A stretch of 64,000 nucleotides of DNA from Dyella lutea (GTDB lineage Bacteria; Pseudomonadota; Gammaproteobacteria; Xanthomonadales; Rhodanobacteraceae), in assembly GCF_024158035.1 (NCBI RefSeq), contig NZ_JAMZEK010000001.1, positions 434,001-498,000 on the forward strand. Direction: 5' to 3'. Both the position numbers and the translations under genes were made by a program. The stretch's first letter is position 1, and the number at the start of each line of letters is the position of its first letter. Shown here in pieces: positions 1-64,000 of the stretch. Under the pieces are notes generated by a model. That model made no database searches. It worked only from the letters and a program-made list of their open reading frames with translations, and was not told the origin of the DNA.

Positions 1-486
1 GTAGGCCTGCAGCAGCTCTGCCGACAGCCGGTTCTGCTCGATCATGCCCGCATAGTGCAGCGACAGCCACGCACCACCGGCCAGCAGCAGCGCGAGGCAG
101 GCCGCCACGGCGGCGACTGTCTTCCATAGCAGCAGCCGGTGCAGCCGCTGCAGCCGTTCGATCTGTCCACCGAGCTTGAGCGCAGCGGTCTTCAGTTCGC
201 CGCCGGCACGATGCAGGCGTTGCTGGTATTCCTGCACCGGCCGTTCCAGGCCACCGCCTAGCCGGTCCATCACCAGTCCCGGCAGCGCATGCAGCGAGCC
301 ATCCGCCGATTGCCGCACGATCGCCGGCACCTGCTGGCTCAACCGCTCCAGCTCGCCCGAATGCGTACGCAGGCGCTGTTCGATCTCCCCGCAGCGGCGG
401 TCGAACTGCTCCATCAGCATGGCGGTCTTGCTGATCAGGCTGGCGACCTCGGCCGTCTGCAGAGGGCCCGGTGCAGACGCGCTCAT
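1..486 (-). CDS. Hypothetical coiled-coil membrane protein (3' end outside window)
   Basis: The frame is open from an ATG at 486 to the window edge, giving 162 residues with no stop. The N-terminal ~120 residues are hydrophilic and rich in Glu, Gln, Arg and Leu (for example EQFDRRCGEIEQRLRTH), suggesting a coiled coil. A hydrophobic stretch near residues 124-148 (LLLWKTVAAVAACLALLLAGG) looks like one membrane span. Its ATG overlaps the stop of the DUF2235 gene by four bases (ATGA), so the two are translationally coupled. I do not recognise a named family. The coupling suggests a membrane accessory or partner of the hydrolase, which is inference. Confidence 0.7.
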   Translation of the reverse strand, partial: MSASAPGPLQTAEVASLISKTAMLMEQFDRRCGEIEQRLRTHSGELERLSQQVPAIVRQSADGSLHALPGLVMDRLGGGLERPVQEYQQRLHRAGGELKTAALKLGGQIERLQRLHRLLLWKTVAAVAACLALLLAGGAWLSLHYAGMIEQNRLSAELLQAY

Positions 487-1895
487 CGCTGCCAGCCCTG
501 GGATGGAATGATCGGAAGATCGGGCCTTTGCGGCGGCGATTCGCGTGTCTGCATCTGGTTGTCCACCGTCGTGCGGGCCTCCTGGCGCAATGCCTGGCCC
601 GGATCCATGGCCGCGAAGCGTTCGGTCCCTTGCCGAAAACCCGACCAGTCGTTTGCCCGTGCGGACGCGAGCATGCGATCGACCTCGTCGGATACAGCCT
701 GCGCCTGGGGGCCGACGGAGGTCGTGGGCGAGCCGGGTACCGGGCCATCCGGCATCGGTTGGCGCGGGTAGCGGGCGTTGATCGTCTCGTCGCGTGGTTC
801 GTTGTTGAACGGGTCGGCGACCTTGCCGATATCGCGGCGAGGCACCAGCAGTTCGCGATACCCCTCCGGCTTGAGCCGGTCGACCTTCGGCGTGATGCGA
901 TAGATGAACATCCCTTCTTCGGATCGGTGGACCACGTTGAGGCGCGGATCGTCCGGTTCAGGCAGCTTGGTCAGGAATGGCTGGTCACTGAGGCCGTTGA
1001 GATAGTCGATCACCAGGTTGCCGGCCCGGTTGGAGAGACCATTGCGGTGGTAGCCACCGCCCACGTCGGAGTGCGCCCCCGGCACGTAGATGCCGGCGAA
1101 GCGGCCATCCGGGGTGATGCCCGGATCGATGATGTGGTCGGACTTGAATAGCCAGCGTCGCTCGTCCGTCGCCGTCAGCTGGAAGCCGGAGATCACCGTC
1201 GGCGGCAGCCGTCGGTCATCGTTGCGCACCTCGCTGCCGGTACCGACCGGGTCCATCAAAGCCACCGCCTGGGCGACCTGGCCGGGTGGAACCAGCGGAG
1301 GAAGAGTGTATTCGACGTGCTTCACCAGTCCGTCGGAGGTGTAGGTGTATTTCGCACCAGCAGGGTTCTGGATGCCGCGCTCATGCACCAGGCGCGCAAA
1401 GATCGCGACCTCATCAGCTCCCCGGCTGAAGCCGATCTCCGCGATGCTGATCTGAGCATCGGGATCTCGCTGCTTGGTACGCCAAGCGAAGTCGGTGAAT
1501 TTCTTGTACATCGTCTCCGCCCGCTGCTCGGCGGTATAGCCATCGGCTCCGTCCAACGCACTGCGGAGCCAACTCTGCTGCGTACCAGGTCCCGCCACGT
1601 ACCCAGCCGCGATATGGCTGGAGCGTTGGTCGGCCCCCTGGCTAATCTGCTGAACGATCTTGGCGACATTGGTCTTGTGCTCGGGATCCGCCGCGGCGTC
1701 ATTCCCGGTGCCGTCCATGCCGGCCACGAAAAGATATTGATGGGGCTTACCCGCGCACACGAAGACCGGCTCATCGAAAGGAGCTATCCCCAGCCGGGCC
1801 GCCTCGTACGTTGCCAGCCGCGTTGTGTCCGCTGGATAGAAGGGTGAACCATCCCCGAGGATGCTATCAGCCTGCAACTTGTGTTTCTCAGCCAT
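483..1895 (-). CDS. DUF2235 alpha/beta hydrolase, probable T6SS/T4SS-type phospholipase effector
   Basis: 470 aa. It carries the DUF2235 signature: DGTGND (61-66), the nucleophile elbow GFSRGA (Ser157), an acidic residue in ALMDPVG (Asp215) and GAHSDVGGGY (His275), an intact Ser-Asp-His-like set. DUF2235 includes Tle-type phospholipase effectors delivered by type VI secretion in Proteobacteria, and related proteins in Xanthomonadaceae. There is no signal peptide, as expected for an injected effector. About 110 residues follow the catalytic domain, ending in a Gln/Pro-rich tail (DNQMQTRESPPQRPDLP) that could be a delivery region; I could not confirm an XVIPCD-type domain. The start has a GGGAG ribosome binding site. 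The lipoprotein gene begins upstream and the coiled-coil membrane gene overlaps downstream. No secretion apparatus gene is in the window. Confidence 0.85.
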   Translation of the reverse strand: MAEKHKLQADSILGDGSPFYPADTTRLATYEAARLGIAPFDEPVFVCAGKPHQYLFVAGMDGTGNDAAADPEHKTNVAKIVQQISQGADQRSSHIAAGYVAGPGTQQSWLRSALDGADGYTAEQRAETMYKKFTDFAWRTKQRDPDAQISIAEIGFSRGADEVAIFARLVHERGIQNPAGAKYTYTSDGLVKHVEYTLPPLVPPGQVAQAVALMDPVGTGSEVRNDDRRLPPTVISGFQLTATDERRWLFKSDHIIDPGITPDGRFAGIYVPGAHSDVGGGYHRNGLSNRAGNLVIDYLNGLSDQPFLTKLPEPDDPRLNVVHRSEEGMFIYRITPKVDRLKPEGYRELLVPRRDIGKVADPFNNEPRDETINARYPRQPMPDGPVPGSPTTSVGPQAQAVSDEVDRMLASARANDWSGFRQGTERFAAMDPGQALRQEARTTVDNQMQTRESPPQRPDLPIIPSQGWQR

Positions 1896-1914
1896 TCCTT
1901 GGCTCCCTGCTCAG

Positions 1915-2511
1915 TCAGTACGTGTGAGTCCAGGCCAGCACGACATCATCTCGGCCATTGCTATAGGGATTTCCGGGAATCTGCAGATGTTGCGTAGGGA
2001 TGAGGGCCTTCATGTACACGTTGATGGTCCGATCGTTGACCTCCAGGAAAATGCTGGGATCGAGGAATAGCCCCTGTGGATAGAGGTCGGCCGGAATCTC
2101 CCGGTCCGGCACCCGATACAAAACTTGCTCGTTCCGGAAAATCTCACCGATATCGACGGTTGCTTCATGACTGCTGCCATCCAGGGATACCCAGGACACG
2201 CGGGCAGGCGGCGGAAAATTCCGGATGCCCGCATAGGACGCGAAATTCCAGTGCTCTCGATAGTCGGAAGAGGGCGGTGGACCCGTTGGGCTATCGACCG
2301 GTTCCGGTGCGAACTCTTGGTTTACATAAATGATCCGGCAGCTTCGGGTGTTGTAGACCTTGGCGTCGAAATCGTGGGCTTTGAACCGCAACGGCAGCAG
2401 ATTGCCGTTGACCACGTGTTGTGCGACGGGCGTGTTGGACATGGCGTGGGTGCACCCGGAAAGGGGGAGAAGGGCAAAGCATGCGGCAAATACACGGGAG
2501 AGGTTCGACAA
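1915..2511 (-). CDS. Lipoprotein partner of the DUF2235 hydrolase (candidate immunity protein)
   Basis: I place the start at a TTG (2511), which has AAGGAG nine bases upstream and yields a lipoprotein signal: NLSRVFAACFALLPLSGC with lipobox LSGC. The mature ~180 residues are predicted to be periplasmic and anchored by the lipidated Cys. An upstream in-frame ATG (2757) would add ~80 residues of non-coding character and hide the signal. The body (RFKAHDFDAKVYNTRSC, EHWNFASYAG, DIGEIFRNEQVLYRVPD) resembles the DUF3304-like lipoproteins that often accompany DUF2235 effectors, but the assignment is from memory. It ends 19 bp before the hydrolase start, so one operon is likely. A periplasmic lipoprotein next to a predicted phospholipase effector suggests immunity; this is inferred from gene order. 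Confidence 0.65.
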   Translation of the reverse strand: MSNLSRVFAACFALLPLSGCTHAMSNTPVAQHVVNGNLLPLRFKAHDFDAKVYNTRSCRIIYVNQEFAPEPVDSPTGPPPSSDYREHWNFASYAGIRNFPPPARVSWVSLDGSSHEATVDIGEIFRNEQVLYRVPDREIPADLYPQGLFLDPSIFLEVNDRTINVYMKALIPTQHLQIPGNPYSNGRDDVVLAWTHTY

Positions 2512-2753
2512 GCGGCTTGGCTCCTTCGTGTCTTGCCTCCGTGGTCGCAAGGAAAGCGAACCTGGCGAGAAGGTGCCCGACGAGCAGGCCGGTCTGGGAG
2601 GGAGCGATGCGCGAATCCACCCCGATCCCTGGCTCGCGGTAGCCTCGATCCCGGACACGCAGGTGTGCGACACACGATCCGGAACATCCGGCATTTCAAT
2701 GGACCTCGCTTGCGTGGCCGCCGTCGGCGCCCAGCCTGTGGAACGGCAGGATT

Positions 2754-3653
2754 TCACGTGCCCTCCTCCTCCGAACGATGCACCACGTTCATCCGCGGGT
2801 CGTCCGGCTCGGGCTGCTCGCTGAGCAGTGGCGTGGTGCTGAGCCGATTGATGTATTCGATCAGCAGGTTCGCTGCGCGCGTGGAGAGACCATTCAGGCG
2901 GTAGCCGCCGCAGACATCCGAAAGCGAACCGGGAACCGGCAGGCTGAGGAAGCGTCCGTCGCTCGAGCGGCCTTTGCCGAGGATCGGCAGCGACTGGAAA
3001 TCAGGGCGTTGCTCGTCCGTCGCGCTGAGCTGGAAGCCGGAAATCACCGAGGAGGGCAGGCGCAGCTCTGGCGGCAGATAGCCGGTAGGGGCCAACAGGG
3101 CAAGAGCCTGGGCTGTCCGGTGCGGTGGCACAAGAACTTCACCTGTGGGGGAATGCAACCCCAGCACGTCGACCATCATCGTGAACTCGGCGCCCTGCAG
3201 GGCGCCCCAGCTGCCACCGACGATCAGCAGGCTGATCCGGGCGTCGGGGTCCTCCCTGAGCCACGCTTCCGACCGCACCGAGAGCTGCTTGTACATGGCG
3301 GCAAGCCGGGTGCCGGCAAACGCTTCGCCATGCTTGTCCAGGGTCAGCCAATTGTCGTGGGCGCAGTCGGTGCTTACGTAACCGGTGCCAATCGACTTGG
3401 GCGCCGTACCCCGGATCAGCTGCTGGTGGATCCAGGCTACGGTGGTGGGCTCGGTGGGTCCCTTGCGCGCCTGTTTCCAGCTGCAATCGAACAGCGCAAC
3501 GAAAAGACGATCGTGGGCGCCCGGCGTCGATGACGTCGACACCGGGCGGGTGGCACGCGTCGGTATCACCGGCGCGGTTGCGGCCTGCGACCGGATCGGC
3601 AGCCATCCGGTCATGGCCAGCAGTAGGGCGAGCGCTGCGTGCTTCCTTGGCAT
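2754..3653 (-). CDS. Secreted, catalytically degenerate and truncated DUF2235 paralogue
   Basis: 299 aa from an ATG with a GGGAG ribosome binding site. A Sec-type signal peptide (residues 1-25, ALALLLAMTGWLPIRSQAA) marks it as exported, unlike its paralogue at 483-1895. The two share long blocks (SSVISGFQLSATDEQ, the PEPDDPRMNVVHRSEE region), so they are related by duplication. Here DGTGND has become FDCSWK (55-60), the acidic residue is lost (ALLAPTG, Ala188) and the His of GAHSD is Leu244 (GSLSD). Only the Ser of GGSWGA (Ser148) remains. It ends right after VVHRSEE, where the paralogue continues for ~150 residues. It is either a decaying copy or a pseudoenzyme recruited as a periplasmic binding partner. 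Confidence 0.75.
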   Translation of the reverse strand: MPRKHAALALLLAMTGWLPIRSQAATAPVIPTRATRPVSTSSTPGAHDRLFVALFDCSWKQARKGPTEPTTVAWIHQQLIRGTAPKSIGTGYVSTDCAHDNWLTLDKHGEAFAGTRLAAMYKQLSVRSEAWLREDPDARISLLIVGGSWGALQGAEFTMMVDVLGLHSPTGEVLVPPHRTAQALALLAPTGYLPPELRLPSSVISGFQLSATDEQRPDFQSLPILGKGRSSDGRFLSLPVPGSLSDVCGGYRLNGLSTRAANLLIEYINRLSTTPLLSEQPEPDDPRMNVVHRSEEEGT

Positions 3654-3837
3654 GGAGTCTCCCTGGGTCCTTGCAGGGGATGATCCGGCCCGCGGGCCAG
3701 ATCCGTGGGGAAGCATGGTAGGCGATGGAAAATCCCTGGCGCTGTGAGCGCATGCCGGTTTTTGGGTCATCGTGCGGCGATGACGTGCCTGAACGGCGTG
3801 CGGCATACCCCACGCGGGTCCGGTGTTCATGACTTCA

Positions 3838-3859
3838 TGTGTGGAGTAAATTGCACACA
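3838..3859. promoter_or_regulatory. Inverted repeat, candidate operator of the Xre-RES module
   Basis: TGTGTG and CACACA form perfect 6-bp arms around a 10-bp AT-rich spacer, ending 21 bp before the antitoxin ATG. Antitoxins of this type usually repress their own promoter by binding such a repeat. The role is inferred from position. Confidence 0.45.
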
Positions 3860-3880
3860 AGCTGCATATAGGAACATCGT

Positions 3881-4273
3881 ATGGTTTCCAGTCCGCAAGC
3901 GGCGATCCTGCCCCTGGCCGGTCTCGGCGGCCCGGCCCTGCGCAGTTTTTTCCGGCTGGCCGAGGTTTGGAAGCTGCGCGTGGCAGAGCAGCGCAGGTTG
4001 CTGGGTGATCCGCCGGAGTCCACCTTCTACAAGTGGAAGCGCGAGCAGGAAGGCAGCCCCGGGCGCGACGTGATCGAGCGGATCAGCTACCTGCTGGGCA
4101 TCTTCAAGGCGCTGCAGATCCTGTTTCCCGATCCGGCACAGGCCGACGCCTGGTTGCGCCGGCCGAACCAGGCGGCGCTGTTCGGCGGCCAGTCGGCGCT
4201 GGAGCGGATGCTGTCGGGCAACGTGGCCGACCTGTTCGTGGTGCGCCAGTACCTGGATGCGCAGCGCGGCTGA
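3881..4273 (+). CDS. Antitoxin of the Xre/MbcA/ParS family
   Basis: 130 aa. The N-terminal half has a helix-turn-helix-like region (RVAEQRRLLGDPPESTFYKWKRE). The C-terminal half is the MbcA/ParS/Xre toxin-binding domain (DUF2384): ISYLLGIFKALQILFPDP, then ADAWLRRPNQAALFGGQSALERML. In RES-Xre systems this protein binds the toxin, blocks its active site and represses the operon. The ATG follows AGGA at a suitable distance. It is directly upstream of the RES-domain gene on the same strand. Confidence 0.9.
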   Translation: MVSSPQAAILPLAGLGGPALRSFFRLAEVWKLRVAEQRRLLGDPPESTFYKWKREQEGSPGRDVIERISYLLGIFKALQILFPDPAQADAWLRRPNQAALFGGQSALERMLSGNVADLFVVRQYLDAQRG

Positions 4274-4361
4274 GGCTCGTCGCGGCGCCGGTCGCGACCG
4301 GGGAGACGCCGCGCCGCCAGGCTATCCACCTTCCTCCACGAACCCTCAGCCGAGCGCCGAC

Positions 4362-5051
4362 GTGACCGCCGAGACGCCCCCGATCAAGCGCATCCGCTGG
4401 AACCATGCCTATCGCATCGTGCCCAGCCGCTTTCCCCCGGTCGGGCTGTTCGACCGCATCGCCGATCCGGCCGATCTCGACGCGGTCTTCGCCATCGAGG
4501 CACTGACCAATCCGCGTCTGCGCGAGGAGGCCGACGCCCTGAAGCTGGTGCCGAAGACGCGCCGGATCAGCGGCCCCGGCAGCACGCCGGTGATGGCCGC
4601 GTTCACTCACCTCAATCCGGAGGGCAGCCGCTTCTCCGACGGCAGCTGGGGCGTGTTCTATGCCGGGCACAGCGTGGCCACGGCGGTGGAGGAAACCGTG
4701 TATCACCGCGAGCGCTTCCTTGCGGCGACGGCCGAGCCGCCCTGCGAGATCCCCATGCGCTGCTACCGCACCAGCATCACCGGTCGACTGCACGATCTGC
4801 GTGGCGGCTGGCCGCAGATGCACGATGCCCGCGACTACACCGCCAGCGTGGCGCTGGCGCGCTCGCTGCGCGAAGGTGGCTCCAACGGCATCGTCTACGA
4901 CAGCGTGCGTCATCGGGGCGGCGAGTGCGCGGCAGTGTTCTATCCCGACCTGCTCGCGCCCTGCGTGCAGTCCGAGCATCTCGTTTATCGCTGGGACGGC
5001 CGGCGCATTGTCACGGTGCTCAGGGTGTCCGAACTGCCCCGCGCGCGTTAG
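4362..5051 (+). CDS. RES-family NAD+-degrading toxin
   Basis: 229 aa from a GTG. The RES domain is visible: HAYRIVPSRF with Arg18, GVFYAGHSVATAVEETVYH with Glu110, and SNGIVYDSVRH with Ser181 give the Arg-Glu-Ser set. RES toxins degrade NAD+ and stop growth until neutralised by the Xre partner. An alternative ATG at 4257 would overlap the antitoxin by 17 bp and add 35 low-complexity residues. I prefer the GTG because the protein then begins just before the conserved IRWNHAYRIVPSR block, although its ribosome binding site is weak. Confidence 0.88.
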   Translation: MTAETPPIKRIRWNHAYRIVPSRFPPVGLFDRIADPADLDAVFAIEALTNPRLREEADALKLVPKTRRISGPGSTPVMAAFTHLNPEGSRFSDGSWGVFYAGHSVATAVEETVYHRERFLAATAEPPCEIPMRCYRTSITGRLHDLRGGWPQMHDARDYTASVALARSLREGGSNGIVYDSVRHRGGECAAVFYPDLLAPCVQSEHLVYRWDGRRIVTVLRVSELPRAR

Positions 5052-5088
5052 GGTTCGCTCTCCCCACCCGCTGTCACGAGAGGTCCGC

Positions 5089-5769
5089 ATGAACCGCTGG
5101 ATGCTGCTGCCCCTGCTTGCCCTGCTGCCTGTGCTGGGCCTGGCGCACGAGCGCGATGCCGCGAACGACCACACGATCTGGAACAAGGACATCGCTGCCT
5201 TCGAAGCGGCCGATCAGGCACAGCCGCCGGCACCGGGCGCGGTACTGTTCATCGGCAGTTCGTCGATCCGTTTCTGGACCAGCGTGGCGAGCGATTTTCC
5301 TGAAGTGCGCACGATCAACCGCGGCTTCGGCGGTTCGGAGATCAACGACTCCACATACTTCGCCGATCGCATCGTGGCGCCGTACCGGCCCAGCGCCATC
5401 GTGATGTACGCGGGCGACAACGACATCGCGGCCGGCGACAGTCCGGGCTTCGTGCTGAAGGAGTTCCAGGGTTTCGTGCGCAAGGCACGAGCCGTCACGC
5501 CCGGCGTGCCGATCGCCTTCATCGCGATCAAGCCGAGCATGGCGCGCAAGGCGCTATTGCCGCGGATCCGCGAGGCGAACGACAAGATCCGCGACTGGGC
5601 CGCCACGCAGTCGGGCGTGACCTACCTGGACATTTTCACGCCGATGCTCGGTCCGGACGGCCAGCCGCAGCTGAAGTGGTTCCGCCCGGACGGTCTGCAC
5701 ATGAACCGCAGCGGCTACGAGCTGTGGATCGGCATCGTGAAGCCGTGGGTCGATGCGCACGGGCGGTGA
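5089..5769 (+). CDS. Secreted SGNH/GDSL-type esterase
   Basis: 226 aa with an N-terminal signal peptide (MLLPLLALLPVLGLAHE). The SGNH hydrolase blocks appear in order: block I FIGSSSIRFW with the nucleophile Ser, block II NRGFGGSEI with the oxyanion Gly, block III YAGDNDI with the Asn, and block V DGLHMN with the Asp-His pair. It is a probable periplasmic or secreted esterase or acylhydrolase; the substrate cannot be read from sequence. The start has GAGAGG upstream. An open frame extending far upstream only overlaps the RES gene. It appears monocistronic. Confidence 0.88.
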   Translation: MNRWMLLPLLALLPVLGLAHERDAANDHTIWNKDIAAFEAADQAQPPAPGAVLFIGSSSIRFWTSVASDFPEVRTINRGFGGSEINDSTYFADRIVAPYRPSAIVMYAGDNDIAAGDSPGFVLKEFQGFVRKARAVTPGVPIAFIAIKPSMARKALLPRIREANDKIRDWAATQSGVTYLDIFTPMLGPDGQPQLKWFRPDGLHMNRSGYELWIGIVKPWVDAHGR

Positions 5770-5828
5770 ATGCAGTCGCCGCGGCAGTTCAGTCGCGGCT
5801 TGTCTTTGCTGTCCTGGTTCCTTCCGCA

Positions 5829-5853
5829 GGTCGCTCACAGGGTGAGCTCCTAC
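5829..5853. repeat. REP-like palindromic repeat
   Basis: GCTCAC-AGG-GTGAGC forms a perfect 6-bp stem with a 3-nt loop (5833-5847), flanked by GGTC and TCCTAC. Read on the minus strand it begins GTAGGAGCTCACC, the form of short interspersed repeats I recall from Stenotrophomonas and relatives. It lies between the convergent esterase and phhA genes, a usual place for REP elements. Confidence 0.5.
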
Positions 5854-5876
5854 CGGTGACCTCTTCCCCGTGGGAG

Positions 5877-6770
5877 TCAGGTATCGGCGTTGGTCGCCCA
5901 GCCCTCGCGGGTGCCGACGTTGAACACGCGGTCGCCGTCGAGCACGTCGCCGGCCGCGTGCGCCGTCTTCGCCGCGAGGCGCTGGTAGATCGGGGTGAAG
6001 TCCGGCCGCGTGGCGTCGAACAACTGCTCGAAGCTCTCGATCACGAAGTAGGTCTGCTGATAGGTGTCGATGCGGTAGCGCGTGTTCATCACGCGCTCCA
6101 GATCAAAACCGATGCGGTTCGGCGCGTCCGAGTCCAGGCAGTAGATCGACTCGCCCTTGGAGCTGACGATGCCGGCGCCGTAGATGCGCAGGCCGTCCGG
6201 CGTGTTGATCAGCCCGAATTCCACCGTGTACCAGTACAGGCGCGTGAGGTTCATCAGCGCTTCGGGGCCGATCCCGAACGCCTTCATGCCGCCGCGGCCG
6301 TAGGCCTGCATGTAGTCGGCGAACACCGGGTTGAGCAGCAGCGGCACGTGGCCGAACAGATCGTGGAACAGGTCCGGCTCGCTGAGGTAGTCCAGCTGGT
6401 CCGGCTTGCGGATCCACCAGCTCACCGGGAAGCGGCGATTGGCCAGGTGGTCGAAGAACACCTCGTCGGGCAGCAGGCCTTCCACGGCCACGATCTGCCA
6501 GCCGGTGGTCTTGCCCAGCAGCGCGTTCAGGTCGGCGAACTTCGGGATGCCGTTCTCGCCTATCCCGAAACGCTCCACGCCCTCCAGGAACTCGGCACAG
6601 GCGCGCCCGGGCAGCAGCTCGCGCTGGCGCCGGTACAGCGTGTTCCACACCTCGTGGTCGGTGGCGGTGTAACTGTCCCAGGGTTGCTCGACGACGCCGG
6701 TGGCATACACCGGCACGTAGCCGCGGTCGGTCTGCTGGTGCTCGACCCGGCGTGGCGTGGCGTGGTCCAT
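5877..6770 (-). CDS. phhA: Phenylalanine-4-hydroxylase
   Basis: 297 aa, the usual length of the single-domain bacterial enzyme. It converts phenylalanine to tyrosine with O2 and a tetrahydropterin at a mononuclear iron. The iron ligands are clear: His136 and His141 in FHDLFGHVP, and Glu184 in YWYTVEFGL. The family block RRFPVSWWIRKPDQLDYL is also present. It is transcribed divergently from an AsnC/Lrp-family regulator across a 136-bp AT-rich gap with inverted repeats, so control by that regulator is likely. No pterin carbinolamine dehydratase gene (phhB) is adjacent. Confidence 0.96.
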   Translation of the reverse strand: MDHATPRRVEHQQTDRGYVPVYATGVVEQPWDSYTATDHEVWNTLYRRQRELLPGRACAEFLEGVERFGIGENGIPKFADLNALLGKTTGWQIVAVEGLLPDEVFFDHLANRRFPVSWWIRKPDQLDYLSEPDLFHDLFGHVPLLLNPVFADYMQAYGRGGMKAFGIGPEALMNLTRLYWYTVEFGLINTPDGLRIYGAGIVSSKGESIYCLDSDAPNRIGFDLERVMNTRYRIDTYQQTYFVIESFEQLFDATRPDFTPIYQRLAAKTAHAAGDVLDGDRVFNVGTREGWATNADT

Positions 6771-6834
6771 GGCGTGGCTCCCGAAGTGGCTTGCAGGTGC
6801 ACCATCATACGGACTGGTCCGCGCACGAGGCTTG

Positions 6835-6871
6835 TTTTATTGCTGAACAAGTCGTTACATCAACAATAAAA
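6835..6871. promoter_or_regulatory. Inverted repeat between phhA and asnC-type gene, probable Lrp/AsnC operator
   Basis: TTTTATTG (6835-6842) and CAATAAAA (6864-6871) are perfect 8-bp arms around a 21-bp spacer, in a strikingly AT-rich intergenic region. Further symmetric matches lie inside (TGA/TCA). Lrp/AsnC regulators bind AT-rich imperfect palindromes between divergent genes, so this is the best operator candidate. Confidence 0.55.
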
Positions 6872-6886
6872 TTCTTCATACATCCA

Positions 6887-6901
6887 TTTATGCAGAATAA
6901 A
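6887..6901. promoter_or_regulatory. Second small inverted repeat overlapping the asnC-type leader
   Basis: TTTAT-GCAGA-ATAAA is a short palindrome ending five bases before the regulator ATG. It echoes the half-site of the larger upstream repeat and could be an autoregulatory site blocking ribosome or polymerase access. Confidence 0.35.
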
Positions 6902-6906
6902 GTTGC

Positions 6907-7383
6907 ATGACGAGCCTGGACCGTACCGATCTGCGCCTGCTAGCCGAGCTGCAGCGCGACGGCCGCGTGACCAATGCCGAACTGGCCGAACGGGTCAGCC
7001 TGTCGCCGTCCGCCTGCCTGCGCCGGGTGCAGCGACTGGAGGCGGAGGGCGTGATCGCCGGCTACGCCGCCCAGGTCGATCCGCAGGCGGTGGGCCTCGG
7101 TCTGCAGGCCTTCGTGCGCGTGCAGCTGGCCAAGCACGAGGCGGCGGCGATCGAGCGCTTCGTCGGCCAGGTCAACGCGTGGGAGGAGGTCGTCGCCTGC
7201 CACGCCTTGACCGGCGACATGGACTACCTGATGCATGTCTACGTGGCCGATCTGGAGCATTTCTCGCGCTTCCTGCTTGATCGCCTGCTGACCGCGGCCG
7301 GCGTGGCCGACGTGAATTCCAGCTTCGTGCTGCGTACGGTGAAGCGTTCGCCCTCGTTGCCACTGGGCCAGGTCGGCGCCTGA
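6907..7383 (+). CDS. Lrp/AsnC-family transcriptional regulator
   Basis: 158 aa, standard for the family. An N-terminal winged helix-turn-helix (LDRTDLRLLAELQRDGRVTNAELAERVSLSPSACLRRVQRLE) is followed by the RAM ligand-binding domain (VVACHALTGDMDYLMHVYVADLEHFSRFLLDRL). It probably senses an amino acid and regulates the divergent phhA, sharing the AT-rich repeats between them. The ribosome binding site is poor, consistent with low or autoregulated expression. Confidence 0.93.
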   Translation: MTSLDRTDLRLLAELQRDGRVTNAELAERVSLSPSACLRRVQRLEAEGVIAGYAAQVDPQAVGLGLQAFVRVQLAKHEAAAIERFVGQVNAWEEVVACHALTGDMDYLMHVYVADLEHFSRFLLDRLLTAAGVADVNSSFVLRTVKRSPSLPLGQVGA

Positions 7384-7449
7384 ACCGGCCCCCCACCCTG
7401 CCTTGCGACGTATGTCGTTGCGGCGAACTAACGCTAAACTAACTGGCTG

Positions 7450-8265
7450 ATGAGTACGGACACTTCACACCCGCACGAACGCGCTCCCTGGCAGCCTATC
7501 CGCTACCTGTGGCGCGTGCCGCTGCTGCTGGGGCATATCGTGCTGGGCATCCTGCTGTGTTCGCTGATCCTCAGCTGGAACAAGCACCGGGTAATGAAGA
7601 ACGGCCGCGTGCCCTTCGCCCACCGCATGATCAACTGGTGGTCGCGCCTGTTGATGCGCATCTTCGGCCTGCGCTCGGTGCTGATCGGCCAGCCGCTGCC
7701 CGACCCGGTGCTGTTCGTCGCCAACCACACCTCGTGGATCGACATCGAGCTGCTGCACAGCCAGCGCGCGGCCTGCTTCGTGGCCAAGGCCGAGATCGCC
7801 GGCTGGCCGCTGGTCGGCTGGATGGCCGCCAACGGCGGCACCATCTTCCATCGCCGCGGCTCCAACCACTCGCTGACCTCGGTGATGGCGGTGATGGTCG
7901 ACCGCCTGCGCGAAGGCCGCTCGGTGGCGGTGTTCCCGGAGGGCGGCACCGGCTACAACGGCGTGCTGAAGGTGTTCCACGCGCGCATCTTCCAGGCCGC
8001 GCTCGATGCCGAGGTACGGGTACAGCCGGTGGCGCTGCGTTTCTCGAAGAACGGTCGGCGGGTGATCGATGCCGGCTTCCGCGAGCACGAGAGCTTCATG
8101 GCGAACTTCCTGCGCCTGCTCGGCAGCGCGCCGCTGGACGCGGAAGTGCACTTCCTCGATCCGGTGCCGTCCACGCCGGATGCGCGTCGCCGCATGGCCG
8201 AGCTGTCGCGCGAGCGCATCGCCGCCGCGCTGGAAGATGCCACCGCGGGCCAGGCCGACGCATGA
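7450..8265 (+). CDS. Lysophospholipid acyltransferase family protein (PlsC-like)
   Basis: 271 aa. It has an N-terminal membrane segment (VPLLLGHIVLGILLCSLILSW), then the acyltransferase motifs NHTSWID (His93, Asp98, the HX4D catalytic pair) and FPEGGTG (162-168). These enzymes move an acyl chain onto lysophospholipid or another lipid acceptor at the inner membrane. Its stop overlaps the ATG of the next gene (ATGA), an acyltransferase/hydrolase pair suggesting joint lipid metabolism. It is not necessarily the essential plsC, which may lie elsewhere. Confidence 0.88.
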   Translation: MSTDTSHPHERAPWQPIRYLWRVPLLLGHIVLGILLCSLILSWNKHRVMKNGRVPFAHRMINWWSRLLMRIFGLRSVLIGQPLPDPVLFVANHTSWIDIELLHSQRAACFVAKAEIAGWPLVGWMAANGGTIFHRRGSNHSLTSVMAVMVDRLREGRSVAVFPEGGTGYNGVLKVFHARIFQAALDAEVRVQPVALRFSKNGRRVIDAGFREHESFMANFLRLLGSAPLDAEVHFLDPVPSTPDARRRMAELSRERIAAALEDATAGQADA

Positions 8266-9269
8266 CGCTTCCGAAAGGCAGTGACTTCCTGCCGCCGTGG
8301 CCGCTGCGCAGCGGCCACCTGCAGACCATGCTGTCCTCCAGCGGCGTGCGCCGGGTGCTGCTGCCACGGCGTGCGCGCACCGTGGTCGAGGGTGCCGAGC
8401 ACGTGATGGTCGGCGGTGGCGGTGACGTGCGGCTCAGCGGCGCGTTCACCGCGCAGCAGGCGCGGCCGGAAGCCCGTGGCCTGGCCGTGCTGTTCCACGG
8501 CTGGGAGGGCAGCGTCGACTCCACCTACGTGCTGCAGACCGGCAGTCGCCTGCTCGCCGACGGCTGGGACGTGTTCCGGCTGAACTTCCGCGACCATGGC
8601 GACAGCCATCATCTCAACGAGGCGCTGTTCCACTCCTGCCGCATCGACGAGGTGGTGCGCGCGCTCGGCGAGATCGCCGAGCGCTGGCCGGCTCGGCCGA
8701 TGGCGCTGGCCGGTTTCTCCCTGGGCGGCAACTTCGCGCTGCGTGCGGCGTTGCAGGCGCCGAAGCTCGGTATCCCGCTGACTTACGCGCTGGCGGTGTG
8801 TCCGATCATCGATCCGGCCGAGGGCCTGTTCTCGCTGGAGAAGCAGGCGCCTTGGTTCTACCAGGCCTACTTCATGCAGAAGTGGCGCCACTCGCTGAAG
8901 GTCAAGCAGTCGCTGTTCCCGCAGCACACCTACTTCGAGCTGGCCGAGCTGAAGCAGAACCTGCGCGGCCTGACCGAGGCGCTGGTGCTCCGGCACACCG
9001 ACTTCGATTCGCTCGAGGCCTATCTGGACGGCTATTCGGTGGCCGGCGAGACGCTGCGGGAACTGACCCTGCCGGCCACCATCATGACTGCCCGCGACGA
9101 CCCGGTGATCCCGGTCAATGCCTTCGAGCAGCTGAAGCTGCCGTCGAACGTGGAGCTGGACATCGCGCGCTATGGCGGCCACTGCGGCTTCATCCGAGGC
9201 TGGGACATGACCAGCTTCACCGACGACTACATCGCCGCGCGCTTCAATGCGGTGGCCGACGCACGCTAG
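8262..9269 (+). CDS. YheT-family alpha/beta hydrolase
   Basis: 335 aa. The alpha/beta hydrolase fold shows LAVLFHGWEGS, the nucleophile elbow GFSLGGN (Ser153), an acid in TARDDPVIP and a His in YGGHCGF. The N-terminal WPLRSGHLQTML block is typical of the YheT group. It overlaps the upstream acyltransferase by four bases and is cotranscribed with it. Its stop codon touches the left end of a 295-bp inverted-repeat element, so the extreme C-terminus may have been set by that insertion. Confidence 0.88.
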   Translation: MTLPKGSDFLPPWPLRSGHLQTMLSSSGVRRVLLPRRARTVVEGAEHVMVGGGGDVRLSGAFTAQQARPEARGLAVLFHGWEGSVDSTYVLQTGSRLLADGWDVFRLNFRDHGDSHHLNEALFHSCRIDEVVRALGEIAERWPARPMALAGFSLGGNFALRAALQAPKLGIPLTYALAVCPIIDPAEGLFSLEKQAPWFYQAYFMQKWRHSLKVKQSLFPQHTYFELAELKQNLRGLTEALVLRHTDFDSLEAYLDGYSVAGETLRELTLPATIMTARDDPVIPVNAFEQLKLPSNVELDIARYGGHCGFIRGWDMTSFTDDYIAARFNAVADAR

Positions 9270-9563
9270 GGATGGTCTGATTCACCCCGGCACAGGCGTC
9301 GCCAGTCTGTCTGCGCGAGGCCCACAGGCACAGGGGCGTCGTCGAAGGCAGGCTGGTGGCCTGTCGAGACGGCGAGCCGCGGGGATGCGCGCAGACAGAA
9401 CGGCCTCAACCGCCAGGATTTCATTGACGAGGTGATATCCGGAAGGCCCTCATATCGCCTCACGCGCCGCGCCCAGACCGCCAGTCTGGGCGGCGCCGCA
9501 CACGACCATCTGTGAACCTTCCGGACATCATGCCGGCTGCGCCGGGGTGAATCAGACCATCCC
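9269..9563. mobile_element. MITE-like element with 23-bp perfect terminal inverted repeats
   Basis: The sequence starting GGGATGGTCTGATTCA at 9269-9291 recurs as its exact reverse complement at 9541-9563. Nested inside are a second inverted repeat (TCCGGAAGG 9438-9446 with CCTTCCGGA 9517-9525) and a GC hairpin (GCCCAGAC-CGCCA-GTCTGGGC, 9471-9491). There is no plausible gene in its 295 bp, so it would have to be moved by a transposase encoded elsewhere. I see no clear target-site duplication. It sits between convergent genes and may also act as a bidirectional terminator. Confidence 0.6.
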
Positions 9564-9568
9564 CGGGT

Positions 9569-10183
9569 TCAGGGCAAGGCGCCGGGTTCGCGCCGGCGCA
9601 TCCAGCAGGCGATGCTCATCCGTTCGCGCGTGGCCGGCAGGACTTCGTGCTCGAAGCGACCGGACAGGAACAGTGCCAGCGTGCCGGCCCGCGGCAGCAC
9701 GTCGTGGCTGTGGTCATCGTCCAGGTAGAGCCGCAGCGCGCCACCGTCCTCGGGCTCCCAGTCGGCGTTGAGGTAGTACACCGCCGAGACCACCCGGGCG
9801 TCGCGCCCGCGCAGCTGGTCCAGGTGCCGCGCGTAGCGTGCGCCGGGCGGATACACCGCGTAGTGCGCCTCGCTCTCCACCAGCCCGAGCATCAGGCTGC
9901 GGTTGAGCATGTGGCGCAGGGTCTCGATCGCCTCCACGAAGGGCTGTTGCGCTGCGCTCAGCGCGTTCATCTCGAACCAGCGGGTGTGGTCGCCGCGCAG
10001 CGCGGGGGCGGACTGACCGGTACCGACGCGGGCCGGGGTCATCCGGTGCGCGGTGTGCATCGCCGCGCATTCGGCGGCGAGGACCGCGGTCGCCTCGGCC
10101 GGCAGCAGCTGGCCGAGCACGCACCAGCCATCCACGGCCAGCGTGTCGGCAGCGGCTTGGAAACGGTCGACGAGGGTGGTCAT
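9569..10183 (-). CDS. 2-oxoglutarate/Fe(II)-dependent oxygenase family protein
   Basis: 204 aa. The double-stranded beta-helix iron site is visible as HLD (His120, Asp122) and EHEVLP (His179), with a downstream Arg in ATRERMS for 2-oxoglutarate. The order matches prolyl-4-hydroxylase-like members: YPPGARYARHLDQ, SAVYYLNADWEPEDGGALRLY, then FEHEVLP. The substrate is unknown; some relatives hydroxylate proteins. It is followed upstream on the same strand by DUF3820 and VOC genes. Confidence 0.87.
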   Translation of the reverse strand: MTTLVDRFQAAADTLAVDGWCVLGQLLPAEATAVLAAECAAMHTAHRMTPARVGTGQSAPALRGDHTRWFEMNALSAAQQPFVEAIETLRHMLNRSLMLGLVESEAHYAVYPPGARYARHLDQLRGRDARVVSAVYYLNADWEPEDGGALRLYLDDDHSHDVLPRAGTLALFLSGRFEHEVLPATRERMSIACWMRRREPGALP

Positions 10184-10239
10184 GGTCCGGCGGCGGGCAG
10201 GGCAGGGGCGCGCAGCATACGCCCATCGGCGACGCGCGA

Positions 10240-10446
10240 TCAGCGCAGCGGATCAAGCAGGCCGCGCAGGCCGTTGTGGTCCAGCTCCAGCGACAGCGCC
10301 AGCAGGCGCCCCAGCTGGCCCGGCGGAAAGCCCTTGCGCGCGAACCACGCCAGGTACGCGCCGGGCAGGTCGCCGATCAGCCGGCCCTGGTACTTGCCGT
10401 AGGGCATGCGCACCGTGACCAGTCGCTTGAGATCTTCGGCTTCCAC
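10240..10446 (-). CDS. DUF3820 family small protein
   Basis: 68 aa from a GTG. The family pattern VRMPYGKYQGRLIGDLP, then YLAWFARKGFPPGQLG is clear. DUF3820 proteins are short and have been linked to quorum-regulated virulence factors, but no biochemical role is settled. It begins six bases after the VOC stop codon, so the two are cotranscribed. Confidence 0.85.
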   Translation of the reverse strand: MEAEDLKRLVTVRMPYGKYQGRLIGDLPGAYLAWFARKGFPPGQLGRLLALSLELDHNGLRGLLDPLR

Positions 10447-10452
10447 CGCGGC

Positions 10453-10875
10453 CTACTTCGCGAACAGCCGCGACGGGTCGGCGAACGCCTTGAACTCCAG
10501 CGCGTTGCCGCAGGGGTCGAGCAGGAACATCGTGGCCTGCTCGCCGCTCTGGCCGGCGAAACGCACGTGCGGCTCGATCACGAAACGCACCCCCGCGGCG
10601 CGCAGCCGGTCGGCCAGCGCCTGCCATTCGTCCATCGGCAGCACCAGGCCGAAGTGGCGCACCGGCACGGCGTCGCCGTCCACCTCGTGCGCGGCGGCCG
10701 CGCGCACTTCCTCCGGCGCGAGGTGGGCGACGATCTGGTGGCCGCGGAAGTCGAAGTCGACCCAGTCCTCGCAGCTGCGCCCTTCGGGGCAGCCGAGCAG
10801 TTCGCCGTAGAACGCCCGCGCCTTGGCCAGCGAAGTCACCGGGAAGGCGAGGTGGAACGGAGCGAGCTGGCTCAT
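10453..10875 (-). CDS. VOC (glyoxalase/dioxygenase) family protein
   Basis: 140 aa with the vicinal-oxygen-chelate repeats: [22 protein letters not shown] in the first half and [19 protein letters not shown], then [15 protein letters not shown] in the second. Candidate metal ligands are His8, His76 and Glu near residue 127. Members act as glyoxalases, ring-cleavage dioxygenases or resistance proteins; substrate cannot be assigned. It is the first gene of a small minus-strand set with DUF3820 and possibly the 2OG oxygenase. Confidence 0.85.
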
Positions 10876-10985
10876 CGTCGGTCACGGGCAGGGCAGGGCC
10901 ATCGAGCATGCGGCCCGTTGCGGCGGCGGTCAACGCGGGGCGGCCGTTATGCTGTCGAACCTGTCCGCAGACGCCCAGGACCACC

Positions 10986-12275
10986 ATGCCCGCTGGCCGG
11001 CACATCGTCTTTGCCACCGTCGGCTCGCTCGGCGACCTGTTTCCGTTTCTGGCGGTTGGCCAGGCGTTGGCAGCGCGCGGGCACCGCGTCACGGTGGCGA
11101 CCCATCCGGTGCACCGCGAGCCGATCGAGCGGGCCGGGCTGGTATTCGCAGACGCCAGCGGCATGCCCGAGCCGGACGACCGCGAGGCGTTCACCGCCAA
11201 GGCGTTTCATCCCTGGCGCGGCCCGGCCTTCGTGGTGCGCGACTTCGCCGCCGCCGACGTGCGCGCCAGCTATGCGAAGCTGGCGCCGCTGTGCGACACG
11301 GTCGATGTACTGGTCACCAGCACCCTGGCCTTCGCCGGGCAGATCCTCGGCGAAACGCTGGAGGCGGCCGGGCGCCTGCGCTGGCTGTCCGCGGTGCTGG
11401 CCCCGGCCAGTTTCCTGTCGGCGTACGACATGCCGGCCACCGGACTGGCTGCGCTCGACCGCCTCTTCCATGCCACGCCCGCGCGCGGCCGTCTGCTGCA
11501 GCGGCTGTCGCGCCGGGTGACGCGGGGCTGGACCGCGCCGGTGCGGGCGTTCCGCCGCGAGCTGGGCTTGTCGCCGGAGTCGCCGCGCGGCGATCCGTTC
11601 CATCGCGGCCAGTTCGCGCCGGGCGGCACGCTGGCACTGTTTCCCGCGCTGCTCGGGGCGCCGCAGCCGGACTGGCCGCCGCATGCCACGCAGTGCGGCT
11701 TCGCCCGCTACGTCCAGCCCCACACGCTCGATCCGGCGCTGGCGGAGTTCCTGCGCGCCGGGCCCCCACCGATCGTGTTCTCGCTCGGCTCCACCGCGGT
11801 GCACGCCAACGCCTCGTTCCTGCACGAGAGCCTCGCCGCCGCCGTCGCGCTGGGATGTCGTGCGGTGCTGTTCACCGGTTCGCCGGCGATGCGTGAGCGA
11901 CTCCCGCGCGAGCTGCCCGAAGGGATCGCCTGCGTGGAATACGCGCCCCACGCCGCTGTGTTCCCGCAGGCGGCGGCGGTGGTGCATCACGGCGGGGTCG
12001 GCACCAGTGCCGAGGCCCTGCATGCCGGTGTCCCCTCGCTGGTGGTGCCGCACGGCTTTGACCAGCACGACAACGCCGCCCGCCTGCAACGCCTGGGCGT
12101 GGCCGGAGTGCTCGCCGCCACCCGCTATCGCCGAGACGCGGCGGCGGCGGGCCTGGGCGGCCTGCTCGACCCCGCCCATGCCAGCCGCGCCCGCACCGTG
12201 GCCGGATGGCTGAAGGAGGCCGATGGCGCCGCCGCTGCCGCCGACGTGATCGAGCACGTCGGCAGTTCCGGTTGA
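10986..12275 (+). CDS. Glycosyltransferase, UDP-glucuronosyltransferase/GT1-like
   Basis: 429 aa from ATG 10986; an earlier in-frame ATG adds only unrelated residues. The N-terminal Rossmann domain begins HIVFATVGSLGDLFPFLAVGQALAARGH, typical of GT-B enzymes such as MGT and rhamnosyltransferase chain A. The C-terminal donor-binding domain carries the signature VHHGGVGTSAEALHAGVPSLVVPHGFDQ. It likely glycosylates a lipid or small metabolite at the cytoplasmic face. Nothing adjacent identifies the acceptor. Confidence 0.88.
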   Translation: MPAGRHIVFATVGSLGDLFPFLAVGQALAARGHRVTVATHPVHREPIERAGLVFADASGMPEPDDREAFTAKAFHPWRGPAFVVRDFAAADVRASYAKLAPLCDTVDVLVTSTLAFAGQILGETLEAAGRLRWLSAVLAPASFLSAYDMPATGLAALDRLFHATPARGRLLQRLSRRVTRGWTAPVRAFRRELGLSPESPRGDPFHRGQFAPGGTLALFPALLGAPQPDWPPHATQCGFARYVQPHTLDPALAEFLRAGPPPIVFSLGSTAVHANASFLHESLAAAVALGCRAVLFTGSPAMRERLPRELPEGIACVEYAPHAAVFPQAAAVVHHGGVGTSAEALHAGVPSLVVPHGFDQHDNAARLQRLGVAGVLAATRYRRDAAAAGLGGLLDPAHASRARTVAGWLKEADGAAAAADVIEHVGSSG

Positions 12276-12391
12276 GGAGCCTTGCGTTTTCGTAAGGTTT
12301 CCGCGTGGCGATCGACAGCCCACCGTAAAGGTCGCGCCACAGCGGCTGCCCAGCATGGCGTGAATTCCCGAGCCCTTGCGGAGAGTTCCCC

Positions 12392-14734
12392 ATGCTGCTG
12401 CATCGTCGTTTTCCGTCACCCACCCTGCTCGCGCTGGCCCTGGCCTCCGCCATGCTGCCCTCGGTTCATGCGACCGACGCCGCCACGCCGGCCGATGCAG
12501 CCACCACGACGGCTGCCAGCGATCACGTCAAGAACCTCGCGGGCATCCACGTGGTGGCCACGGCCCCGCGCGTGGCGGAAATGCCCACGCATGTCTCGCT
12601 GAAGGCGATCGAGCCGAAGTCGATCATCGACCAGGCCTACATCGACAACAACGCCATGCCGATGGACAGCTACAGCTCGATCGCCGCGCTTGCGCCCAGC
12701 GTTGTCGACGTCGAACCGAACGGCCCTGGCCTGGGCAACAACAAGGGCTTCACCATCCGCGGCATGAGCGATGGCCAGTACAACCTGACCATGGATGGCA
12801 TTCCGGTCGGCGACTCGAACGACTTCACCCATCACTCGTCGAACTACTTCATGCCGCAGGACCTGGGTCAGGTGGTCGTCGATCGTGGTCCGGGTCAGGC
12901 CTCCACCATCGGCTACGCCACCTTCGGCGGAACCGTTTCGATGCAGACCCGCGACCCGCTGGCGCACACCACCACCGAGGTGTACGGGGGCTTCGGCAGC
13001 TTCGCCACCCGGCTGGCCGGAGTGAAGTTCAACACCGGTACTTTGTCCAACGGCGGCAGCGGCTACCTCGATTACCGTCAGCTGCGTTCGGACGGTTATC
13101 TGTCCGGCGCCACGGTCGACCGCAGCAACCTCGCCGCCAAGTTCGTGCAGCCGTTCGGCGACGCCACCACGCTGACCATGCTGGCCATGCGCAATACCAA
13201 CGGCGGCAGCAATGCGGCGATCGTCGGCGCCACCTCGTACCCGTACGTGTCCGACGGCAACTATCCCTACACCAGCGGCATGCCGGGCCAGATGCAGGTG
13301 TTCGGCCAGCGCTACGGCCTTTCGAACGACCCGCACAGCCAGGCCTATACCGGCTACAACTACGACCACTTCAACAGCGATTTCGAGTACGTCGACCTCG
13401 CCTCGGATCTCGGCGCAGTGACGCTCGACAACAAGCTCTACACCTACTCGTACTACCACCGCGGCTGGAACGGCCTGGACCCGAACGGCGGCAACATGGA
13501 CTACGGCCAGCTCAGCGGGCCGGCCGGCTCCATCGGCGACGGCACCTTCCCGGCGGGCCTCGGCACGCCCAACGGCACGGCCTACGGAGACAACAACATC
13601 CCGGGCCAAAAGATGTACCTGCTGTACCGCAACTGGGGCGACCTGTTGCGCCTGTCGCAGTCGCTGGGCCCGGGCGAGCTGGGCTACGGCGTGTGGGCCA
13701 ACAAGCAGCTCTATCACCGCTACGAGGCCGAGATCGATTTCAGTCTCGGCGGCGCGCTGAACCCGGTACTGAAGGGTAGCGATCCCGTGACCCAGGCCAC
13801 CGACCGCCGCATCGACGGCACGTTCTGGGTGATCCAGCCCTACCTGCAGTACGCCTGGCACATCACCGACCAGCTCACCTTCACGCCTGGCCTGAAGTAC
13901 GTCACCTTCAAGCGTCACGACGTGGCGCCGATCCAGCAGAAGGTGCGTACCGCGTTCGACTACTCCCAGACCTGGAAGAAGGTGCTGCCCTCGTTTGACC
14001 TGCATTACGCGATCACGCCGGAGTGGTCGGCCTACCTGCAGGCCGCCGAGGGCTACCTGGCACCGAACGAGAACCAGTACTACGTATCCAATCCGTCCAC
14101 CGCCAACCAGGGCCTGCAGACCGAGTCGACGAAGAACTACCAGCTCGGCAGCAGCTGGCAGAACGGCACCTGGAGCCTGTCCGGCGACGTGTACGCGATC
14201 AACTTCTCCAACCAGATCAGCAGCCGCAAAGTGGGCAAGGAAACCTTCTTCACCAACCTGGGCGGCACCCGCTACCGCGGTGCCGAGGTCGAAGGCAGCG
14301 TCTACGTGGGCGACGGCTTCAGCCTCTACGCCAACGCCAGCTACAACAAGGCGACGGTGAACAAGACCGGGCTGCAGTTGAAGAAGGTGCCCAAGACCAC
14401 CGCCGCCGGCGGCATCCTTTATCACGCCGGGCCCTTTAGCGGATCGCTGCTGGCCAAGCATCTCGGTGTCAGCTATGGCGACACCGGCGTGGACGCCAGC
14501 GGCAACCCGGCGCTGATCTACCGGCTGCCGGCCGTCACCCTGGTCAACCTGTCACTGAACTACACCATGCAGCACGGCGGTTTGCTGCCGCGCGGCAGCC
14601 GCCTCGGCCTGCGCGTCAGCAACCTCACCAACCAGACCCCGCTGATCGACGAGACCAGTACCGCCAACGGCGTGCCGCTGTTCTACGCCGTCGCCGGCCG
14701 CTCGGTGATGGGGACGTTCTCGCTTCCATTCTGA
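12392..14734 (+). CDS. TonB-dependent outer-membrane receptor
   Basis: 780 aa. Signal peptide (PTLLALALASAMLPSVHA), a TonB-box-like stretch (LAGIHVVATA), then the plug domain (AALAPSVVDVEPNGPG, GFTIRGMSDGQYNLTMDGIP, GGTVSMQTRDP) and a beta-barrel ending in GTFSLPF with a terminal Phe. It imports a ligand with TonB-ExbBD energy. The next gene is a secreted phosphodiesterase, followed by a two-component system and a phytase-like protein, suggesting a phosphoester ligand (inference). A GC hairpin follows the stop codon. Confidence 0.93.
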   Translation: MLLHRRFPSPTLLALALASAMLPSVHATDAATPADAATTTAASDHVKNLAGIHVVATAPRVAEMPTHVSLKAIEPKSIIDQAYIDNNAMPMDSYSSIAALAPSVVDVEPNGPGLGNNKGFTIRGMSDGQYNLTMDGIPVGDSNDFTHHSSNYFMPQDLGQVVVDRGPGQASTIGYATFGGTVSMQTRDPLAHTTTEVYGGFGSFATRLAGVKFNTGTLSNGGSGYLDYRQLRSDGYLSGATVDRSNLAAKFVQPFGDATTLTMLAMRNTNGGSNAAIVGATSYPYVSDGNYPYTSGMPGQMQVFGQRYGLSNDPHSQAYTGYNYDHFNSDFEYVDLASDLGAVTLDNKLYTYSYYHRGWNGLDPNGGNMDYGQLSGPAGSIGDGTFPAGLGTPNGTAYGDNNIPGQKMYLLYRNWGDLLRLSQSLGPGELGYGVWANKQLYHRYEAEIDFSLGGALNPVLKGSDPVTQATDRRIDGTFWVIQPYLQYAWHITDQLTFTPGLKYVTFKRHDVAPIQQKVRTAFDYSQTWKKVLPSFDLHYAITPEWSAYLQAAEGYLAPNENQYYVSNPSTANQGLQTESTKNYQLGSSWQNGTWSLSGDVYAINFSNQISSRKVGKETFFTNLGGTRYRGAEVEGSVYVGDGFSLYANASYNKATVNKTGLQLKKVPKTTAAGGILYHAGPFSGSLLAKHLGVSYGDTGVDASGNPALIYRLPAVTLVNLSLNYTMQHGGLLPRGSRLGLRVSNLTNQTPLIDETSTANGVPLFYAVAGRSVMGTFSLPF

Positions 14735-14755
14735 TTGTCGCCTGCCGCCTGCCGT

Positions 14756-14777
14756 CTGCCGCCGTCACCGGCGGCAG
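14756..14777 (+). other. Intercistronic hairpin between TonB receptor and phosphodiesterase
   Basis: CTGCCGCCG-TCAC-CGGCGGCAG is a perfect 9-bp stem with a 4-nt loop and no T-run after it. It is more likely an RNA-stabilising or attenuating hairpin than a full terminator, allowing different levels of the receptor and the enzyme. Confidence 0.45.
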
Positions 14778-14802
14778 TCCCCTCCTTCGCCCACGACACT
14801 CC

Positions 14803-16293
14803 ATGAATCGACTCCTCCGCCTCATGCTGGCGGCCGGCCTCGCTGCCGGCCCCGGCCTCGCCGCTGCCACCGCGGTCCGCCACGTCCTGCTGATCAGCGT
14901 CGACGGCCTGCATGCGCTGGACCTGCGCAACTACATCGAGATCCACCCCGACTCCCATCTCGCCGCCCTGGCCGCGCGCGGTGTCGAGTACACCCATGCC
15001 GACACCGTGGTACCCGCCGACTCGTTCCCGGGCCTGCTGGCGCTGGTCACCGGCGGCACGCCGGCGGCCACCGGCGTCTACTACGACAACACCTGGGACC
15101 GCTCGCTGGCACCACCGACTGGCCCGTGCACGGCCATCGGCGCCCACGCGAAGTTCAACGAAGCGGTGGATACGCCCGACGGCCACGGTATCGACGCCAG
15201 CAAGCTGCCGCGTGATCCGGCCCACGGCTGCCGTCCGGTCTATCCATGGCAGTACCTGCGGGTGAACACCATCTTCAACGTGGTGCGCGGCGCCGGTGGC
15301 TATACCGCTTGGGCCGACAAGCATCCCTCCTATGCGATCGTGCAGGGCCCGTCCGGTGACGGCGTGGCCGACCTGTACACGCCGGAGATCGGCACCGACG
15401 GCGAGGACCACCCGGACACCGACGCGGTCACTGCCTCGATCGCGCGTACCGAAACCTACGACACCGGCAAGATGCAGGCGGTGATCCACGAAGTGGACGG
15501 TTATCGCCACGACGGGCGCACCCGCGCGCCGGTCCCGACCCTGTTCGGCACCAACCTGCAGAGCGTCAACGTGGCCGAGAAGCTGGCCGGCTACCAGAAT
15601 GCCGACGGCACCCCGACGCCCTCGCTGGACGCCGCGCTGACCCACCTCGACACCCTGATCGGCGAACTGATGGACGAGCTGGCGCGCCGTCACCTGGATG
15701 CCAGCACTCTGATCATCCTCACCGCCAAGCACGGCAACGGCCCGGTCGATCCCGACCAGCTGCGGCACGTCTCGAACCAGGCGCTGCGCGCGGTGATCGC
15801 CGCCGCCGCCGATGGCGAACCGGCCCAGCTCACCACCGACCGCAGCGCGCTGGTGTGGTTGCACGACGAGCGCACCACCGGCACCGTCGCGCGCACCCTG
15901 CTGGCCGACCGCGAGCGCCTCGGCATCGAACGCGTGCTGTGGGGCCGGGCGTTGGGCCTGCTGTTCCCGTCGCCGTCGCACGACGTGCGCACGCCGGACC
16001 TGATCGTGATCCCGCAGGCCGGTGTCATCTACGACAAGCCCGGTGCCAGCAAGCGCGCCGAGCACGGCGGCTTCGACACCGACGACACCCACGTGGCCCT
16101 GCTGGTGGCCGGCCCGATGCTGCCGGAGCCGGGCCGCCGGCTGGACGCACCCGTGTCCACCACCCAAGTCGCGCCCACCGTGCTGGCCGCGCTCGGGCTC
16201 GATCCGGAGGCGCTGCAGGCGGTGCACGAGCAGGGCACGCCGACCCTGCCGGGCGTGCGCTGGACCAACCTGCCGCCCTCCGGGACGCACTGA
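14803..16293 (+). CDS. Secreted alkaline-phosphatase-superfamily phosphodiesterase (NPP-like)
   Basis: 496 aa with a signal peptide (LMLAAGLAAGPGLAAATA). The fold of type-I phosphodiesterases/nucleotide pyrophosphatases shows as HVLLISVDGLHALDL (metal Asp), DTVVPADSFPGLLALVTGG (the Ser in place of the usual Thr/Ser nucleophile), YDNTWDRSL, LTAKHGN and AEHGGFDTDDTHVALLV (metal His and Asp). It would cleave phosphodiester or pyrophosphate bonds in the periplasm or outside the cell. It lies just downstream of the TonB receptor and abuts the response-regulator gene. Confidence 0.88.
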   Translation: MNRLLRLMLAAGLAAGPGLAAATAVRHVLLISVDGLHALDLRNYIEIHPDSHLAALAARGVEYTHADTVVPADSFPGLLALVTGGTPAATGVYYDNTWDRSLAPPTGPCTAIGAHAKFNEAVDTPDGHGIDASKLPRDPAHGCRPVYPWQYLRVNTIFNVVRGAGGYTAWADKHPSYAIVQGPSGDGVADLYTPEIGTDGEDHPDTDAVTASIARTETYDTGKMQAVIHEVDGYRHDGRTRAPVPTLFGTNLQSVNVAEKLAGYQNADGTPTPSLDAALTHLDTLIGELMDELARRHLDASTLIILTAKHGNGPVDPDQLRHVSNQALRAVIAAAADGEPAQLTTDRSALVWLHDERTTGTVARTLLADRERLGIERVLWGRALGLLFPSPSHDVRTPDLIVIPQAGVIYDKPGASKRAEHGGFDTDDTHVALLVAGPMLPEPGRRLDAPVSTTQVAPTVLAALGLDPEALQAVHEQGTPTLPGVRWTNLPPSGTH

Positions 16294-17085
16294 GTGGCGG
16301 ACTTCATCGGTCCGTCATATTCCTCGCCTACCGTGACGGACTCGAGTGCTGGGAGCGACCGCAAGGCGCCTGCCGGCGGCAGCGAGTCGGAGGGTGCCTT
16401 GCGCATTCTGATCGTCGAGGACGACCGGGACACCCGCGAGTGGATCGATGGCGGGCTGTACGAAGAGGGCTATGTCACCCACGCGGTCGCCGATGGCCGC
16501 GAGGGGCTGGCGCTCGCCGTGCAGGGGGCGTTCGACGGCATCGTGGTCGACCGCAAGCTGCCCGGCCTGGACGGCATCAGCTTCATCCTCGCGGTGCGCA
16601 ATGCCGACGTGCAGTCGCGCATCATCATGCTCACCGCGCTGAGCGAGACCCACCAGCGCATCGAGGGGCTGGATGCCGGTGCCGACGACTATCTCGGCAA
16701 GCCGTTCTCGATGGCCGAACTGGTGGCGCGGCTGCGTGCGCTGTCGCGCCGGCCGGCGCTGAACCGCGAATCGCCGTTGCTGGAGTGGGGGCCACTGGTG
16801 CTCGATCCCACGCGACATTCGGCGAGCTGCCGCGGTGAACGGCTGGAACTCACACCGACCGAGTTCCGCCTGCTCGACATCCTGCTGCGCCATGCCGGCA
16901 ACGTGGTGACCCGCGCGATGCTGCTCGAGCAGGTCTGGCAATTCCACTTCAGCCCCCGCACCAGCGTCGTCGAGACCCACATGTCGCGCCTGCGCGGCAA
17001 GGTGCGCGATGCCGGCGGCGCGAGCTTCATCGAGACGGTGCGTGGCTACGGTTATCGCCTCCAGCTCCCGACCGGTCCGACATAG
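16294..17085 (+). CDS. OmpR-family response regulator
   Basis: 263 aa from the GTG directly after the upstream stop. The receiver domain begins at ILIVEDDRDTREW, with the phospho-acceptor Asp86 in GIVVDRKLPGLDG and the conserved Lys in YLGKPFS. The C-terminal winged helix is typical of OmpR/PhoB (LTPTEFRLLDILLRHAGNVVTRAMLLEQVW, VVETHMSRLRGKV, VRGYGYRL). Other starts are possible (GTG 16333, or a TTG just before the receiver), since the first ~35 residues are not conserved. It pairs with the overlapping histidine kinase. Confidence 0.93.
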   Translation: MADFIGPSYSSPTVTDSSAGSDRKAPAGGSESEGALRILIVEDDRDTREWIDGGLYEEGYVTHAVADGREGLALAVQGAFDGIVVDRKLPGLDGISFILAVRNADVQSRIIMLTALSETHQRIEGLDAGADDYLGKPFSMAELVARLRALSRRPALNRESPLLEWGPLVLDPTRHSASCRGERLELTPTEFRLLDILLRHAGNVVTRAMLLEQVWQFHFSPRTSVVETHMSRLRGKVRDAGGASFIETVRGYGYRLQLPTGPT

Positions 17086-18496
17086 GCAGACCAGCGCATT
17101 CCGGCTGGCGCTGATCCTGGCCGGGATGTTCTCGCTGTCCTCGCTGCTCACGGCGGCGGTGTTGTGGCTGGGCACCGAGCGCGAGGCGCGTTCGGAGCAG
17201 CGACAGGAGCTGGTCGCCGACGCGCGCGACCTCGCGCTGCTGTCCTACCAGCACGGGCTGGATGCGCTGAGCACGGAGATCGAGGAGCGCATCATCCTCG
17301 GCGCCGGGCTGGAGCGCTGGTACGCGCTGTACGCCGGCAACGGCATCAGGCTGGCAGGCAACCTGGATGGCCTTCCTGGGCCCGAAGGCTGGTCCGAGCG
17401 TCGTTTTATCCCGCGCGCCACCACGCTCGCGCCCAGCCCGCGCGCCCACCTGCTCACCCTGTACACCGTACGCACCGTGCGCAACGGCTGGCTGGTGGTG
17501 GGACGCGACGCGTACTTCATCCAGCACATGCGCGAGGTGGCCGAGCGGATCTTCCTGCTGGCGTTGGCGCTGATCGTGGCGGTGTCGCTGGTGGTCGGGT
17601 GGGTGATCGGACGACAGCTGTTGCGCCGGGTCGGTGCGATGTCGGACGCCGCCGAGCGAATCAGCGACGGCGACCTGGAACACCGTATGCCGGTGCGCGG
17701 TGCGGGCGACGAGCTGGACATGATCGCGCTCACCGTGAACCAGATGCTCGACCGCATCGCTTCGCTGCTGGCCGACGTGCGCCGGCTCGGCGCCGACATC
17801 GCGCACGACCTGCGCACGCCGCTGACCCGCCTGCGCCGCCGGCTCGAGCAGCTGCGCCAGCCGCCGCCGCACCCGGCCGCCCACGAAGCGGCCGTCGATG
17901 CCGCGCTGGCCGAGATCGATGGCCTGCTCGACGTGTTCCAGGCACTGCTGCGCATCGCCGGCATCGAGTCGGGCGAGATGCGCCGCGGCTTCGCGTCGGT
18001 GGATCTGGCCGCGGTGCTGGAGGAACTGTTCGATGCCTATGCGGCGGTTGCGGAGGCCGAGGGCCATCGGCTGGAAGCAAGTATCACGCCGCAGCCACCG
18101 GTGCACGGAGACCGCGGTCTGCTGGTGCAGGCCTTCGTCAACCTCATCGAGAACGCGATCCGCCACACCCCGCCGGGAACGCGGATCACGCTGGAACTCA
18201 AGCGCGTCGGCGACGCGCTGCACGCCGGCGTGCGCGACGACGGCCCGGGCATCCCTGCACACGAGCACGCGCAGGTGCTGCAGCCGTTCATGCGGCTGGA
18301 TCGCAGCCGCCATACCGAAGGCAACGGTCTGGGTCTGGCGCTGGTGCGCTCGGTTGCCGAGCTGCATCGCGCCGCGCTGCAGCTGGACGACGCGCGCCCG
18401 GGTCTGCGCGTGAAGCTGTGCTTCAGCGTGACGCCGGGTTCGCCGCACACGCCGGATGGACGGCTTGCACGAAGCCGGGCAGATCGGCCGCAGTGA
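17009..18496 (+). CDS. Sensor histidine kinase
   Basis: 495 aa from ATG 17009, which has AAGG upstream; GTG 17042 is an alternative. Either start overlaps the response-regulator gene. Two membrane segments (FRLALILAGMFSLSSLLTAAVLW; IFLLALALIVAVSLVVGWVIG) bracket a ~125-residue periplasmic sensor. HAMP (DAAERISDGDLEHRM), HisKA with His266 (GADIAHDLRTPLTRL) and an HATPase domain (NLIENAIRHTPPG, DDGPGIP, GNGLGLALV) follow. It ends 74 bp inside the convergent phytase-like gene. The signal is unknown; its neighbours suggest phosphoester or envelope sensing. Confidence 0.92.
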   Translation: MPAARASSRRCVATVIASSSRPVRHRQTSAFRLALILAGMFSLSSLLTAAVLWLGTEREARSEQRQELVADARDLALLSYQHGLDALSTEIEERIILGAGLERWYALYAGNGIRLAGNLDGLPGPEGWSERRFIPRATTLAPSPRAHLLTLYTVRTVRNGWLVVGRDAYFIQHMREVAERIFLLALALIVAVSLVVGWVIGRQLLRRVGAMSDAAERISDGDLEHRMPVRGAGDELDMIALTVNQMLDRIASLLADVRRLGADIAHDLRTPLTRLRRRLEQLRQPPPHPAAHEAAVDAALAEIDGLLDVFQALLRIAGIESGEMRRGFASVDLAAVLEELFDAYAAVAEAEGHRLEASITPQPPVHGDRGLLVQAFVNLIENAIRHTPPGTRITLELKRVGDALHAGVRDDGPGIPAHEHAQVLQPFMRLDRSRHTEGNGLGLALVRSVAELHRAALQLDDARPGLRVKLCFSVTPGSPHTPDGRLARSRADRPQ

Positions 18497-19841
18497 AGCC
18501 GAACACGTAGAAGCGGTTCGGGTTGTCGATACCGCCCGGATGCAACCGGTCGCGCAGGTCCGGGCGGAAATCGTTGTCGCTGCTGACATAAAGGGTATGC
18601 AGCAGGCGGCCGTGCCAACGCACGTCCGGACCGAAGCTGAGCCCCTCGAGCTTGGCCGGGATGTCGGCTGCGTCCACGCCTCCCCGGCCCAGCGCCGCCA
18701 CCACGTCCAGGAACGGCCGCTTGCGCAGGGCGACGGCGGCGAGCGCGGCCTGGCCGTGCCGGTCGCCCAGCGGCCGGGCATGCGCAAGGTCGACCCGGAA
18801 CACCCGCTTGAATCTCGCTGCGGTGCCGTTGCCCAGGCCACTGTTGTCCCGCTCGTCCACCAGCAGGCTGTCGCCGTCGATGGCGAGGATGTCGCTGATG
18901 CCGGTGAAATGGGGCTTGCGCGCACCGCTGTCGAGCCGGCTCAGCGGGTAGGCGAACTGCTGCACGGCGCCGCCCGCCAGCTCGATGCGCAGGATGCGGG
19001 TGTAGCCGCCATGCTTGCCGCCGTCCTGCAGCAGCGGCCCCTGCAGCGCGGCATACAGCACCTTGCCGTCCGGCGTCAGCGCGAGTCCCTCGATACCGTG
19101 GTTGCCGACGCGGCCGCTGCGGTTGGCCCGGTCCTCCGCATGGCCGCTGGGCTGGGGGTGCGCCACCGCCAGCGCGGCCGGCAGCGCATACACCTGCTCG
19201 CGTACCCCGCTGCGCCGGTCGAAGCGCATGATCCGCGGGCCGTATTCCTCGCCGACGAACACCGAGCGCCCGTCCCGCGATACGCGCAGGCTCTCCGGAT
19301 CAAGCCGCCCATCGTCGGGCCAGCTGGACGGCCGCGCCGGGTCGTAGCCGTCGGAGCGGCCGGTGAAGAAGTACCGTTGGCCCGGCCGGTTTGTCGCGGA
19401 CGCACCGTCGCCCACGCCCAACCCGCGCCCGCTGCCGTAGACCAGCGGCTCCCGGCTGGAGAGCAGGGTGGTGGCTTGCAGCGAGACGTGCAGCTCGAAC
19501 GGCAGCCGGGCTCCGGCCGGTGCCGGTTGCAGCGCCAGGTCGAGGGTCTGGATCCGGTCGAGGTAGGAGCTGGTGTTGTCGATCGCCGGATCGAACGCCA
19601 CCGCGTTCGGGCCGCGGTCCGGCAGCGCCACGAACTTGCCGCAGCCGGCATGGTCGATCGCCGAGCCCAGTCCGCCGAGCAGGTTGCCGGGCACGCCGTT
19701 CTCCAGCGGCGCGGCAGTTGCGGTGGACAGGTCGCGGCGATGCGCATCGAGCTGGCCGATCGCCAGTAGTCGAACCGCGGCGTGCGCCCATGCGGGCAGG
19801 GTCAGCAGCAGCGCGAAGGCGAGGGCGCGACGGCGGGGCAT
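18423..19841 (-). CDS. Secreted phytase-like esterase-domain protein
   Basis: 472 aa from ATG 19841, chosen because GGGAG lies eight bases upstream; an ATG 15 bases earlier lacks this. Signal peptide ALAFALLLTLPAWAHAA. The phytase-like (PF13449-type) beta-propeller shows as KFVALPDRGPN, DPESLRVSRDGRSVFVGEEYGPRI, HGIEGLALTPDGKVLYAALQGP and FTGISDILAIDGDSLLVDERDN. The family is annotated as esterase-like activity of phytase, with little direct biochemistry. Its 3' end overlaps the histidine-kinase gene by 74 bp. Confidence 0.85.
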   Translation of the reverse strand: MPRRRALAFALLLTLPAWAHAAVRLLAIGQLDAHRRDLSTATAAPLENGVPGNLLGGLGSAIDHAGCGKFVALPDRGPNAVAFDPAIDNTSSYLDRIQTLDLALQPAPAGARLPFELHVSLQATTLLSSREPLVYGSGRGLGVGDGASATNRPGQRYFFTGRSDGYDPARPSSWPDDGRLDPESLRVSRDGRSVFVGEEYGPRIMRFDRRSGVREQVYALPAALAVAHPQPSGHAEDRANRSGRVGNHGIEGLALTPDGKVLYAALQGPLLQDGGKHGGYTRILRIELAGGAVQQFAYPLSRLDSGARKPHFTGISDILAIDGDSLLVDERDNSGLGNGTAARFKRVFRVDLAHARPLGDRHGQAALAAVALRKRPFLDVVAALGRGGVDAADIPAKLEGLSFGPDVRWHGRLLHTLYVSSDNDFRPDLRDRLHPGGIDNPNRFYVFGFTAADLPGFVQAVHPACAANPASR

Positions 19842-19927
19842 GGCGCAGGCTCCCATGGCAAAACCTCATCGTCCCGCACCGCCGTTGCCGGACCATGACA
19901 TGCGCCATCGCCGCGGGCGGGTCCCGG

Positions 19928-21403
19928 TCAGTCAGCCGGCACGCAGCGATCCCGGGCCCAGGCGCGCAGGGCGTCGACCTGCTCGTGCATCAGCACCGAC
20001 AACGGGCGGGTCTGGCCAAGTGCGGCGAGCAGATGCGCCTGGTCCGGCGTAGCGTCGGCACCGACCGCGTCATACAGCGCGCTGACGATGGCCTGCTCGA
20101 TCTCGGCACCGGAGAAGCCTTCGCTCGCTTCGGCCAGCGCCGGCAGGTCGAAGTTCTCCACCGGCAGTTTCCGGCGTTCCAGGTGCAGCCGGAAGATTTC
20201 CGCGCGCACCGGTTCGGTCGGCAGGTCGACGAAAAAGATCTCGTCGAAGCGGCCCTTGCGCAGCAGCTCGGCCGGCAGCTCGTGCACGGCGTTGGCGGTG
20301 GCCACCACGAATACCTTGGCCTTGCGCTCGGCCATCCAGGTCAGCAGGTAGCCGAGCACGCGGCGCGACACGCCGCCGTCCTCGCCGCCACCGGCCAGGC
20401 CCTTCTCGATCTCGTCGATCCACAGCACGCAGGGACTGAGCAGTTCGGTGCTGGCCAGCGCCTCGCGCAGGTTCTTCTCGGTCTCGCCCTGGTACTTGTT
20501 ATAGAGCGTGCCGAAGTCCAGCCGCACCAGCGGCACGCCGAAGCCGCCGGCGATCGCCTTGGCCGCCAGGCTCTTGCCGCAGCCCTGCACGCCGAGCAGC
20601 AGCAGGCCCTTCGGCGGGTCGAGCATCGGTACCGACTCGGGCGACAGGAACACCGCGCGCCGTCGCTGCACCCACTCGCGCACGTGCCGTACACCGGCGA
20701 CATCGGCGAAGCTGGCGGTGGCGTATTCGTAGTGCAGCAGGCCGGAGCGGTTCAGCAGCTCGAATTTCGACTGCATCAGTTCGGGCAGGTCGTGCTGGCC
20801 GAGCGCGCCGTCGTTGTAGATGAGCTTGCGCACGATGCGCCGCGCGTCAGTCGCAGACAGCCCGACCAGGTTGCGCACGATAGTGCGTGCGGCCTCGTTG
20901 TCCACTTCCAGCCGGCGACCGTGTTCGCGCTGCCAGGCGGCCGCCTCGCCGCGCATGATGCCGGCCAGCTCCTTCAGGTCCGGCAGCGCCAGCGGCACGC
21001 GCAGCGCGAGCGCTTCCAGTTCCTCCGGCAGTTCCACCTTGGCGCCGACCAGCACCACCGTGTGCGCCGCCGAACGCTGGCGCTGCACGATCTCGCGCAG
21101 CATGCGCTGGCTCATCGCGTAGCGCACCAGCGGGTGGAAATCGAACAGCAGGAACACACCCGGGTCGGGTGCACTGCGGATCGCTTCCAGCGTGGTGGTG
21201 ACGTCCGGGGCGACATCCGGATCGGCATGGGTGAAATCCAGCCGGCCCAGGCCGTCGGTGATCGTCCAGCGCCACAGCGGGCGCAGCGATTGCGCGATGA
21301 CATGCCGGAAGCAGTCGATCACCCGCTGCTCGTCCACCGTTTCGATCACCAGCAGTGGCGTCGTGGCGCGCACCAGCGTGGTGAGGTCCTGCAGTTCGCT
21401 CAT
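19928..21403 (-). CDS. AAA-family ATPase (Ycf46-like)
   Basis: 491 aa. A non-catalytic N-terminal ~240 residues (LLVIETVDEQRVIDCFRHV) precede an AAA module with Walker A GVQGCGKS, pore-type YNKYQGETEKNLREAL, Walker B CVLWIDEIEKGL, sensor-1 VVATAN and the RKGRFDEIFFVDLPT arginine-finger region. This architecture matches the bacterial/plastid Ycf46 group, whose function is poorly defined. It appears monocistronic. Confidence 0.9.
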   Translation of the reverse strand: MSELQDLTTLVRATTPLLVIETVDEQRVIDCFRHVIAQSLRPLWRWTITDGLGRLDFTHADPDVAPDVTTTLEAIRSAPDPGVFLLFDFHPLVRYAMSQRMLREIVQRQRSAAHTVVLVGAKVELPEELEALALRVPLALPDLKELAGIMRGEAAAWQREHGRRLEVDNEAARTIVRNLVGLSATDARRIVRKLIYNDGALGQHDLPELMQSKFELLNRSGLLHYEYATASFADVAGVRHVREWVQRRRAVFLSPESVPMLDPPKGLLLLGVQGCGKSLAAKAIAGGFGVPLVRLDFGTLYNKYQGETEKNLREALASTELLSPCVLWIDEIEKGLAGGGEDGGVSRRVLGYLLTWMAERKAKVFVVATANAVHELPAELLRKGRFDEIFFVDLPTEPVRAEIFRLHLERRKLPVENFDLPALAEASEGFSGAEIEQAIVSALYDAVGADATPDQAHLLAALGQTRPLSVLMHEQVDALRAWARDRCVPAD

Positions 21404-21512
21404 GCCTGCCCCTCGATGAGGCCGGTAACGGTAGCAGAGCCCGTCGGCAACGGTCGCGAAGTTTCACGTGACCGGTATATGGTGGTCCGGTACCCCCACC
21501 GAGGATCGTCCC

Positions 21513-22619
21513 ATGCGCATGCTTGCCGTCCTCCTGGCGCTGGTCGCCCTGCCGGCGTCCGCCGCCATCCACCTCGACCGGTTGACCCTGCCCAAGGGCT
21601 TCCACATCGCCGTGTACGCCGACCAGGTGCCGAACGCCCGCGAGATCGCGGTCGGTGCGAAGGGCACCGTGTTCGTCGGCTCCAACGACGCCGGCAAGGT
21701 CTACGCGCTCACCGACCGCAACGGCGACGGCGTGGCCGACCAGGTGCGGGTGATCGCCAGCGGCCTGACCCTGCCGGTCGGCGTGGCGTTCAGGAATGGC
21801 GATCTGTACGTGTCGGCGGTGAGCCGGATCCTGGTGCTGCGCGACATCGAGAACCACCTGGACGACCCGCCCGCGCCGCAGCTGGTCAGCGATGCCTTTC
21901 CCACCGCCATGCACCACGGCTGGAAATTCATCGCGTTCGGCCCGGACGGCAAGTTGTACGTGCCGATCGGCGCGCCGTGCAACGTCTGCGACCGCGGCAA
22001 GGCCTACGCCAAGATCACCCGCATGAATCCCGACGGCGGCGATCAGGAGGATGTCGCCTATGGCATCCGCAACTCGGTCGGTTTCGACTGGCAGCCCGGT
22101 ACCGGGCGCCTGTGGTTCACCTCCAACGGGCGCGACCTGATGGGCGACGACATGCCCAGCGACACGCTCAACGAAGTCACCCGCATCGGCCAGGATTTCG
22201 GCTTTCCGTTCTGCCACCAGGGCGACACGCTCGACCCGGAGTTCGGCAAGGGCAAACGCTGCAGCGACTACCGTGCGCCTGCGCTCAAGCTCGGCCCGCA
22301 TGTCGCCTCGTTGGGCATGCGCTTCTACACCGGGCACCAGTTCCCGGCCAGCTACCGGGGGGCGATCCTTATCGCCGAGCACGGCTCTTGGAACCGCACG
22401 AAGAAGTCCGGCTACCGTGTGATGACGGTGCGGCTGAAGGGGGACAAGGTGCTGTCCTACGAGCCGCTGGTGACCGGCTTCATGCAGGACGAGAAGGCCT
22501 GGGGACGCCCGGCCGACGTGCAGATGCTGCCGGATGGCAGCTTGCTGATCAGCGACGACCTGGCCGGCGCGGTGTACCGGGTGACCTACGACGGGCCGGG
22601 AACGTCATCGGAAAGGTGA
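21513..22619 (+). CDS. Secreted sorbosone-dehydrogenase/PQQ-type beta-propeller protein
   Basis: 368 aa with a short signal peptide (MLAVLLALVALPASAA) and GAGGA upstream. Repeats of the soluble glucose/sorbosone dehydrogenase propeller appear: PNAREIAVGAKGTVFVGSND, HGWKFIAFGPDGKLYVPIGAPCNVC, GIRNSVGFDWQPGTGRLWFTSNGRD, PADVQMLPDGSLLISDD. It would oxidise a sugar or aldehyde in the periplasm, perhaps using PQQ. No PQQ synthesis gene is nearby, so activity is unproven. Confidence 0.85.
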   Translation: MRMLAVLLALVALPASAAIHLDRLTLPKGFHIAVYADQVPNAREIAVGAKGTVFVGSNDAGKVYALTDRNGDGVADQVRVIASGLTLPVGVAFRNGDLYVSAVSRILVLRDIENHLDDPPAPQLVSDAFPTAMHHGWKFIAFGPDGKLYVPIGAPCNVCDRGKAYAKITRMNPDGGDQEDVAYGIRNSVGFDWQPGTGRLWFTSNGRDLMGDDMPSDTLNEVTRIGQDFGFPFCHQGDTLDPEFGKGKRCSDYRAPALKLGPHVASLGMRFYTGHQFPASYRGAILIAEHGSWNRTKKSGYRVMTVRLKGDKVLSYEPLVTGFMQDEKAWGRPADVQMLPDGSLLISDDLAGAVYRVTYDGPGTSSER

Positions 22620-22690
22620 TCGAATCTTCAGGTGATTCAGGCACTTCTTCACATGGGCGAGGCGTCCGGTATGGGGTAATGGCGCAACCA

Positions 22691-22704
22691 GGCATGTACA
22701 TGCC
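22691..22704. promoter_or_regulatory. 14-bp perfect palindrome upstream of the DUF1328 gene
   Basis: GGCATGTACATGCC reads the same on both strands and lies 32 bp before the DUF1328 start codon, where an operator for the envelope-stress cluster could sit. The binding protein is unknown. Confidence 0.4.
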
Positions 22705-22736
22705 CACCGTCAATTCGTCCGCATGAGGATTGCGCC

Positions 22737-22895
22737 ATGCTTCATTACGCTCTGGTTTTCCTGGTCATTGCCATCATTGCCGGCGTGTTCGGTTTTGCTG
22801 GCATCGCCGGCGCCGCGGCGGGTATCGCGAAGATCCTGTTCGTGATCTTCCTGGTGCTGGCCGTGGTGGCGTTCTTCCGCCGCGCCGCCAGATAG
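22737..22895 (+). CDS. DUF1328 small membrane protein
   Basis: 52 aa. Almost the whole protein is two hydrophobic segments ([41 protein letters not shown]), the pattern of DUF1328/YtjA proteins, with an AGGAT ribosome binding site. These inner-membrane peptides are often stress-induced, but no molecular function is established. It heads a series of small envelope proteins (YqjD-like, YqjE-like). Confidence 0.88.
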
Positions 22896-22944
22896 GTCCG
22901 TTGTCCGCCGTCACGTCCGATCCACTGCCCCCCGGGAGTCACCC

Positions 22945-23322
22945 ATGAACAAACCCGCCGATATCGCCAGCTCCACCGTTGACCGCCCGAACGCCGCCGT
23001 ACGCATCGAGGAGGGCGCCGAGCGCGTCAAGCAGGCCACCTCGCACGCCGTGACCAGCACCAAGGAAGCGGTCGACCGCGCCGCCGACCGGGTCGAGGAA
23101 GGTCTGCACCGTGCCACCGACAAGGCCGCGGGCGCCGCTACCCATGCCACCGAGAAGGCCACCGAATATGGCGAGCGCGGCCGCGAAGCCTACGACCACG
23201 CCCGCGATCGCGCCGAGGACTGGGTCGATCAGGCACGCGACTACGTCCGCGAGAAGCCGCTGCAGTCGATGGCCATCGCGCTGGGTGCCGGCTGGCTGCT
23301 CGGCCGGCTGCTGCGCCGCTGA
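22945..23322 (+). CDS. DUF883/YqjD-ElaB-like ribosome-associated membrane protein
   Basis: 125 aa. A long Ala/Glu/Lys-rich amphipathic helix with repeating motifs (EGAERVKQATSHAV, DRAADRVEEGLHRATDKAAGAA) is followed by the family's C-terminal anchor REKPLQSMAIALGAGWLLGRLLRR. In E. coli, YqjD and ElaB anchor ribosomes to the inner membrane in stationary phase. YqjE-like and YqjK-like genes follow, as in enterobacteria. Confidence 0.87.
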   Translation: MNKPADIASSTVDRPNAAVRIEEGAERVKQATSHAVTSTKEAVDRAADRVEEGLHRATDKAAGAATHATEKATEYGERGREAYDHARDRAEDWVDQARDYVREKPLQSMAIALGAGWLLGRLLRR

Positions 23323-23351
23323 TCAGCGACCCGCGCACCGGACCGTCATGC

Positions 23352-23825
23352 ATGGATGAGACTCCGCGCGGCGAGCCCGCCGCCGAGACCCCACCGGACC
23401 CCGCCGCGTCGTCGCGCCTGCTGGACGAACTGGGGCGTCTCGCCCACGCGGTGCGCCACCTGTTCGGTGCGCAGTGGCGGCTGTTCCTGGCCGAGTTGTC
23501 GCTGGCGCGCGGAGCGGTCTCGCTGCTGCTGGCGCTTGGCCTGGTCGCCACGGTCGCCGGCGTCGGCCTGGGTCTGACCGTGCTGGCGCTGATCGGCGTA
23601 GCGCTGGCCCGCTGGTTCGATTCCTGGCTATGGGCGCTCGCCGTGCTGGTGCTGTTGCAGGGCGCGGTGCTGACCGCGGCGATCGTGCTGTTCCGGCGAG
23701 CGCTGCACTGGCTCAGCCTGCCGGCGACGCGCGGCGAGTTCGGTGCGATGATGCGCAGCGCGGCGGCCAAGGCCCGCGAAGCGGACGCCGCCACCACCGA
23801 TCCCGCCCGGACCCCGCCACCATGA
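23352..23825 (+). CDS. YqjE-like (phage holin superfamily III) membrane protein
   Basis: 157 aa. An N-terminal cytoplasmic region (RLLDELGRLAHAVRHLFGAQWRLFLAEL) is followed by two hydrophobic hairpin segments (AVSLLLALGLVATVAGVGLGLTV; WLWALAVLVLLQGAVLTAAIVLF). The organisation matches YqjE. Its stop overlaps the ATG of the next gene. The holin label is structural only; there is no phage context. Confidence 0.83.
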   Translation: MDETPRGEPAAETPPDPAASSRLLDELGRLAHAVRHLFGAQWRLFLAELSLARGAVSLLLALGLVATVAGVGLGLTVLALIGVALARWFDSWLWALAVLVLLQGAVLTAAIVLFRRALHWLSLPATRGEFGAMMRSAAAKAREADAATTDPARTPPP

Positions 23826-24145
23826 GTGTGACCCGTCGACTCGCCAAGGTCCGCCTCGCCCAGGCCGAGGTCCGTGCCGCGCGTGCCGAGTTGGGCGAGC
23901 CGGCCCACGCCCTGCTGCAGCGCGTGCGCGACTACCCGGTCGCCAGCGTGAGCGTGGCGGCCGGTGCCGGTGTGGTGCTGGGTCAGCTCGACGTGCATCC
24001 GCTGCGGGTGCCGGGGGTGGGATCTCTGCTCGGCAGTGGCCTGCTGCCGCTGCTGACCCAGGGCGTGCGTCTGCTGGTCGAGAACGGGCTGGACGGACTG
24101 GTCGACCCGGGCGGCGGCGATCAGGAACCGCCGGATAGCCCATGA
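23822..24145 (+). CDS. Small hypothetical protein of the yqjDEK-type cluster
   Basis: 107 aa. A basic N-terminal helix (TRRLAKVRLAQAEVRAARAEL) and a hydrophobic mid-section (YPVASVSVAAGAGVVLGQL) resemble YqjK-like partners of YqjD and YqjE, but I cannot assign a family with certainty. Four-base overlaps with both neighbours (ATGA) tie it into one operon with the YqjE-like and AI-2E-type genes. Confidence 0.7.
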   Translation: MSVTRRLAKVRLAQAEVRAARAELGEPAHALLQRVRDYPVASVSVAAGAGVVLGQLDVHPLRVPGVGSLLGSGLLPLLTQGVRLLVENGLDGLVDPGGGDQEPPDSP

Positions 24146-25320
24146 GCCATACCGACCCTGCGCCGGGAGCTGGCGTCGAACTGGCGTCGGCCCCGTCGCC
24201 TGTGCCCCTGCCGGTCGTGGCCCCGTTGCCACCGGCGCCGCGGATCGAGCGGCGGCGTGCCCGCGCTCCGCACGGCACGCGGGGGCACATCCGGGCGCTC
24301 CGTTTCACCCTCAGCACGCTGCTGCTGCTGGCGGTGCTCTACACCATCGTCGTGATCAAGGTGCTGTTGATCCCGCTGGTGCTCGCGGCCTTTCTCGGCG
24401 TTGCGCTCAATCCGATCGTCGCTTTCGGCGCGCGCTGCCACCTGCCGCGCTGGCTCAGCGCCAGCCTGCTGATGATCGCCCTGATGGGGGGTATCGGCGC
24501 CGGTGCCGTGGCGCTGGCGCAGCCGGCGCTGGGCTGGTTCCACGATGCACCGGCGGCGTTGCGCAACTTCGTGCCCAAGCTCAAGGGCATCACCCAGCCA
24601 CTGGAGGCGGCCAGTCGCGCCACCCAGAGCCTAGTCAACGGCCAGGTCGCGGTGCGCGTGCAGCCGCCGCGGCAGGCCTCGGTCGCGGTCACCGCCTGGG
24701 ACGTGCTGGCCGCTGCGCCGAAGGTGCTCGCCGCCGTGCTGACCGTGGCCCTGCTGGTGTTCTTCTTCCTGATCTATGGCGACGACCTGCTGCGCAGGCT
24801 GGTGGAGATCATCCCCAGTTTCCACCACAAGCGGCACGCGGTGAGCATCGTGCGCAGCATCCAGACGGAGGTCTCGCACTACATCCTGACCACCACGATG
24901 ATCAACATGACGCTGGGCGCAGTGACTGCCTTCATGTTGTGGCTGCTGCACGTGCCTGATCCGCTGCTGTGGGGCAGCATCGCGATGATCGCGAACTTCA
25001 TTCCCTACGTCGGCGCGATCACCACCGCCACCATCCTGCTGCTGGTCGGCATGATGAATTTCCGCGAGCTGACCCAGGCACTGCTGCCGGCGCTGGTGTT
25101 CGCCAGCATCACGGTGGTGGAGGGCAACCTGGTGACACCGATGATCCTCGGCCGGCGCATGCGGGTGAGCCCGGTGGCGATCCTGATCTGGCTGCTGTTG
25201 TGGGGCTTCCTGTGGGGCATCCCCGGCGCGCTGCTGGCGGTGCCGATGCTGACCAGCGCCAAGCTGATTGCGGAGCGCGTACCCAACTGGCGCTGGTTCG
25301 CGCTGATGGTGCAGCGCTAG
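24142..25320 (+). CDS. AI-2E family transporter (PerM-like permease)
   Basis: 392 aa. After a Pro-rich cytoplasmic N-terminus come membrane segments LLLLAVLYTIVVIKVLLIPLVLAAFLGVAL, LLMIALMGGIGAGAVAL and a C-terminal set including VLTVALLVFFFLIYGD. The family signature SIAMIANFIPYVGAI and EGNLVTPMILGRRM are present. Some members export autoinducer-2, others are antiporters or unknown. It is the last gene of the cluster that begins with the YqjE-like protein. Confidence 0.92.
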   Translation: MSHTDPAPGAGVELASAPSPVPLPVVAPLPPAPRIERRRARAPHGTRGHIRALRFTLSTLLLLAVLYTIVVIKVLLIPLVLAAFLGVALNPIVAFGARCHLPRWLSASLLMIALMGGIGAGAVALAQPALGWFHDAPAALRNFVPKLKGITQPLEAASRATQSLVNGQVAVRVQPPRQASVAVTAWDVLAAAPKVLAAVLTVALLVFFFLIYGDDLLRRLVEIIPSFHHKRHAVSIVRSIQTEVSHYILTTTMINMTLGAVTAFMLWLLHVPDPLLWGSIAMIANFIPYVGAITTATILLLVGMMNFRELTQALLPALVFASITVVEGNLVTPMILGRRMRVSPVAILIWLLLWGFLWGIPGALLAVPMLTSAKLIAERVPNWRWFALMVQR

Positions 25321-25376
25321 CCAGCGCCTCCTGTCCCGTGCGTCGCCGTCCATGGCGATGTGCCCCAGGTCGCTTC

Positions 25377-26810
25377 TCAGTCGACCTTGGCCACCACGCT
25401 GCACTGCACGTCGCCACAAGCCTGCCAGCCGCCGCCCAGGGCCTTGTACAGGGCGATCGCCTGCAGGTTCACGTCGGCCTCGGCGGCGGCCAGCTGGTCT
25501 TCGGCGGCCAACTGGGTGCGCTCGGCGTCCAGCAGTTCCAGGTAGTCGGCGGCACCGGCTTGGTAGCGCGCCCTGGCGAGCGAAGCGGCATGACGGCTCT
25601 GCTCGGCCTGCTCGACCAGGTGCTGCACCCGTTCGCGTTGCTGGTTGTAGCCGACCAGCGCGTTGTCCACGTCCTCCAGCGCACGCAGCACGGTGCGCTG
25701 GTAGTTGGCGAGGGCTTCGTCGGCACGCGCCTCGCTGGCCTTCACGCCGGAGCGCACCCGCTGCACGTTGAGGCCGTCCCAGCGGATGCTCGGCGCTACC
25801 GACCAGGCGCGGGTGGCCGGGCTGCCGAAGTCGTTGCTGCGTCCGGCCAGGAAGCCGACGAAACCGCCCAGCGAGACGTGCGGGAACCAGTCTGCCCTGG
25901 CCACGCCGATGCGTGCGTTGGCCGCGGCCAGCTCGCGTTCGGCGACGCGGATGTCCGGCCGGCGCGCTAGCACGTCGTCGGCGTGGCCGACCGGCAGCAC
26001 TGCGTCAATCGGCTTGAAGCCCTTCGCGGACAGGTCGACGTCCAGCGCGCCCGGCCGTTCGCCGAGCAGCACCGCCAGGTGGAAGCGGTCGGCCTGCGCC
26101 CGGGTTTCCAGCAGCGGTAGCTGCGCCTGCACGCCGGCGAGGCGGGCGCGGGCGCTGGCCACGTCCTGGTCCGAGCCGGTGCCGATTTCGGCGCGGCTGG
26201 CGATCAGCTTCAGCGAGGCCTGCTGGTTGGCGATGTCGCGGCGTGCCACGTCCTGGCGCAGCTGGGTGCCACGCAGGTCGAAGTAGTAGCGGGCGACCTC
26301 GGCAAACAGGCTGACCTGCGCGTCCTGCAGCGCCGCTTCGCTGGCCTCGCTGTCGGCACGGGCGGCTTCCACCGAACGACGCACGCCGCCGAACAGGTCC
26401 AGCTCCCAGCTGGCGTCGAAGCCGGCCTGGTAGCTGGTGACCGTGTTGCGCTCGCTGCTGAATCCGGGCGCCTGTTCGCGGCTGCGGCTGTACGCGGCGG
26501 TGGTCTGGATGTCCGGCCACTGCTGCGACTCGGTGCTGCCGAGCACCGCACGCGACTGCTTCAGACGGGCTACGGCGATCTTCAGGTCGGGGCTGTTCTT
26601 CGCCGCGCGGGCGATCAGCGCATCCAGCGTGGGATCGCCGAACTGCTTCCACCAGGCGGCCTGGAAGGCCGTGTCGGACTCTCGCGCAGTATCGACGCCC
26701 TGCAGCGCCACCGGCTTTTCCTCGGGGCGGTGATAGTCCGGCCCCACGCTGATGCAGCCGGCCAGTAACAGCGCACCGGCGAGCGCACTCCAACGGATTG
26801 GATGATTCAT
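25377..26810 (-). CDS. RND efflux outer-membrane lipoprotein (OprM/NodT family)
   Basis: 477 aa with a lipoprotein signal (ALLLAGC) and the VGPDYHRPE start typical of OprM-type channels. The repeated coiled-coil domains are visible (FAEVARYYFDLRGTQLRQDVARRD; ALEDVDNALVGYNQQRERVQHLVEQAEQS). It forms the trimeric exit duct of a tripartite pump. It starts one base after the permease stop in an operon MFP-permease-channel. Confidence 0.94.
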   Translation of the reverse strand: MNHPIRWSALAGALLLAGCISVGPDYHRPEEKPVALQGVDTARESDTAFQAAWWKQFGDPTLDALIARAAKNSPDLKIAVARLKQSRAVLGSTESQQWPDIQTTAAYSRSREQAPGFSSERNTVTSYQAGFDASWELDLFGGVRRSVEAARADSEASEAALQDAQVSLFAEVARYYFDLRGTQLRQDVARRDIANQQASLKLIASRAEIGTGSDQDVASARARLAGVQAQLPLLETRAQADRFHLAVLLGERPGALDVDLSAKGFKPIDAVLPVGHADDVLARRPDIRVAERELAAANARIGVARADWFPHVSLGGFVGFLAGRSNDFGSPATRAWSVAPSIRWDGLNVQRVRSGVKASEARADEALANYQRTVLRALEDVDNALVGYNQQRERVQHLVEQAEQSRHAASLARARYQAGAADYLELLDAERTQLAAEDQLAAAEADVNLQAIALYKALGGGWQACGDVQCSVVAKVD

Positions 26811-26811
26811 C

Positions 26812-29800
26812 TCAATGCTCCTCCAGCGCCGGCCGCGACAGCGGCGCGGCGGCGTTGCGGGCGGCGCGACGCGCGGCGCTGCGCTCGCTCCAGCCGCGGA
26901 TCAACACGTAGAACAGCGGGGTGAAGGCCAGCCCGAAGAAGGTGACCCCGAGCATGCCGGAGAACACCGCCACGCCCATCGCGTGACGCATCTCCGCACC
27001 CGCCCCGTGCGAGAGCACCAGCGGCACCACGCCCATGATGAAGGCGAACGAGGTCATCAGGATCGGCCGCAACCGCAGCCGCGCGGCTTCCAGCACTGCC
27101 TGCACGCGGTCCAGGCCCTCCAGGATCTGCGCCTCGCGGGCGAACTCGACGATCAGGATCGCGTTCTTGCACGCCAGGCCGACCAGCACGATCAGGCCGA
27201 TCTGGGTGAAGATGTTGTTGTCGCCGCCGGACAGCCACACACCGAAGATCGCCGACAACAGCACCATCGGCACGATCAGGATCACCGCCAGCGGCAGGGT
27301 CACGCTCTCGTACAGCGAGGCCAGCACCAGGAACACCAGCAGCACGCACAGCGGGAACACCAGCACCGCGGTGTTGCCGGCGAGGATCTGCTGGTAGGTC
27401 AGCTCGGTCCATTCGAAGCTCATGCCGTTGGGCAGGGTCTTGTGGGCCAGCTGCTCGATCGCCGCCTGTGCCTGGCCCGAGCTGTAGCCCGGCGCCGGGC
27501 CGCCGTTGATCTCGGCGGTGGGATAGCCGTTGTAGTGCATCACCCGGTCCGGACCTACGGTCTGGCTGACCGTGACGAAGGAGCCCAGCGGCACCATCTG
27601 TCCGGCCGCGTTGCGCGTCTTCAGCTGGGTGATGTCCTGCGGCTCGCGGCGGAATCGCGGTTCGGCCGACAGGTTCACCTGATAGGTGCGGCCGAAACGG
27701 TTGAAGTCGTTCACGTACAGCGAGCCCAGGTAGGCCTGCATGGTCTGGTAGACGTCGGCCAGGTCCACGCCCTCGGCCTTGGCCTTCTCGCGGTCCACCT
27801 CGGCATCGATCTGCGGCACCGCGACCTGGTAGCTGGAGAACAGCCCGGCCAGCGCCGGCTCCTTACGGCTCGCCGCGATCAGGTTCTGGGTCTGCTTGTA
27901 CAGCTCCTGGTAGCCGAGGTCGCCACGGTCCTCCACCTGCAGGCGGAAGCCGCCGATGGTGCCCAGGCCCTGCACGGGCGGCGGCGGGAAGATCGCGATG
28001 TAGGCGTCCTGGATGGACGCGAATTTCTGGTTGAGCGCCGCGGCGATCGCACCGGCCGACAGCGACGCATCGCGCCGCTGGTCGAACGGCTTGAGCGTGA
28101 CGAACACGATGCCGCTGTTCGGCGAGTTGGTGAAGCCGTTGATCGACAGGCCGGGGAAGGCCACTGCGTTCTCCACGCCGGGCTGCTTCAGCGCGATCGC
28201 GCTCATGCGGCGGATCACGTCCTCGGAGCGGTCCAGCGAGGCGGCGTCGGGCAGCTGCGCGAACGACACCAGGTACTGCTTGTCCTGCGCCGGCACGAAA
28301 CCGGTCGGCACCTTGGCGAAGCCGAACAGGCCCAGCAGCACCAGGCCGCCGTAGATCACCAGCGCGATCGAGCCCTTGCCCAGCACGCGTTTCACGCCGC
28401 CGACGTAGCCGTTCGCGCTGCGCACGAAGAAGCGGTTGAACGGGCGGAACAGCCAGCCGAAGCCGCGGTCGATCGCCAGGCTCAGCCTGTCCTTCGGCGC
28501 GCCGCGTTCCTTGAGCAGCAGGGCGGACAGGGCGGGGCTCAGGGTCAGCGAGTTGAACGCCGAGATCACGGTGGAAATGGCGATGGTCAGCGCGAACTGG
28601 CGATAGAACTCGCCGGTCAGGCCACTGATGAAGGCCGCCGGCACGAATACCGCGCACAACACCAGCGCCGTGGCCACGATCGGCCCGGTCACTTCCTTCA
28701 TCGCCTGCTTGGTCGCCTCGCGCGGCGCCATGCCGTGCTCGATATGCCGCTCGACGTTCTCCACCACCACGATCGCGTCGTCGACCACGATGCCGATCGC
28801 CAGCACCAGCCCGAACAGGCTCAGCGCGTTGAGCGAGAAGCCGGCGAGGTGCATCACCGCGAAGGTACCGACCAGCGATACCGGCACGGCGACCAGCGGG
28901 ATCACGGACGCGCGCCAGGTCTGCAGGAACAGGATCACCACCAGCACCACCAGTACGATCGCCTCGAACAGCGTGTGCACCACCGCCTCGATCGAGCCGC
29001 GCACGAACACGGTCGGGTCATAGACGATGCGATAGTCGACGCCCTGCGGGAAATCCTTCTTCAGGCCCGCCATCAGCGAGCGGACCTCGTTGGAGATCTG
29101 GATCGCGTTGGAACCGGGGCGGGCGAACACCGGCAGCGCCACCGCCGGCTTGTTGTCGAGCAGGCTGCGCAGCGCGTAGTTGTTCGAACCCAGCTCGACC
29201 CGGGCGACATCGCGCAGGTGGGTCACCGCGCCGTCCTTGCCGGTGCGCACCACGATGTTGCGGAAGTCGTCCGCGCTGACCAGCCGGCCGCGGGTGTTGA
29301 TGTTGAGCTGGAACGCCGCGTTGCCACGGTCCGGCGGCGCGTTCAGCGCGCCGGCGGCCACATCCACGTTCTGCTCCTGGATCGCGTGCACGATGTCGCC
29401 GGTGGTCAGGCCGCGCTGGGCCATGCGGTCCGGATCCAGCCACACGCGCATGCTGTACTCGCCGGCACCGAAGATCTGCACGTCGCCGACGCCGTCCAGC
29501 CGGGCGAGCTGGTCCTTGATGTGCAGGCGCGCGTAGTTCGACAGGTACAGCATGTCGTAGCGCTGGTCCGGCGAGATCAGGTGCACCACCATGGTCAGGT
29601 CGGGCGAGCTCTTCTGCGTGGTCACGCCGAGTCGCTGCACTTCCTCCGGCAGCCGCGGCAGGGCCTGCGCCACGCGGTTCTGCACCTGCACCTGGGCGTT
29701 GTCCAGGTCGGTGCCGAGGGCGAAGGTGACGGTCAGCGTCATCGCGCCGTCGCTGGTCGCCTGCGAGGAGGTGTAGAGCATGCCTTCCACGCCGTTGATC

Positions 29801-30009
29801 TGGGTTTCCAGCGGCGTGGCGACGGTCTCGGCGATCACCTTGGGGTTGGCGCCGGGGTAGCTGGCGCGCACCACCACGGTGGGCGGTACCACTTCCGGGT
29901 ACTCGCTGATCGGCAACTGGAACAGCGAGATCGCACCGGCGATCACGATCAGCACCGACAGCACGCCGGCGAGGATCGGTCGATCGACGAAGTATTGGGC
30001 GAGTTTCAT
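26812..30009 (-). CDS. RND efflux permease (AcrB/MexB-type, HAE1 family)
   Basis: 1065 aa, close to the usual size. It begins MKLAQYFVDRPILAGVLSVLIVIAGAI. Conserved regions include GVEGMLYTSSQATSDGAMTLTVTF, the proton-relay Asp pair in TM4 (GLVLAIGIVVDDAIVVVENVERH) and the C-terminal FGLAFTPLFYVLIR. It is a proton-driven pump for drugs, solvents or bile-like compounds. The substrate range cannot be read from sequence. It is encoded four bases downstream of the adaptor gene. Confidence 0.96.
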   Translation of the reverse strand: MKLAQYFVDRPILAGVLSVLIVIAGAISLFQLPISEYPEVVPPTVVVRASYPGANPKVIAETVATPLETQINGVEGMLYTSSQATSDGAMTLTVTFALGTDLDNAQVQVQNRVAQALPRLPEEVQRLGVTTQKSSPDLTMVVHLISPDQRYDMLYLSNYARLHIKDQLARLDGVGDVQIFGAGEYSMRVWLDPDRMAQRGLTTGDIVHAIQEQNVDVAAGALNAPPDRGNAAFQLNINTRGRLVSADDFRNIVVRTGKDGAVTHLRDVARVELGSNNYALRSLLDNKPAVALPVFARPGSNAIQISNEVRSLMAGLKKDFPQGVDYRIVYDPTVFVRGSIEAVVHTLFEAIVLVVLVVILFLQTWRASVIPLVAVPVSLVGTFAVMHLAGFSLNALSLFGLVLAIGIVVDDAIVVVENVERHIEHGMAPREATKQAMKEVTGPIVATALVLCAVFVPAAFISGLTGEFYRQFALTIAISTVISAFNSLTLSPALSALLLKERGAPKDRLSLAIDRGFGWLFRPFNRFFVRSANGYVGGVKRVLGKGSIALVIYGGLVLLGLFGFAKVPTGFVPAQDKQYLVSFAQLPDAASLDRSEDVIRRMSAIALKQPGVENAVAFPGLSINGFTNSPNSGIVFVTLKPFDQRRDASLSAGAIAAALNQKFASIQDAYIAIFPPPPVQGLGTIGGFRLQVEDRGDLGYQELYKQTQNLIAASRKEPALAGLFSSYQVAVPQIDAEVDREKAKAEGVDLADVYQTMQAYLGSLYVNDFNRFGRTYQVNLSAEPRFRREPQDITQLKTRNAAGQMVPLGSFVTVSQTVGPDRVMHYNGYPTAEINGGPAPGYSSGQAQAAIEQLAHKTLPNGMSFEWTELTYQQILAGNTAVLVFPLCVLLVFLVLASLYESVTLPLAVILIVPMVLLSAIFGVWLSGGDNNIFTQIGLIVLVGLACKNAILIVEFAREAQILEGLDRVQAVLEAARLRLRPILMTSFAFIMGVVPLVLSHGAGAEMRHAMGVAVFSGMLGVTFFGLAFTPLFYVLIRGWSERSAARRAARNAAAPLSRPALEEH

Positions 30010-30013
30010 GGGA

Positions 30014-31216
30014 TCAGTCCTGGGCGCGGGTCAGCGCCGGGCCCTGCGACGGATTGCTGCCGCCGGAGGCCAGTTGGGTATCGGGGTCCAGGCTGCGCGA
30101 CTCCATCGACACGCGGGTCGGGTTCACCGGCATGCCGGGGCGCACGTGCTGCAGGCCGTTCACCACCACCACGTCGTTGGCGTCCAGGCCCTGCTCGATC
30201 ACACGCAGGCCATCGACCAGCGGTCCGGTGGTGACCTTGCGATAGCTCACCTTGCCGTCCTTGCCGAGCACGTAGACGAACTTGTTGCCGAGGTCGGTGC
30301 CGACGGCGCGGTCGTCGATCAGTGCACGCGGCTTGGCGCTGTCGGTGCGTAGCTGCAGGCGCACATACAGGCCCGGGGTGTAGCGGCCGTCGCTGTTGTC
30401 GAACACGGCGCGCAGGCGAATGGTGCCGCTGGCGGTGTCGAGCTGGTTGTCGACGAAATCGAGGCGGCCGGCGTGGGGGAAGCCGGATTCGTCCGCCAGG
30501 GCCATCGCCACCCGCGGTGGGCTGCGGTGGTCGCGGCGCAGGTGGTCCAGTTCGAGGTAGCTGTGCTCGTCCACGTCGAAGTACGCGTAGACCGGGTTCA
30601 CGCTGACCACGCTGGTCAGCACGTCGGCGGGCGTGACCAGGTTGCCGGCGGTGATGGCGGCATTGCCGACGCGGCCGTCGATCGGCGCGCGCACCTCGGT
30701 GAACTCGCGGTTGAGCTGTGCGGCGTCGAGCGCCGCGGCGGTGGCGGCGATCTGCGAGCGGGCGCTGGCCGCGGCGGTGTCCAGCCGATCGGCCTCCTCA
30801 CGCGAGATCGCATGCTGGGCCACCAGCCGCGTGCCGCGCGCGGCATTCTCTTCGGCCAGCTTCGCCTCGGCACGGGCCTGGACGAGATTGGCGCGCAGAC
30901 GGTCGACTTCGGCCTGGTACGGCCGGGGATCGATGCGGAACAGCAGCTCGCCCTTGTGCACCAGCGTGCCTTCCTTGAACAGCACGCTGTCGATGTAGCC
31001 GCTGACCCGCGGGTGCACCTGCACGGTGTCGACGGCCTGCAGGTGGCCGGTGAACTGGGCGGTGTCGCCGACGGCCCGGACCAGGGTCTGGGCGACGGTG
31101 ACGGCGGGGGGCGGCGGCGCGGCCTGTGCCTGGCTGCTGCCGTGATGGTCCAGGACGGCCCAGCTGCCGGCGGCGAGCGCCACGGCGAGGGCGATGAAGA
31201 TCCAGCGTTTCTGCAT
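30014..31216 (-). CDS. RND efflux periplasmic adaptor (MFP/HlyD family)
   Basis: 400 aa from ATG 31216 with AGGGAG upstream. It has an N-terminal anchor or signal (WIFIALAVALAAGSWAVL) without a lipobox Cys. The lipoyl/hairpin core is clear: VHPRVSGYIDSVLFKEGTLVHKGELLFRIDPRPYQAE, and EFTEVRAPIDGRVGNAAITAGNLV. It is the first gene of the efflux operon and divergent from a LysR gene, which probably controls it. Confidence 0.94.
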   Translation of the reverse strand: MQKRWIFIALAVALAAGSWAVLDHHGSSQAQAAPPPPAVTVAQTLVRAVGDTAQFTGHLQAVDTVQVHPRVSGYIDSVLFKEGTLVHKGELLFRIDPRPYQAEVDRLRANLVQARAEAKLAEENAARGTRLVAQHAISREEADRLDTAAASARSQIAATAAALDAAQLNREFTEVRAPIDGRVGNAAITAGNLVTPADVLTSVVSVNPVYAYFDVDEHSYLELDHLRRDHRSPPRVAMALADESGFPHAGRLDFVDNQLDTASGTIRLRAVFDNSDGRYTPGLYVRLQLRTDSAKPRALIDDRAVGTDLGNKFVYVLGKDGKVSYRKVTTGPLVDGLRVIEQGLDANDVVVVNGLQHVRPGMPVNPTRVSMESRSLDPDTQLASGGSNPSQGPALTRAQD

Positions 31217-31320
31217 GACGGGCTCCCTGAGCAACGTGCGCCGAACCGGGGGGAGTCGGCGAGGCCCGGGAGAATAGGTACACTGTCCGGTATAGAAAAC
31301 CGTCGTTTGGTGCAATGCAA

Positions 31321-31339
31321 TGGTGACTCCCAGTCACCA
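31321..31339. promoter_or_regulatory. Perfect palindrome in the efflux/lysR intergenic region
   Basis: TGGTGACT-CCC-AGTCACCA has perfect 8-bp arms around a 3-bp centre, ending 20 bp before the lysR start codon. LysR-type regulators often bind dyads in the divergent gap and repress themselves. The dyad is a little more compact than the classic T-N11-A site. Confidence 0.5.
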
Positions 31340-31359
31340 ATCGCCCGAGGAAACCCCTG

Positions 31360-32382
31360 ATGGAAGACTTTTCCGCCATCTCAGTCTTCGTTCGCGTGGT
31401 CGAAGCGAACAGCTTCGCCGCCGCCGCCGCCCAGCTCGGCATGACGCCCTCCGGAGTCAGTCGCGCCGTGTCCCGGCTGGAGGCCCGGCTCGGCGCGCGG
31501 CTGCTGTTCCGTTCCACCCGTTCGCTGCGGCTGACCGAGGACGGCGCCGCGTTCCACGCCCGCTGCAGGGAAATCCTCGCCGACCTCAGCGAGGCGACCG
31601 AGGCACTGGGCGAGGCCAGTCGCGAGCCGGCGGGCAAGCTGCGTGTGGGGCTGTCATTGGGCGTGGGACGCGCGGCGCTGATCCCGCGCCTGGCCGAATT
31701 CGAGAAACGCTATCCGGACATTCGCCTCGAACTGCTGATGAGCGACCTGCCCGGCGACCTCAACGGCGAGGGCATCGATTGCGCGATCCGCGTGGGCCAG
31801 CTGGAGGACTCCAGCCACATCGCGCACAAGATCGGCTACCTGCGCAATGTCGTGCTCGCCTCACCCGACTACCTCGCGCGGCATGGTGCCCCGGCCGGCA
31901 TCGACGACCTCAGGCACCACCGCTGCATCAACTACGTGTACCCGAACGGCAAGCCGCGGCAGTGGCAGTTCGACGGACCGGACGGGCAGATCGAAGTGGA
32001 CATCGACGCGCACCTGCTGATCAACGACGGCGAGTCGGTGATCCAGGCGGTGAGCGAAGGGCTGGGCATCACCCAGGCGCCGCATCTGCTGGCCTCATGC
32101 CTGCTCAGCAAGGGGATGCTGCAGCTGGTGATGACCGACGTGCGCTCCACCGGTAAGCCGGTATGGATCGTCTACCCGCAGAAGCGGCACCTGTCGGCGC
32201 GGGTGCGCGCCTTCATCGGCTGGGTGCGCGAGCTGTTCGACGCGTTGAACGAGCCGGACGTGCTGAAGCGTCCGTCGATACCGACGGTGCCGGCACCGTC
32301 AGCGGTGGCGAAGGCTCCGGCGCGGGTTCAGCTACCCAGCGGCATCCAGGCCAGCAGCGCCAGACCCAGTGCGATGCGGTAG
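31360..32382 (+). CDS. LysR-family transcriptional regulator
   Basis: 340 aa. The N-terminal helix-turn-helix (FSAISVFVRVVEANSFAAAAAQLGMTPSGVSRAVSRLEARLGARLLFRSTRSLRLTEDG) is canonical, followed by a periplasmic-binding-like effector domain (GKLRVGLSLGVGRAALIPRLAEFEKRYPDIRLEL). It is divergent from the RND operon and likely its local regulator. A ~35-residue Pro/Ala-rich tail is non-conserved and overlaps the uppP 3' end by 55 bp. Confidence 0.94.
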   Translation: MEDFSAISVFVRVVEANSFAAAAAQLGMTPSGVSRAVSRLEARLGARLLFRSTRSLRLTEDGAAFHARCREILADLSEATEALGEASREPAGKLRVGLSLGVGRAALIPRLAEFEKRYPDIRLELLMSDLPGDLNGEGIDCAIRVGQLEDSSHIAHKIGYLRNVVLASPDYLARHGAPAGIDDLRHHRCINYVYPNGKPRQWQFDGPDGQIEVDIDAHLLINDGESVIQAVSEGLGITQAPHLLASCLLSKGMLQLVMTDVRSTGKPVWIVYPQKRHLSARVRAFIGWVRELFDALNEPDVLKRPSIPTVPAPSAVAKAPARVQLPSGIQASSARPSAMR

Positions 32383-33125
32383 ACCGCGAAGGCGGTGAAG
32401 CGGTGGGTGCGGATGTAGCCGAGCAGCCACTTCACCGCCGCGAATGCGACGATCGCCGACACCACGAAGCCGACTGCCAGCGCGGTCCAGTCCTCGTGGG
32501 CGACGCCGCCGTTCTTCAGCACCTTCAGCAGTTCGTAGCCAGTGGCTGCATACATGGTCGGGATGCCGACCAGGAACGCGAATTCGGTCGCGGCGGGTCG
32601 ATCGCCGGTACCGGCCAGCAGCGCGGTGAAGATCGTCGCCGAGGAGCGCGAGGTGCCCGGGAAGATCCCGGCGACCATCTGCGCGACACCGACCAGGATC
32701 GCCACCGTCCAGGTCACCTGCGTGCTCGGTGGCCGCCGCGCAGCCAGCTGCTCGGCGGCGATCATCCACACGCCGCCGATCACCAGCGCCCAGGCCACCG
32801 GCGTCACTGTCTCCGGCAGCTTGAATCCCATCTTCACGGCGATCAGCCCGAGCACCGCGGTGATCAGGAAGGCGACAGTCAGCTTGGCCAGGTAGTCGCG
32901 GTTGGCCGGATCGCGCCACTGCGTCAGCAGCTGCCAGATGCGCTTCCAGTAGATCAGCGTCACCGCAAGGATCGCGCCGGCCTGGATGCCGACGTTGAAC
33001 AGGTCCGATCGCGCGCCCAGTCCGAGCTTTTCCGCGATCAGCAGGTGCCCGGTACTGGAGATGGGGAGGAACTCGGTGATGCCTTCGATGATGCCGAGGA
33101 GGATGACGCGGAGCAGATCGATCAC
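32328..33125 (-). CDS. uppP: Undecaprenyl-diphosphate phosphatase
   Basis: 265 aa from GTG 33125, the normal length; longer upstream ATG starts would add non-conserved residues. Active-site motifs are EGITEFLPISSTGHLLI (two Glu and the Ser cluster) and FPGTSRSSATI (PGTSRS with Arg). The enzyme removes a phosphate from undecaprenyl diphosphate to recycle the lipid carrier for cell-wall synthesis and can confer bacitracin resistance. Its 3' end overlaps the convergent lysR gene by 55 bp. Confidence 0.95.
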   Translation of the reverse strand: MIDLLRVILLGIIEGITEFLPISSTGHLLIAEKLGLGARSDLFNVGIQAGAILAVTLIYWKRIWQLLTQWRDPANRDYLAKLTVAFLITAVLGLIAVKMGFKLPETVTPVAWALVIGGVWMIAAEQLAARRPPSTQVTWTVAILVGVAQMVAGIFPGTSRSSATIFTALLAGTGDRPAATEFAFLVGIPTMYAATGYELLKVLKNGGVAHEDWTALAVGFVVSAIVAFAAVKWLLGYIRTHRFTAFAVYRIALGLALLAWMPLGS

Positions 33126-34974
<1,849 letters not shown>

Positions 34975-34996
34975 TTCCGCTGCCACGAGGTCTTCC

Positions 34997-36352
34997 ATGA
35001 AAGAGATCGCGCTTTCCCGTTCCGCCCGGGCGCTTCCGGCCTGGGCGCTGCTGTTCGCCGTGCTGTGCATGCTGCTCGTCCCGTCGGCCTCCCATGCTGC
35101 CGAGGCGGCCCCCACCGTCGACAAGGGCGACGTGGCCTGGATGCTCACCTCCACGTTGCTGGTGCTGCTGATGACGGTGCCGGGCCTGGCCCTGTTCTAC
35201 GGCGGCCTGGTCCGCTCGAAGAACGTGCTGTCGATCCTGATGCAGGTGATGACGGTGTTCTCGATGATCGTGGTGCTGTGGGTGATCTACGGCTACTCGC
35301 TGGCCTTCAACGGCGGCAATGCCTTCATCGGCAACCTGGACAAGCTGTTCCTCAGGGGCGTGACCAAGGACAGCCTGGCGGCCACCTTCACCGCGGGCGT
35401 GGCGCTGCCCGAATACGTGTTCGTGGTGTTCCAGTCGACCTTCGCCGGCATCACCGGCGCGCTGATCGTCGGTGCGTTCGCCGAGCGCATGCGCTTTCGC
35501 GCAGTCCTGGTGTTCTGCGCGCTGTGGTTCACCTTCGCCTACCTGCCGATCGCGCACATGGTCTGGTACGGACCGAACGGATTCATGTTCGCGAAGGGCG
35601 CGCTGGACTTCGCCGGCGGCACCGTGGTGCACATCAATGCCGGTATCGCCGGCCTGGTCGGCGCCTATTTCGTCGGTCCGCGGCTGGGGCTGGGGCGCGA
35701 GTCGATGAAGCCGCACAACGTGACCTTCACCATGGTCGGCGCGGCGATCCTGTGGGTGGGCTGGTTCGGTTTCAACGCCGGCTCCAACCTGGAGTCCAAC
35801 GCCGGCGCGGCGCTGGCCTTCATCAATACGCTGGTGGCGACCGCGGCGGCGGTGCTGGTGTGGCTGCTGATCGAGGCGGTGCACAAGGGCAAGCCCTCGA
35901 TGGTCGGCGGTGCCTCGGGCGCGGTGGCCGGCCTGGTGGCGATTACCCCGGCCTGCGGCACGGTCGGCCCGATGGGCTCGCTGGCGATCGGTGCGGCAGC
36001 CAGCGTGGCCTGCGTCTGGGGTGTGACCGGCTTGAAGAAGCTCCTACGCGCCGACGACGCGCTCGACGTGTTCGGCGTGCACGGGCTGGGCGGCATTGTC
36101 GGCGCCCTGCTCACCGGCGTGTTCAGCGCCCCGACACTGGGCGGCACCGGCTTCGGCAGCGGCAACAGCACGATCGCCCAGCAGCTGGGCGTGCAGGCGC
36201 TCGGCGTGGGCGTGACCCTGGTCTGGAGCGGCGTGGTCTCGGTGCTGGCCTACCTGGTGGTGAAGGTGGTGTTCGGGCTGCGGGTCTCGGCCGAGGCCGA
36301 GCGCGAGGGCCTGGATATCACCTCGCACGGCGAGAGCGCCTACGAGGGCTAG
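34997..36352 (+). CDS. amtB: Ammonium transporter AmtB
   Basis: 451 aa from ATG 34997 with ACGAGG upstream. A cleavable signal (LFAVLCMLLVPSASHAAEA) precedes eleven membrane segments. Amt signatures include FYGGLVRSKNVLSILMQ, the pore His of YLPIAHMVWYG and that of DVFGVHGLGGIVGALLTG, and WFGFNAGSNLESN. It conducts ammonium/ammonia and is gated by GlnK. It closes the porin-glnK-amtB operon, followed by a hairpin terminator. Confidence 0.96.
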   Translation: MKEIALSRSARALPAWALLFAVLCMLLVPSASHAAEAAPTVDKGDVAWMLTSTLLVLLMTVPGLALFYGGLVRSKNVLSILMQVMTVFSMIVVLWVIYGYSLAFNGGNAFIGNLDKLFLRGVTKDSLAATFTAGVALPEYVFVVFQSTFAGITGALIVGAFAERMRFRAVLVFCALWFTFAYLPIAHMVWYGPNGFMFAKGALDFAGGTVVHINAGIAGLVGAYFVGPRLGLGRESMKPHNVTFTMVGAAILWVGWFGFNAGSNLESNAGAALAFINTLVATAAAVLVWLLIEAVHKGKPSMVGGASGAVAGLVAITPACGTVGPMGSLAIGAAASVACVWGVTGLKKLLRADDALDVFGVHGLGGIVGALLTGVFSAPTLGGTGFGSGNSTIAQQLGVQALGVGVTLVWSGVVSVLAYLVVKVVFGLRVSAEAEREGLDITSHGESAYEG

Positions 36353-36357
36353 ACCTT

Positions 36358-36395
36358 GGGCGCGTCCGTCTCGTGGAACGGGAGCGCCCCTTTTT
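36358..36395 (+). terminator. Rho-independent terminator after amtB
   Basis: GGGCGC and GCGCCC pair around an inner CCGT/ACGG stem, followed by five T residues (36391-36395). It separates amtB from glnA, so glnA relies on its own promoter. Confidence 0.7.
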
Positions 36396-36401
36396 AGTGC
36401 A
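36385..36401. promoter_or_regulatory. NtrC-like binding site upstream of glnA
   Basis: Read on the minus strand, TGCACTAAAAAGGGGCG agrees at 11 of 14 fixed positions with TGCACYANNNTGGTGCA. It lies about 120-137 bp upstream of the predicted glnA start of transcription, a normal enhancer distance. It partly overlaps the amtB terminator. Confidence 0.45.
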
Positions 36402-36495
36402 AAACCAAGGTATCGTTGCCCACGTTTGAAGCGTCAGTCCGCCCCGCCAACCCCGCGAACCGCATGCCAGCGCGGCGCGCGACTGGTCCCGCAGG

Positions 36496-36510
36496 TGGCA
36501 TGGCGCTTGC
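36496..36510 (+). promoter_or_regulatory. Sigma-54 promoter of glnA
   Basis: TGGCATGGCGCTTGC contains the -24 TGGC and -12 TTGC with the exact 7-bp spacing and a close match to TGGCACG-N4-TTGCW. Transcription would begin near 36521, leaving a ~26-nt leader before the glnA ATG. Confidence 0.8.
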
Positions 36511-36547
36511 TAAAACCCTGCTGCCAATCCACCACCGAGGTTCTTCC

Positions 36548-37957
36548 ATGTCCGTTGCCAAAGTGCTTGACCTGATCCAGGAGCATGACGTCGAGTTCGT
36601 CGACTTCCGCTTCGTCGACATGCTGGGCAAGCAGCACCACGTCACCTTCCCGGCCCACGCCATCGACGAGAGCACCTTCGAGGACGGCAAGATGTTCGAC
36701 GGTTCGTCGATCTCGGGCTGGAAGGGCATCAACGAGTCGGACATGGTGCTGATGCCCGACCCGGACACCGCCTACATCGACCCGTTCAGCGGCCACCCGC
36801 AGCTGGTGCTCCACTGCGACGTGCTCGAGCCGTCGACCATGCAGGCCTACGGCCGCGACCCGCGCTCGATCGCCAAGCGCGCCGAGGCGTTCCTGAAGTC
36901 CACCGGCATCGCCGACACCGCGTTCTTCGGCCCGGAGCCGGAGTTCTTCGTATTCGACTCGGTGCGCTGGCAGAACGACATGGGCCGCGTGTTCTACGAG
37001 ATCGAGTCCGAGGAAGCCTCCTGGAGCTCGCGCTTCAAGTACGACGAGGGCAACACCGGCCACCGTCCGGGCGTGAAGGGCGGCTACTTCCCGGTCAGCC
37101 CGGTCGATTCGCTGGGTGACCTGCGCGCCGACATGTGCAAGGTGCTCGAGGCGCTCGGCCAGACCGTCGAGGTGCACCACCACGAGGTGGCCAACGCCGG
37201 CCAGTGCGAGATCGGCGTGAAGTTCAACACGCTGGTGAAGAAGGCCGACGAGCTGATCACCCTGAAGTACGTGATCCGCAACGTCGCCCACCAGAACGGC
37301 AAGACCGTCACCTTCATGCCCAAGCCGATCGTCGGCGACAACGGCAGCGGCATGCACGTGCACCAGTCGCTCTCGAAGGACGGCAACAACCTGTTCGCCG
37401 GTGACCTCTACGGCGGCCTGAGCCAGACCGCGCTGTGGTACATCGGCGGCGTGTTCAAGCATGCCAAGGCTATCAACGCGTTCGCCAACTCCGGCACCAA
37501 CAGCTACAAGCGCCTGGTGCCGGGCTTCGAGGCGCCGGTGATGCTGGCGTACTCGGCCCGCAACCGCTCGGCCAGCTGCCGCATCCCGTACGTGTCCAGC
37601 CCGAAGGGCCGCCGCATCGAGGTGCGCTTCCCCGATCCGCTGCAGTCCGGCTACCTCACCTTCACCGCGCTGATGATGGCCGGCCTGGACGGCATCCTGA
37701 ACAAGATCGACCCGGGTGCGCCGTCGGACAAGGACCTGTACGACCTGCCGCCGGAGGAGGAGAAGAACATCCCGCAGGTGTGCTCCAGCCTCGACGCCGC
37801 GCTGGAAGCGCTGGACAAGGACCGCGACTTCCTCAAGGCCGGTGGCGTGTTCACCGACGACTTCATCGATGCCTACATCGAGCTGAAGATGCAGGAAGTC
37901 ACCCGCTACCGCGCCAGCACCCACCCGCTGGAGTTCCAGATGTACTACGCGATCTGA
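36548..37957 (+). CDS. glnA: Type I glutamine synthetase
   Basis: 469 aa, the standard GSI-beta length. It makes glutamine from glutamate, ammonia and ATP as a dodecamer. The start [22 protein letters not shown], the ligand region [35 protein letters not shown] and the adenylylation site [11 protein letters not shown] with Tyr398 are all present. The conserved Tyr implies control by GlnE-type adenylylation. A sigma-54 promoter and an NtrC-like site lie upstream; a strong terminator follows. Confidence 0.98.
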
Positions 37958-37982
37958 CCGCTGCGGTCGGACACGATGACGG

Positions 37983-38008
37983 AGGGGAGCCGCAAGGCTC
38001 CCCTTTTT
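37983..38008 (+). terminator. Rho-independent terminator after glnA
   Basis: GGGGAGCC-GCAA-GGCTCCCC followed by TTTTT is a strong 8-bp stem with a stable GCAA tetraloop. It lies between glnA and the convergent sucrose operon; its symmetry may also slow transcription from the other side. Confidence 0.9.
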
Positions 38009-38024
38009 CGTGGGCGGATGCCGG

Positions 38025-39329
38025 TCAGTGCCCGGGGCGCCGCACGCGCAGCGCCAGCAGCGCGGCGGCGAGCAGGCCGGCGCCGGCCAGCCGGATCACG
38101 TTCTCCGGGTTGTCGCCGAGCACGCGGTGGTAGAGCAGCGGCACGGTGAGGATCTGCATCAGCATCGGCAGCACGATGAAGCCGTTGAAGATGCCCATGT
38201 ACACGCCGGCGCGCGCCGGCGGGATGCAGCCGGCGAGCATCGCGTAGGGGTTGCCCATCAGGCTGGCCCAGGTCAGGCCCAGGCCGAGCATCGGCAGCAG
38301 CAGCCACCACGGGTCGTGGATCAGCGGCAGCGACAGCAGGCCGAGGCCGCCGAGGGTGAGGCAGATCGCGTGCAGCACCGGCGCGCCCATCCGTCGCGCC
38401 AGCGGCAGCATCGCCAGTGCGGCGACGAACGCCACCGCGTTGTAGAAGCCGCCAATGCGGCCGGTGACCAGCACCGCCTCGCCGAAGCCGGCCGAGGCGG
38501 CGTCGGTGCTGCCGTAGAGCGTGCGCGCCAGCGACAGCGTGATGTATTCCCAGTAGCAGAACATCGCGTACCACTGGCACAGCATCATCACCGCGAGCTG
38601 GCGCATGGTCGGCGGCATCTGCCGCACCGCGTCGACGATCTCCGCCAGCGTGGCGGCGAGCGAGCGCGGCCGCGCCCGCATGGCCGCGCGCTCGGCCTCG
38701 TCCAGCGGCAGCTCCGGCGTGGTCCACGCCGACCAGCCGACCGAGCCGATCGAGAACACCGCGCCAATGACGAACGCGGTCACCACCGCATAGGGAATGC
38801 CGTGCGCGTTGGTCGCCTTCAGGTCCAGCCCGGCGAACACCAGCAGCGACGGGGTGAGGTAGGCCAGCGTCTGCGACAGCCCGGTGAACGCGCTCTGGGT
38901 GAGGAAGCCGGCGCTGTGCTGGGAGGCGTCGAGGCGGTCGCTGACGAAGGCGCGGTACGGCTCCATCGTCACGTTGTTGGCCGCGTCGAGGATCCACAGC
39001 AGGCTGGCCGCCACCCACAGCGCCGGGCTGAACGGCATCGCCAGCAGGCACAGGCTGCAGATCAGCGCGCCGATCAGGAAGTACGGCGTGCGCCGGCCGA
39101 AACGGCTGTCGGTGCGGTCGCTCATCGCGCCGATCAGCGGCTGCACCAGCAGCCCGGTGATCGGCCCGGCCAGCCACAGGTAGGGCAGGGTGGCGTCGTT
39201 GGCGCCCAGGTACTTGTAGATCGGGCTCATGTTGCTCTGCTGCAGCCCGAAGCTGAACTGGATGCCGAAGAACCCGACATTCATGTTGACGATCTGCCAG
39301 AACGCGAGGCGTGGCTTGCGCGTCGTCAT
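38025..39329 (-). CDS. suxC: MFS sugar transporter of the sucrose locus (SuxC-like)
   Basis: 434 aa with twelve predicted membrane segments. It starts [33 protein letters not shown] and has [34 protein letters not shown], the pattern of plant-type/GPH-like sucrose transporters. Its start overlaps the fructokinase stop by four bases. Being last in a TonB-receptor, amylosucrase, fructokinase operon, it matches SuxC of the Xanthomonas sux locus and would carry sucrose across the inner membrane. Confidence 0.9.
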
Positions 39330-40268
39330 GGGGTCGCTCCCTCGGTGTCAGCGTGATCCGGCGGCGTCCGCCAGCGAGCGTACACGGCCGGATCGGCCGG
39401 CAGCGCGCCGCGCCAGCCGCAGCTGGCGCTGGCGAAGGCCACCGCCCGGTCGAGCACCGTCCCCGCGGCCTCGCCCTGCACCAGCCCGGCCAGCATCATG
39501 CCGCTGAAGGCGTCGCCGGCGCCGACGGTGTCGACGATCCGCGCCAGCGGCGGTGCCGGCGCGCGGGCCGTGCAATGCCCGCCGGCGTCCCAGGCGACGG
39601 CGCCTTCGCCGCCATGGGTCACCAGCAGGGTGCGCGCGCCGGTGCGCTGGCACAGCGCGGCGATGCCGCCGTCGCGGTCGCCCGGTGCCGGCATCCCGGC
39701 CGGACCGGCGAGGTCGAGCCAGCCGAGCAGCCGCCCCAGTTCCTCGTCGCTGAGCTTGAGCACGTGGACGTCGCGCAGCAGGTCGAGGATCACCGATGGC
39801 GCCGGCCCCGCTTCGCGCCAGTTGAGGTCGACATAGGCGCGGTGCGGCAGCGTCGTGCGGATCGCCGCCAGCGCCTGCCGCGACGGGCCGGCGCGCAGCG
39901 CCAGCGTGCCGAAGTACAGCCAAGCGCCGGGACCGGCGCGCTGCGCGACCGCCACCGCGTCGGCCGCGTCGATACGGTCGAACGCCTGCGCATCGGGAAT
40001 CTCGAATGCGTGCCCTTCCGGCCGCTCGTGGACGAGGACACGCGCGGTCTCCGCATCCGCCTGCGCCTCGTCCAGCGACAGCCCGAGGCGCGCGGCGGCT
40101 GCGCGCAGGGCGTCACCTGCCGGGTCGCGGCCGAGCCGCGTCACCAGCCGCGGCGCACGGCCCAGTGCCGCCAGGTGGCAGGCCACGTTGAACGGGGCGC
40201 CGCCGGGCACCACGCCGTCGGCGAACGCGTCCACCAGCGCCTCGCCGAATACCAGTGGACGCGAGGAT

Positions 40269-40276
<8 letters not shown>
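39326..40276 (-). CDS. PfkB-family fructokinase
   Basis: 316 aa from ATG 40276; a longer frame upstream only overlaps the amylosucrase gene. PfkB signatures include LVFGEALVDAFADGVVPGGAPFNVACHLAALG near the N-terminus and DTVGAGDAFSGMMLAGL with the catalytic Asp near the C-terminus. It phosphorylates fructose released when the sucrose hydrolase cleaves sucrose. It overlaps suxB by eight and suxC by four bases, so it is an integral operon member. Confidence 0.92.
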
Positions 40277-42217
<1,941 letters not shown>

Positions 42218-42221
<4 letters not shown>

Positions 42222-44722
42222 AGACGGTAGTGCCAGCTGGCGTAGATGGTGCGGCCGAGGATCGAGCGCGCGGTGTTCAGGCCGTTCGCAGTGACGCTGC
42301 CGGGGCTCTGGTCGATCTCGGTCAGGCCGGTGGCGTTGAACAGGTTGTCGGCCTGCAGCGTGATCGCGTTGCGGTCGTTGACGTTGTAGCGGGCGAACGC
42401 GTTCACCTGGGTGTAGCCCGGCATCACCAGCCCGTTCGGGTTGGTCGCGTACGACTTGGTGGTGCCCAGCACGGTGGCGCCCAGGTCGAAGTCGCCCACG
42501 TGCCAGGTCGGCGCGAGCTGGTAGACCCAGGTGGCCTGGCGCTGCGGCACGTCGCCGACGTTGGCCGGGGTGATCGCGTCCCTGGTGATGCGCGAGTGGG
42601 TGTAGGTGACGCCGCCGCGCACGCTGAAGCTGCCGTAGTCGACCGAACCCTCCACCTCCAGGCCGCGCGCCTTGTAGTTGCGGCTGATCAGGGACTGCGT
42701 CTGCGAGGTGACGTCCTGGTTCTGCTCCTGCGTGGTGGCGTAGAACGCGGTGACGAACAGGCTGGTGTGGCGGGTGTTCCACTTCACGCCGCCCTCGTAC
42801 TGCTTGACCACGTTCACCGCCACGCCGTCGGGCGCGGTGCCGTTGTCGAGCAGGCCGCCGCCGAACAGCAGGCGGTCGGCGTTGAAGCGCGCGCCGCGGC
42901 TGGCGCGACCGAACAGGGCCAGCTCGTCGGTGAGCAGGTAGTTCGCGCCGAACGAATACTCCAGGTGGCTCTTGGTGTAGCGGATCGGCTTGGCGGCGTT
43001 GTTGTCCACCACCGGCACGGTCTGCTCCGGCACCTGCAGGGTGCCGTCGTTGTTCACGTCGATCGGGGTTACGCCGCTGGCGCCGGCGTAGCTGCCGCGC
43101 GCCCGCATGCGGTCGTAGCGCAGGCCCGCGTCGATCTGCCAGGCGCCCGGCTGCCACGACAGCGAGACGTACGGCGCGTCGGTGTCGTAGTGCGCGTCGT
43201 ACGAGCGCACGCAGCAGTTGCCCCAGTACGGCGTGCCGTAGGCCACCAGCCCGTTCTGGGTGAGCTTGTTGCCGTTGGCGTCATACACGTCGAGCAGGCT
43301 CGCGTCCTTGCCCTGCACGGTTTCCAGGTAGGTGTTCCAGTGCCAGTCCTGCACGATGTCCTGGCGCGAGTGGTAGTAGCCCAGCAGCAGCGAGAGCGGG
43401 CCGCTGTCGAGCTGGAAGTCGCGCTTGAGCTTCAGGTCGTTGGTGGCGTTGTCCATGTTCGGCAGCGTCACGTTGAACAGGTGCACCCGCGTGGCCAGGC
43501 CGTTGCCGCCCACCGCGCCGGCGGCCACCGGCTGGCCGGCGTTCGGGCCGGTGGCGTAGGCCAGCGTGGCGCCGGCGCCGCCGATCTCCTGCGCCAGCGC
43601 GCTGGCGGTGTTCACCTCGGCCGGGTAGGGGCCGACGAAGTCGCCGCTGTTGGAGGCGATGCGGAACTGCTCGTGCAGCGTCCACTGGTCGCCGAGGTCG
43701 AACTTGCCCTCGCCGCCGAATGCGCGGACCTTGGAGTGGTAGCCGTCGGACAGGTCGGTGACCTTGCGGTTGCCGTTCGCGTCGATCGCCAGGTCGCGCT
43801 GGAAGTAGGGCGACTGCAGCGCGCCGTCGCGCAGGTTGAAGCCCGGCAGCGAGCGCACCGTCGGGTTGCCGTTGCTGCCGGTGATCGACACCGGCACCGG
43901 CAGGTACACCGGCGCCTTGTCGTCCAGCAGCTGGGCGCTCAGGCGCAGGAAGCCGCCGTCGATGTCGTGGGTGACGTTGGCCATCAGCTGGCCGCCGGAC
44001 TGCGCGGTGTAATCCACGCTCTTCGGGCCTTCGCCGCTGCGCAGGAAGCCGCCGAAGTGGAAGCGGGTGCTGTCGCTCACCGGCTGGCCGTAGTCGAAAT
44101 CCAGCCGCTTGCTGTCGTAGTTCAGGCCGGTGGTGAGGCCGATGTCGCCGCCCTTTTCCTGGCCCGTCTTGGTGATGAAGTTGAACACTGCGCCGGGCGC
44201 GTTGCTGGCGAACACCGACGAGGAGCCGCCGCGCACCACCTCGACGTGGTCGATGTTGAAGTCCGGGCGCAGGAAGGTGTCCGGCGTGGCGAAGGCGATG
44301 TCGCCGAACTCCAGCACCGGCATGCCGTCCACCTGGAACTGCACGAACTTGCCGCCGCCGGAGGCCACCGGCAGGCCGCGCACCGAGATGTTGGCGTTGC
44401 CCTCGCCGCCGGACGACTCGGCGCGGATGCCGGGCACGTCGCGCAGGATGTCCGAGGCGCTCTGCGCCCCGCTGTCGGCCAGCTGGTCGGCCTCCAGCGA
44501 GCTCACCGAGATGCTCGAGCTCATCTTGCTCAGCGCGCCCGGCGAGGCGGTGACCACCATCTGGTCGAGGTTGACGGCCTTCTTCTCGGCCTTGGCTGTG
44601 GGCGCGTCGCCCTTGGCCGGGCGGGCGTCGGTGGTGGCGTCCTGGGCCATCGCCAGGGCCGGCAGCAGGGCCAGCGCCACGGCGACGGCGAGCGCGTGCT
44701 TGCGGACAGCGTGCTTGTTCAT
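42218..44722 (-). CDS. suxA: TonB-dependent sucrose receptor (SuxA-like)
   Basis: 834 aa from ATG 44722 with GGGGAGAG upstream. Signal peptide ALAVAVALALLPALAMAQ, a TonB-box-like VNLDQMVVTAS, a plug domain (SDILRDVPGIRAESSGGEGNANISVRGLPVASGG; EVVRGGSSSVFASNAPGAVFNFITK) and a barrel ending ILGRTIYASWHYRL. Its place directly upstream of the amylosucrase and downstream of a LacI regulator and operators identifies it with SuxA, the outer-membrane sucrose importer of Xanthomonas. Confidence 0.92.
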
Positions 44723-44821
44723 CGTTCTCTCCCCATGCGGTGAAAGAAGCCGCGCCTCATCCCCTCGATACCCCGGGCGGGCCGACCTCCGGATCGTTTG
44801 CGGATCCATCGTCGGCCTCAG

Positions 44822-44835
44822 TGCAATCGATTGCA
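44822..44835. promoter_or_regulatory. LacI-type operator 1 upstream of suxA
   Basis: TGCAATCGATTGCA is a perfect 14-bp palindrome fitting the LacI-family pattern TGNAANCGNTTNCA with the central CG. It lies 100 bp before the suxA ATG, where repression by the adjacent SuxR-type protein would block transcription. Confidence 0.75.
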
Positions 44836-44870
44836 ATGCGCGTTGCAGCAGGATTCCCGTGGCTTGCATG

Positions 44871-44880
44871 AAAACGTTTT
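44871..44880. promoter_or_regulatory. Palindrome AAAACGTTTT between the two suxA operators
   Basis: A perfect 10-bp AT-rich dyad centred on CG. It could be a degenerate third LacI-family half-operator or part of the suxA promoter. Confidence 0.35.
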
Positions 44881-44933
44881 TGCAGTTTTCCACAGCCGAA
44901 GAAAAGCGCTAGGGCACGCGGCCTGCGCCCTTC

Positions 44934-44949
44934 TTGCAATCGTTTGCAA
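44934..44949. promoter_or_regulatory. LacI-type operator 2 downstream of suxR
   Basis: TTGCAATCGTTTGCAA holds TGCAATCGTTTGCA, matching the same LacI-family pattern with one asymmetric base. It lies 112 bp from operator 1, centre to centre, so DNA looping between the two is possible. Confidence 0.7.
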
Positions 44950-44988
44950 AGAAACCCGAAAAAGGCGATTTCGTGTTGCGCTGCACGA

Positions 44989-46044
44989 TCAGCCGTGGGC
45001 GGGGGAACCGGCGGCGCGGCTGCTTTCGCGCTCCACCAGGCGGGTATCCAGCACCCGCGCGCGAGTCGCCGCGTCGCCCGCGAGCTGCGCCAGCAGCTGC
45101 TCCACCATGGCTGCGCCGCCTTCGTGGATCGGCTGGCTGACCGTGGTGAGAGGGGGGTTGAAGTGCCTGGCCAGCTCGACGTCGTCGTAGCCGACCACGG
45201 CCACGTCCTCGGGTACCCGGCGGCCGCGCTCGCGCAGCGCGCCGATCGCCGCCATCGCCAGCAGGTCGCTGCTGGCGAATACGCCGTCGATGTCGGGCTG
45301 TTCGTCGAGCAGCGCGGCCATGGTCTGCCGCCCGCTCTCGACCAGGAACGGCACGTTGGCACGCTGCTGCAGCTCCACGCCATGCTCCTTCAGGCCCGCC
45401 GTGAAGCCGCGGAAGCGCTGGGCGACCTCGGGCAGCCCGGTATCGCCGAGGAACACCAGCCGGCGGCGCCCCTGCGCCAGCAGGTGCTCGGCCACCAGCC
45501 GGCCGCCCTGCAGGTTGTCGCCGCCCACCGTGCAGTACTTCTGCCGCGGCAGCTTGGCGCCCCACACCACCAGCGGCAGGTCGCGCTCGGCCATCGCGTT
45601 GAGCTGGTCGTGGTGGCGCCACTGGCCGATCAGGATCAGTCCCGCGGCGCGCCCGCCGTCCACCAGCGTGGCCGCCGCATCCAGCCGCTCGGCGTCGATG
45701 CGCGACAGCAGCATCTCGTAGCCGCGCTCGGTGAGGGCGTCGGCCAGCGCGCCGATCATGCCGTGCAGGAACGGGTCGGCGAAGCTCTGCCGCGTGCCCT
45801 GCTCATAAGGCACCACCACGGCGATGGTGCGCTTGACGCCGGAGCGCAGGTCGGTGGCGACGCTGTTGACGGTGTAGTTGAACTGGCGCGCCAGGGTCTG
45901 GATGCGCTCACGGGTGTCTTCGCTGATCAGCGGACTGCCGGCCAGCGCGCGCGACACGGTGGACGCCGAGACCCCGGCCAGCCGTGCCAGGTCGGCCATC
46001 TGCATGCGCTTGCGCGGGTCGGCGGGCGTGCTGCGCCGGTTCAT
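44989..46044 (-). CDS. suxR: LacI-family regulator of the sucrose locus (SuxR-like)
   Basis: 351 aa from ATG 46044; the frame runs further upstream without support. The LacI helix-turn-helix and hinge are clear (MADLARLAGVSASTVSRALAGSPLISEDTRERIQTLARQFNYTVN). The periplasmic-binding-like effector domain follows (TIAVVVPYEQG, GVFASSDLLAMAAIGALRERGRRVPEDVAVVGYDDVELARHFNPPLTTV). It would bind the two TGCAATCG-type operators ahead of suxA and release on sucrose or a product. Confidence 0.92.
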   Translation of the reverse strand: MNRRSTPADPRKRMQMADLARLAGVSASTVSRALAGSPLISEDTRERIQTLARQFNYTVNSVATDLRSGVKRTIAVVVPYEQGTRQSFADPFLHGMIGALADALTERGYEMLLSRIDAERLDAAATLVDGGRAAGLILIGQWRHHDQLNAMAERDLPLVVWGAKLPRQKYCTVGGDNLQGGRLVAEHLLAQGRRRLVFLGDTGLPEVAQRFRGFTAGLKEHGVELQQRANVPFLVESGRQTMAALLDEQPDIDGVFASSDLLAMAAIGALRERGRRVPEDVAVVGYDDVELARHFNPPLTTVSQPIHEGGAAMVEQLLAQLAGDAATRARVLDTRLVERESSRAAGSPAHG

Positions 46045-46172
46045 GCAGCCGTTCCGGCGGGAATGCGGAACAACGCGCGGGAGGAGCGGAAAGGCATGGC
46101 GTTCATGACGTTCGCGACCTGCGGGTCCTTCACGGGCAAGCCCCCAGCCTAATGCAGGCCCGGACGAGCTGC

Positions 46173-47030
46173 CTAGGCCGGACCTGTGCCCGCCGTCCCG
46201 CCCAGTGCCGACAACCGCAGCAACACGCCGGCCAGGCTCTTGAGGTCCTGCGCGTTGTGCTCGGCCACGCGGCGCAGGTTGGTGGCCGGGCCGCCGCGCA
46301 GATAGGTGAGCCAGGCGGCCGGCGCCTCGGCGCCGGGCAGGTCGTCCTCGCGCAGCACGCCGAGCAGCTGGCGTTCGGCGGTGGCGAGGCGGCAGTTTTC
46401 CCACTGGCCCTTCCAGTGGCGGCGCACCGGATGCAGCAGGTCCAGATGGTCCAGCCCGGCCAGCGGATTGGCCAGCCGCGCCAGGCGATAACGCGTGGCC
46501 AGCAGCGGTGCGTCGTAGCACTTGCCGTTGTAGCTGACGAGCACGCTCTCTGGCGCCAGCCACTCGGCGAAGGTGCGCAGCATCGCCGGCTCGGCGGCCA
46601 TCGTGGTGATGGTGAGCTGGCGCAGGCGCAGCCGGCCGCCTTGCCAGTCGGCCGCGCCGATCATGAAGGCGCGGGTGCCGGTGCCGCCGGCCAGTCCCGT
46701 CGTCTCGGTGTCGAAGTGCAGCAGGCGTGCCGGGTCGATGCGATCCTCGCGGCGGGCGAAGCGGGTGTCGATGGGCGCGGGCGGGCCGGGCCAGTCGACG
46801 TGTTCCTCGGTGTAGCGCAGCCCCGGCACGATTTCCTCGCCGAACAGTTCGCGGTCGCGCGCGGGGAAGGGCGGTGTGGCGGGACGCGCGTGCGAGCGGG
46901 CGCGCACGCCGAGCAGCCAGCGCAGATCCTCAGTCGTAGTCTGGCGCGGCGCGGGCACCGGTGCCGCGGCCGTCACGCTCTGCCCGGCCTGCGCACGCAG
47001 CCTGTGCAGCCGATCGCGCAACGCGCTCAC
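46173..47030 (-). CDS. mrfB: MrfB-like (YprB) ribonuclease-H-fold exonuclease
   Basis: 285 aa from a GTG that overlaps the helicase stop (GTGA). The DEDD exonuclease fold shows motif I LLHFDTETTGLAGGTG, motif II VSYNGKCYDAPLL and motif III HNAQDLKSL. This is the YprB architecture. In Bacillus subtilis, YprA/YprB were renamed MrfA/MrfB for mitomycin C repair; MrfB is the metal-dependent exonuclease partner. The overlap with the helicase gene supports the same pairing here. Confidence 0.85.
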   Translation of the reverse strand: MSALRDRLHRLRAQAGQSVTAAAPVPAPRQTTTEDLRWLLGVRARSHARPATPPFPARDRELFGEEIVPGLRYTEEHVDWPGPPAPIDTRFARREDRIDPARLLHFDTETTGLAGGTGTRAFMIGAADWQGGRLRLRQLTITTMAAEPAMLRTFAEWLAPESVLVSYNGKCYDAPLLATRYRLARLANPLAGLDHLDLLHPVRRHWKGQWENCRLATAERQLLGVLREDDLPGAEAPAAWLTYLRGGPATNLRRVAEHNAQDLKSLAGVLLRLSALGGTAGTGPA

Positions 47031-49453
47031 AGGCTGGCCAGCAGGGCGAGCACGCGCGCGGCCAGGGCCTTCGGCGCGCGATCATTCGCCTCGTCCACCG
47101 CTAGCACCGGACCGACGCAAGCCGGGCAGCCGAAGTGGCAATCGCAGCGCTCCAGCAGCGAACGCGCCTGCGCCAGCAGATCCTCGCGCCGCTCGAACAG
47201 CGGCGCGCTCAGGCCCACGCCGCCGGGGAACGCGTCGTACAGATAGACCGTCGGCGTGAACGGCGCATCCGGTTCCAGCGCGGTGGGCTGGCCGTCCGCA
47301 CCGCGCAGCTGGCCGCGGCCGCTGGCATCGCTGCTGACGAACCACGCGCCGTCGCCGCTACCCACCGCCTTCTGCAGGTCGCGCGACTCGGCCATCACCG
47401 CCACGGTGGCCACGATGTGCAGCGCGTAGGCGGCACCGAGGAAACCGTCCAGCGCCTGCTGCCGCTCGTCGAACGCCTGCTGCAGCGTGCGCTGGTCCAG
47501 CTGCCACCACACCGCGGTGGTGTGCAGCTCCTGGTCGGGCAGGTTCACCGGGCCGTAGCCGATGTTCTCGTGCGTGTAGTAGCGGATCTTCTTGTAGCCG
47601 GCCACGCGGCGCACCACGTGCACCTCGCCGTGATGGGCCTGGCCGCGGCCGGCCGGCGCGCTGCCAAAGGCGTCCAGCACCTTGAGCTTGGTGTAGTCGA
47701 TGGCGTCGGTGAAGTAGTCGACGTGGGTGCGCGTGACGTAGGCCTTGCGCCCCTCCCAGTCCAGCCGCTCCACCTGGTAGGGCGTGGCCTGGATCATGTG
47801 GATGGCGCCTTCGTACAAGGTCAGCGCGGCGGCGGAGTAATCCACTTCAGCGAGGATGGTCTGGCGCCCGCCGGTGCGGTCCACTACCACGAAGTTGCCG
47901 TCGGCCACCGAGCGCAGCGACACCGCGTTGGCCGGGTAGCTGTCGGCGATCCACTCCCAGCGCTCGCCCTCGCGGTGCAGCACGCCTTCCTCGCCCAGCA
48001 CCTCCAGCCACGGCGTGGCCACTTCATTGCCGAACACTTCGTGGCCGGCAAACGGCAGCTCGAACGCGGCGCAGCGGATGTGGTCGAGCAGGATCAGCGG
48101 CTGGTCCGGCGCGATGCGCGCGTGCTCCGGCGGCGCACCCTGGAAGAACTCCGGATGGCGCACCAGGTATTGATCGAGCGGATCGGAACTGGCCACCAGC
48201 ACGCCCAGCGCCGATTGCTGTCGCCGGCCGGCGCGACCGAAGCGCTGCCAGGTCGCCGCCACCGAACCGGGGTAGCCGTTGAGCACCACCGCGTCCAGCG
48301 CGCCGATGTCCACGCCCAGCTCCAGCGCCGAGGTGCTGACGATGCCGTCGATCTGGCCCGCGCGCATCGCCCGTTCGGCGTCGCGCCGCTCGGTCGGCAG
48401 GTAGCCGCCGCGATAGGCGCGGATGCGTGGCGGCTTGCGCGGGTCGTGGTCGAACACGTCCTTCAGGTATTTGGTGAGCACCTCGACCATGCTGCGGCTC
48501 TGCGCGAACACCAGGGTCTTCAGGCCGGCCTTGATCGCCAGCCGCGCGATGCGGTTGCTCTGCGAACGCGCCGAGGCGCGCAGGCCGAGGTCGGGATTCA
48601 CCACCGGCGGATTCCACAGCAGCACGTGGCGGTCGCCGGAGGGCGCGCCCGATTCGGTGATCGCATGCACCGGCGCCTCGATCAGTGCCTCGGCGTGCTG
48701 CTGCGGATTGCCGATGGTCGCCGAGCACAGGATGAACTGCGGACGCACGCCGTAGAACGCGCAGATGCGCTTGAGCCGGCGGATCACGTTGGCCACGTGC
48801 GAGCCGAACACGCCGCGGTAGCTGTGCACCTCGTCGATCACCACGTAGCGCAGGTTCTCGAAGAACTGCGCCCACTTGGTGTGATGCGGCAGGATCGCCT
48901 GGTGCAGCATGTCCGGGTTGCTCACCACGATGTCGCCGTGCAGGCGGATCGCCTGCCGCGCGTCGCCTGGCGTGTCGCCGTCGAAGGTGAACGCCTTCAC
49001 CCCGAGTTCGCCGGCGCGGTTGAGCTCCAGCAGCTCGGCCACCTGGTCCTGCGCCAGCGCCTTGGTGGGAAACAGGTACAGCGCCTTGGCGTGGCTCTGC
49101 ATCGCCGCGGCCACCACCGGCAGCGTGTAGCACAGCGACTTGCCCGAGGCCGTCGGCGTCACCACCGCCACGTGCGCCCCCGCCTGCGCCGCCGCCCACG
49201 CCTCGCCCTGATGCTTGTAGAGCTGGGTGATGCCGCGGGCGCGCAGCGCTTCGGCCAGCGCCGGAGGCAGGTCCTCCGGCAGCGGCTCGTACGCCCCCTC
49301 GCGACCCGGCACCACGAACGAACCAGTCACCCGGCCGGCGTAGCGTTTGGCCAGTCGGGCCGCCAGCGCGCCACCGTCCGCGGGGCCGCGCAGTACCAGT
49401 TCATCGGCGGCAGCGTCATCGGCACGGTGGGCCGGATCGATCAGGGCGTTCAT
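47027..49453 (-). CDS. mrfA: MrfA-like (YprA) DEAD/DEAH helicase with DUF1998 domain
   Basis: 808 aa from ATG 49453. SF2 helicase motifs are Q-like (ITQLYKHQGEAW), Walker A (TPTASGKS), motif II VVIDEVHSY (DEVH), motif III CSATIGNP, and domain-2 motifs IVSTSALELGVDIG and QRFGRAGRRQ. The C-terminal DUF1998 zinc module has the four-Cys cluster CDCHFGCPAC. It matches MrfA, the helicase of a UvrA-independent mitomycin excision pathway. A perfect palindrome lies 45 bp upstream. Confidence 0.9.
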   Translation of the reverse strand: MNALIDPAHRADDAAADELVLRGPADGGALAARLAKRYAGRVTGSFVVPGREGAYEPLPEDLPPALAEALRARGITQLYKHQGEAWAAAQAGAHVAVVTPTASGKSLCYTLPVVAAAMQSHAKALYLFPTKALAQDQVAELLELNRAGELGVKAFTFDGDTPGDARQAIRLHGDIVVSNPDMLHQAILPHHTKWAQFFENLRYVVIDEVHSYRGVFGSHVANVIRRLKRICAFYGVRPQFILCSATIGNPQQHAEALIEAPVHAITESGAPSGDRHVLLWNPPVVNPDLGLRASARSQSNRIARLAIKAGLKTLVFAQSRSMVEVLTKYLKDVFDHDPRKPPRIRAYRGGYLPTERRDAERAMRAGQIDGIVSTSALELGVDIGALDAVVLNGYPGSVAATWQRFGRAGRRQQSALGVLVASSDPLDQYLVRHPEFFQGAPPEHARIAPDQPLILLDHIRCAAFELPFAGHEVFGNEVATPWLEVLGEEGVLHREGERWEWIADSYPANAVSLRSVADGNFVVVDRTGGRQTILAEVDYSAAALTLYEGAIHMIQATPYQVERLDWEGRKAYVTRTHVDYFTDAIDYTKLKVLDAFGSAPAGRGQAHHGEVHVVRRVAGYKKIRYYTHENIGYGPVNLPDQELHTTAVWWQLDQRTLQQAFDERQQALDGFLGAAYALHIVATVAVMAESRDLQKAVGSGDGAWFVSSDASGRGQLRGADGQPTALEPDAPFTPTVYLYDAFPGGVGLSAPLFERREDLLAQARSLLERCDCHFGCPACVGPVLAVDEANDRAPKALAARVLALLASL

Positions 49454-49497
49454 GGCGTCGCTCGCGATAGGCAGGCGTCGCAGTAGAGCCGCGCCGG

Positions 49498-49514
49498 GTC
49501 TCACCGCGTGAGAC
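49498..49514. promoter_or_regulatory. Perfect 17-bp palindrome upstream of mrfA
   Basis: GTCTCAC-CGC-GTGAGAC has 7-bp perfect arms and lies 45 bp before the mrfA start codon, in the likely promoter region shared with the divergent TonB-like gene. It does not resemble a LexA box. It may be an operator or a leader hairpin. Confidence 0.45.
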
Positions 49515-49574
49515 GTCCCACCGGGATGCATCGGAGCGGAAGCATCGCCAGCACGGAGGTCCCTGCGTTCATTG

Positions 49575-49603
49575 TTGACAGCCCAGTGGCCTGCGCTCGA
49601 CAT
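49575..49603 (+). promoter_or_regulatory. Candidate sigma-70 promoter for the TonB-like gene
   Basis: TTGACA is a perfect -35 hexamer. At 17-bp spacing the -10 is the weak CGACAT. It lies 80-108 bp before the GTG start. Confidence 0.3.
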
Positions 49604-49682
49604 TGCGTGAAGAACAGGACCGCTGACCGGCGAGGCTCGCCTCGCCCGTACGAACACCATCCACCCACCAAGGAAGGCACCC

Positions 49683-50522
49683 GTGAAGAAGCTCATGTTC
49701 GCAGCGCTGCTCGCCCTCACCGCGGCAGCCGCCCATGCAGGTCCCACCAAGAATCTGGAAACCTCGGCCGTGGTCGACGGCACTATCGTGCTGGCTAAGG
49801 ACGGCGCGGTGCAGCTCGCCACGGTGGAGCACCCGGAGAAGTACGGCCAACCCATCGCCGATCTGGTGCGCAAGGTGGCCCTGACGTGGCGCTTCGATCC
49901 GGTACTGCGCGGCGGTGAGCCGGTCGTCGCCAAGGCGAGCATGCACGTGCGGGTGATCCTCACGAAGAACGCGGACGGCAACTTCACCGCGCGCATCAAG
50001 GGCGCCACGTTCGGCGGCAATAACGCGGACACGCCCGACGATCTGTACAGCGAGAACCAGAAGAAAATTGGCCCGCACTATCCTCCGGCAGCGATCAAGG
50101 CCCGCGTGCAGGGAACGGTCTACCTGGCGTTGCACGTCGATCGCGAAGGGCGCGTCATCGACGCCGTGGCGGAGCAGGTCAATCTGGAGAACATGGGGCC
50201 GGACGGCTTGCTCCAGAAATACCGCGAACTGATGGCCAAGTCGTCACTCGACGCCGCCCGCCGCTGGACCTACCGGATTCCCACCACCGGCAAGCTCGCC
50301 GGCCAGGACAGCTGGACCCTGCACGTGCCCATCGTCTACACCCTCAACGAAACGGGCGCTGCCCCGGTCGAGCGCGTATGGCGGACCTATGTGCCCGGCC
50401 CTTACACGCCCGCGCCGTGGGTCGACAAACCCAGCATGACCACGGCCGATGCGCTCGCTGACGACGGCAGCTATACCGAAGGCGCCGGGCCGGTGCTGCG
50501 GTCCTCTTTTGATCACGGTTGA
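49683..50522 (+). CDS. Periplasmic protein with TonB C-terminal-like domain
   Basis: 279 aa from a GTG with AAGGAAGG upstream. A cleavable signal peptide (LMFAALLALTAAAAHAG) replaces the usual uncleaved TonB anchor, and there is no Pro-rich spanner. The C-terminal half carries a TonB-CTD-like region (HYPPAAIKARVQGTVYLALHVDREGRVIDAVAE, SSLDAARRWTYRIP). Without a membrane anchor it cannot energise receptors in the normal way, so it is more likely a TonB-CTD-like binding protein. Confidence 0.75.
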   Translation: MKKLMFAALLALTAAAAHAGPTKNLETSAVVDGTIVLAKDGAVQLATVEHPEKYGQPIADLVRKVALTWRFDPVLRGGEPVVAKASMHVRVILTKNADGNFTARIKGATFGGNNADTPDDLYSENQKKIGPHYPPAAIKARVQGTVYLALHVDREGRVIDAVAEQVNLENMGPDGLLQKYRELMAKSSLDAARRWTYRIPTTGKLAGQDSWTLHVPIVYTLNETGAAPVERVWRTYVPGPYTPAPWVDKPSMTTADALADDGSYTEGAGPVLRSSFDHG

Positions 50523-50588
50523 TCTGTCACTCCAACTGTTCGCAGATGGTGTTTGAGAAAAACCGGGTCGGGCTGCTTCATCTAGCTG

Positions 50589-50614
50589 CTAAAGGCGAAC
50601 CTGACCCCTATTTT
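50589..50614. repeat. REP-like repeat, left flank of the DUF2971 gene
   Basis: The reverse strand reads AAAATAGGGGTCAGGTTC, then GCCTTTAG. A similar sequence occurs in opposite orientation at 51426-51452. The GGGGTCAGGTT core resembles REP sequences associated with RAYT-type transposases. Confidence 0.45.
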
Positions 50615-50627
50615 GATTAGGCCCCGC

Positions 50628-51368
50628 ATGCGACTCTTCAAATACCGCGACATCTCATCTTCAAGCGGCGCGGGCTTAGAGCGGCTGCGCACAATCTTGC
50701 AAGATCAGACGTTCTGGTGCGCGAGCCCAAGCACCCTGAACGATCCGGAGGAATTCGTTTGGGAATGCGACTATTCACCCTCGGACGAGACGACTGAGCT
50801 TCTTGCGGAGGTGTTCCGCGCCAAAACTGGAAGGCCACAATTGGAAGCTCTAGCCCGAGCCCGTTCGGTAGTGCGCGCAGGACACCTTGAGCCCATCGCC
50901 CGTCCCATTTTTGAGCAGATGATCGCTCGCTGCCGGGACGAGATTGGACTCACCTGCTTCGCGACGTCGTCGAAGAACGAAGTGATGTGGGAGCGTTACG
51001 CCGCCGGAGGTGAAGGTGTCTGCATTGAAGTTGAGGCGCCCGATCGTCTTCTTCACACTCAGCTCCATCCGGTTCAATACCCAGCCAAGAAGCAACTTCA
51101 TGTGGATCATCTGCTTTCGAGTTCTACGCGACGCTCTTCCGCCAAGTTGGTCTATGAAGTAGCCCTCCTCTCAAAGCCCGCCAGTTGGGCTGCTGAGGCT
51201 GAGGTTCGCCTCGTCTCAAAGCGGCAAAACGTCTGCGTGCAGATCGAAGACTCGCAGATCGTGCACCTCCACATCGGTTCTAAACTTGCTGCCAGTAACG
51301 TCTCGCAGCTTATGAAGCTCGTGGGCACTCTGCCGTACGATCTGCCGATGTCCGTCGGTGAAGCCTAA
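50628..51368 (+). CDS. DUF2971 domain-containing protein
   Basis: 246 aa from ATG 50628 (an upstream TTG is possible). It begins MRLFKYRDISSSSGAGLERLRTIL and has QTFWCASPSTLNDPEEFVWEC, TCFATSSKNEVMWERYAAGGEGVCIEVE and EVRLVSKRQ, the DUF2971 pattern. The family is common in mobile islands and defence-like contexts but has no agreed function. Codon use is visibly AT-richer than the surroundings, indicating transfer. Its stop codon lies within an attC-like GCCTAAC box. Confidence 0.82.
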   Translation: MRLFKYRDISSSSGAGLERLRTILQDQTFWCASPSTLNDPEEFVWECDYSPSDETTELLAEVFRAKTGRPQLEALARARSVVRAGHLEPIARPIFEQMIARCRDEIGLTCFATSSKNEVMWERYAAGGEGVCIEVEAPDRLLHTQLHPVQYPAKKQLHVDHLLSSSTRRSSAKLVYEVALLSKPASWAAEAEVRLVSKRQNVCVQIEDSQIVHLHIGSKLAASNVSQLMKLVGTLPYDLPMSVGEA

Positions 51369-51381
51369 CCCCTCGCTCAGC
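51363..51381 (+). other. attC-like half-site at the DUF2971 stop codon
   Basis: GCCTAACCCCTCGCTCAG overlaps the stop codon. RYYYAAC followed by a CGCTCA-type box resembles the left arm of integron attC sites in Xanthomonads. No matching right arm follows; a REP-like sequence starts instead. Confidence 0.3.
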
Positions 51382-51425
51382 TCTACCCTCCGCAGCATGC
51401 CTCTGCCGCGGCCCGGTTAGCCCCG

Positions 51426-51452
51426 AAAATGGGGCCAGGCTGACTTATTTAG
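51426..51452. repeat. REP-like repeat, right flank of the DUF2971 gene
   Basis: AAAATGGGGCCAGGCTGACT, then TATTTAG is an imperfect inverted copy of the sequence at 50589-50614. Together they bracket the gene. Confidence 0.45.
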
Positions 51453-51498
51453 CTCTTGGAAACGAAACCGGGCCCGTTTGTGATTTGTTAGCCTGCGT

Positions 51499-51559
51499 GC
51501 TCTAACTGGCCATCTACGTGGACGGTGTCCCATGCACCGTTTAATTCAAACGTTAAAGC
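51499..51559 (+). other. attC-like site (possible integron cassette recombination site)
   Basis: Over 61 bp, GCTCTAAC at the left is nearly complementary to GTTAAAGC at the right, and ACGGTG (51522-51527) pairs with CACCGT (51535-51540) in the middle. The right arm TTAATTCAAACGTTAAAG closely resembles the TTAAYTCAAGCGTTAGR end of cassette attC sites. The next gene begins five bases later, as in a cassette array. No integrase gene is in the window. Confidence 0.45.
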
Positions 51560-51563
51560 CTTC

Positions 51564-51968
51564 ATGAAATTCTCGCGACACTTGGCAAAGGTTGAACTGA
51601 TAGCGCTCGCCGCGCTGGCTGTCGCTGTCGGTGCTTTGGCAGCCTATGCGGCGATATGGACATCACTCCACCCGAGCCCATTTTTTACCGTCGCCGACTC
51701 AGTTACGTTTGTCTTGGCCTACGGGTTCGCCACAGGCTGCATTCCTGTTGTCGTATATGTTGCCCCTTTATATGCAGCCTTGCTGCACAACGGTCGACCA
51801 TCCTGGCCAGCAGCCTTTTTCATCGGCGCTATCCCAGGAGCGGTTCTCCTGTTCGTCTCAGTCCGGTTCGGGCTCTTGGCGTTGGCCTCCGGCGCATTCG
51901 TAGCGATGGCAACGCACGCGATCTGTGCGTCTGGCTCGAACCGCTCGCCGCTCCAGCGAGAGCGCTAA
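51564..51968 (+). CDS. Small hypothetical membrane protein (cassette-like)
   Basis: 134 aa from ATG 51564. Four hydrophobic segments are visible (VELIALAALAVAVGALAAYAAIW; SVTFVLAYGFATGCIPVVVYVAPLYAALL; WPAAFFIGAIPGAVLLFVSV; LLALASGAFVAMATHAIC). I recognise no named family; the type is common among integron-cassette membrane proteins. A GTG at 51525 is an alternative start but lies inside the attC-like hairpin. Base composition is AT-richer than the flanks. Confidence 0.65.
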   Translation: MKFSRHLAKVELIALAALAVAVGALAAYAAIWTSLHPSPFFTVADSVTFVLAYGFATGCIPVVVYVAPLYAALLHNGRPSWPAAFFIGAIPGAVLLFVSVRFGLLALASGAFVAMATHAICASGSNRSPLQRER

Positions 51969-52078
51969 AGGCCATCGTCTGCACGTCAGAGCCGGCATCA
52001 CAGCCCGCTGAATGCGCGCTTTGGCGATCGTCACGGCGCCCGCTCAGTCGGCTTCGGCCCGCACTCGGCGCCACACAT

Positions 52079-52095
52079 TGCACCAGCCCGATGCA
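52079..52095. promoter_or_regulatory. NtrC-like binding site 1 upstream of ntrB
   Basis: TGCACCAGCCCGATGCA matches TGCACYANNNTGGTGCA at 12 of 14 fixed positions. It abuts a second site that ends at the ntrB start codon. Confidence 0.65.
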
Positions 52096-52112
52096 TTCCC
52101 CATGATGGTGCA
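52096..52112. promoter_or_regulatory. NtrC-like binding site 2 touching the ntrB start codon
   Basis: TTCCCCATGATGGTGCA matches the NtrC consensus at 12 of 14 fixed positions with a perfect TGGTGCA half. It occupies the ribosome-binding region directly before the ntrB ATG, so bound NtrC would repress its own operon, as at glnLp in E. coli. Confidence 0.65.
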
Positions 52113-53151
52113 ATGAACAATGCATCCTGGCGCCCGCTGGCGGAGCAGATGGCGACCGGGCTGGCCCTGGTCGACGCCGAGCTGCGCGTGACGTGGCTGA
52201 ATCCGGCGCTGGCCGAGCGGCTGGCGCTGGGGACCCGCAGCCTGGTCGGGCAGCCGACGACGCTGATGTTCGCCGACGACGCGGCGGTGCTGGCGCAGGC
52301 GCGGCGGGCGCTGGCTGAGGATCGGGCGCTGCAGTTGCGTGGCGTGGCGATGACCACCCAGCGCGGCACGGAGTGGCAGGCGGACCTGAGCCTGCAACCG
52401 TTCGACGGGCAGCTGCTGCTGGAAGTGCACGCGCTGGCCGAGCCGGCCGCGGCGGCCTCGCCGCTGTCGGCGACGCTGCGCGGCTTCGCGCACGAGGTGA
52501 AGAATCCGCTGGCCGGCTTGCGCGGTGCGGCGCAGCTGCTGCAGCGGCGGCTGGACGACGAGGACCTGAAGGCGCTCGCCGGCATGGTGATCGCCGAAGC
52601 GGACCGCCTCGGTGCGCTGGCCAACCGCCTGCTGCATCACGACGGCGCGCCGCGGCTGGCGCCGGTGAACATCCATCACCTGCTGGAGCGGCTGGAAGAT
52701 CTTCTGGAAGCCGAGCCTGCGCCGCTCACGCTGCGCCACGACTACGACCCCAGTCTGCCGGACTTTCCCGCCGACGCCGACCGCCTGCTGCAGGTATTGC
52801 TGAACCTGGCGCGCAACGCGCGCGAGGCCGGCGCGCAGACGCTGACCCTGCGCACGCGGGCCGAACACGGTGTGCGGCTGGGCGAGCGCATGCTGCGTAG
52901 CGCGCTGCGGGTGGACGTGATCGATGACGGCGCCGGGGTGCCGACCGCACTGCGCGACACGCTGTTTCAGCCGCTGGTGTCCGGGCGGCCGGACGGCACC
53001 GGCCTCGGCCTGGCGCTGTCGCGCGAGATCGCCCACGAGCACGGCGGCGAACTGCGCTGGCAGGGCCGGCCCGGCGAAACCGTGTTCTCGCTCTACCTGC
53101 CGCTGCCGCCGCCGCAGCGCGCCTCGACCGACACCCCGACGGATGTGACCG

Positions 53152-53159
<8 letters not shown>
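52113..53159 (+). CDS. ntrB: Nitrogen-regulation sensor kinase NtrB
   Basis: 348 aa, typical of soluble NtrB. A PAS domain (MATGLALVDAELRVTWLNPALAERL) precedes the dimerisation/phospho-acceptor helix with His127 (RGFAHEVKNPLAGLRGAAQLLQRRL) and an HATPase domain (LNLARNAREAG, VIDDGAGVP, DGTGLGLALS). It phosphorylates NtrC when nitrogen is scarce and is controlled by PII proteins such as the GlnK encoded here. It overlaps ntrC by eight bases and is preceded by two NtrC-like sites. Confidence 0.95.
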
Positions 53160-54555
<1,396 letters not shown>

Positions 54556-54570
54556 TCCGGAGACACCCGC

Positions 54571-55032
54571 ATGACCGTGACCGTCCGCGACGCCCGTCGC
54601 GAAGACCTGCCGAACCTCATCGCATGGAACGCCGCCATGGCGTGGGAGACCGAGCACAAGCGGCTCGACCCGGACGTGCTGACGCGCGGCATGGCGGCGG
54701 TATTCGACGAGCCGCGCCGCGGCTTCTACCTCGTCGCCGAGCACGATGGCGTGCCGGCCGGCTGCCTGATGGTGACCTACGAGTGGAGCGACTGGCGCTG
54801 CGGCGATTTCTGGTGGATCCAGAGCGTGTACGTGGCCGAGTCCGCGCGCCGCAGCGGCGTGTTTCGTGCGCTGTACGCCGACGTGGCGCGTCGCGCGCGC
54901 GCGGCCGGCGCAGTCGGCCTGCGGCTGTACGTGGAAACCGAGAACGAGCGCGCCCAGGCCACCTATGCCGGCCTGGGCATGGAGCGCTGCCACTACTTCA
55001 TGTACGAGCAGGCGCTCGAACGCGCCAGCTGA
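54571..55032 (+). CDS. GNAT-family N-acetyltransferase
   Basis: 153 aa. The GNAT fold shows VRDARREDLPNLIAWNAAMAWETE at the start, the acetyl-CoA region WWIQSVYVAESARRSGVFRALYADVARRARAAGAVGLRLYVETEN and ATYAGLGMERCHYFMYEQ. The substrate is unknown. It follows ntrC by 15 bp and could be read through from it. Confidence 0.88.
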   Translation: MTVTVRDARREDLPNLIAWNAAMAWETEHKRLDPDVLTRGMAAVFDEPRRGFYLVAEHDGVPAGCLMVTYEWSDWRCGDFWWIQSVYVAESARRSGVFRALYADVARRARAAGAVGLRLYVETENERAQATYAGLGMERCHYFMYEQALERAS

Positions 55033-55142
55033 GCGCGGGGTGACGGGCCCGGCGCAAAGGGCGTACAACGGGCGCGATCATGCAAGACGGCCAGCGACCG
55101 GCTGAAGACCCTGCAAGGCTCACGTCCACCGAGGAACCCGCC

Positions 55143-55607
55143 ATGATCCTCCTGCTCGCTGCACTGCTCATCGGCATCGTCGCCGACCTGCGCGCGATGA
55201 CCGCGCCGGCCATCGTCAGTTGGGCAGCACAGCTGGGCGTGCTGCCTTTGCAAGGTACGCCGCTGGCCTTTCTCGGCTGGCGCTTCACGCCGTGGATCCT
55301 CTCGCTGCTCGCCGTCGGCGAGCTGATCACCGACCAGTTGCCCACCACGCCCAGCCGCAAGCTGCTGGCGCCGTTCGCCACGCGCATCGTGATGGGCGGG
55401 TTCTGCGGTGCCGCGGTGGGTCTGGCCGGTGGCCAGTGGTGGCTGGGTGCCGCGGCCGGCGCGGTGGGTGCGGTGCTCGGCACGTTGGGTGGTGCCGCGG
55501 CGCGGGCCCGGCTGGCCGCGGCGTTCGGACGCGATCGCCCGGCGGCGCTGCTGGAAGACATCGTCGCCATCGGCGGCGGCATCGCGATCATGGCGCTGCT
55601 GCCATGA
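55143..55607 (+). CDS. DUF4126 family membrane protein
   Basis: 154 aa from ATG 55143. Hydrophobic segments (LLAALLIGIVADLRAMTAPAIVSWAA; WILSLLAVGELITDQLP; GAAVGLAGGQWWLGAAAGAVGAVLGTLGG) and the RAMTAPA motif fit DUF4126, a small inner-membrane family of unknown function. Its stop overlaps the flavoprotein ATG (ATGA), so the two are coexpressed. Confidence 0.82.
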   Translation: MILLLAALLIGIVADLRAMTAPAIVSWAAQLGVLPLQGTPLAFLGWRFTPWILSLLAVGELITDQLPTTPSRKLLAPFATRIVMGGFCGAAVGLAGGQWWLGAAAGAVGAVLGTLGGAAARARLAAAFGRDRPAALLEDIVAIGGGIAIMALLP

Positions 55608-56989
55608 GCGCCACCTACGACGCCATCATCGTCGGCGCGGGTCAGGCCGGCCCCGCGCTCGCCGGGCGCCTCACCGCCGCGGGCATGCGGGTGGCGCTGG
55701 TCGAGCGACACCTGTTCGGCGGCACCTGCGTCAACACCGGCTGCATGCCGACCAAGGCGCTGGTGGCCAGCGCCGAGGTGGCGCACCTGGCGCGCCGCGG
55801 CGCCGACTACGGCGTGCAGGTGGGCGGCGAGGTCACGGTGGACTTCCCCAAGGTGATGGCGCGCGCGCACACAGTGACGATGAATGCGCGGCGCAACGTC
55901 GAGCGCTGGCTGCACGGTATGGAGCAGCTCACCGTGCTGCGCGGGCACGCGCGCTTCGTGGCGCCGGACACGCTACAGGTGGGCGAGATGACGATCCGCG
56001 CGCCGCGCATCTTCCTCAACGTGGGTGGACGCGCTGCGGTGCCGCCGCTGCCCGGCGTGGACGGCATCGACTACCTCACCAACACCTCGATCCTGCAGCT
56101 GGACACGCTGCCGCGGCATCTGGCCGTGGTGGGCGGCAGCTACATCGGGCTGGAGTTCGCGCAGATGTTCCGACGCTTCGGCGCGCAGGTGACGGTGATC
56201 GAGCGGCAGTCACGACTGATCGCCCGCGAGGACGAGGACGTCTCGCAAGCGATCCGCGAGCTCCTGGAAGCCGAAGGCATCGCCGTGCGCATCGGCGCCG
56301 AATGCATCGCCTTCGCCCCGCACGCCGACGGCGTCGCGGTGAAGGTGGACTGCCGCGACGGCGCGCCCGAGGTGGTGGCCAGCCACGTACTGCTGGCGAT
56401 GGGCCGCCGGCCGAACACCGATGATCTCGGCCTGGACCGCGCCGGCGTGGCCATCGACGAGCGCGGCTACATCACCGTCGACGACACGCTGGCCTGCAAC
56501 GTGCCCGGCATCTGGGCGATGGGCGACTGCAACGGCCGCGGCGCGTTCACCCACACCGCCTACAACGACTTCGAGATCATCGCCGCCAATCTGCTCGACG
56601 GCGACCACCGCACGCTGTCGCAGCGGGTGCCGGGCTACGCGCTGTACATCGATCCGCCGCTGGGCCGCGTGGGAATGACCGAGGCGCAGGCGCGCGCCAG
56701 CGGCCGCCCGCTGCTGGTGTCCAAGCGACCGATGACGCGCGTCGGCCGCGCGGTGGAGCGCGGCCAGACCGAGGGGTTCATGAAGCTGGTGGCCGATGCG
56801 GAAACCAAGCGCGTGCTGGGCGCGGCGATCCTCGGCGTGAGCGGCGACGAGGCGATCCACGGCGTGCTCGACCTGATGAGTGCGGACCAGCCGCTGGACG
56901 CGCTGCGCTGGGCGGTGCCGATCCATCCCACCGTGTCGGAGCTGTGGCCGACCGTGGTGCTCGGCCTCCAGCCGGCCGAAGACGACTAG
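55604..56989 (+). CDS. FAD-dependent pyridine-nucleotide disulfide oxidoreductase (mercuric-reductase-like)
   Basis: 461 aa. FAD binding at YDAIIVGAGQAGPALAGRL, a redox-active Cys pair in GGTCVNTGCMPTK, an NAD(P)-binding Rossmann fold at LAVVGGSYIGLEFAQMF, FAD contact at IWAMGDCNGRGAFTHTAYND and a C-terminal interface with the HPT motif (AVPIHPTVSELWPTV). It resembles the group I disulfide reductases called mercuric reductase-like; no HMA domain or mer genes are present, so mercury is unlikely. Its stop overlaps that of the convergent next gene. Confidence 0.9.
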   Translation: MSATYDAIIVGAGQAGPALAGRLTAAGMRVALVERHLFGGTCVNTGCMPTKALVASAEVAHLARRGADYGVQVGGEVTVDFPKVMARAHTVTMNARRNVERWLHGMEQLTVLRGHARFVAPDTLQVGEMTIRAPRIFLNVGGRAAVPPLPGVDGIDYLTNTSILQLDTLPRHLAVVGGSYIGLEFAQMFRRFGAQVTVIERQSRLIAREDEDVSQAIRELLEAEGIAVRIGAECIAFAPHADGVAVKVDCRDGAPEVVASHVLLAMGRRPNTDDLGLDRAGVAIDERGYITVDDTLACNVPGIWAMGDCNGRGAFTHTAYNDFEIIAANLLDGDHRTLSQRVPGYALYIDPPLGRVGMTEAQARASGRPLLVSKRPMTRVGRAVERGQTEGFMKLVADAETKRVLGAAILGVSGDEAIHGVLDLMSADQPLDALRWAVPIHPTVSELWPTVVLGLQPAEDD

Positions 56990-59511
56990 GTGTCGCCGCT
57001 CGACGCGCGCGGACCGGGGGGCTGCTCGCGCAGCCGCGCTTCCAGCAAGGTGGCATCCATCGGGGCGCCGTAGAGGTAACCCTGCAGCACCGGACAGCCT
57101 GCGTCGCGCAGGAACTCGCTCTGCGCCAGCGTCTCCACGCCCTCGGCGACCACGTCTTTGTGCAGGCTGCGCGCCATCGCGATGATGCCGGTGGTGATCG
57201 CCGCCGTCTCGCTGTCCTGGATGATGTCGTGCACGAAGGCGCGGTCGATCTTCAGCACGTCGACCGGGAAGTGCTTGAGGTAGGACAGGCTGCAGTAACC
57301 GGTGCCGAAATCGTCCAGCGAAATGCGCACGCCCAGGCGGCGGATCGCCCGCAGCAGCGCACCGGTGGCCCGGCTGCCGGAGACCACCACGCGCTCGGTC
57401 AGCTCCAGCTCGAGCAGGTGCGGATCGAGACCGGATTCCACCAGCGCGGCATCGAGATGACCGAGGAACCCCGGATCGTCGAGCTGCACCGGCGACACGT
57501 TGACCGAGACCGGGATGCCGTGGCCTTCGCGTTGCCAGGCCCTGGCCTGCCGGCACGCCTGGCGCAGCACCCAGGCGCCGATCGGAACGATCAGTCCGCT
57601 GTCCTCGGCGATCGGGATGAACTCGTCCGGCAGCCACCAGCCGCCGTCCTCCTTGGACCAGCGCAGCAGCGCCTCGGCGCCGACGATGCGGCCGTCCACC
57701 GCGTCGACCTTGGGCTGGTACAGCAGGCGCAGCTGGTCGCGCGCCAGGGCGGTGTGCAGGCCGTCCTCGATGCGCCGGCGCGCGCTGTCGCGCTCGCGCA
57801 TCGACGGCGTGTAGAACCGGTAACCGTGGCGCCCGCCGACCTTGGTTTCGTACATCGCGCTGTCGGCGTTGTGCAGCAGCAGTTCGGCATCGCTGCCATC
57901 GTCGGGGAACAGGGTGACGCCGATGCTGGCGCGCAGCTCCAGCGTGGCCAGCCCCTCCGCCCGCAGCTCGCCGCATGCCTCGAGCAGGCGCTCGGCCATG
58001 CCCGCCGCATCGGCGGGTGCCTCGATCTGCGGCAGCAGCACCACGAACTCGTCGCCACTGAGCCGGCTCAGCACCTCGTCGTTGCCGAGCAGAGCGCGCA
58101 GGCGGCCAGCCAGCGCCTGCAGCACGCGGTCGCCGGCATCATGGCCCCAGGTTTCGTTGATCCGCTTGAACTGGTCCACGTCCAGGTGCAGCACGGCACC
58201 ACGCTGGCGTCGCCGCTCCGCATTGGCGATCGCCTGCTCGATGCGGGCGTGCAGCAGCTGCCGGTTCGGCAGGCCGGTGAGTGGATCGTGCTGGCTCAGG
58301 TGCATCATCTTCAGCGCCAGCGAGCGCGTCTCGCTGACGTCGTGGAACACCAGCACGCCGCCGATCACGTTGCCGGCGTGGTCGTGGATCGGTGCGGCCG
58401 AATCCTCCACCGGCGTGACGAAACCGTTGCGGTGGCGCAGCACCGCCTTGCCGGCCAGATCGACGATGGCGTTGCGCGCCAGCGCCTCGCGCAGGGGGTT
58501 GGCCACGGTGTCACCTTCGGCATCGCCCTGCAGCTGGAAGACGTCCTCCAGCGGTTGCCCCAGCGCCTGGGTGCGGGGCCAGCCGGTCATCGCCGCAGCG
58601 ATCGGGTTGAGCGAGGTGATGCGCAGCTGCAGATCGGTGGTGATCACGCCGTCGCCGATCGAACTCAACGTGACCTCGGCCAGCTCGCGCTCGCGGAACA
58701 GCTCGTCCTCGAAGCGTTTGCGCGCGCTGATGTCCTGTGCCTGCGAGACGAAATACAGGGGCTCGCCGGCGGCGTCGCGCACCACCGACACGCTGAGTTG
58801 CAGGTAGACCACCTGGCCGTCCTTGCGGATGTTGCGCTTTTCCATCTGGTACGAGTCGCGCTTGCCGGCGAGCAGCTCGTCGCGCAGCTCGTTGTCGTCG
58901 GCCATGTCGTCGGGATGGGTGACCGAGGCGATGTCCAGCTGCAGGAATTCCTCCTCGGTGTACTGGAACATCTGGCAGACCGCGGTGTTCACGCGCAGGA
59001 ATCGCCCGTCCGGATGCACCAGCGCCATGCCGATGGCCGCATGCTGGAACGCGCCGAAGAAGCGCTGCTCGCTCTCGCGCAGGCGCTGTTCCAGCGCATG
59101 GCTGTCGGTGGTGTCGGTGAGCAGTGCGATCACGCCGTGCACGGTGCCGTCGGCGGCGCGGTCCGGTCGCAGGCTGGCATGCACGTAGCGACGGGCCGGG
59201 TCGTCGAACAGATGGCCGTCGAAGTCGACCGCCTTGCCCTGCAATGCCGCTTCCAGGGCCGGGCGGATCGCCTCGCCGCCGGCGACGCCGAGCCAGTCCC
59301 CGATCGGCTGGCCGAGCATCGCGGCCGGATCGGCACCGGTCCATGTGCGGTACTTGTCGTTGAGGTAACCCACGCAAAGCTCGCGGTCGAGCCAGGCGAC
59401 CAGCCCCGGCAGCTGCGACAGCAGGTGTTCCGCGTGTCCCTCCGCGGAGGCAGCACTGCCGGACCGGTCGTCGTGACCGGCGGCCAATGGACCGTGGCGG
59501 TTGGCTGTCAC
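56986..59511 (-). CDS. Multi-PAS GGDEF-EAL cyclic-di-GMP protein
   Basis: 841 aa, no membrane segment. Three PAS modules (LPGLVAWLDRELCVGYLND; AIGMALVHPDGRFLRVN; SIGDGVITTDLQLRITSLN) are followed by GGDEF (HDPLTGLPNRQLLHARI, motif RLSGDEFVVLL) and EAL (GAEALLRW, LELTERVVV, ISLDDFGTGYCSL, VAEGVETLAQ). The cyclase signature is SGDEF rather than GGDEF, while the EAL residues look intact, so phosphodiesterase activity probably dominates. It is convergent with the flavoprotein; stop codons overlap by four bases. Confidence 0.93.
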   Translation of the reverse strand: MTANRHGPLAAGHDDRSGSAASAEGHAEHLLSQLPGLVAWLDRELCVGYLNDKYRTWTGADPAAMLGQPIGDWLGVAGGEAIRPALEAALQGKAVDFDGHLFDDPARRYVHASLRPDRAADGTVHGVIALLTDTTDSHALEQRLRESEQRFFGAFQHAAIGMALVHPDGRFLRVNTAVCQMFQYTEEEFLQLDIASVTHPDDMADDNELRDELLAGKRDSYQMEKRNIRKDGQVVYLQLSVSVVRDAAGEPLYFVSQAQDISARKRFEDELFRERELAEVTLSSIGDGVITTDLQLRITSLNPIAAAMTGWPRTQALGQPLEDVFQLQGDAEGDTVANPLREALARNAIVDLAGKAVLRHRNGFVTPVEDSAAPIHDHAGNVIGGVLVFHDVSETRSLALKMMHLSQHDPLTGLPNRQLLHARIEQAIANAERRRQRGAVLHLDVDQFKRINETWGHDAGDRVLQALAGRLRALLGNDEVLSRLSGDEFVVLLPQIEAPADAAGMAERLLEACGELRAEGLATLELRASIGVTLFPDDGSDAELLLHNADSAMYETKVGGRHGYRFYTPSMRERDSARRRIEDGLHTALARDQLRLLYQPKVDAVDGRIVGAEALLRWSKEDGGWWLPDEFIPIAEDSGLIVPIGAWVLRQACRQARAWQREGHGIPVSVNVSPVQLDDPGFLGHLDAALVESGLDPHLLELELTERVVVSGSRATGALLRAIRRLGVRISLDDFGTGYCSLSYLKHFPVDVLKIDRAFVHDIIQDSETAAITTGIIAMARSLHKDVVAEGVETLAQSEFLRDAGCPVLQGYLYGAPMDATLLEARLREQPPGPRASSGDT

Positions 59512-59580
59512 CCCGAAGCTTCCCCGATGCCTGTGGCAGGCCTGAGCATGATGCGCTGCCCGGCGTCGGGATGCACGGTG

Positions 59581-60711
59581 TCAGTGCAGCGGCGTGTCCG
59601 GCGCACCCAGCCGGCCCGCGGCATCCAGGTGGATGTGGCCGAGCGCTTGCAGGTCCGGGTCCAGATCGAAGCGCTCGGCCAGCGTCGTCACCAGTGGCCC
59701 CAGCGCCTGCGGCTGCAGCGGGTAGCCATGGGCGAGCACGCGGGCAAGGCCGCCGTCGCCACGCTGTGCCGCGGTGACCGCGACCACGCCGAGGCCGGCC
59801 GCCTCGTGGGCGACCAGGCGCGGCGCGTCGTAGCCGGGATCGGCCGCTGCCAGGGTTTCCAGCAGATAGCCGTCGCGGGCCTCGGTCGGGACGCCGTCGA
59901 CCGGCGCCAGGCGCATCGGCAGGCCGTGTGCCTCGAGCAGGGCGGCGTACTGGCGCAGTTCGAAGATCGCGCCGGCGAATGCGTGGGCACGGTCCTCCTC
60001 CTGGTTCGATGCCAGCCATTGCGCGGGCGACTGCACCAGCACGCCGCCGTCGGCGTAGCACAGGGGCACGCCGCGCGCGCTGAGCGTGGCTTCCTCGCGG
60101 TAGGGCGTGAGCAGCGCGGCCTCCAGCAGGGTCCACAGCGGCGCCAGGTTGACGTGCTCGTATTGCACGCAGGTCAGCGCCAGCAGGTCGTTGCGGCTGA
60201 GGTAGCGCACGTGCTCCAGCGGCACGCCCAGCGTGCGGATCAGCCAGTCGGCGGTACGCTGCCCGGCCTCGCCGCGGCCGACCAGTTCCACTTCGAGCTG
60301 CTCGCCCAGCGTGGCGGCGAGAGTCTCGGGGGCGAGCAGGGTGATCGGCAGCAGTCGCATCGGGCCGTCGGCGTAGGTGGCCTCCGGCTCCAGCGGCTGG
60401 GCCGGCATGCGGCCCTCGTGGGTGCCGAAGGCGACCACGTTCTCCAGGTGGCCGCGCGGCACGCGCCGGGCCAGCTCATCCAGCGTGGCCCACACCGGGA
60501 AGCCCGGACGCAGCAGTTCAACCGTGTCGAACAGCGCACCGGCCAGCGCCAGCCGCGCCTCGGTGGCGGCCGGCACCAGCGACTGCAGGTCAGCGGCGAC
60601 GTGGGCAGCCAGCTCGGCGGCCTCGTCGCGGGTGAGCGTGGCGCGCGGGAGCTGGGCGCCGGTCTCGATCGCGAGGACCACCGGCAAGGCCTCGAGAGGC
60701 GTGCTTTCCAA
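59581..60711 (-). CDS. Conserved protein of unknown function
   Basis: 376 aa from TTG 60711, chosen because GGAAG lies seven bases upstream and a -10-like box is just ahead; a TTG at 60792 would add 27 residues with no support. No signal peptide or membrane segment. Notable stretches are FGTHEGRMPAQPLEPEATYADGPMRLLP, CVQYEHVNLAPLWTLLEAALL and PAQWLASNQEEDRAHAFAGAIFELRQYAALLEAHG. I recognise no domain. The middle and end are charged and mixed alpha/beta in character. Confidence 0.6.
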   Translation of the reverse strand: MESTPLEALPVVLAIETGAQLPRATLTRDEAAELAAHVAADLQSLVPAATEARLALAGALFDTVELLRPGFPVWATLDELARRVPRGHLENVVAFGTHEGRMPAQPLEPEATYADGPMRLLPITLLAPETLAATLGEQLEVELVGRGEAGQRTADWLIRTLGVPLEHVRYLSRNDLLALTCVQYEHVNLAPLWTLLEAALLTPYREEATLSARGVPLCYADGGVLVQSPAQWLASNQEEDRAHAFAGAIFELRQYAALLEAHGLPMRLAPVDGVPTEARDGYLLETLAAADPGYDAPRLVAHEAAGLGVVAVTAAQRGDGGLARVLAHGYPLQPQALGPLVTTLAERFDLDPDLQALGHIHLDAAGRLGAPDTPLH

Positions 60712-60737
60712 GGGATTCTTCCGGACGGCAAAGACCC

Positions 60738-60746
60738 GTGATTCTA
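60738..60746 (-). promoter_or_regulatory. Extended -10 promoter for the unknown gene
   Basis: On the minus strand TGGTAGAAT gives a TGn extension plus a -10 hexamer TAGAAT, about 27 bp before TTG 60711. The -35 region is poor. It supports the shorter start. Confidence 0.4.
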
Positions 60747-60874
60747 CCAGCGGGCCCCGCAAGCCTCGCCGGTGCTGAACCGGTTCGCACAAACGGCCTC
60801 GCAGCGGGCTTTCCCGGGGCGGCCACGCGGGTTAGCCTTGCAGGCTCAATACCCGGCCGGATGTTTCTCAGACC

Positions 60875-62158
60875 ATGGACAACTCGCAGCGGCGCGTCGG
60901 CGTGATCGGTGGCGTGCGGATTCCCTTCTGCCGCAACAACACGGCGTACGCCGAGGTCGGCAATTTCGGCATGTCGGTGAAGGTGCTGGGGGCCCTGGTC
61001 GAGCGTTTCGGACTGCACGGCGTGGAGCTGGGCGAGGTCGCACTGGGCTCGGTGATCCGGCTGTCCTCGGAGTGGAACCTGGCGCGCGAGGCGGTGCTCT
61101 CTTCCGGCCTGGCGCCGACCACGCCGGCGATCACCACCGCGCGCGCCTGCGGTACTTCGCTGGACAACGCGATCATCGTCGCCAACAAGATCGCCGCCGG
61201 GCAGATCGAGGCGGGCATCGCCGCCGGTTCGGATACCACCAGCGACGTGCCGATCGTCTACGGCGAGCGCCTGCGCAAGCGGCTGCTGGCGGTCAATCGC
61301 GCGAAGACCCCGCTGGACAAGCTGAAGACCGCCTTCCGCGGTTTCTCCTTCGGTGAACTGAAGCCGGCCTTCCCCGGCGTGGCCGAGCCGCGCACCGGCA
61401 TGTCGATGGGCGACCACTGCGAGAAGATGGCGCGCGAGTGGCACATCGCGCGCCGGGCGCAGGACGAGCTGGCGCTGGAGAGCCACCGCAAGCTCGCCGC
61501 CGCCTACGACACGGGCTTCTTCGACGACCTGGTCGTGCCGTTCCGCGGCCTCAAGCGCGATGGCTTCCTGCGTCCGGACACGACGCTGGAAAAGCTCGCC
61601 GCGCTGAAGCCCGCGTTCGACAAGAGCTCCGGCCACGGCACGCTCACCGCCGGCAATTCCACCGGTCTGTCCGACGGCGCCGCCGCAGTGCTGCTCGGCA
61701 CCGAGGCATGGGCCGGCGCGCACGGCCTGGCCGTGCAGGCGTGGCTGCGCGATGCGGAAGTGGCGGCAGTCGATTTCGTGCGCGGCGAGGGCCTGTTGAT
61801 GGCGCCTACGGTCGCCGTGCCGCGGATGCTGGCGCGGCAGGGGTTGTCCCTGCAGGACTTCGACTACTACGAGATCCACGAGGCCTTCGCTGCTCAGGTG
61901 CTGTGCACGCTGCGCGCGTGGGAGAGTGCCGATTACTGCAGGCAGCGCCTCGGCCTGGATGCGCCGCTGGGCAGCATCGATCCGGCAAAACTCAACGTCC
62001 ACGGCTCGAGCCTGGCCACCGGCCACCCGTTCGCCGCCACCGGCGCGCGCATCATCGCCTCGCTGGCCAAGCTGCTGCTGCAGAGGGGATCCGGTCGCGG
62101 CCTGATCTCGATCTGCACGGCCGGTGGCATGGGCGTGACGGCGATCCTCGAGCGCTGA
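60875..62158 (+). CDS. Acetyl-CoA C-acetyltransferase (thiolase, FadI-like)
   Basis: 427 aa. It starts RRVGVIGGVRIPFCRNNTAY. Thiolase active-site residues are the nucleophile Cys in ITTARACGTSLDNA, the His in YEIHEAFAAQ, the second His in HGSSLATGHPFAATGARI and the second Cys in SICTAGGMGV. It catalyses thiolytic cleavage or condensation of beta-ketoacyl-CoA. The ~427-residue length and substitutions match the FadI/trifunctional-type thiolases more than the 390-residue PhaA group. No fadJ gene is adjacent. Confidence 0.93.
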   Translation: MDNSQRRVGVIGGVRIPFCRNNTAYAEVGNFGMSVKVLGALVERFGLHGVELGEVALGSVIRLSSEWNLAREAVLSSGLAPTTPAITTARACGTSLDNAIIVANKIAAGQIEAGIAAGSDTTSDVPIVYGERLRKRLLAVNRAKTPLDKLKTAFRGFSFGELKPAFPGVAEPRTGMSMGDHCEKMAREWHIARRAQDELALESHRKLAAAYDTGFFDDLVVPFRGLKRDGFLRPDTTLEKLAALKPAFDKSSGHGTLTAGNSTGLSDGAAAVLLGTEAWAGAHGLAVQAWLRDAEVAAVDFVRGEGLLMAPTVAVPRMLARQGLSLQDFDYYEIHEAFAAQVLCTLRAWESADYCRQRLGLDAPLGSIDPAKLNVHGSSLATGHPFAATGARIIASLAKLLLQRGSGRGLISICTAGGMGVTAILER

Positions 62159-62179
62159 CTGGCCGGGCGGCGTGTCGCG

Positions 62180-62698
62180 GTGAGAATCACCCCGCGCCTG
62201 CGCGTCACGTCGCTGCTCAGCGTGCTGGCGCTGCTGGTGGGTGTGCTCGGCACGCAATGGTTGTCCGGGCAGACCGCCGGCTGGGCCGGTCCCCGCCATG
62301 CGGTGATCGCCGAGCACACTGCGCCGCCCGCCCTCCGCTATCGCGCCGACCGCGAGCGCCCGGCATCGCCGCGCGTCGCCTCCATGCATGCGGCCGGCCC
62401 CGCAGAGGCGCCCGTGCCGCCGCCGCCGGAACTGGTGCCGGTCAGCATGCCGTCGCTGTCGGCCCGCTATGCCGGACTGGCCGGACACCTGGCCGGCGAC
62501 GTGGTGCTGCATATCCAGGTGGATGGCACTGGACGCGTACTCGATGCCCGGGTCGCCCGATCCAGCGGCGATGCGGTGCTGGATGCACACGCGCGGGCGC
62601 TGGTGGCGCAATGGCGATTCGCCGTGCCGCCGGACCATCCCGGCGGCCTCAGCGGCGAGCTGCCGATGCACTTCGGCACGGCGCCCGCCGCCCGTTGA
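62180..62698 (+). CDS. Short TonB-like energy transducer
   Basis: 172 aa from a GTG. It has an N-terminal membrane anchor (LRVTSLLSVLALLVGVLGTQWLSG), a brief Pro-rich linker (PAEAPVPPPPELVPVSMP) and a TonB C-terminal-like domain (GLAGHLAGDVVLHIQVDGTGRVLDARVARSSGDAVLDAHARALVAQWRF). The linker looks too short to span the periplasm fully, so it may serve a specific receptor or another envelope role. It follows the thiolase by 21 bp. Confidence 0.75.
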   Translation: MRITPRLRVTSLLSVLALLVGVLGTQWLSGQTAGWAGPRHAVIAEHTAPPALRYRADRERPASPRVASMHAAGPAEAPVPPPPELVPVSMPSLSARYAGLAGHLAGDVVLHIQVDGTGRVLDARVARSSGDAVLDAHARALVAQWRFAVPPDHPGGLSGELPMHFGTAPAAR

Positions 62699-62714
62699 GT
62701 GACGAGTGGCCGAC

Positions 62715-64000
62715 CTACAGGATGCCGCTCGCCCCGGCGCCGAAGGCGGTGATCAGGCGCGTATAGATCAGCTTGAACGACAGCGCGACCCCGGGGAAGT
62801 CGCCGACCGGCTCGTAGCAGCTGAAGAACGCCGGGTCGCTCGGCGCCATCGGCGTGCAGCCGGGCTTGAGGTCGTAGCTGGTGGCGTAGCGGTAAGGCCA
62901 GAAATCGAACAGCGGCAGCTTCTCGGAAATGTCGCCGATCGCCTGGTTGACCTGCGAGAGCACTGGAACCGATACCCGTCGCGGTGCGATCACCCAAGCG
63001 TTCTCCGGTCCGGTCAACCGCAGGATCGACGCGCGCACCGCGTTGGCGAAGTCGCGGTCATGCACGATCACGCCGGCCTCGGTGTTGTAGTGGTCCGAGC
63101 GCGGGTCGAAGTTGTGCGAGCCCACCATCGCGAAACTGTCGTCGACGACGATCGACTTGGCGTGCAGGCCGAAGCGCAGGCCGGGCTCGATCAACGGCGC
63201 CGGCCGGTTGCGCTTGCCGCGGCTGCCGAACATCGCGCGCGTTTCCACGCCCGGGTAGCGCTCGCGCCGGCCCGTGGCGGCAGCCAGGCGTGGCGGGAGG
63301 TCGGCGTTGGCGATGGCGTAGTCCTCCTCGGCGGCCTCGGCATGCGGCTTCATCTCCTGGATCTGGAAGCCGAAATCGCGCAGGTAACGCTTGCGATGCT
63401 TGTAGGACAGCGCGTAGACCGCGAACGCGTCAGTCGAGGCCAGTGAATTGGTCGATACGCGGATCCGCGGCGGGTCGGCGCGCTTGTGCATGGCCTTGAA
63501 GATGCGCTGCGCCTGCTTGCTCATCACCAGATACGGCGTCTGCAGCACCACCTCGTGCTTCGCGCTGGCCACCAGTTGCATCACGTGGTGGGTGAAGTCC
63601 AGCGCGTGCTTGCGGGTGGGCGCGTCGGTCTTGGCCGGCAAGTCGCTGAAGAACTCGACCTGGCTGGTATGGAAGGCCGGCGCCAGCAGGTGCGCCTGCA
63701 GCCACAGCGGATTCTGGGCGTCGTGTTCGAGTCGTGCCACGCGCTGCGGTCGGCGGAAGGTCGGCGCCGGCCACCCGGGTGCCTCGGGGTGCTGCCGGAT
63801 GTACTGGTTGACGTCGCGCAGCCGGGTCAGCGGCACCGAGCGCTTGTGGTGCCAGAATAGCTCGAAGCTTGCCGCCATGTCGCGCGCGGCCGGCCCGCCG
63901 ACCATCACGTCGCGGTCGACGTAGTCGAAGCCGCCGTCCCAGTTGAAGTAGCGGTCCTGGTAGTTGCGTCCGCCGGTGATGCCGACGGTGTCGTCGACCA
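62715..64000 (-). CDS. Phospholipase D-family protein (cardiolipin synthase-like), 5' end outside window
   Basis: The frame is open to the window edge, so only the C-terminal ~428 residues are seen. The region near 63900-64000 encodes DDTVGITGGRNYQDRYF, the second part of the first HKD motif. The second HKD motif is HAKSIVVDDSFAMVGSHNFDPRSD, with SEFFSDLP-like and TPYLVMS stretches between. It would transfer phosphatidyl groups or hydrolyse phospholipids. A ~60-residue tail with a possible C-terminal hydrophobic stretch follows. Length and layout suit the ClsC-like long PLD group. Confidence 0.85.
   Translation of the reverse strand, partial: VDDTVGITGGRNYQDRYFNWDGGFDYVDRDVMVGGPAARDMAASFELFWHHKRSVPLTRLRDVNQYIRQHPEAPGWPAPTFRRPQRVARLEHDAQNPLWLQAHLLAPAFHTSQVEFFSDLPAKTDAPTRKHALDFTHHVMQLVASAKHEVVLQTPYLVMSKQAQRIFKAMHKRADPPRIRVSTNSLASTDAFAVYALSYKHRKRYLRDFGFQIQEMKPHAEAAEEDYAIANADLPPRLAAATGRRERYPGVETRAMFGSRGKRNRPAPLIEPGLRFGLHAKSIVVDDSFAMVGSHNFDPRSDHYNTEAGVIVHDRDFANAVRASILRLTGPENAWVIAPRRVSVPVLSQVNQAIGDISEKLPLFDFWPYRYATSYDLKPGCTPMAPSDPAFFSCYEPVGDFPGVALSFKLIYTRLITAFGAGASGIL

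Follow-up and report, generated by a model that had tools for sequence, protein, structure and literature searches.

This locus raises the question of what a bacterium gains from a second, exported and catalytically impaired copy (S) of a predicted toxic hydrolase (E), encoded beside that hydrolase and a lipoprotein gene (Lp). The window, the whole stretch of 64,000 nucleotides that was analysed, is part of a 4.4-Mb genome in 8 contigs from the family Rhodanobacteraceae. The first-pass annotation had described a trio of hydrolase, lipoprotein and exported pseudoenzyme as a possible antagonism module with a decoy, and the three genes do lie together on the minus strand in the order S, Lp, E. 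They are followed by a fourth gene of the operon beyond that trio, D, which encodes a membrane protein and whose start overlaps the stop of E (Table 1).

Table 1. Features of the locus, with positions in the window and the evidence on which each assignment rests.
Feature	Position	Strand	Basis
S, exported, catalytically dead DUF2235 paralogue of E, 299 aa	2754..3653	-	sequence comparison, dN/dS, fold model
S residues 1-24, predicted Sec signal peptide	3582..3653	-	hydropathy; cleavage site by eye
S residues 25-46, linker without detectable constraint	3516..3581	-	dN/dS; mostly low pLDDT
S residues 47-299, dead Tle1-like alpha/beta-hydrolase domain	2757..3515	-	
Lp, lipoprotein, probable immunity protein (X-Tfi-like)	about 1915..2511	-	adjacency to E, lipobox LSGC; start codon inferred
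Lp Met24, possible internal start for a cytosolic form	2440..2442	-	nearly invariant column; parallel in the available text of PMC6536674
E, DUF2235/Tle1-like hydrolase, predicted effector, 470 aa, without signal peptide	483..1895	-	PF09994; catalytic set intact
E residues 333-470, C-terminal module that S lacks, proposed as a delivery tag	486..899	-	profile matches
D, coiled coil and one transmembrane segment (by eye), 197 aa	1..486	-	runs 108 bases past the window

E can be placed among the DUF2235/Tle1-like hydrolases through its match to PF09994 (E 3.4e-19, 69.7 bits against a cut-off of 27) and its intact catalytic GxSxG, Asp and His; GFSRG, DPVGTG and PGAHSDVGGGY are all preserved. As had been proposed from the sequence, the protein lacks a signal peptide, because the best 10-residue stretch within its first 35 residues reaches a hydropathy of only 0.23. 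Its C-terminal module comprises 138 residues, at a place where many relatives have a glutamine-rich tail, and E gave no match to XVIPCD (PF20410) at E<=1. The genome itself contains VirB3, VirB4, VirB6 and VirD4-like genes, a VirB10 family gene and six places matching PF20410, one of them inside a 114-aa frame, which is the setting of a bactericidal T4SS with XVIPCD effectors in which X-Tfe proteins occur; it also contains the T6SS gene TssC. E is probably an antibacterial phospholipase-like effector, of the kind served by the bactericidal T4SS of Xanthomonadales, and would use that T4SS route.

The likely start of Lp is a TTG at 2511, with AAGGAG upstream and the lipobox LSGC (read by eye), the ORF at 1915-2757 being merely the longest open frame around the gene. 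Of the 53 E genes with a nearly complete catalytic block in the loci scanned, which cover a subset of the genome matches, 50 have Lp immediately upstream, at a distance of no more than 30 bases; one fused gene and two with frameshifts are among the 53, and five of these Lp-E loci have two or three Lp genes. A local profile detects XVIPCD at the end of E in 12 of the 53, and Pfam PF20410 itself matched six of eight longer E relatives, chosen mainly by length and including one catalytically dead copy (at locus L037). Met24, just after the lipobox, is nearly invariant, and in L037 and L021 its column aligns with the first residue of signal-less Lp forms; in NCBIfam, Lp gave only a match below the cut-off. 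The available text of PMC6536674 lists DUF2235 among the X-Tfe domains, places X-Tfi genes usually upstream of their effector. It describes their products as lipoproteins for effectors that work in the periplasm and proposes a further start behind the lipobox, which would yield a cytosolic form. Lp, a lipoprotein gene upstream of its effector, follows this X-Tfi arrangement, and the likeness extends to the possible internal start, the XVIPCD of some E relatives and the T4SS genes of the same genome. Unlike the X-T4SS pairs, however, E carries another C-terminal module instead of XVIPCD and has the partner gene D, and no counterpart of S is described in the part of PMC6536674 available. The adjacency of Lp and E, the XVIPCD in E relatives and these parallels lead us to take E-Lp as an effector-immunity pair, so that the antagonism module of the first-pass annotation is well supported, the inhibition of E by Lp being putative.

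S is 42% identical to E. On its own it gave no match in Pfam at E<=1, and against E relatives it reached E-values down to 7.7e-47, far beyond chance. Its N-terminus, MPRKHAALALLLAMTGWLPIRSQA followed by A, has a hydropathy of 2.36 and is by our own reading a signal peptide with its cleavage site. Scored against an alignment of 17 E sequences, S has lost 33 of 90 near-invariant columns and kept 57: the loop DGTGND (E 61-66) has become DCSWKQ, GPGT (E 102-105) is altered, and the acidic D215, H275 and R158 of E are replaced by A188, L244 and W149, respectively. S retains the nucleophile serine of its GxSxG motif, which reads GGSWG, a point absent from the earlier description. The protein ends in VVHRSEEEGT, at the close of the catalytic block of E, and the 138-residue module is missing. 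The predicted structure of S is a Tle1 fold in which the core is maintained and the active-site loops are among the lost columns; S thus has the fold of the DUF2235/Tle1-like hydrolases without their full catalytic set. Alignment and hydropathy agree in this way with the claim of a paralogue that has a signal peptide, has lost DGTGND, the acidic residue and the His, and stops at a block boundary. A toxin domain appears, as far as these sequence features tell, to have been re-addressed to the producer's own periplasm and disarmed.

Such a copy could be the decaying remnant of an older effector displaced by Lp-E. Pieces of this kind do occur, since a 73-aa fragment of E lies upstream of Lp-E at L144, short fragments lie near effectors in L081 and L090, and the available text of PMC8189183 describes truncated effectors beside orphan immunity genes in V. 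cholerae arrays. The S frame, however, is free of stops and frameshifts in three species, and its domain has a dN/dS of 0.17 (30 synonymous and 15 nonsynonymous changes) against 0.98 in the linker (3 synonymous and 6 nonsynonymous, 9 changes), which served as an internal control; the signal peptide gives 0.19, on 3 changes only. These codon counts rule out a pseudogene, and the gain of a signal peptide is not decay. The remnant reading is therefore disfavoured, and we consider it very improbable.

S is intact in three of the four genomes examined from its genus, whose members are environmental bacteria. In G000 and G001 all four genes, S-Lp-E-D, occur in the same order and on the same strand, G003 has Lp-E-D without S, and G002 has an intact S and a truncated D, with neither E nor Lp; E is thus present in the other three species. 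Retention in G002 is what would be expected of an orphan immunity gene, kept where its effector is absent. The D remnant of G002 has few private changes (3 synonymous, 2 nonsynonymous), so that the loss of E-Lp may be recent; the constraint on S could then be mostly older than that loss, and its orphan state counts for less. Outside the genus, no further S was found in 147 relatives, where the matches besides S were E-like, nor in 233 genomes of the family or 398 drawn from the order, by searches that judged frame length and the loci fetched for part of the matches and that could miss dead copies of full length. Among named genome contigs, S occurred in one, from Dyella ginsengisoli LA-4 of the same genus, in a search that possibly excluded records near the genome of the window. 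Within these searches S occurs in one genus only, and a widespread part of the module is disfavoured for it. The first-pass annotation had looked to relatives for a conserved order of effector, lipoprotein and truncated paralogue, which was not found: what relatives share is the succession Lp-E, to which D is often added. It had also held that the decoy idea would fail if the short paralogue were absent or randomly degraded in close relatives. Random degradation does not fit the purifying selection and the three intact genes in four genomes, whereas absence holds in part, in G003 and, as far as these searches reach, in the other genera.

A comparison of G000 with G001 separates S from its neighbours. 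DNA identity drops to 59-63% in the central part of Lp and across the N-terminal ~150 residues of E, with 77-79% towards the ends of Lp and 73-80% in the S-Lp spacer; it is 87-99% in S, in D and in the remainder of E, S itself having 91-99%. The G000 allele recurs in G003, at 87-91% over Lp and 86-87% over E residues ~50-150, but the first ~50 E residues of G003 differ from both G000 and G001 (65%) and break the joint pattern. Lp and much of the N-terminus of E therefore switch together. This would fit recognition of that part by Lp, though adjacency alone could suffice. S is nearly unchanged beside both alleles, so a pairing of S with Lp or with the variable part of E is unlikely on sequence grounds; the presence of S in G002, where Lp and E are missing, also speaks against a pairing with Lp. 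The same comparison bears on the possibility that S is an operon helper in the producer, one that keeps hold of Lp or E before they are delivered or acts as a regulator of their expression. The shared strand and order of S-Lp-E-D in G000 and G001 would suit such a helper, as would the lack of any terminator-like site found between S and Lp, but 242 bases separate S from the likely Lp start, the near-identity of S beside two Lp alleles is not what a partner of Lp would show, G003 manages Lp-E-D without S, and G002 retains S without Lp-E. This role is improbable.

The reading that we prefer, at a probability of about 0.38, is that S is a protective, disarmed copy in the periplasm. S would be an old copy of the catalytic domain of E that dropped the C-terminal module, acquired a Sec signal peptide and had its catalytic loops dismantled, and thereby became a disarmed toxin domain in the periplasm of the producer. 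A tree in which S and the E of its own genus are sisters is not rejected (p 0.06), so the copy could also be younger. Protection in the periplasm would come from capture of the conserved half of E, whether incoming or leaked, or from occupation of the docking partner of E, whichever Lp/E allele is resident. This proposal builds on the observed gene anatomy, catalytic loss and constraint, the presence of S without E and Lp in G002, and the fold prediction. Its retention in G002, in the manner of orphan immunity genes, its stability where a different allele has taken the place of Lp and the N-terminus of E, and a second dead copy, that of L037, next to Lp-E all speak for protection; against it stand the restriction of S to a single genus (three of four genomes), the possibly recent loss of E-Lp in G002, the lack of S-like neighbours at other effectors, the absence of a signal peptide in the L037 copy, an E without XVIPCD and the TssC of the same genome. 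The decoy idea of the first-pass annotation is thus plausible, in a sharper form than first proposed and for an S limited to one genus.

Nearly as likely is a function unrelated to E, in which S was recruited for an envelope role, such as that of a periplasmic pseudoenzyme binding lipids or proteins, and its location is merely its birthplace. Strong constraint sets in after a long stem of the S clade (2.73 changes per column), a pattern like that left by a change of function. The persistence of S without E and Lp in G002 and its indifference to the Lp/E alleles fit this role as well. On the other hand, S still lies beside Lp-E in G000 and G001, Pfam, NCBIfam and PADLOC (the last without any match) show no sign of another function, and the dead copy of L037 stands separately beside Lp-E. 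That copy, in another genus, lies upstream of Lp-Lp-E, has the nucleophile Ser replaced by Gly and DGTGN by DGAEN, and loses homology at the same boundary as S; it has two hydrophobic segments at its end (by eye) and no signal peptide, and is known from a single genome. Since a joint grouping of S and the L037 copy as one lineage is rejected (AU p 0.0006), the latter arose separately, and as a parallel to S it offers a hint only. A candidate third truncated copy, L142 (G498, 358 aa), was ruled out as a frameshifted E with intact motifs. No neighbour like S was seen for 25 ORFs taken as other effectors (27 loci); four of the 25 have a self-similar neighbour, two in one tandem array and two with short fragments (the loci L081 and L090).

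For the protective copy that we favour, there is a likeness in function with orphan and dual immunity, where a second protein stands beside one toxin, or is kept without it as S is in G002. The available texts of PMC10470768 and PMC13392607 describe protection by orphan immunity genes and dual immunity (Tdi5a/Tdi5b), respectively, but in contrast to S those proteins are not indicated there as dead toxin copies. A literature search, with sources available in part, found no immunity protein made from a dead toxin copy, and a published case may still exist. The snake venom complex vipoxin, whose protein family is presumably unrelated to that of E and S, is an analogy of working only, within one complex. 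In it, a dead phospholipase A2 homologue is thought to regulate the active toxic one, according to the accessible part of PMC13414281. X. citri does not depend on immunity proteins to withstand sister cells, a protection for which the available portion of PMC10933484 reports no explanation; S is a testable candidate for protection of this sort. If S does protect, dead toxin copies, usually read as remnants, merit re-examination.

A last question is how an effector without XVIPCD would be delivered, and here D offers a clue. D directly follows E in 30 of 41 E genes without XVIPCD against none of the 12 with it, and the 11 D-less exceptions include the frameshifted or fused genes L038, L058 and L142; three more, L147-L149, are short E genes from a different family. 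Among 22 D genes away from E (in 21 loci, selected from the genome matches), 14 have immediately upstream an ORF that ends in a match to the E module, one of which, L060, was originally found by that very match. Ten of these module-ended proteins were scanned: three carry peptidoglycan-binding domains (one also GH19), two a class-3 lipase domain, and five gave nothing above the cut-off. D is present in 58 of 233 family genomes, and XVIPCD occurs in 52 of the 58 against 22 of the 175 D-negative ones, kinship being uncorrected; a VirB10-family gene is present in four of the six D genomes that lack an XVIPCD match and missing from the other two. From its place after XVIPCD-less E genes and its tracking of XVIPCD-bearing genomes, D is a candidate adaptor through which effectors that lack XVIPCD may reach the T4SS. 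In the available text of PMC10432156, a further, unidentified T4SS adaptor is proposed, attributed to Oka et al. 2022, for which D is a testable candidate.

The alternative route would be that of the T6SS Tle1/Tli modules, DUF4123-DUF3304-DUF2235 trios in the accessible part of PMC13055248, which share the catalytic family of E; Tle1-type structures (9j3f, 4o5p, 6sjl/6ski) are also the best sequence and fold matches. Lp, however, gave no DUF3304 match at E<=1; of its neighbours, the ORFs within 18.5 kb were listed and part of them scanned. In all family genomes TssC is found in 38/58 D-positive against 55/175 D-negative and in 37/53 E-positive against 56/180 E-negative genomes, but within XVIPCD-positive genomes it is unrelated to D (34/52 with D, 15/22 without), so that delivery by the T6SS is disfavoured only, these counts being uncorrected for kinship. 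The full combination, in which S is a toxin-derived immunity factor whose delivery tag was swapped for a Sec signal, a cross-allele orphan decoy, and D is a membrane adaptor that opens the bactericidal T4SS to module-marked effectors without XVIPCD, is rather unlikely as a whole. The D family, of ~190 residues, has a weak match only in PHROGs (E 0.0095) and a conserved end with two invariant cysteines.

In the window, as at loci L060 and L077-L095, diverse effector-like genes that lack the XVIPCD, a T4SS export domain, share a common C-terminal module and are followed by the gene for the membrane protein D, a possible T4SS adaptor. In the tandem array of L079, D comes after the last of the three effector-like genes.

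Altered copies of E, the intact DUF2235 hydrolase, are found at other loci. The dead copy of L037 ends in two hydrophobic segments and precedes two genes for the probable immunity lipoprotein Lp and one for E, and in L144 an intact Lp-E-D set lies immediately downstream of the E fragment. The E-D fusion of L038 looks as if it were the product of an internal deletion.

One or two E genes are flanked by two to three lipoprotein genes at L067, L056, L049, L153 and L157, with two of the lipoprotein genes behind E in L157, and this multiplicity resembles stacked immunity genes. The flanks of the Lp/E allele replacement are conserved between the window and L034. The toxin-antitoxin pair adjoins S, the exported dead DUF2235 copy, in divergent orientation.

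Features in the window and at compared loci
Feature	Position	Strand	Remarks
D, coiled-coil and transmembrane protein	window 1-486	-	also at L060, L077-L095
Allele replacement, Lp and first ~150 residues of E	window 1440-2490	-	compared with L034
Toxin-antitoxin pair: RES-domain toxin (PF08808), antitoxin of Xre type (PF09722)	window 3881-5051	+	Pfam domains
Second dead DUF2235 copy	L037:7766-8935	+	Ser to Gly
Natural fusion, catalytic part of E and last residues of D	L038:8099-9175	-	
Three paralogous effector-like genes in tandem	L079:2464-7111	+	30-50% alike
N-terminal fragment of E gene	L144:6099-6320	+
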